Assembly: GCA_025352915.1 (NCBI GenBank)
Contig: JANXSA010000679.1
Span: 1 to 10,276 of the forward strand
Source: Rhodospirillales bacterium
GTDB lineage: Bacteria; Pseudomonadota; Alphaproteobacteria; Acetobacterales; Acetobacteraceae
DNA length: 10,276 nucleotides
Direction: 5' to 3'
How positions within the stretch are numbered: position 1 is the stretch's first letter; each line of letters starts with the position of its first letter. Below are positions 1-10,276 of this stretch, piece after piece. Under the pieces are notes generated by a model that did no database searches, was not told where the DNA came from, and saw only the letters and a program-made list of their open reading frames with translations. The position numbers were made by a program, and so were the translations under genes.

Positions 1-1
1 C

Positions 2-58
2 GCCCGCGCCATCATCGCCGATATGGAACAGGCCCGGCTTGGCAACCTCCCCCGCTGA
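2..58 (+). CDS. C-terminal fragment of an unidentified upstream protein
   Basis: A reading frame enters from the left edge and ends at TGA 56-58. It gives an 18-residue tail (ARAIIADMEQARLGNLPR) that looks helical and charged. Codon use (GCC, CGC, ATC, CTC) matches the neighbouring coding sequence, so it is probably the true end of a gene. The recG start proposed here lies inside it, 20 bases before its stop, which would make the two genes translationally coupled. Too little is present to identify a family. It could also be a chance open frame, because the recG frame is likewise open to the window edge. Confidence 0.45.
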   Translation, partial: ARAIIADMEQARLGNLPR

Positions 59-2135
59 ACGGCCCCCCGCTGAACAGCCGGGCCGCGACCCGCCAGCCGC
101 GGTCGTCGCCCCGCTCTTCGCCCCGCTGACCAGCCAGCGCGGCGTCGGCGAGGCGTTGTCCAAGCTGATCGCGCGCGCCACCGGGGGCACGCGGCTGATC
201 GAGCTGCTGTTCCACCTGCCGGATTCCTACTTCGACCGCCGCGCCCGCCGCAGCATCCGCGACACCGCGCCGGGCGAGATCGCCACCCTGGAAGTCGAGG
301 TCGTCGGCATCGAGCCGGCCGCGACCAGCCGTCAGCCGACCAAGGTCCGCGTCACCGACGGCACCGGCTTTGCCGAGCTGGTGTTCTTCCGCCGCTTTCC
401 CGCCAACCGCCTGATCCCCGGCGCGCGGGTGCTGCTGTCCGGCCGCTTCGGCGACGGCCGGCAGATGCCACACCCCGACTTCATCGTGCCCGCCGACCGG
501 CCGGACCTGTTGCCCGGCATCGAGCCGGTCTGGCCGCTGACCGCCGGCCTGTTCGGCTACCACCTGCGCAAACCTGTGGCGGAGGCGGTGTCGCTTGTGC
601 CCGGCCTCCCCGAATGGCACGACGCCGCGCTGCTGAAGCGCGAGGGCTGGCCCAGTTTCGCGGATGCCCTGCGCGCCCTGCAAACCCCCGCCGAGCTGCC
701 CGGCCTCCAACCCGCCCGCCGCCTGGCCTATGACGAATTGCTCGCCGGCCAGGTGGCGCTGGCGGTGCTGCGCCGGCGCGCCCGCACCCGCCCCGGACGC
801 GCCCTGACCGGCGACGGCAGCCTGCGCCGCGCCGCCTTGACCAATTTCGGCCACGACCTGACCGACGCCCAGCGCACCGCCCTGGCCGAAATCGACGCCG
901 ACCTGACCGCCCCGCGCCGGATGCTGCGCCTGCTGCAAGGTGATGTCGGCTCTGGCAAAACCCTGGTGGCCGCCATGGCGATGCTCTCGGCCGTCGAATC
1001 CGGCGCCCAGGCGGCGATGATGGCGCCGACCGAACTGCTGGCCCGCCAGCACCACCGCACCCTGTCGCGCATCTGCCCGGTGCCGGTCGAACTGCTCACC
1101 GGCTCGGTCACCGGCCGGGCGCGGACCCGCGTGCTGGAGGGTCTGGCCGACGGTTCGGTAAAGCTGGTCATCGGCACCCATGCGCTGATCCAGGAGGGCG
1201 TGGTGTTTCATGATCTGGCCGTGGCGGTGATCGACGAACAGCACCGCTTCGGCGTCGAGCACCGGCTCAGCCTCGGCGCCAAGGGCCTGGCCACCGACGT
1301 GCTGGTGATGACCGCCACCCCGATCCCGCGCACCATTTTGCTGACCCAATGGGGCGAGATGCAGACCAGCCGTCTCGCCGGCAAACCCGCCGGCCGCCAG
1401 CCGATCCGAACCACCATCCACGCTTTGTCCACCCTGCCCGAGATCATCGAGGCGCTGCGCCGCAAGCTGGACGAGGGCGCCCGCGTCTACTGGGTTTGTC
1501 CGTTGGTCGAGGAGAGCGCGCTGATCGACCTGGCCGACGCCGAGGCCCGCTACGCCGAGCTGACGCACACCTTCGGGCCGATCGTCGGCCTCGCCCACGG
1601 CCGCCAGGACAGTTCGGTGCGCGAAGCCGCGTTGCTGGACTTTGCGAGCGGCCACACCCGCATCCTCGTCGCTACCACCGTGATCGAGGTCGGCGTGGAC
1701 GTCCCGGAAGCCACCGTGATGGTGGTCGAACACGCCGAACGCTTCGGCCTGGCCCAGCTGCACCAGCTCCGCGGCCGCGTCGGCCGGGGCCGCGACGCCA
1801 GCTTCTGCCTGCTGCTGCACGCAATCGACCTGCCCGAAAATGCCCGCCGCCGCCTGACCCTGCTGCGCGACACCGAAGACGGCTTCGTCATCGCCGACGA
1901 GGATTTTCGCCTGCGCGGCGGCGGTGATCTTTTGGGCACCCGCCAATCCGGCCTGCCGGGCTGGAAACTGGCCCAGCTCGACCGCGACGAGGACCTGTTG
2001 CACATGGCCGGACGCGATGCCGAACTGCTGGTCCAGAAGGACCCGGAACTGCGCACGGAGCGCGGCGAGGCAATTCGGGTCTTGCTGGCGCTGTTCGAAC
2101 GCGGGGGCGCGGTCAGGACATTGCGGTCGGGGTGA
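39..2135 (+). CDS. recG: ATP-dependent DNA helicase RecG
   Basis: RecG is a superfamily 2 helicase that unwinds branched DNA, regresses stalled forks and processes recombination intermediates and R-loops in the cytoplasm. The 698-residue protein has the full family layout. An N-terminal wedge/OB-fold region spans roughly residues 25-190. The helicase core has Walker A GDVGSGKT (301-308), the DEQH box (399-402), TATPIPRT (425-432) and motif VI QLRGRVGR (576-583). The RecG-specific segment FRLRGGGDLLGTRQSG lies near 623-638. Length is normal for the family (about 690-700). The start is TTG at 39 with only a weak AGG upstream; no ATG or GTG occurs in frame before the conserved FAPLTSQRGVG region, so TTG is the best choice, although the frame stays open to the window edge. 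The first 20 residues are proline/alanine-rich and include a repeated PAE. The gene is convergent with the transporter remnant 11 bases downstream. Confidence 0.97.
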   Translation: MATSPAERPPAEQPGRDPPAAVVAPLFAPLTSQRGVGEALSKLIARATGGTRLIELLFHLPDSYFDRRARRSIRDTAPGEIATLEVEVVGIEPAATSRQPTKVRVTDGTGFAELVFFRRFPANRLIPGARVLLSGRFGDGRQMPHPDFIVPADRPDLLPGIEPVWPLTAGLFGYHLRKPVAEAVSLVPGLPEWHDAALLKREGWPSFADALRALQTPAELPGLQPARRLAYDELLAGQVALAVLRRRARTRPGRALTGDGSLRRAALTNFGHDLTDAQRTALAEIDADLTAPRRMLRLLQGDVGSGKTLVAAMAMLSAVESGAQAAMMAPTELLARQHHRTLSRICPVPVELLTGSVTGRARTRVLEGLADGSVKLVIGTHALIQEGVVFHDLAVAVIDEQHRFGVEHRLSLGAKGLATDVLVMTATPIPRTILLTQWGEMQTSRLAGKPAGRQPIRTTIHALSTLPEIIEALRRKLDEGARVYWVCPLVEESALIDLADAEARYAELTHTFGPIVGLAHGRQDSSVREAALLDFASGHTRILVATTVIEVGVDVPEATVMVVEHAERFGLAQLHQLRGRVGRGRDASFCLLLHAIDLPENARRRLTLLRDTEDGFVIADEDFRLRGGGDLLGTRQSGLPGWKLAQLDRDEDLLHMAGRDAELLVQKDPELRTERGEAIRVLLALFERGGAVRTLRSG

Positions 2136-2146
2136 GGGCGCGCCAC

Positions 2147-2470
2147 CTATCCGCCAACCGGACCGCTGCCGTACTGCGTGAGGATGATGCCGGCAACGAT
2201 CAGCCCCGCGCCCAGCCAGAACACCGGCCGCACCTTCTCGCCAAACATCAGCACGCCCAGTGCCGGCACCAGCACCACGCCGAGCGACATCCACGGATAG
2301 GCCTGGCTGAGCGGCATCCGGCCGAGGATCCAGATCCGCAAGACGGTCGAGACGCCATAAAGCGCCAGCGCGCGGTAGAACACCGGCTGCGTCGCCAGCG
2401 CCACCAGGTTCTGCCCCGCGGGCAAACCCGCGACCCGCTGCGCGACGAGCTTGAACAGGAACTGGCATGA
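2147..2470 (-). pseudogene. 5'-truncated small SMR/EamA-type membrane transporter
   Basis: The minus-strand frame ending at TAG 2149-2147 encodes a hydrophobic protein resembling the small multidrug resistance/EamA/ArnE-like group of four-helix transporters. It begins recognisably at QFLFKLVAQ, continues through FYRALALYGVSTVLRIWIL and PLSQAYPWMSLGVVLVPALGVL, and ends with FWLGAGLIVAGIILTQYG. That accounts for helices 2 to 4. In complete members a first helix precedes the Q-(F/L)-L-x-K motif. Here the upstream in-frame sequence, open as far as an ATG at 2608, is arginine/glycine-rich and polar with no helix, and neither other minus-strand frame supplies one. No start codon lies close to the conserved part. 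The simplest reading is loss of the 5' end, leaving a remnant. A short translated protein starting at 2608 cannot be excluded. The substrate is unknown. Confidence 0.55.
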
Positions 2471-2614
2471 TAACCTAACGCCCTGCCCCCGAGGAGGCGG
2501 GCTGCCCACAACGCCGCCGCAGGCTTGCTTGCTCCCCCGATTGCCCTCCCCTTCGCGCCCCCGCTTGCAAACCCCACCCATTGCGCTATCTCCGCCCCTC
2601 AGCGCCACATCCCC

Positions 2615-2631
2615 GGGGGGGAATCACCGTG
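2615..2631 (+). promoter_or_regulatory. Ribosome binding site and GTG start of the ABC ATPase
   Basis: A G-run followed by AA (2615-2623) sits a few bases before GTG 2629-2631. An in-frame TTG at 2581 would add 16 residues rich in Pro, Arg and His that are not part of the ABC fold and has no comparable purine tract in front of it. GTG is therefore preferred. The rest of the 2471-2628 gap is pyrimidine-rich non-coding sequence. A weak TTGCAA (2565-2570) and TATCTC (2587-2592) pair with a 16-base spacer could be the operon promoter, but the match is poor. Confidence 0.55.
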
Positions 2632-3378
2632 TCAGCCGACAGCAGCACCCCGCTTATCGAGATCGAGGGGCTGACCAAGCGCTTCGGTGCCTTCACCGCC
2701 GTCGATCGCGTCAGCTTCACCGTCGCCCGCGGCGAGGTGCTGGGATTTCTCGGCCCGAACGGTGCGGGCAAGTCCACCACCATGCGCATGCTGGCCGGCT
2801 TCATGAACCCGACCGCCGGAACCGCGCGCATCTGCGGCCATGATGTCCAGACCGACAGCGTCGCCGCCCGCCGCACCCTGGGCTTCCTGCCCGAAGGCGC
2901 CCCCACCTACCCCGAGATGACGGTCGAGGCCTTCCTCGCCTTCGTCGCCGCCATCCGCGGCTATGGCGGCAAGGAAGCCGGGCGCCGCATCGCCCGCGCC
3001 ATCGAGCTGACCACCTTGCAAGGCGTCCGCATGCAGCCGGTGGAAACCCTGTCAAAGGGCTTCAAGCGCCGCGTCGGCCTGGCCCAGGCGCTGTTGCATG
3101 ATCCACCGGTGCTGGTGCTCGACGAACCCACCGACGGGCTGGACCCCAACCAGAAACACGAGGTCCGCGCCCTGATCCAGCAGATGGCGCCCGAAAAGGC
3201 GATCGTCATCTCCACCCATATCCTGGAGGAGGTGGGTGCGGTCTGCACCCGCGCCATCGTCATCGCCAATGGCCGCATCGTCGCCGACGCCACCCCCGCC
3301 GAGCTGGAAAAACTGCATCCCTCCGGCAAGCTGGACGACGTCTTCCGCGCCCTTACCCTGCCTGCGAAAGCCGCCTGA
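2629..3378 (+). CDS. ABC transporter ATP-binding protein, GldA-like
   Basis: This cytoplasmic nucleotide-binding subunit would power the membrane complex encoded by the next three genes. The 249-residue protein contains Walker A GPNGAGKST (42-50), signature LSKGF (141-145), Walker B VLVLDEP (161-167), D-loop GLD (170-172) and the switch histidine in STHILEE (His197). Two variations stand out. The Q-loop position reads FLPEG, with Glu rather than Gln, and the signature is LSKGF rather than LSGGQ. Both are typical of the GldA/multidrug-type ABC-2 ATPase subgroup as I know it, so the protein is probably active. GTG is chosen as the start because of the purine tract just upstream. The permease gene begins 13 bases after the stop. 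In Bacteroidetes, GldA-type ATPases pair with GldF and GldG in gliding; no motility role can be inferred here. Confidence 0.93.
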   Translation: MSADSSTPLIEIEGLTKRFGAFTAVDRVSFTVARGEVLGFLGPNGAGKSTTMRMLAGFMNPTAGTARICGHDVQTDSVAARRTLGFLPEGAPTYPEMTVEAFLAFVAAIRGYGGKEAGRRIARAIELTTLQGVRMQPVETLSKGFKRRVGLAQALLHDPPVLVLDEPTDGLDPNQKHEVRALIQQMAPEKAIVISTHILEEVGAVCTRAIVIANGRIVADATPAELEKLHPSGKLDDVFRALTLPAKAA

Positions 3379-3391
3379 CAGGCGCAACACA

Positions 3392-4111
3392 TTGATCGTC
3401 GCCCGGCGCGAACTCGGCGGCTATTTCGCCACCCCGGTGGCCGTGGTGTTCATCGTGATCTTCCTCGCCCTCCAGGGGGTGCTGACCTTCAACCTCGGCA
3501 ATTTCTTCGACCGCAACCAGGCCGATCTCGCCCCGTTCTTCAACTTCATCCCCTGGGTGTTCCTGTTGCTGGTGCCGGCCATCACCATGCGGCTCTGGGC
3601 CGAGGAACGCCGGCTCGGCACCATCGAATTGCTGCTCACTCTGCCGATTACCCAGGGTCAGGCGGTGGTCGGCAAATTCCTCGCCGCCTGGGCGTTCTGC
3701 GCCATCGCCTTGGCGCTGACGTTTCCGTTCATCCTGACGGTGAATTTTCTCGGCAAGCCGGATAACGGGGTGATCGCCACCGGCTATCTCGGCGCACTCC
3801 TGGTGGCTGGCGCCTTTCTGTCGGTCGGCTCCGCCCTGTCGGCGGCGACCAAGAATCAGGTGATCGCCTTCGTGCTGGCCGTCGCCGTCTGCTTCCTGTT
3901 CGCCGTCGCCTCGTATCCGTTGGTCACAGATTTCCTGTCCAAGACGGTGCCGACCCTGGCCGAAGTGGCCCGCCGCCTGTCGGTGGCCGAGCGTTTCCAG
4001 GGCTTTACCCGCGGCGTGATCTCGCTGCGCGACCTGGTCTATTTCGCCAGCTTCATCGGGTTCTGGCTCTATCTGAACACCGTCATCGTCGAACATCGCA
4101 AGGCGGACTGA
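3392..4111 (+). CDS. ABC-2 type permease, GldF-like
   Basis: This is the inner-membrane subunit of the ABC complex. With TTG 3392 as the start the protein has 239 residues and about six hydrophobic helices (roughly 14-34, 52-68, 94-118, 130-150, 157-177 and 213-233). The N-terminal ARRELGGYFATP, followed by a helix, and the MRLWAEERRLGTIELLLTLP segment (66-85) are characteristic of ABC-2 permeases of the GldF/NosY type, where a cytoplasmic amphipathic element contacts the ATPase. The frame extends upstream into the ATPase gene, but that part is a shadow of it. TTG 3392 is the nearest start to the conserved ARREL motif and lies 13 bases after the ATPase stop. The ribosome site is weak, consistent with translational coupling. 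The stop is 4 bases before the GldG-family start. Confidence 0.9.
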   Translation: MIVARRELGGYFATPVAVVFIVIFLALQGVLTFNLGNFFDRNQADLAPFFNFIPWVFLLLVPAITMRLWAEERRLGTIELLLTLPITQGQAVVGKFLAAWAFCAIALALTFPFILTVNFLGKPDNGVIATGYLGALLVAGAFLSVGSALSAATKNQVIAFVLAVAVCFLFAVASYPLVTDFLSKTVPTLAEVARRLSVAERFQGFTRGVISLRDLVYFASFIGFWLYLNTVIVEHRKAD

Positions 4112-4115
4112 GCAC

Positions 4116-6017
4116 ATGCGCCGTCTCTGGACCTCTGTCGTCGGCGTGGTGGCCGTGCTGGCCATCCTGGTCGGCGTCAACCTCGTCGCCGAATACCGGC
4201 TTTCGCAGACCAAGCTCGACCTGACGCAGCAGCGGCTTTACACGCTCGCCCCGGGCACGCGGAAAATCCTCGCCGAACTCAAAGACACCATCACCCTGCG
4301 CTTCTACTATTCGCGCGCCCTGGGCAGCCGCATCCCGATGTACGGGGCATACTCCGACCGCATCAGCGAGATGCTGCGCGAATACGCCTCGGCCTCAGGC
4401 GGCAAGATCCGCCTGGAATTCTACGACCCCGAGCCGTTCAGCCAAACCGAGGACCGGGCGGTGGCCTACGGTCTCCAGGGCGTGCCGATCGACCAGTCCG
4501 GCGAGCAGGTCTATTTCGGCCTCGCCGGCTCGAACCTGCTGGACGATGAACGCACCGTGGCGTTCTTCCAGCCGGAGCGCGAGCGCTTCCTCGAATTCGA
4601 CCTGACAAGGCTGATCTATGAGCTGTCGAGCCCGAAGCGGCCACTGATCGGCATCATGTCGTCCCTCCCGGTCGATGGCGACCCGCGCGCCATGATGATG
4701 TCGCAGAACCGCGCCGCCGGTCAGCCCTGGGTCGCCACCATGCAACTGCGCCAGGCCTTCGGCGTGCGCAACGTGCCGCTCGACGCACAGGTGATCGACC
4801 CGGAGATCCAGGTGCTGCTGGTCGCCCACGCCCAAAATCTGTCGCCCAATACGCTCTACGCCATCGACCAGTTCGTGATGCGCGGCGGCCGGCTGATGGC
4901 GATGGTCGACCCGCATAGCGAGGCCCAGGCCGCCACCCCGAACCCGCAAACCGGCCAGCCGCCGAGCGACACCGCAAGCTCCCTCGCCACCCTGTTCGAC
5001 GCCTGGGGTATCGCCTATGACGGCACCCAGATCAGCGCCGACATCAAGGGCGCCTGGCGCGTCCGCGGCTCGGCCAATGACCGCGCCCAGCCGGTGGACT
5101 ACGTCGCCTGGTTCAACATCCGCGACGGGCTCAACACCAACGACCCCGCCACCGCCGAGCTGACCCAGGTCACTGTGGCCTCGGCCGGCTCGCTGACCAA
5201 GAAGGACGGGGCGACGATCGACTTCACCCCGCTGCTGACGACCTCGGAATTGTCCGGCGTGGTGCCACTGGAGCGGATCAAGAATTTCCCGGACCCCGGC
5301 CGCATCCTCGCCGAGTTCAAGCCGGACGGCGTGCGCCGGGTGATCGCCGCCCGGGTGCGCGGCGAACTGGCCTCGGCGTTCAAGGAGGCGCCGCCACCGC
5401 CGGCTGACGCGAAAGAGAAAGTAACCCTGCCCGAGCACCGCGCCAAGACCGACGGCACCGCCAACATGGTCGTCGTAGCCGACAGCGACATGCTGGGCGA
5501 CCGCTTCTGGGTCCGGGTGCAGGAGTTCTTCGGCCAGCAGGAGGCAACCCCGTTCAGCGATAACGGCCCGTTCGTCGCCAACCTGATCGGCACCCTGGCC
5601 GGCGGTGACGCGCTGATCGGCCTGCGCTCGCGGGGCACCTCGCTGCGGCCGTTCGACCTGGTCGAAGACATGCAGCGCACCGCGGAGGCGCGCTTTCGTG
5701 CCACCGAACAGGAACTGACCAAGCATCTGGACGAGACGCAGAAGAAGCTCACCGAACTGCGCACCGGACGGGGTACGCAGGGCGCGAACGCGGTGATCTC
5801 CGAGCAGCAGCGGGAGACCATCGATGCGCTGCGGCGCGACATCACCGACACGCGCGGCAAGCTGCGCAATGTGCAGCTGGAATTGCGGCGCGACATCCGC
5901 TCGCTGGAGAACCAGCTGCGGATGTTCAACATCGTGCTGGTCCCCGCGGTGCTGGCGCTGATCGCGATTGTCCTGGGCATCGCCCGGCGGCAACGGCGTG
6001 CCCGAGCACGGGCGTGA
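4116..6017 (+). CDS. GldG-family ABC transporter auxiliary protein
   Basis: This 633-residue protein belongs to the family annotated as an auxiliary component of ABC systems involved in gliding motility. It has an N-terminal membrane helix (about 7-24), then the family's opening motif DLTQQRLYTLAPGTRKIL (35-52). A long extracytoplasmic region follows, containing beta-rich blocks such as LRFYYSRALG and EFYDPEPF. Near the C-terminus is a charged heptad-like stretch (roughly 520-600) that should form a coiled coil, followed by a second helix (about 603-623) and an arginine-rich cytoplasmic tail. Two anchors with a large domain between them suggest a periplasmic arm or scaffold attached to the permease. 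ATG 4116 is 4 bases after the permease stop. The gene uses C-rich codons in its first two thirds and more G-rich codons towards its end. The biochemical role is unknown. Confidence 0.9.
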   Translation: MRRLWTSVVGVVAVLAILVGVNLVAEYRLSQTKLDLTQQRLYTLAPGTRKILAELKDTITLRFYYSRALGSRIPMYGAYSDRISEMLREYASASGGKIRLEFYDPEPFSQTEDRAVAYGLQGVPIDQSGEQVYFGLAGSNLLDDERTVAFFQPERERFLEFDLTRLIYELSSPKRPLIGIMSSLPVDGDPRAMMMSQNRAAGQPWVATMQLRQAFGVRNVPLDAQVIDPEIQVLLVAHAQNLSPNTLYAIDQFVMRGGRLMAMVDPHSEAQAATPNPQTGQPPSDTASSLATLFDAWGIAYDGTQISADIKGAWRVRGSANDRAQPVDYVAWFNIRDGLNTNDPATAELTQVTVASAGSLTKKDGATIDFTPLLTTSELSGVVPLERIKNFPDPGRILAEFKPDGVRRVIAARVRGELASAFKEAPPPPADAKEKVTLPEHRAKTDGTANMVVVADSDMLGDRFWVRVQEFFGQQEATPFSDNGPFVANLIGTLAGGDALIGLRSRGTSLRPFDLVEDMQRTAEARFRATEQELTKHLDETQKKLTELRTGRGTQGANAVISEQQRETIDALRRDITDTRGKLRNVQLELRRDIRSLENQLRMFNIVLVPAVLALIAIVLGIARRQRRARARA

Positions 6018-6034
6018 GGGGGGGCATCGAGATG
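6016..6034 (+). promoter_or_regulatory. Ribosome binding site selecting the ATG of the DUF4340 gene
   Basis: The purine tract GAGGGGGGG (6016-6024) lies 7 bases before ATG 6032, a good Shine-Dalgarno position. An in-frame GTG at 6014 overlaps the GldG stop and would add six residues (MRGGIE). That GTG sits within the tract itself and has no ribosome site of its own, so ATG 6032 is preferred. Confidence 0.6.
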
Positions 6035-7069
6035 AGCCGCACGTTCCGCAACACCCTGATCCTCGCCGCCGTCGGCATCGTCGCTCTGTTCGCCGGCTGG
6101 CAGTTCGGCACCCCGTCCCAGGGTGGCGGACAGAAGTCGATCGCACCGGGCACGCTGGTGTTCCCTGGCCTGGCCGCCAAGCTGCAAGCGGCGGAGAAAC
6201 TGACCATCACCACCAAGGGCCACACCATGACCCTGGTGCGGAAAGACGGCATCTGGGGCATCGCTGACCGTGGCGGCTACCGGGCACAACAGGACCGGCT
6301 GCGTGAGTTGCTGACCGGTTTGACCGAGCTTCGGGTGACCGAGGCCCGCACCGCTGATCCCGAGCAGTATGACCGGCTCGGCGTGGGCGATCCGAACAAG
6401 CCGGTGACCACCGCCAACCTGCTGCGGGTGCTCGGGCCGAATGACAGCGTGATTGCGGAGTTGATCGTCGGCCATCGGCGGGTGCGCACGGCGGGCAATG
6501 TGCCCGAGAGCATTTATATCCGGCGTGTCGGTGAGGCGCAGTCGTGGCTGGCCGAAGGGCGGCTTCCGGTGGATGCGGATCCGCAGCTTTGGTTCGAGCG
6601 CGAGATCAGCAACATCCGGCGGGAGCAGGTGGCTTCGGTCGTCTCGACACGGGCGGAAGGCACGCTGGAGTTTGGGCGTGACGGCGAGGCGATGGTGCTG
6701 AAATCACCGGCGGAGCATCCGAAGCTGGATGAGTACCGGGTCGAAGATGTGTTCCGAGGTCTGGATTCGCTGACGCTGACCGATGTGAAGCCGGCGGCCG
6801 AGCAGCCCGGCGAGAAGATCGGCAGCGCCATCTATACCCTGACCGATGGGATGACGGTGACGGTGACGGTGTTCCGTTTGGATGTCGATGTCTGGGCGCA
6901 GTTCCAGGCGGCCGGCGAAGGCGAGGCGAAGGCGAAGGCGGACGCCATGAATGCGCGCGTTGCCGGTTGGGCCTATCAGCTTGGCTCATGGAAGGAAAAA
7001 TCCTTCGTGCCCAAGCTGGAGGAATTGAAGGCGGAAGTGGCTGAGCCGGAGAAGAAAGAAAGCGAGTGA
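6032..7069 (+). CDS. DUF4340 domain protein, membrane-anchored
   Basis: This 345-residue protein starts with a short basic end and one hydrophobic helix (about 8-24), and the remainder is predicted periplasmic. The region from LVFPGLAAKLQAAEKLTI (42-59) through MTLVRKDGIWGI and the AQQDRLRELLTGLTELRV block (85-102) to DRLGVGDP matches the DUF4340 pattern: a repeated beta fold with a Trp in 'xxGxW' and an 'xxLxxLxxLxVxE' helix. The C-terminus is lysine/glutamate-rich. DUF4340 genes commonly sit directly after GldG-family genes, as here (14-base gap), so it is probably a further subunit of the same envelope complex. Its molecular function is not known. Its TGA overlaps the GTG of the Nudix gene. 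Codon use is more G-rich than in the first operon genes. Confidence 0.88.
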   Translation: MSRTFRNTLILAAVGIVALFAGWQFGTPSQGGGQKSIAPGTLVFPGLAAKLQAAEKLTITTKGHTMTLVRKDGIWGIADRGGYRAQQDRLRELLTGLTELRVTEARTADPEQYDRLGVGDPNKPVTTANLLRVLGPNDSVIAELIVGHRRVRTAGNVPESIYIRRVGEAQSWLAEGRLPVDADPQLWFEREISNIRREQVASVVSTRAEGTLEFGRDGEAMVLKSPAEHPKLDEYRVEDVFRGLDSLTLTDVKPAAEQPGEKIGSAIYTLTDGMTVTVTVFRLDVDVWAQFQAAGEGEAKAKADAMNARVAGWAYQLGSWKEKSFVPKLEELKAEVAEPEKKESE

Positions 7070-7512
7070 GCCGCGAATACCCCGCCCGACCGATCGTCGG
7101 GATTGGCGTGGCCGTGCTGCGCCCGGGCGCAGGGGCTGTGCCCGAGGTGCTGCTGGTGCGTCGGGGCAAGGCTCCGAATATCGGGTCCTGGGCATTGCCC
7201 GGAGGCGCGCAGGACCTGGGCGAGACCGCGGCGGAGGGGGCGCGGCGGGAGATCATGGAGGAATGCGGGCTGCTTCTGGGCGAGGTGCACCTGGCGGCGA
7301 ATGTTGATTCGATCCACCGCGATCCCGATGGACGCGTCCGATATCACTATACCATCATCGATTTCGCCGCCCTGTGGCAGGGGGATGTGGCGGTTGCGGC
7401 GGATGATGTGTCCGAGGTGGCTTGGGTCGCGGTCGATGCCCTGGAAGCCTACCAGTTGTGGAGCGAGGCGATTCGGGTGATCGGGATCGCGCGCGGATTG
7501 TTGGGCGTTTAG
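7066..7512 (+). CDS. Nudix hydrolase
   Basis: This is a 148-residue single-domain cytoplasmic hydrolase of nucleoside diphosphates linked to another group. The Nudix box GX5EX7REUXEEXGU is complete: Gly47, Glu53, Arg61-Glu62, Glu65-Glu66 and Gly68. These supply the Mg-binding glutamates. Flanking features fit the family: VGIGVAVLRP as the first strand, a VLLVRRGKAP segment and GSWALPGGAQDLGE before the helix. The sequence does not settle whether the substrate is ADP-ribose, a dinucleotide polyphosphate or an oxidised nucleotide; length and box resemble ADP-ribose pyrophosphatase/MutT-like members. GTG 7066 overlaps the upstream stop in a GTGA arrangement, indicating translational coupling to the DUF4340 gene. 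Whether this reflects shared function or only shared transcription is unclear. Confidence 0.93.
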   Translation: MSREYPARPIVGIGVAVLRPGAGAVPEVLLVRRGKAPNIGSWALPGGAQDLGETAAEGARREIMEECGLLLGEVHLAANVDSIHRDPDGRVRYHYTIIDFAALWQGDVAVAADDVSEVAWVAVDALEAYQLWSEAIRVIGIARGLLGV

Positions 7513-7513
7513 G

Positions 7514-7864
7514 ATGATTCGGACCTTTTTGCTGCTGGCGCTGCTGGTGGCCGGAGGGTGGTTTGCGCCACAGGTGATGGAGGGTGTCGATGGCCCCTGC
7601 CCCGCTTTGGACCGGCGCACTGTTGTGGTGCTGGATGCTGAAATCGCCGGATTGCCGCCGGCGATGGCGGCTGATCCGCGGTTGGGACGGGCCCGCTCCA
7701 TGATGGCCGAGATGCTGGGGGCGACGCGGGGGACGATGGCGGAGGCGGCCATTCGGGAACGCTTCCCGCAGGTGCCGCCCGGCGTTGGCTGCGTGTTTGG
7801 CTGGTGGAAGCTGATGGTCGATCCGGATATCGGCGAGGTGTTGCGGACGCTGTTGACGCGATAG
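7514..7864 (+). CDS. Small exported or membrane-anchored two-cysteine protein (copy 1)
   Basis: I do not recognise the family of this 116-residue protein. It starts MIRTFLLLALLVAGGWFAP, a signal peptide or N-terminal anchor, so it should act in the periplasm. It has two cysteines, Cys29 in GPCPALD and Cys93 in PGVGCVFGWWKL, which could form a disulfide. The protein is clearly related to the 89-residue protein encoded at 7920-8189: both have R-T at the N-terminus, WFAP, Cys at position 29 followed by xAL, and a C-terminal GVGC-x3-(W/Y)W-(K/E)-L motif followed by DxD. This copy has about 25 extra residues in the middle. ATG 7514 follows the Nudix stop by one base with no strong ribosome site, so it is probably translated by coupling. 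Start and reading frame are supported by the paralogue. Confidence 0.75.
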   Translation: MIRTFLLLALLVAGGWFAPQVMEGVDGPCPALDRRTVVVLDAEIAGLPPAMAADPRLGRARSMMAEMLGATRGTMAEAAIRERFPQVPPGVGCVFGWWKLMVDPDIGEVLRTLLTR

Positions 7865-7868
7865 TTGG

Positions 7869-7915
7869 TTGTCGACGTCGGCATCCGGGGCGTAGCCTAG
7901 GTCGCCCCAGGAGGT
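7869..7915 (+). promoter_or_regulatory. Candidate promoter and strong ribosome site for copy 2
   Basis: AGGAGGT (7909-7915) is a near-perfect Shine-Dalgarno sequence 4 bases before ATG 7920 and fixes that start. Upstream, TTGTCG (7869-7874) and TAGCCT (7893-7898) are separated by 18 bases and could form a sigma70-type promoter. The ribosome site is convincing; the promoter is only suggestive. Confidence 0.5.
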
Positions 7916-7919
7916 TCCG

Positions 7920-8189
7920 ATGCGTCGCACCATCGTCACGCTGCTGCTGTTGGCCGTTGCCGTGTGGTTCGCGCCGCCGCAGATGGAAGATGTTCCGGGC
8001 CAGTGTCGGGCGCTGGAAAGCCTGGTGTTGCGGACGCAGCCGGCTGAGGGAGCGGCGGTGGCGCTGCGGGTGATGCAGTATGCGAAGGAGCGGCATGCGG
8101 GGCTGCCGACTGGGGTGGGGTGCGCGATGGTATATTGGGAATTGGTGTTCGACCGCGACCTGTCGCTGTTCCAGGCCGATCGGCGTTGA
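7920..8189 (+). CDS. Small exported or membrane-anchored two-cysteine protein (copy 2)
   Basis: This 89-residue protein is a diverged tandem paralogue of the one encoded at 7514-7864. It opens MRRTIVTLLLLAVAVWFAPP, a signal peptide or anchor, and carries Cys29 (GQCRAL) and Cys68 (TGVGCAM). The C-terminal YWELVFDRD corresponds to WWKLMVDPD in the first copy. The first 35 residues align without gaps, and the length difference lies between the two cysteines. The protein is probably periplasmic, with a possible intramolecular disulfide. Nothing in the sequence points to an enzyme active site. It starts 55 bases after copy 1 behind a strong AGGAGGT site, so it may be expressed more strongly or separately. 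The family is unknown to me. Confidence 0.75.
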   Translation: MRRTIVTLLLLAVAVWFAPPQMEDVPGQCRALESLVLRTQPAEGAAVALRVMQYAKERHAGLPTGVGCAMVYWELVFDRDLSLFQADRR

Positions 8190-8247
8190 GGAGTCGTTGC
8201 TCAGCAGCGTCGGGTGGAGGTAGGCTCGGTCAGGGCCGCAGAGCCCA

Positions 8248-8270
8248 TAGGCTAGGGGAACACGACCATG
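8248..8270 (+). promoter_or_regulatory. Ribosome site and possible -10 element for the LLM monooxygenase
   Basis: AGGGGAA (8254-8260) precedes ATG 8268 by 7 bases and supports that start. Just upstream, TAGGCT (8248-8253) resembles the TAGCCT element seen before the 7920 gene and could be a -10 box. No good -35 partner is visible, so the promoter part is weak. Confidence 0.35.
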
Positions 8271-9374
8271 GAATTCGGCTATTTCACAATGCCATCGCAT
8301 CCGCCCGAGCGGAGCCTGAAGGATGGGCATGACTGGGACTTGCAGACCTTTCGCTGGCTCGATGCGATGGGGTTTACGGAGATCTGGATCGGCGAGCATC
8401 ACACGGCACCGTGGGAGCCGCATCCGGCGCCCGATCTGCTGATCGCGCAGGCGTTGTTGCAGACCAAGCAGATTCGGATTGGACCCGGCGGCTTCCTGTT
8501 GCCGTATCATCATCCGGCGGAACTGGCCAACCGGGTGGCGATGTTGGATCACCTGTCCGGTGGACGGTTGAATTTCGGCATTGCGGCGTCCGGGCTGCCG
8601 AGCGACTGGGCGATGTTCAATGTCGACGGGATGAGCGGGGCCAATCGGGAGATGACCCGCGAGGCTTTGGCGATCATCCTCAAGCTGTGGTCCGAGCCGG
8701 CGCCGTGGGAATTCAAGGGCAAGTTCTGGACGGTGAACAAGCCGGAGATGATGTTCGGCTTCCTCAAGCCGCATATCGTGCCCTTGCAGCAGCCGCATCC
8801 GCCGATCGGGGTGGCGGGGCTGTCGAAGAATTCCGATACGCTGAAGATGGCGGGCGAGTTCGGCTATATCCCGATGAGCCTCAACCTCAATCCTGGCTAC
8901 GTGAAGAGCCATTGGGAGTCGGTCGAGGAAGGGGCGAAACGGTCGGGGCGGATTCCGAACCGGCGGGATTGGCGGCTGGTGCGGGAGATTTTTGTCGCGG
9001 ATACCGATGAAGAGGCGTGGAAGCTGGCGGTCGAGGGGCCGATGGGGCGGATGATGCGGGAGTATTTCCTGCCGCTGTTGTCGCAGTTCGGGTTCAAGGA
9101 TTTTTTGAAGCACCATCCGGATGTGCCGGATAGTGATGTCACGGTGGAGTATTGCGCGAAGCATAACTGGCTGATCGGCTCGCCGGAGACCGTCGCGCGG
9201 AAGATCGAGGCGGTTTACAACGATGTCGGCGGGTTTGGGCAGTTGCTGGTGTTCGGGTTCGACTATGTCGAGAATCCCCGCGCGTGGGAGAACTCGTTGC
9301 GGTTGATTGCCGATGAGGTGAAGCCGCGGACGGCGCATCTGGTGCCGAAGCCTTCGGTGATGGCGGCGCAGTAG
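8268..9374 (+). CDS. LLM-class (luciferase-like) flavin-dependent monooxygenase
   Basis: This 368-residue cytoplasmic oxidoreductase belongs to the bacterial luciferase-like superfamily, whose members use reduced FMN (or F420 in some lineages) and oxygen to oxidise a substrate in a TIM barrel. Family hallmarks include FGYFTMP at the first strand and GFTEIWIGEHHT (35-46), whose His pair matches the EHH of luciferase alpha and limonene monooxygenase-like enzymes. RIGPGGFLLPYHHP lies at about 70-83, and the signature LDHLSGGRLNFGIA at 93-106. The C-terminal block LIGSPETVARKIEAVY is followed by FGQLLVFGFDY. Length is usual (350-390). Many relatives are annotated as limonene 1,2-monooxygenase or alkanal monooxygenase, but the sequence does not define the substrate. 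No flavin reductase gene is adjacent, so reduced flavin must come from elsewhere. It ends before a strong hairpin and is convergent with the minus-strand gene. Confidence 0.92.
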   Translation: MEFGYFTMPSHPPERSLKDGHDWDLQTFRWLDAMGFTEIWIGEHHTAPWEPHPAPDLLIAQALLQTKQIRIGPGGFLLPYHHPAELANRVAMLDHLSGGRLNFGIAASGLPSDWAMFNVDGMSGANREMTREALAIILKLWSEPAPWEFKGKFWTVNKPEMMFGFLKPHIVPLQQPHPPIGVAGLSKNSDTLKMAGEFGYIPMSLNLNPGYVKSHWESVEEGAKRSGRIPNRRDWRLVREIFVADTDEEAWKLAVEGPMGRMMREYFLPLLSQFGFKDFLKHHPDVPDSDVTVEYCAKHNWLIGSPETVARKIEAVYNDVGGFGQLLVFGFDYVENPRAWENSLRLIADEVKPRTAHLVPKPSVMAAQ

Positions 9375-9387
9375 GCGGGACTGGGGC

Positions 9388-9429
9388 GGGGGGCTTCGGC
9401 TCCCCGGCCTTGGCCGGCGGTTATTGTTT
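9388..9429 (+). terminator. Hairpin terminator between convergent genes, UUCG loop
   Basis: GGGGGGC (9388-9394) pairs with GCTCCCC (9399-9405) around a TTCG loop: seven pairs including one G-U, closed by the very stable C(UUCG)G tetraloop. It is followed directly by CCGGCC-TT-GGCCGG (9404-9417), a second, mutually exclusive hairpin, and then a T-rich run, TTATTGTTT (9421-9429). It lies 13 bases after the monooxygenase stop and before the convergent gene's stop, so it may work in both directions. Confidence 0.7.
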
Positions 9430-9466
9430 CGATATCGTAATAAATAGATCGTGCGGCGGCGGCGCG

Positions 9467-10102
9467 CTAGATGGTGCGAAAAATGAAATTGAGGCCGGTT
9501 GGCAGGTGTACGCCGTCGATGGCGGGCTGGGAGGGTCTGGGCCGGAGTGTTGGGAGTGGCGGCGGGGGGATTTTGGCGGCGCGCGGTGGCTTGGGCGCGG
9601 GGGCATTTGGGGACTGAAAGACCGGAGGCGGGGTGACGCCGAGGAGGCGGCAGAGCGGGCGCAGGGGGCGGCCGACGGCGCGGGTCCAGTTCTGCGAGGC
9701 GGCGGCGAGGATGGCCTGGGTTTCTGGGTCGCGGAACAGGTGTTCGAGATGGGACATGTAGGCGGCGGCCCGGTAGCCGATGATGTGGACCAGCCAGGCA
9801 TGGCGGCGAGGGATGTAGGGCGCGGGCACGCCGTGGCGGCGGGTTGCACCGGGGTCGCGGACGGGATCGGGGCGCGCTTCGCCGAGGGGGCGGGCGAGCA
9901 GGGGGCGGGCGAGCAAGCGGGCGAAGCGGCGGCGCATACGGCTGATGCGGGTCCAGACTGGGAGGGCGAAGCGGCCGAGCAGGTGCTGGTGGGCGCCGAT
10001 GACGAGCAGGAGGCCGGCGAGGATCGCATCGATGCGGGCGGCCAGCGCCGCGGCCCTATGGGCCGGCGTCTCGGCCGGGGGGCGTGATGCGGGGTCGTTC
10101 AT
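9467..10102 (-). CDS. Unrecognised 211-residue protein with predicted LexA (SOS) control
   Basis: I cannot assign a known domain. From ATG 10102 the protein has a polar N-terminus, then one hydrophobic segment (about 27-50, including AILAGLLLVIG), which could be a membrane helix. An arginine-rich stretch follows (52-75, with RMRRRFARLLAR). A conserved-looking core at about 95-135 includes YIPRRHAWLVHIIGYRAAAY and HLEHLFRDPETQAIL, and a proline-rich tail runs from about residue 157. Minus-strand codons are strongly biased to C/G at the third position (GCC, CGC, CTC, ATC), supporting real coding and not the glycine-rich frame opposite. A TTG at 10138 is in frame, but it lies in the presumed -35 element, so ATG 10102 is preferred. 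A LexA-type operator overlaps the start, predicting induction by DNA damage. A 15-base tandem duplication adds an LLARP repeat. From memory, similar hypothetical proteins occur in Acetobacteraceae. A membrane-associated SOS effector is one speculation. Confidence 0.75.
   Translation of the reverse strand: MNDPASRPPAETPAHRAAALAARIDAILAGLLLVIGAHQHLLGRFALPVWTRISRMRRRFARLLARPLLARPLGEARPDPVRDPGATRRHGVPAPYIPRRHAWLVHIIGYRAAAYMSHLEHLFRDPETQAILAAASQNWTRAVGRPLRPLCRLLGVTPPPVFQSPNAPAPKPPRAAKIPPPPLPTLRPRPSQPAIDGVHLPTGLNFIFRTI
9886..9915. repeat. Two exact 15-base tandem copies inside the SOS-linked gene
   Basis: GGGGGCGGGCGAGCA occurs at 9886-9900 and again at 9901-9915, followed by a partial copy. On the minus strand it is in frame and yields LLARP twice within the arginine-rich region. 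Confidence 0.9.
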
Positions 10103-10111
10103 GTTATGTTC
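10097..10111 (-). promoter_or_regulatory. LexA operator (SOS box), alphaproteobacterial type
   Basis: On the minus strand the sequence reads GAACATAACATGAAC, that is GAAC-N7-GAAC; on the plus strand it is GTTC-N7-GTTC. This is the direct-repeat operator bound by LexA in Alphaproteobacteria, with both half-sites perfect and the N7 portion A/T-rich, as in known boxes. It overlaps the last two bases of the proposed -10 hexamer and contains the ATG start codon, an ideal position for repression. No second copy was seen elsewhere in the window. Confidence 0.75.
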
Positions 10112-10138
10112 TATACAGCGGGTGGCGGATGGGTGCAA
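10110..10138 (-). promoter_or_regulatory. Sigma70-like promoter of the SOS-linked gene
   Basis: On the minus strand TTGCAC (10138-10133) and TATAGA (10115-10110) are separated by exactly 17 bases. The -10 matches TATAAT at four positions and the -35 shares TTG. A start of transcription about 7 bases beyond the -10 would fall at or next to ATG 10102, so the mRNA may be leaderless. No Shine-Dalgarno sequence precedes the ATG, which fits. Confidence 0.55.
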
Positions 10139-10164
10139 GCGGGATTTTTGGCGGCATCGCGGTT

Positions 10165-10180
10165 GGGGCCGAAGAGCCCC
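10165..10180. other. Small GC hairpin upstream of the SOS-linked gene
   Basis: GGGGC (10165-10169) and GCCCC (10176-10180) can pair around a six-base loop. A competing GAGCC/GGCTC pairing (10174-10178 with 10186-10190) is possible. No T-run follows on the plus strand. It may belong to the terminator of a gene beyond the right edge that reads towards this one, or to an intergenic repeat. The stretch from 10139 to the window end contains no convincing gene. Confidence 0.3.
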
Positions 10181-10238
10181 CCTCCGGCTCCCCCCGCGAG
10201 CAGGGCTATTGCATGGGCCGGACGGCGTGGGTGTAGCA

Positions 10239-10276
10239 ACCCCTCACCCAACCCTCTCCCCCAAGGGGGGAGGGCT
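10239..10276. repeat. Palindromic pyrimidine/purine intergenic repeat, cut by the window edge
   Basis: A pyrimidine-rich run (10239-10262, including CCCTCACCCAACCCTC) meets its near-complement: CCCTCTCCCCC (10252-10262) can pair with GGGGGGAGGG (10265-10274) across AA. Sequences of this form (CCCTCACCC-AACCCTCTCCCC facing GGGGAGAGGG) are frequent dispersed intergenic repeats in many proteobacterial genomes. The right arm is incomplete here. Confidence 0.5.

Follow-up and report, generated by a model that had tools for sequence, protein, structure and literature searches.

A predicted LexA operator at the start codon of an uncharacterised gene belonging to a large dispersed family in the Acetobacteraceae

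The operator recognised by LexA in the SOS response of Caulobacter is GTTCN7GTTC, as given in the accessible portions of two reports (PMC12700426, PMC4211646), and the portion of the second also describes SidA, an inner-membrane protein of 29 amino acids which is an SOS-induced division inhibitor of that organism (PMC4211646). The repeat analysed here resembles the alphaproteobacterial LexA/SOS operator in being a direct repeat with a 7-base spacer that overlaps a promoter, and the same repeat occurs before lexA, recA and uvrA in the genome under study. It differs from the known operator in that it is found at the start regions of many dispersed members of an unnamed gene family, with an orientation that varies by genus. 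The gene that follows it can be likened to sidA by description only: its product is small and possibly membrane-associated and the gene is LexA-controlled, the control being predicted here, whereas the protein, unlike SidA, is 211 amino acids long, very basic, rich in Arg and Pro and encoded in many copies.

Integron cassettes, REP/RAYT elements and insertion sequences are present as many dispersed short units with a palindrome beside a gene. The present family shares with them the organisation of a dispersed short unit with a palindrome by the gene, but differs in that a transposase or integrase domain was not found in its product, its members occur as single copies in the loci seen, and each unit has its own promoter and putative operator. 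The window, which is the whole stretch of 10,276 nucleotides analysed here, belongs to a genome (G000) of 3.84 Mb in 749 contigs that is 69% complete. Membership of the window gene in a large family of dispersed copies is a weightier result than the reading of its operator.

The putative operator and promoter at the start of the window gene

The features of the window discussed below are as follows.

9467..10102, minus strand: family gene of 211 amino acids with its start ATG inside the operator; domain searches negative; dN/dS 0.33 against the orthologue in the sister genome G003
10097..10111, minus strand: putative LexA-type operator GAACATAACATGAAC (GTTC-N7-GTTC on the plus strand), retained by the orthologue and by other members of the family
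10110..10115, minus strand: -10 element TATAGA, separated from the -35 element by 17 bases, read by eye; layout found again in other copies; shares two bases with the operator
10133..10138, minus strand: -35 element TTGCAC, read by eye; layout found again in other copies
9427..9440, minus strand: core TTACGATATCGAAA of the 3' palindrome (in the gene's reading), 26 nt after the stop codon

The only GTTC-N7-GTTC in the window is GTTCATGTTATGTTC, at 10097-10111 on the plus strand, and the ATG of the gene (10102-10100, minus strand) falls within its minus-strand reading. A preliminary description of this DNA had reported a perfect repeat over the end of the -10 element and the start codon, and both half-sites are indeed intact; the span takes in the final two bases of TATAGA, the expected start of transcription (around 10103-10102) and the ATG. 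The promoter with 17-base spacing that was described directly upstream was read by eye as TTGCAC and TATAGA; an E. coli-type consensus promoter scan of 9380-10276 returned 0 promoters and left that of the window gene unlisted. Compared with this consensus, TTGCAC matches at three of six bases and TATAGA lacks the final T, and the promoter is accepted on the strength of the recurrence of this layout in other family copies. TAGAAC at 10113-10108 (minus strand) is an alternative -10 element. The TTG at 10138, suggested as a start by the list of open reading frames, was rejected since it is part of the -35 element, and the ATG at 10102 is therefore the likelier start. No Rfam match was obtained within 9200-10276. 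A repeat of intergenic regions, of the form CCCCTCACCCAACCCTCTCCCCCAAGGGG, lies at 10238-10276 of the window as well as upstream of L044 and L048, and is seen by eye near several family copies.

Several known SOS genes of G000 carry the same box. Perfect boxes are located upstream of recA (GAACATAGATGGAAC) and of lexA (GAACCTTTGTAGAAC; identity assigned by TIGR00498), the latter being preceded by a perfect box in all nine genomes of the genus. Further exact boxes occur before uvrA, with ssb divergent (both identities confirmed), and before a probable imuA, whose match to ImuA is weak (E 7e-11) and under the curated cut-off; the preliminary description had named recA, lexA and other damage genes as controlled by operators of this form. 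Among the 18 box loci of G000 that were viewed, most of the remaining boxes have no obvious SOS gene beside them and may be chance occurrences. Genome-wide, GTTC-N7-GTTC was counted against the reversed pattern as 68 versus 47 in G000, 112 versus 72 in G003, 92 versus 36 in G005 and 108 versus 53 in G028.

The box at 10097-10111 is very probably a working LexA operator, that is, a switch for DNA-damage (SOS) control. LexA bound there would sit over the -10 element, the start of transcription and the ATG of the gene at 9467-10102 and so repress it, and RecA-stimulated cleavage of LexA on DNA damage would free a transcript that the geometry predicts to be leaderless or nearly so.

Conservation of the box in family copies and the alternative explanations

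The preliminary description would have been contradicted by orthologues lacking the element; the orthologue in G003 (L002), whose protein is 91% identical to that of the window, has both half-sites and an altered spacer, a result in favour of the description. A census of the best matches to the window, covering 118 copies with a start region in 10 genera (6 more were left out), revealed an exact box near the start in 47 copies, 39 as GAAC-N7-GAAC and 8 as GTTC-N7-GTTC, and 71 copies without an exact box; 0.4 were expected from shuffles and a control repeat gave 0. Boxed copies were found in five of the 10 genera sampled, with the opposite orientation in two genera. By genome, they make up 10 of 18 examined copies in G000, 22 of 36 in G003, 4 of 18 in G005, 1 of 7 in G008, 1 of 2 in G028, 1 of 5 in G120, 5 of 5 in G122 and 3 of 4 in G123, and 0 in the other twelve genomes, which contributed 1 to 3 copies each. 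An alternative count for G000, 12 of 22, includes L043, whose box is distant, and L054, which is a weak relative, and 10 of 18 is preferable. The reversed boxes of G122 and G123, which belong to other genera, occupy the same place and end on the start codon. In the protein tree, built from 100 rows without G122 and G123, the GAAC-oriented boxes are confined to one half (38 of 60 rows, against 0 of 40 in the other); the label 'none' is unreliable for L140, where the domain start is misplaced, and the boxed half includes L016/L030, which have lost the box. In L042 and L156 the start codon lies at the end of another inverted repeat (CGAGAAT...ATTCTCG).

Conservation of the operator among relatives exceeds chance. 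Promoters were located with a matrix trained on boxed copies, the half-site columns being masked, and among the 41 that score at least 14, all eight half-site bases are present in 34 and seven in 5, the box being lost in the other 2 (L030 and L026). Across 23 close pairs, differences affect 2 of 184 half-site positions versus 26 of 115 spacer positions inside the box, with 91 of 322 in the spacer between -35 and -10, 26 of 138 in the -10 region and 23 of 138 in the -35 element, figures that serve as a guide, the pairs being hand-chosen, sharing lineages and not independent.

Part of this conservation may be due to the promoter and the coding sequence: TAGAAC fits TANAWC, the -10 form of Caulobacter according to the accessible portion of PMC12340889, and the ATG-AAC of most copies codes for Met-Asn. 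An explanation in which the conserved bases are nothing but promoter (TAGAAC as -10) and start (ATG-AAC), the spacing arising from a fixed leaderless layout and LexA playing no part, would agree with the 32 of 38 boxed copies whose box codon is usable as a start, but is unlikely to be correct. The box codon is unusable in the remaining six (L135, L137 and L150 reach a stop after three codons, L142 has ACG, and L139 and L151 are out of frame), and all six keep their half-sites intact, which follows from the choice of boxed copies, yet has no coding reason. Constraints of promoter, coding and layout also leave the flipped GTTC-N7-GTTC at the same place in G122 and G123 unexplained. Three GAACs at 11-base steps in L035 and L151, and the presence of the same repeat on recA, lexA and uvrA, likewise argue against such an explanation. 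L135, L137 and L150 (also L034, L036 and L139) have a purine-rich stretch and a second ATG some 50 bases downstream, and the real start may have shifted downstream in this subclade.

Copies from several genomes (L020, L005, L009, L008, L168, L171, L233 and L234) have a second, palindromic putative operator, AACTAAC-N3-6-GTTAGTT, between -35 and -10 in place of the LexA box. This pattern gave 15 forward and 15 reverse strand-hits in G134, with a control of 0, and 2 to 6 or none elsewhere, the 2 of G005 being equalled by 2 control matches. Of 16 distinct sites retrieved, 9 adjoin a frame recognised by the profile, with 2 more (L256, L272) beside diverged relatives as judged by eye. Such variation in spacing is unusual for a simple dimer site. 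The occurrence of the pattern at a similar place in other copies argues that at least one further regulator probably acts in the family, and could be held to favour control of the family by a repressor other than LexA with a similar recognition repeat; the boxed copies, however, match the LexA boxes of the organism at all eight half-site bases while their spacers vary, and control by such a repressor is very improbable.

A chance match is extremely improbable: with 0.23 boxes expected per window and at least one in 43 of 200 window shuffles, the window alone is insufficient to rule it out and the box taken alone is weak evidence, but its position and conservation make the evidence strong, the family comparison (47 of 118 copies boxed near the start against 0.4 expected, and the box kept in the orthologue) leading to rejection of chance, provided that the selection of copies is not misleading.

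The protein family, its shared unit and the 3' palindrome

The window gene, described earlier as uncharacterised, belongs to no known family at the thresholds used: its protein has no Pfam or NCBIfam match, and none of 14 relatives was matched in PHROGs, Pfam or PADLOC. No transposase, integrase or other mobility domain was identified in the product by Pfam and NCBIfam (for the window protein) or by PHROGs and PADLOC. Five PDB sequences retrieved by a profile search at E 0.02-0.16, including kindlin-3 and stress-induced phosphoprotein 1, were regarded as chance matches, and a word search of the open-licence literature returned nothing on the family.

Matches to the family number 22 in G000, 47 in G003 and between 3 and 24 in each of the seven remaining genomes of the genus. 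A profile search of the taxonomic family found it in 31 of 120 genomes and 24 of 102 genera, with at least 27 scored candidates in each of 10 of the 31 positive genomes. The members, in tens of copies, sit singly on the chromosome in the loci seen; tblastn for relatives on plasmids or phages gave no match, and viral contigs (one short pattern) gave none that was confirmed. The dN/dS values of sixteen close pairs range from 0.11 to 0.60, as under purifying selection, and the family members are therefore regarded as selected genes. The 93 database relatives have a median pI of about 12 and an Arg plus Pro content of 30%, and their most hydrophobic stretch lies at median residue 23, with 53% reaching 1.6 on the Kyte-Doolittle scale. 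Because it is very basic, Arg/Pro-rich and hydrophobic near the N-terminus, the product could, as a tentative guess, be induced by damage and act either on nucleic acid or at the inner membrane.

Close copies at non-syntenic places (L145/L152, L033/L136, L136/L149, L005/L020) align only from just before the -35 element to about 13-50 nt past the stop codon, that is, over 700-770 bases, whereas alignments between matching places of the two sister genomes extend over 1.5 to 2.8 kb. A discrete stretch is thus common to copies at unrelated places, as is expected of a mobile element. Family copies also recombine: the gene of L033 is closer to that of L136 (92% versus 86%) but its downstream flank is that of L149, and L037 joins an L145-like upstream flank to an L152-like downstream flank.

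At the place of L152, the gap between the flanking genes is 20 bases in G001, G004, G006 and G007, 106 in G002, 1,638 in G008 and 1,852 in G005, and in G003 about 2 kb with a family gene and another frame are present. Presence therefore varies, but a clean empty site lacking exactly the unit was not encountered, and about 2 kb differs at the one place examined closely. The window copy beside its neighbour gene (8268-9374) is present in G000 and G003 and absent in six other genomes that have the neighbour, a statement of presence and absence only, as the sequence beyond the neighbour gene differs between genomes. A repeat of about 50 bases (TTTTTTGGTTCTTTTTTTCAAAAAAGAAC), at 2747-2795 of L152, occurs at many places in the eight genomes searched.

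The palindrome around TTACGATATCGTAA is located at a median of 26 nt after the stop codon. Its 14-base core is matched at 10 or more positions in 63 of 101 copies, against 0 of 95 control windows; none was seen in the G122 and G123 copies. Several family-bearing genomes are strongly enriched in the element. Exact-pattern strand-hits, in which symmetrical sites count twice, were 44 in G000, 55 in G003, 66 in G005, 17 in G006, 25 in G026, 55 in G120, 7 in G028 and 0 in G123, and two genomes without family matches gave 5 (G009) and 1 (G011), with controls of 0 to 3. Among 20 further palindrome loci of G000, several follow a shorter or diverged relative with the N-terminal part in common, and at others a frame of this kind is absent. 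An intrinsic terminator was considered and rejected: the window stretch did no better than shuffles (z 0.38) and none of the palindromes has a U-run. On folding, the composite palindrome forms no structure and the symmetrical one a moderate structure (z -1.94). As the U-run is missing, a DNA site seems likelier than a terminator; a dif-like site was among the possibilities considered. By eye, neither this palindrome nor the AACTAAC operator has the form of the DriD site, ATACGAC-N7-GTCGTAT in the accessible portion of PMC12340889.

Implications for the damage response and for the family

A possible but doubtful interpretation is that the family constitutes a new class of dispersed SOS-inducible cassettes, the unit consisting of a promoter with its operator, a diverging gene and a 3' palindrome. 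Each would spread and recombine as a whole without a recognisable transposase and would be silenced by LexA, through a box in either orientation, or by a second repressor. If this interpretation is true, damage to the host would activate tens of copies together.

Although LexA boxes as such are familiar, 10 of 18 examined copies of one family in G000 and 22 of 36 in G003 are boxed here, and we know of no other bacterium with so many of its exact boxes in a single unnamed gene family. Because many copies have the same operator in the same place, damage would be expected to switch many of them on together, and if they are so induced, they would form a large unexplained component of the damage response of these bacteria. 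The family also provides a natural series for the study of how operators are kept, flipped and swapped among dispersed copies.
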